Below the pieces are notes generated by a model. The model did not search any database. It had not been told where the DNA came from and was given only the letters and a program-made list of their open reading frames with translations. Below are positions 1 to 7,396 of a DNA stretch of 7,396 nucleotides, one piece after another (positions within the stretch are counted from its first letter, which is position 1; every line of letters starts with the position of its first letter). Origin of the DNA: an uncultured Bacilli bacterium (lineage in GTDB: Bacteria; Bacillota_I; Bacilli_A; RF39; UBA660). The DNA lies in assembly GCA_934101745.1 (NCBI GenBank), contig CAKOSD010000050.1, positions 1 to 7,396 of the forward strand, in the 5' to 3' direction. The translations under genes and the position numbers were made by a program.

Positions 1-852
1 AATAAATACTAATAAAGGAATTAATAAGACAATTAAGAATAAATAATTATAAACATCCACTATCTTAAATATATGTTCTCTTTCTTCATAAGCCTTAATA
101 TTATCATTTATAATATATTTAAAAGCCTCAACATAACTAATATTAAGAAGACTAGCTATCTTTAAACTTTGATAAATTGCTAATACTTCCTTAATATTAC
201 TACGTTTATAAAACTTATAATAAGCATCTTCTAAACTAATATTATGTTTTAAATCCTTTAAAATCTTATCTAACTCATCCGTAATATCCCCATCTAAATT
301 ATTTATAGCATAACTTATAGCATTATCAATACTCATTTTTTTATTTAAACCATAATATATATACTTAGTACTTATAAAGACATCTTTAACTATTCTATTA
401 GTTCTCTTAATATATAAATATTTCCAAAATAAATCAGGCAAAAAATAACTAGCCAGAAAAACTACTATAAAAATAAATGGACTAGCAGGCAAAATACTTA
501 AAACTACCCCTAATAAACATAAAGATAAAGTAATAATAACTAATAATAATTTAATTGTAAAATAATCTACCGGACTAGTTCTATCTCTATTAATTTCTAA
601 AATATATTTATCATATTTAAGCGATAATTTATTAACAAAATTATAGTGACTTAACCCGGCACTTAAATTATGAATAACCTTAAAAAAACTATCCGTAATA
701 TTAGTTAAAATCGAAGTATTATCTTTAGGAATATCTAAACTAAATTTACTTATTCGATGAACTTTTTTTAAAGTATTAGCAAGTTTTAAAAGAAAAATAC
801 CTATTAATATCGCTATACAAGCAATAACAATTTGAATTACATAAATTGGCAT
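1..852 (-). CDS. TadB-like pilus/secretion inner-membrane platform protein (3' end cut off by window)
   Basis: An open frame of 284 codons begins at an ATG at 852 and runs off the left edge without a stop. A GAGGTG Shine-Dalgarno lies 5 nt before the ATG, inside the end of the preceding cpaF-like gene; only 2 nt separate the two genes, so translation is probably coupled. The protein has an N-terminal hydrophobic helix (about residues 3-23) and a positively charged linker. A central pair of membrane helices follows (about 98-120 and 124-142), then a soluble helical segment (about 150-260) and the start of another membrane helix (266-284). The soluble part has the layout of a T2SSF (GspF/TadB/TadC) domain, including YGLNKKMSIDNAISYA, the ELDKILKDLKHNISLEDA helix-turn and the KEVLAIYQSLKIA helix. 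TadB-type proteins form the membrane platform that couples the CpaF/TadA ATPase to pilin assembly. Position directly after cpaF favours TadB over TadC. Family assignment is by pattern and context only. Confidence 0.8.
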   Translation of the reverse strand, partial: MPIYVIQIVIACIAILIGIFLLKLANTLKKVHRISKFSLDIPKDNTSILTNITDSFFKVIHNLSAGLSHYNFVNKLSLKYDKYILEINRDRTSPVDYFTIKLLLVIITLSLCLLGVVLSILPASPFIFIVVFLASYFLPDLFWKYLYIKRTNRIVKDVFISTKYIYYGLNKKMSIDNAISYAINNLDGDITDELDKILKDLKHNISLEDAYYKFYKRSNIKEVLAIYQSLKIASLLNISYVEAFKYIINDNIKAYEEREHIFKIVDVYNYLFLIVLLIPLLVFI

Positions 853-854
853 AA

Positions 855-2057
855 CTACACCTCAAAAATATCATCTAAGGCATCATTACCATTATTTTTT
901 AACTTTTTATAAATATAATTACTTTCTTTTATTAAACTAAAAGTATTATTTTCATAAACAAAGACATCCCTTAGTTTTTGCTCTGCTATTTCTTTAATGC
1001 CTGTTACTCTAATTTTAGTATCTGCACCTTTTTCCATATACACTAGAATATCAAACCCTGTATAAATACTATTTACCACCGTTTCTTCTTTCATATCTGG
1101 ATTTTCTAATAAAACGTTAGTAACTAAATTTTCTAAAGTAAATTTACGAATATCAAAACTAGAAATAATTCCTTGTTCTTTATTAACTAACTTTAACAGT
1201 GTATTAGCATTTTTATTAGCATATATTAAGTATGAAGGACATAAAGCCTCAATTACATTAATATCGGAAGTATTAGTACTTACAAGTTGATGAGTACTAT
1301 CTAAATTTTCTTTTAACCCCGCATAAACTATTCTTTCATTAGTTGGAATAAAATTTAATAAAGTGTTAATTAAAGTTCTTTTTCCACTACTCTTATTCCC
1401 ACAAACTAAAATATTTAATTTAGCCTTAACACAAGCCTCTAGAAATCTGGCCATATAAGGAGTAAGTGTTCCTAAACGAATTAATTCTTCTATACTTTCT
1501 AAAGTCTTATCATTCTTACTAATTGTAAGTACCGGATTAGAAACCATAGGGGGTATTAAAAGTGTAACTCTCGCATCATCTAATGTTTTAAAAGAAATAG
1601 AAGGATCATCTAAAGAAATATTTAAGTTGTTTTTACGGGCTAAATTAGTAACCGTTTTAATAACATGTTCATCATTAATAAAAGAAATAGAAGGATCTCG
1701 ATGATATCCCGTATTAGTTAAAACATAAACTAAACTAGGTGAATTAACAAATATCTTCTTAACCGAAGAATCATTCATTACCTCCGTAATTGGACCAATT
1801 CCATATATTTCATTATCAATCAAATTATATAAATACTGTTTTTCTAAAGTACTAAGATTTAAAGACTTAGTATATTCATCAACCTTACTATGAATATCTA
1901 CTTCTTTAAGGCCCAAAGAAACTTCATCAATTAAACTAAAAGTTATATCATTTTTTATTTTTTCTAAAGTCTCTTTATCCTGAAATATTTCATAATCATT
2001 TAATTTTAAAAGATTACTATTTGTTATATTAAAAGCATTTGCCAAAGTTTTACTCAT
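855..2057 (-). CDS. CpaF/TadA-family secretion ATPase homologue with degenerate catalytic motifs (probable pseudo-ATPase)
   Basis: 400 residues, close to the usual CpaF length. The N-terminal half is typical of the family: YGIGPITEVM (85-94), IFVNSPSLVYV (102-112), the DDARVTLLIPP stretch (160-170) and LGTLTPYMARFLEACVKAKLNILVCG (195-220). The expected role is to power assembly of Tad/Flp-type pili at the inner membrane. The catalytic motifs are eroded. The P-loop GNKSSGKRT (220-228) has Arg227 where Thr/Ser should bind Mg. The acidic pair of the Asp box (family ..IVTIEDAAEL) reads YAGLKENL (245-252). The Walker B GEVRG reads ANKNA (280-284), losing Glu and Arg. The His box STLHANS reads SSFDIRK (299-305). 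About 15 residues with conserved arginines are missing near 253-273. The frame is intact, so this is not an ordinary decayed pseudogene. The ATG at 2057 follows GGGAGG and overlaps the upstream gene by 8 nt. A structural or regulatory role is inferred. Confidence 0.85.
   Translation of the reverse strand: MSKTLANAFNITNSNLLKLNDYEIFQDKETLEKIKNDITFSLIDEVSLGLKEVDIHSKVDEYTKSLNLSTLEKQYLYNLIDNEIYGIGPITEVMNDSSVKKIFVNSPSLVYVLTNTGYHRDPSISFINDEHVIKTVTNLARKNNLNISLDDPSISFKTLDDARVTLLIPPMVSNPVLTISKNDKTLESIEELIRLGTLTPYMARFLEACVKAKLNILVCGNKSSGKRTLINTLLNFIPTNERIVYAGLKENLDSTHQLVSTNTSDINVIEALCPSYLIYANKNANTLLKLVNKEQGIISSFDIRKFTLENLVTNVLLENPDMKEETVVNSIYTGFDILVYMEKGADTKIRVTGIKEIAEQKLRDVFVYENNTFSLIKESNYIYKKLKNNGNDALDDIFEV
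1589..1607. repeat. 19-bp direct repeat inside the cpaF-like gene, copy 1
   Basis: The sequence TAAAAGAAATAGAAGGATC occurs here and again at 1679-1697. The copies are exactly 90 bp (30 codons) apart, in the same frame, and both encode DPSISF (residues 151-156 here). Flanking bases are unrelated. Confidence 0.85.
1679..1697. repeat. 19-bp direct repeat inside the cpaF-like gene, copy 2
   Basis: Second exact copy of the repeat at 1589-1607, encoding DPSISF at residues 121-126. The first two thirds of the N-terminal domain therefore carry the same hexapeptide twice. Confidence 0.85.
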
Positions 2058-2820
2058 CCTTATTACCTCCCATTATATCTGCTGCTAAATTAAGCAAGGC
2101 CGTATAATCACTTTGATAATGTTTAAGAGCTTTACTATTTAAGGTAATTATCTTCCCATCCATTATCTCTTTTTCCATATCAGTTATATAAAATTCATTA
2201 GAAATATGATAATCGATATTAGCCTTAATAATACTTTTTATATCATAAAAACTAAAGTATTGTTTTAATGGGTTAACACTTTCATTTAATAGAATACGAT
2301 ATTTATTAATATTTAAATTATCAAATAAAGTAACTAAATTTTTCGTGTTTTTTAAATCCATTGGACAATTAGTCGTAACTATAATCGCCATATCACAAAA
2401 ATCAAGAGCAAAGACATTTATTTCGTTTAAAATATGTGTCATATCAATTAGAATAACATCGTATATAAAAGATGCTTTTTCTAAAATAATATTTATTAAA
2501 GAATTATTAATTTTATTAAAGTCTCTTGGATCAGTAGAAGCCGGCAATATATCAATATAATCATCATATTTAACTACATAATCATTTAAAGAATCATAAG
2601 TATTATGTTCAATATCATATAACATATTACAAATATTCTTTTTATAAGGTGTATTTAACATTAAAGCCAGTCCCCCATTGGTTAAATCTAAATCAATAAG
2701 TAAGACTTTTTTATTCATACTTTCTATTATTCCGGCTAGATTAACCGTTAAAGTTGTCTTTCCAACTCCGCCCTTACCACTAGTTATACAAACTACTTTT
2801 CCTTTACGTAAATTTTTCAT
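2050..2820 (-). CDS. CpaE/TadZ-type MinD/ParA-family ATPase
   Basis: 256 residues with the deviant Walker A of the MinD/ParA/CpaE class: GKGGVGKTT at 15-23 with the signature Lys16 and catalytic Lys21. The switch I segment VLLIDLDLTNG (39-49, Asp43/Asp45) and the Walker B strand YDVILIDMTHIL (120-131, Asp126) are both present. The DMTHILNEINVFALDFCDMAIIVTT run resembles CpaE (DLPRSLDE..ALDRAD..VLVTT) more than MinD. CpaE/TadZ proteins place Tad pilus machinery at a membrane site. The N-terminal receiver domain of many CpaE proteins is absent; the protein starts directly at the ATPase fold. I see no clear MinD-like amphipathic C-terminal tail. The ATG at 2820 follows a GAGGG about 9 nt upstream. 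The gene is first in the operon with the cpaF-like and tadB-like genes, whose order is that of Tad loci. MinD or a ParA partition protein is less likely given these neighbours. Confidence 0.85.
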   Translation of the reverse strand: MKNLRKGKVVCITSGKGGVGKTTLTVNLAGIIESMNKKVLLIDLDLTNGGLALMLNTPYKKNICNMLYDIEHNTYDSLNDYVVKYDDYIDILPASTDPRDFNKINNSLINIILEKASFIYDVILIDMTHILNEINVFALDFCDMAIIVTTNCPMDLKNTKNLVTLFDNLNINKYRILLNESVNPLKQYFSFYDIKSIIKANIDYHISNEFYITDMEKEIMDGKIITLNSKALKHYQSDYTALLNLAADIMGGNKDE

Positions 2821-2857
2821 CTAATTAATCCCTCTTTATTATCTATAATCTAAGAAG

Positions 2858-2887
2858 ATTATATCACGACCTTTAAGGTATTGTAAA
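2858..2887 (-). promoter_or_regulatory. Promoter of the cpaE-cpaF-tadB-like operon
   Basis: On the minus strand TTTACA (2887-2882) is followed after 18 nt by a perfect TATAAT (2863-2858) preceded by TG at one base distance (extended -10). Transcription would start near 2851 and give a leader of about 30 nt before the ATG at 2820. Two CTATCT copies 14 nt apart lie just upstream (about 2903-2922) and could be an operator, but this is weak. Between 2923 and 2978 I see nothing definite. Confidence 0.7.
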
Positions 2888-2978
2888 TTAAAAAAAGATT
2901 AAGATAGTAGCACCCAGATAGCAAAATTTGTATAAATTATTTAAAAATGTATATACTATTACAGAGCACTAAAAGTGG

Positions 2979-3006
2979 TTGCAAAAATCAAAAAATATGC
3001 TATACT
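2979..3006 (+). promoter_or_regulatory. Strong plus-strand promoter for a small RNA
   Basis: TTGCAA (2979-2984), a 16-nt spacer, then TATACT (3001-3006) with an extended -10 TGC directly before it. It points away from the cpaE-like promoter. No plus-strand gene with a ribosome binding site follows, so the product is most likely a non-coding RNA starting near 3013. Confidence 0.65.
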
Positions 3007-3041
3007 ACTATTGAAAGAACGAAGGTTCCTAAATAAAAAAG

Positions 3042-3080
3042 AGATACATTTGACTTTGGTCGTTAGATGTTTCTCAGTCC
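3042..3080 (+). repeat. Left arm of a long inverted repeat
   Basis: Read on the plus strand it contains AGATACATTTGA, then GTTAGATGTTT, then CTCAGTCC. The same three blocks in the same order are found on the minus strand from 3324 to 3288, with short unmatched spacers (CTTTGGTC here; TT and TGAC there). The matches total 31 bases. The two convergent RNAs would therefore carry nearly identical, not complementary, 5' regions. Confidence 0.85.
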
Positions 3081-3099
3081 AATATTATATTGAATTTTG

Positions 3100-3135
3100 A
3101 AAAACATCTATTCACAAGGTTGAGTAGATGTTTTT
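3100..3135. terminator. Bidirectional rho-independent terminator shared by two convergent RNAs
   Basis: AAAAACATCTA (3100-3110) pairs perfectly with TAGATGTTTTT (3125-3135), an 11-bp stem around a 14-nt loop. T-rich ends follow on both strands, so it can stop the plus-strand small RNA and the minus-strand peptide mRNA. The stem arms recur at 3064-3072 and 3299-3308, so alternative pairing is possible. Confidence 0.8.
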
Positions 3136-3156
3136 CGGTTTGACTTAAAGTCAGTA

Positions 3157-3231
3157 TTATTTTCTGTTGCCAGAATCTAATATTCTTGCAATTAAAACAA
3201 GAATGATTATAAGTACAACTAAGTACTCCAC
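3157..3231 (-). CDS. 24-aa hydrophobic peptide, candidate type I toxin
   Basis: The frame starts with GTG at 3231. An AAGGAG Shine-Dalgarno sits 7 nt upstream, and an in-frame TGA just before it makes this GTG the only sensible start. The peptide begins MEYLVV, continues with an uninterrupted hydrophobic core LIIILVLIARIL and ends DSGNRK, followed by TAA. A single short membrane helix with a charged C-terminal tail is the standard build of type I toxins of Gram-positive bacteria (Fst, TxpA, BsrG types) that insert into the membrane. I cannot assign it to one named family. It lies between inverted repeats, just upstream of a terminator shared with a convergent small RNA. Its length is below the usual cut-off of gene finders. 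What supports it is the hydrophobicity pattern, ribosome binding site and context; expression and toxicity are inferred. Confidence 0.55.
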   Translation of the reverse strand: MEYLVVLIIILVLIARILDSGNRK

Positions 3232-3232
3232 T

Positions 3233-3246
3233 TGAAGACTCCTTCA
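3233..3246 (-). promoter_or_regulatory. Hairpin over the Shine-Dalgarno of the hydrophobic peptide
   Basis: On the minus strand TGAAG, loop GAGT, CTTCA form a 5-bp hairpin that holds the AAGGAG ribosome binding site (3244-3239) partly in the stem. A short frame MERWWSI (3267-3244), preceded by no good ribosome binding site of its own, ends exactly here and could be a leader. Such sequestration is common in type I toxin mRNAs. Confidence 0.4.
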
Positions 3247-3287
3247 TATGGACCACCACCTCTCCATTTCTAAAAAAAATTAAATAT

Positions 3288-3324
3288 GGACTGAGGTCAA
3301 AACATCTAACAATCAAATGTATCT
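3288..3324 (-). repeat. Right arm of the long inverted repeat
   Basis: On the minus strand, 3324 to 3288 reads AGATACATTTGA, TT, GTTAGATGTTT, TGAC, CTCAGTCC, mirroring 3042-3080. It would form the 5' untranslated region of the peptide mRNA. Its GACCTC (3298-3293) could also pair with the GAGGT near 3258-3262, close to the translation start region. Confidence 0.85.
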
Positions 3325-3326
3325 AT

Positions 3327-3356
3327 AAAATATGGTATCACAATAACCGGTATAAA
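3327..3356 (-). promoter_or_regulatory. Possible weak promoter of the hydrophobic peptide mRNA
   Basis: On the minus strand TTTATA (3356-3351), 18 nt, TATTTT (3332-3327). Both boxes match the consensus at only 4 of 6 positions. Transcription would begin near 3320, at the edge of the inverted repeat. Other placements are possible. Confidence 0.25.
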
Positions 3357-3368
3357 TCCACTTAAAAG

Positions 3369-3414
3369 AGTTACTTTTTTAATTAAAATTTAATAATTTA
3401 ATCATTAAGTAACT
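3369..3414 (-). terminator. AT-rich terminator after ylbE
   Basis: AGTTACTT (3414-3407, overlapping the ylbE stop codon) pairs with AAGTAACT (3376-3369). The intervening bases can form a second AT stem (ATTAAATT with AATTTTAAT, one bulge). The tail is CTCTTTT. The stem is long but weak in GC. Confidence 0.5.
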
Positions 3415-3635
3415 TATTTTAAAGTATTTAAAAGCGTACTAATCAAATCTATATTATCTATAGTCTTACTAATCTTATCCGTTACTCTTAAACCATACTT
3501 ATCCTTAACAAAGTTACTAAAATTTTCAAACTCATTCTTATTACGATTTAATTTCTTTATGTAATAAGAATTTTCTTTTAAATAATTATAATAATTTTTA
3601 GTATTCTTAATTTTATACTGTAAATCTAATTCCAT
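3414..3635 (-). CDS. ylbE: YlbE-family small protein
   Basis: 73 residues. I place the start at ATG 3635, which has GGAG 7 nt upstream. An in-frame TTG at 3641 lies only one base from the GGAGA motif and is too close to use. Features matching the YlbE-like family of Bacilli are YLKENSYYIKKLNRN (18-32), a central KDKYGLRVTDKI (45-55) and the C-terminal DLISTLLNTL (63-72). The fold is expected to be wholly helical and cytoplasmic, with no membrane segment. Molecular function is unknown in the family. The gene follows ylbD with 2 nt between stop and start, the same pairing as in Bacillus subtilis, which strongly supports both identifications. No catalytic residues can be named. Confidence 0.75.
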   Translation of the reverse strand: MELDLQYKIKNTKNYYNYLKENSYYIKKLNRNKNEFENFSNFVKDKYGLRVTDKISKTIDNIDLISTLLNTLK

Positions 3636-3637
3636 AA

Positions 3638-4006
3638 TCAATCTCCAAAAAACTTATCAAGTGGTCTCGGACTTTTAGGACCTTTAGGAATACTTCCAAC
3701 ATTACTAGCCCCCTTACTAGTTAATTCTTCAATAAATCCCAGCGCCTTCTGAGCCGTCTTAATATGCTCTTGTAAACTATCCACATCAATACTCTTCATT
3801 AAATCTTTAATACTATTAATTGACTCATTATTATTTGTCGCCTTGTTCGTAAAATTTAAATATGGACTCCAAGCAGCCTCATCTTCCCCATAAATATCAT
3901 ATATCTCATACAATTTTTGAATCGAACTATCTTTATCATTTCTTAAATATTCTGTAATTTTAGGGTATTTTCGTAAAAATTCTTTAAATGCTTCTTTTTT
4001 GTCCAT
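3638..4006 (-). CDS. ylbD: YlbD-family protein (putative coat-protein family)
   Basis: 122 residues. The N-terminus AFKEFLRKYPKITEYLRND (6-24), the LYEIYDIYGEDEAAW segment (32-46) and the helical IKDLMKSIDVDSLQEHIKTAQKAL stretch (66-89) match the pattern of YlbD of Bacilli, which is listed as a putative spore coat protein. The last 25 residues are Gly/Pro/Ser/Lys-rich (GSIPKGPKSPRP), probably disordered. It is soluble with no signal peptide. The ATG at 4006 is preceded by AGGTGA with 7 nt spacing, and this ribosome binding site lies inside the 3' arm of the terminator hairpin that ends the topoisomerase IV operon. I found no convincing promoter in the 49-nt gap to parC, so expression may depend on read-through. 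Nothing in this window shows that the organism sporulates; the coat label should not be taken as function. Confidence 0.75.
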   Translation of the reverse strand: MDKKEAFKEFLRKYPKITEYLRNDKDSSIQKLYEIYDIYGEDEAAWSPYLNFTNKATNNNESINSIKDLMKSIDVDSLQEHIKTAQKALGFIEELTSKGASNVGSIPKGPKSPRPLDKFFGD

Positions 4007-4049
4007 AAAAAAATCACCTACTAAATCTTATTTACTAGTAAGTGATTTT
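4007..4049 (-). terminator. Terminator of the parE-parC operon, overlapping the ylbD ribosome binding site
   Basis: On the minus strand AAAATCACTTACTA (4049-4036) pairs with TAGTAGGTGATTTT (4023-4010). The 14-bp stem has one G-U pair and a 12-nt loop, and is followed by a run of T. The hairpin begins 6 nt after the parC stop. Its 3' arm contains AGGTGA, the Shine-Dalgarno of ylbD, so read-through transcripts would have that site paired. Confidence 0.8.
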
Positions 4050-4055
4050 ATTTAT

Positions 4056-6611
4056 CTAAATTTTAAATTCATCAAAGAAATCAGTTAAAGATACTTGTTC
4101 TTCTTTAGGTTTTTCTAAGTTATTTATTTCTTCTTGTTCTTCTAAATCTTTAGCACCGTCATTATCTTTTAAAGTTTCAACTTCTTCTTTTTCATCTTTC
4201 TTATTTTTTAAACTACTATCCAATACAGTATTTGTAAATACATCATCTATTTTATATTTACTTATAGTACCACCAGTTGATTTTAAATCTAAAATTGAAA
4301 TATCGGTATTTTTTATCTTTGTAATTTCATTATCACATTTTAAGAATAATTCATCTTTACCCTCAGTAAGTAATACCTTAATAATTTTATAATCAAAAGA
4401 TTTAACTTTCTTAATTAAAGTACTTCCCTTCTTAGCACGATTATGGGTTTCTAGTTCACTTACTTTTACTCTCTTAGCTGTCTTATTATTAGTAAAGATA
4501 CTTAAATATTCACTTGCTTCTAACGATAAACCTGCTACTAAGAAATCTTCTTTTAAGTTCATACCTTTAACTCCAGAAGCCCTAGCCCCTACTACAGGAA
4601 TTTCTTCCGTATCAATATTTACGTAATAGCCGGCCTCACTTATTAGAATAGTTCTTGATTTACTTTGATTTACCGCAATTACTTCATCGTTATCTTTTAA
4701 TTTGAAAGCAAGCATAGCCTTAGAATAACGACTGACAACAAAGTCTTTTAAAATTGATTGCTTTACTAAACCATTCTTAGTTACAAAAGTAATCTTTTCT
4801 TCCGGATTTTTAAGAATAAAAGCTCCCACTATGTATTCTGATTCAGCCAAACCAGTAACTAAGTTATTAATATGTTTACCCAAATCTTTCCATTTTCCTT
4901 CAAAAATAGTATGTACCGGAACATATAAATATTGACCTAAATTAGTAAATATTACTATATTATCTAAAGTCGATACTTCAAATAAATATTTTAAATAATC
5001 ACCAGGTTTTAAAGTAGTTTCATCCCCATTACTTGAAGTATAACTCTTCATAGAAACTCGTTTAATATAACCTTCATTTGATAAGGCCACCATAACATTT
5101 TCTTTAGCAATTAAATCCGTTGTATCTAATTTAATATCTACAATTTCATCTACTATTTCGGTTTTCCTTTGAGTTGGATAATCTTTTTTAATCTTCTTTA
5201 ATTCATACTTCATAACTTCTTTTAATTTTTCTTCATTACTTAAAATAAGTTCTAAAGCCTTAATATATTTTACTAAGTTATCATGTTCTTCTTCTAAGGC
5301 TAAAACATCAGTATTAGTTAAGCGATATAATTGCAATACAACAATAGCCTCGGCTTGTTCGGCATTAAAGTTAAACTCCTTCATCAAGTTTTCTTTTGCA
5401 TCAGTTTTATTTTTAGAAGCCCGAATAGTTTTAATAACTTCATCTAAAATATCCATCATTTTTAAGAAACCATCAACTATATTTAACCTTTTTTGATAAG
5501 CCTCTAAATCAAATTTACTACGTCTAGTAATAACTTCTTTTTGATGAGCTATATAAGCATCAAGTAAAGGTAATATTCCTAAAGTCATTGGTCGTTTATT
5601 AACAATAGCAACCATATTATAGTTATAAGAAACTTGTAAATCAGTATTTTTAAGTAAATAATTAATTATTAAATCACTATTAGCATTAGCCTTTAAATCA
5701 ATAGCAATTCTAATTCCAGTTCGGTCAGTTTCATCACGAACCTCGGCGATACCATCAATCTTTTTATCTATTCTAATGGCATCAATCTTGGCAACCATCA
5801 TAGCCTTATTAACTTCAAAAGGAATTTCTGTTATAATGATTTGTTCCTTACCTTTTGTTTTTACAATTTCATATTTACTGCGAACAATTACTCGACCGCG
5901 TCCTGTTGAGAAGGCATCAATGATGCCATTTTTTCCCATACAGATACCACCAGTAGGAAAATCAGGTCCTTTAACAATATCTAAAATTGTTTCTAAACGA
6001 CAATTAGGACTTTCAATTCTTTTAATAGTAGCATCAATTATTTCGCCTAAATTATGAGGAGGAATATTAGTAGCATAACCTGCGGAAATACCATTAGTCC
6101 CATTTACTAAAAGGGCAGGAAACTTTGCTGGTAATACAGTTGGTTCCAATAAGGTATCATCGAAGTTAGGAGCCCACTCTACTGTCCCCTTATCTAAATC
6201 TTTTAACAATTCATTAGCAACCTTAGAAAGTCTAGCCTCAGTATAACGATAAGCCGCCGCCCCATCACCATCAATTGATCCATTATTACCATGAATATCA
6301 ATTAAAGGCATTGATTGTTTCCACCATTGCGACATACGAACCATAGCATCATAAACTGAAGAATCGCCATGGGGATGGAATTTACCCAAAACATCACCAA
6401 CGGTTTTAGCACACTTCATGAATGAATGAGCAGAATCATTATGATTAATATACATATCATATAAAATTCTTCTTTGAACTGGTTTTAATCCATCACGAAC
6501 ATCAGGAATTGCACGATCTTGAATAATCTCTTTAGCATATGCTCCAAAACGAAGACCCATTATTTCTTCTAGTGCGTATTCTTGAATTTTTTTTACTGTT
6601 TCATTTTGCAT
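4056..6611 (-). CDS. parC: DNA topoisomerase IV subunit A
   Basis: 851 residues, the DNA cleavage and rejoining subunit of topoisomerase IV, which unlinks daughter chromosomes. The N-terminal breakage-reunion domain (about 10-470) shows DGLKPVQRRILY (40-51), HPHGD (79-83) and GNNGSIDGDGAAAYRYTEARLS around the catalytic Tyr123 with its Arg122. The quinolone positions are Ser84 (susceptible type) and Asp88. The C-terminal beta-pinwheel covers roughly 504-795 and lacks a canonical GyrA box, and parE lies next door; both favour ParC over GyrA. The last 50 residues are a highly charged, mostly acidic tail ending QVSLTDFFDEFKI. I chose the ATG at 6611: AGAGGGTGA lies 4 nt upstream, and it leaves 4 nt after the parE stop. 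An in-frame ATG at 6632 would add 7 residues but has no good ribosome binding site and would overlap parE. Co-transcribed with parE and closed by the hairpin at 4010-4049. Confidence 0.97.
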   Translation of the reverse strand: MQNETVKKIQEYALEEIMGLRFGAYAKEIIQDRAIPDVRDGLKPVQRRILYDMYINHNDSAHSFMKCAKTVGDVLGKFHPHGDSSVYDAMVRMSQWWKQSMPLIDIHGNNGSIDGDGAAAYRYTEARLSKVANELLKDLDKGTVEWAPNFDDTLLEPTVLPAKFPALLVNGTNGISAGYATNIPPHNLGEIIDATIKRIESPNCRLETILDIVKGPDFPTGGICMGKNGIIDAFSTGRGRVIVRSKYEIVKTKGKEQIIITEIPFEVNKAMMVAKIDAIRIDKKIDGIAEVRDETDRTGIRIAIDLKANANSDLIINYLLKNTDLQVSYNYNMVAIVNKRPMTLGILPLLDAYIAHQKEVITRRSKFDLEAYQKRLNIVDGFLKMMDILDEVIKTIRASKNKTDAKENLMKEFNFNAEQAEAIVVLQLYRLTNTDVLALEEEHDNLVKYIKALELILSNEEKLKEVMKYELKKIKKDYPTQRKTEIVDEIVDIKLDTTDLIAKENVMVALSNEGYIKRVSMKSYTSSNGDETTLKPGDYLKYLFEVSTLDNIVIFTNLGQYLYVPVHTIFEGKWKDLGKHINNLVTGLAESEYIVGAFILKNPEEKITFVTKNGLVKQSILKDFVVSRYSKAMLAFKLKDNDEVIAVNQSKSRTILISEAGYYVNIDTEEIPVVGARASGVKGMNLKEDFLVAGLSLEASEYLSIFTNNKTAKRVKVSELETHNRAKKGSTLIKKVKSFDYKIIKVLLTEGKDELFLKCDNEITKIKNTDISILDLKSTGGTISKYKIDDVFTNTVLDSSLKNKKDEKEEVETLKDNDGAKDLEEQEEINNLEKPKEEQVSLTDFFDEFKI

Positions 6612-6624
6612 ATAATCACCCTCT
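6612..6624 (-). promoter_or_regulatory. Ribosome binding site that fixes the parC start
   Basis: AGAGGGTGATTAT precedes ATG 6611 on the minus strand. The site overlaps the parE stop codon (TGA, 6618-6616), which suggests translational coupling of ParE and ParC, and makes the upstream ATG at 6632 unlikely. Confidence 0.75.
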
Positions 6625-7396
6625 ATAATCATCTTCTAAAGTAAATTCGACATTTTCGTCAATCCACTCTTTTCTTGGTTCAACCTTATCTCCCATTAAA
6701 ACTTCAACACGTTTTTGAGCAAGAGCTGCATCATTAATATTAACACGAATTAAAGTTCTTGTTTCGGGATTCATAGTTGTTTCCCAAAGTTGTTCCGGAT
6801 TCATCTCACCTAAACCTTTATATCTTTGAATAGTATATTTACCTGAATTATTATTTTTAATTTCATTTAATTCATCATCACTATAAGCATAAATTTGTTT
6901 ATTTTTACCATAATCTAACTTATATAACGGAGGAAGTGCTATATAAAGTTTACCAGCCTCAATTAAGCCCCTCATATAATGATAGAAAAAAGTTAAAAGT
7001 AATATTTGAATATGTGCCCCATCAACATCGGCATCAGTCATGATAATTACTTTATCATAATTAGATTCACTAGCATCAAAGTTAGCCCCAACCCCGGCTC
7101 CAATCGTATAAATTAAAGTATTTATCTCTTCGTTTTTATAAATATCTTCCATACTAGCCTTAGCCGTATTTAAGACTTTACCTCTTAGTGGTAAAATAGC
7201 CTGAAATTTACGGTCACGACCACCCTTAGCAGAACCACCGGCTGAATCTCCTTCGACTAAGAATAACTCATTAATCTTAGCATTCTTACTTTGCGCAGGA
7301 GCAAGTTTTCCCGAAAGATTTTTTTCTTGTTTACTATTTTTCTTGCCATTTCTAGCCTCTTCACGGGCTTTTCTAGCAGCCTCTCTGGCTACTTTA
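6616..7396 (-). CDS. parE: DNA topoisomerase IV subunit B (5' part outside window)
   Basis: 259 C-terminal codons are present; the frame is open to the right edge, so the ATPase domain lies outside. The Toprim domain is complete in its key parts: EGDSAGGSA at fragment residues 48-56 (acidic Glu48) and MTDADVDGAH at about 119-128 (metal-binding Asp121/123/125). These are followed by the RYKGLGEMNPEQLWETTM segment and MGDKVEPRKEWI near the C-terminus. ParE is the ATP-driven, metal-binding half of topoisomerase IV. The ending KEWIDENVEFTLEDD and direct linkage to parC favour ParE over GyrB. The usual KQGRDRKFQ after EGDSAGGSA reads KGGRDRKFQ (Gln to Gly) at the edge of the quinolone-associated region; I cannot say whether this is common in the lineage. 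The fragment's N-terminal stretch REAARKAREEARNGKK is the normal lead-in to Toprim. The stop is TGA. Confidence 0.96.
   Translation of the reverse strand, partial: KVAREAARKAREEARNGKKNSKQEKNLSGKLAPAQSKNAKINELFLVEGDSAGGSAKGGRDRKFQAILPLRGKVLNTAKASMEDIYKNEEINTLIYTIGAGVGANFDASESNYDKVIIMTDADVDGAHIQILLLTFFYHYMRGLIEAGKLYIALPPLYKLDYGKNKQIYAYSDDELNEIKNNNSGKYTIQRYKGLGEMNPEQLWETTMNPETRTLIRVNINDAALAQKRVEVLMGDKVEPRKEWIDENVEFTLEDDYRG

Follow-up and report, generated by a model that had tools for sequence, protein, structure and literature searches.

The question raised by this locus is whether a CpaF-like protein in which the residues of ATP hydrolysis have been replaced is a maintained, non-hydrolysing component or a gene in decay. 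The window, by which we mean the whole stretch of DNA analysed (7,396 bp), is A+T-rich, and its genes are read on the minus strand. In that direction, they are parE (partial), parC, a ylbD-like gene, a small ylbE-like open reading frame (ORF), a gap of ~590 bp, and then cpaE-like, CpaF-like, and tadB-like genes. The parC and parE genes are named from the resemblance of their sequences. The features of the cpaE-cpaF-tadB operon are as follows:

2858..2887, minus strand: possible sigma-70-type promoter of cpaE-cpaF*-tadB, TTTACA-18-TATAAT, 11/12 consensus matches, extended -10
2050..2820, minus strand: CpaE/TadZ-like MinD-type ATPase, 256 aa, KGGVGKTT (2752-2775) intact
855..2057, minus strand: predicted pseudo-ATPase of the CpaF/TadA family (CpaF*), 400 aa, ATG start, frame intact
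1..852, minus strand: TadB-like platform membrane protein, 284 aa visible, truncated by the window end

The cpaE and cpaF genes overlap by 8 nt, and cpaF and tadB are spaced by 2 nt. The ORF of CpaF* was confirmed as full length, with an ATG start and an unbroken frame of 400 aa, as a first-pass annotation of this DNA had described it. The same annotation held that the promoter had been retained. A promoter-like TTTACA-18-TATAAT does end 38 nt upstream of the cpaE start and matches the consensus at 11 of 12 positions, but that upstream region contained 8 such matches against a shuffle expectation of 6.1 (sd 3.0), which is no enrichment. KGGVGKT, a motif of the deviant Walker A type, was present in CpaE of the window and in all 13 homologues printed; the CpaE/TadZ ATPase may be active. 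TadB homologues were 327 or 329 aa long in 76 of the 86 listed, with the remainder mostly short.

Two published studies of CpaF structure describe the roles of individual residues, namely, Walker A K287 and T288, Asp-box E312, Walker-B E357, and the trans-acting R347 (PMC12019362, PMC11300603). Nucleotide contacts in the N-domain are described at R217, R223, and D215 (PMC12019362), and an E357A substitution is reported to have abolished phage infection (PMC11300603). The equivalent positions of CpaF* are listed here; positions 1152-1400 of the window correspond to residues 220-302 of the protein.

1569..1595, minus strand: N-domain nucleotide-contact residues, S155 (D215), K157 (R217), and R163 (R223, kept in the window)
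1374..1400, minus strand: P-loop GNKSSGKRT (residues 220-228), with Lys226 retained and with Arg227 (1377-1379) in the place of the Mg-binding Thr
1302..1325, minus strand: former Asp box YAGLKENL (residues 245-252), Gly247 as the Glu312 equivalent
1242..1265, minus strand: site at which the protein is 14 residues shorter (residues 265-272), without most of the Central Loop/alpha9 and without an arginine finger
1206..1220, minus strand: former Walker B ANKNA (residues 280-284), replacing GEVRG, no Glu at E357
1152..1163, minus strand: former His box SSFD (residues 299-302), His replaced by Asp302

The canonical counterparts in our alignment of 201 sequences (described below) were GGTGSGKTT, IEDAAEL, GEVRG, and TTLH/TTMH. 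Five features were absent from CpaF*: the P-loop Thr, the Asp-box Glu, the arginine finger, the Walker-B Glu, and the His-box His. The Walker A pattern GxxxxGK[TS] is not satisfied, with GK in place and Arg227 at the T/S position, and ANKNA contains no acidic residue. GNKSSGKRT, YAGLKENL, ANKNA, SSFD, and Arg227 were all located where the first-pass annotation had placed them. Its phrase "nearly every catalytic motif replaced" holds for these five features but needs softening at the P-loop, where Lys226 is kept in this protein and in all 87 members of its clade, so that not all motifs are gone.

CpaF* belongs to the CpaF/TadA family by descent, as indicated by similarity, domain architecture, and the tad neighborhood. 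It matched PF00437 (T2SSE) at 38.1 bits against a cut-off of 24.9, the match ending at residue 244, before the Asp box, whereas the 80.6 bits against NCBIfam TIGR03819 fell under the cut-off of that model (373.15). The best PDB match was CpaF (E 1.7e-16), and the predicted fold of CpaF* matched CpaF over residues 7-400; canonical CpaF was part of the alignment behind this prediction (pTM 0.59), so that the two are not independent. Compared with the Tad (type IVc) motor CpaF/TadA, for which Caulobacter CpaF (PDB 9e24, 8rjf, and 8rkd) is the reference, CpaF* has the same predicted fold, gene order, P-loop Lys, and conserved N-domain, but is without the Thr, the Asp-box Glu, the Walker-B Glu, the His, R347, and part of the Central Loop. 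Set against the wider VirB11/FlaI/PilB/PilT superfamily, it has the T2SSE match without the catalytic signature. That CpaF* scores above the Pfam cut-off is a warning against assuming a pilus motor from a T2SSE/CpaF annotation. Pseudoenzymes such as pseudokinases and inactive AAA subunits are known from other families, and CpaF* resembles pseudo-ATPases and pseudoenzymes in general in its kept fold, its lost catalytic residues, and its clade-wide conservation. A search of the open literature, with preprints and most subscription papers outside its scope, found no catalytically dead CpaF/TadA and no pseudo-enzyme member of the family.

Conservation of the replacements was then assessed in the alignment, which comprised the window, 120 listed proteins, and 80 loci; the proteins were the best 120 of 1942 homologues and the loci the best 80 of 264, and our counts apply to those. 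The window's clade (n = 87) consists of the window and P0001-P0086, which are 50-94% identical; a sister group (n = 8) consists of P0088-P0092 and loci L001-L003; and 26 proteins and 77 loci make up the canonical relatives (n = 103). P0093 stands by itself as an intermediate. P0087 and P0094 were excluded from the 87 as short, though they carry the same signature at the residues present. Scoring T/S288, E312, R347, E357, and the His, we found all five features missing in 85 and four in 2 of the 87 listed sequences of the window's clade, whereas canonical relatives lacked none of the five in 102 cases and one in a single case. Four of the five sites were changed throughout the sister group (8/8), and two were changed in P0093.

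At individual sites, the P-loop Lys was invariant in the window's clade (87/87), and the adjacent Thr position held Arg in 75 sequences, Lys in 9, Thr in 2, and Ile in 1. The replacement of Thr by Arg noted in the first reading is therefore correct for the window but is not clade-wide. E312 was Gly in 87/87 and the His-box His was Asp in 87/87, against Glu and His, respectively, in 103/103 canonical relatives. At E357, Glu was found in 0/87 as compared with 102/103; the residue opposite it varies between alignments (63 Asn, 23 Lys, and 1 gap in one, a gap in another) and is never Glu or Asp. All eight sister sequences had the P-loop Lys, Ser for Thr, Asp for E312, Ser at Walker B, and Thr for the His, while the single sequence P0093 kept both Glu, with Ser for Thr and Asp for the His. 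Close relatives thus share the replacements, and canonical motifs were confined to relatives less than 40% identical to the window.

The segment from the end of the Asp box to the Walker-B Gly was 24 residues long in 86 of the 87 clade members and 23 in the other, 24 in all eight sister sequences, 28 in P0093, and 38 in 100/103 canonical CpaF proteins. Counting back from Walker B without gaps, the R347 position was Arg in 103/103 canonical relatives and in none of the window's clade (0/87) or sister group (0/8), being Ala271 in the window and Lys in P0093. In a gapped alignment, R347 lay opposite a gap in 87/87 and 8/8, and P0093 showed Lys in one alignment and a gap in another. Deletion of an arginine-bearing stretch, as first annotated, is accordingly borne out as 14 residues fewer and no Arg; whether R347 (Caulobacter CpaF numbering) was itself deleted or substituted depends on gap placement and is uncertain there. 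D208 and the Central Loop (E331-G334) are reported to be likely platform contacts in CpaF (PMC11300603). D208 was Asp in 1/87 of the window's clade, 8/8 of the sister group, and 100/103 canonical relatives. Loss of D208 and of most of the Central Loop argues against a canonical contact with TadB/TadC.

We built a tree from the CpaF N-domain, excluding the ATPase half, and it united the window's clade, the sister group, and P0093 as one group (support 100/99). A second N-domain tree with pilin-less loci added recovered the same group (100/98), the program warning of long branches meeting, and both degenerate groups do have long branches. An independent CpaE tree (14 rows) also joined the window to the sister loci (100/99). 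All three lineages have lost the His and have a shortened segment with no arginine. The Walker-B Glu was lost in two of the three; the Asp-box Glu gave way to Asp in the sister group and to Gly in the window's clade; and the P-loop Thr/Ser was lost in 85/87 of the latter. This distribution fits a single origin with stepwise loss.

From these comparisons, we judge it probable, with room for doubt, that CpaF* is a CpaF-family protein kept throughout its clade with the ATPase residues replaced or lost, likely unable to hydrolyse ATP, and that its predicted role is that of a non-hydrolysing scaffold between CpaE and TadB/TadC. Loss of ATP hydrolysis is likely because the ATPase residues are replaced or lost, and this half of the reading draws on residue counts and published mutants; the scaffold half is a prediction that we infer. 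The original suggestion of a maintained pseudo-ATPase, as opposed to decay in one genome, is supported by the clade-wide loss of catalytic residues alongside the kept frame, length, and gene order.

Gene order was indeed retained. Among the best 80 of 264 loci, cpaE lay upstream of cpaF in 80/80 and tadB followed cpaF in 76/80 (in L077, 1.4 kb further on); the four loci without tadB (L009, L050, L068, and L080) have less than 0.5 kb of contig after cpaF. The window has the same cpaE-cpaF-tadB order as the canonical loci. Pilins gave a different picture. By pattern, Flp- and/or TadE-like ORFs lay within 2.5 kb upstream of cpaE in 49 of the 58 loci with at least 1.5 kb upstream. Of the nine pilin-less loci, L001 and L002 encode a degenerate CpaF, while L017, L058, L062, L070, L071, L075, and L078 likewise carry cpaE-cpaF-tadB with no Flp/TadE within 2.5 kb upstream but differ in that the CpaF catalytic residues are intact in 7/7. 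As pilin-less loci include intact motors, pilin loss is wider than motor loss in the order. In genome-wide searches, TadE was found in 0/3 genomes of the genus of L001-L003 (the sister genus), all three of which carry the degenerate CpaF, and in 17/20 canonical genomes, the three misses being the pilin-less L058, L071, and L078. Flp was found in 0/3 genomes of the sister genus; in seven pilin-less genomes, it gave no match in five and marginal matches in two (E 1.3e-4 and 5.7e-4, ~30 residues), whereas 8/8 pilin-bearing controls matched at E 8.4e-36 or better. A prepilin peptidase was present in 2/3 genomes of the sister genus. The window itself, including the region upstream of cpaE, contained no pilin-like pattern. 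The sister genus differs from complete Tad systems in that pilins were not found, and among the loci and genomes tested the degenerate motor was confined to those in which no pilins were found. Separately, several lineages of the order seem to have a pilin-less Tad module with intact CpaF, CpaE, and TadB.

The main rival to maintenance is slow decay, in which only CpaE, if anything, holds the operon in place and the weakly constrained genes cpaF* and tadB are drifting to loss; we think this unlikely. Selection was estimated by the Nei-Gojobori method from DNA of the sister genus (L001-L003), the window's clade being compared from proteins alone. For cpaF*, dN/dS was 0.125 in L002/L003, with the N and C halves alike (0.127 and 0.123), and the replacement residues are fixed, neither of which decay would favor. 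Pairs with L001 lean the other way, with cpaF* at 0.398 (L001/L002) and 0.364 (L001/L003) and tadB at 0.55-0.68, against 0.14-0.16 for cpaE. Across the genus, values were 0.13-0.16 for cpaE, 0.26-0.68 for tadB, and 0.17-0.38 for tadC. Canonical cpaF had a median of 0.087 (range 0.032-0.144; 48 pairs with pS 0.2-0.5, taken from the 120 closest among 695 with more than 78% identity). The expectation of a dN/dS well below 1 was thus realized in the sister genus, where it was measured, at 0.125-0.40, but these values lie above the canonical median: cpaF* there is under purifying selection, weaker than that on the working motor. Identity of the window to L001/L002 was 55-56% for cpaE, 40% for cpaF, and 40-44% for tadB, so that cpaE appears to be the best conserved of the three genes, again as decay would have it.

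A faster-evolving C-domain also speaks for slow decay. At matched N identity (0.45-0.90), the C/N distance ratio was 1.16-1.52 in the window's clade vs 0.70-0.95 in canonical relatives; above 0.90, the order reverses (0.95 from 2 clade pairs vs 1.29). Among 9 clade representatives, 119 positions were invariant (N half, 58; C half, 61), and at 21 of the 119, including G247, Y276, and D302, the clade departs from a residue that 70 or more of the 77 canonical loci share. Length counts against decay, 84 of the 87 listed clade members being 398-400 aa, in a database of predicted ORFs, where broken copies would be under-represented; a few short sequences (P0061, P0084, P0086, P0087, and P0094) were among those listed. 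Finally, in many genomes of the order the match was no better than weak (E about 1e-4 to 1e-12), so that a Tad-type cpaF of this kind is probably absent from them, which would be compatible with drift to loss.

Less probable still is that CpaF* is a regulatory subunit in a mixed ring with a second Tad-like ATPase or PilB. Ten T2SSE matches were found in the three sister genomes (G001-G003). Eight of them comprise four PilB/GspE-type ATPases, three VirB11-like ATPases, and one CpaF*, and the remaining two sit at CpaF* positions. Every one of these genomes has an intact CpaF/VirB11-like ATPase and a PilB/GspE-type ATPase (two in G002), which could supply a partner, and in G001 the intact enzyme lies in a separate Tad-like locus (L128; G001:C1:18000-33000) with an RcpC/CpaB-like gene (24.7 bits vs a Pfam cut-off of 28.8). 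That ATPase, however, has its own neighbors, two membrane-protein-like products; the locus also codes for DUF5411 proteins and for 1176- and 1459-aa proteins. A second ATPase was present in 26/27 genomes, of both kinds alike (degenerate CpaF, 3/3; canonical, 23/24), so nothing ties it to the degenerate CpaF, and CpaF* has no trans-acting arginine finger to contribute to a mixed ring, which would need one from it. The first-pass annotation had envisaged a second, active CpaF elsewhere: an intact ATPase does exist in all three sister genomes, but as a general feature, and a second Tad-type CpaF of the same kind was not found beside the degenerate one in G001-G003. A role as hexamer partner in a working pilus motor is not supported, as Flp/TadE were not found in the sister genus and most of the platform-contact loop is gone.

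It is very improbable that CpaF* remains an ATPase through an unconventional site built from fixed residues, e.g., Asp302 or a shifted acid at the old Walker B. The P-loop Lys present in 87/87 and an Asp or Glu just past the old Walker-B position in some subgroups are what such a site would draw on. In a subgroup at 57-59% identity, the old Walker B is occupied by Lys-Asp or Asn-Asp, and the Asp-box Glu of the sister group is replaced by Asp, so that an unconventional acidic residue might conceivably operate in those two; the window has neither Mg ligand (Thr, Asp-box Glu), no catalytic Glu, no arginine finger, and a non-acidic ANKNA. A sequencing, assembly, or alignment artefact in the window genome is ruled out by the same signature in 87/87 sequences from many assemblies.

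Returning to a maintained pseudo-ATPase, its history would begin with an ancestral Tad machine that lost its pilins. The motor would then have lost the arginine finger, part of the Central Loop, and the His box, as in all three lineages; the Walker-B Glu and Asp-box Glu would have gone next, P0093 being an intermediate that retains both; and the P-loop Thr/Ser would have been lost last, in most of the window's clade. The resulting ring or monomer would still fold, and its retained P-loop may hold nucleotide or phosphate, with energy or switching coming from CpaE, and the CpaE-CpaF*-TadB/C assembly would do something other than extrude a Tad pilus. The P-loop Mg site is basic (Arg or Lys) in 84/87 of the window's clade, and this residue could replace Mg2+ and lock a nucleotide-bound state. 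We tentatively put forward, as a possibility short of an even chance, that pilin loss was followed, in a single line of descent, by the loss from CpaF of the arginine finger, the catalytic acids, and the loop that contacts the platform. A former pilus motor would thereby have become a ring that does not hydrolyse ATP and may sense nucleotide, and it would now serve as the static core of a TadB/TadC membrane complex powered by CpaE, with a new function unrelated to pili.

A catalytic signature is usually taken to define secretion and pilus ATPases as motors. If maintained, CpaF* would be a natural separation-of-function mutant, showing roles of CpaF besides ATP hydrolysis and how CpaE and TadB/TadC function when there is no pilus. 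The order of loss becomes testable from a graded series, which runs from canonical motors through pilin-less loci with an intact motor, P0093, and the sister group to the window's clade.

Several observations concern distribution and surroundings. Record titles of the relatives read Bacilli, Tenericutes, Bacillota, Mycoplasma, and the like, and we assume that their genomes belong to order RF39 and family UBA660. The window's clade was absent from the best 80 of 264 loci and was not met among 385 genomes sampled from the order or 386 sampled from the family, and a pattern search of IMG/VR matched 31 stretches, none coding for a relative. It occurs on many protein-database contigs (the CpaE cluster P0207 spans 321 contigs of up to 370 kb), as a common lineage would. 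Proteins with a YALW/YSLW-type N-terminal region, presumably SipW-like, were seen at L062 4955-6250, L075 7838-9133, and L126 16226-17989, directly upstream of a pilin-less cpaE in L062 and L075 and ~7 kb from pilB in L126, which is from a genome with a degenerate CpaF. A Pfam scan of those in L062 and L126 gave no match; they could be alternative surface products. In the window, an Rfam scan gave no match, and the ~590 bp between ylbE and cpaE held no convincing gene. This gap contains nested inverted repeats at 3042-3324 (3042-3053/3313-3324, perfect over 12 nt; 3055-3072/3300-3317, 89%) and a hairpin at 3097-3138 followed by T-rich sequence, and the repeats could represent paired terminators, a small mobile element, or an RNA of unknown type.
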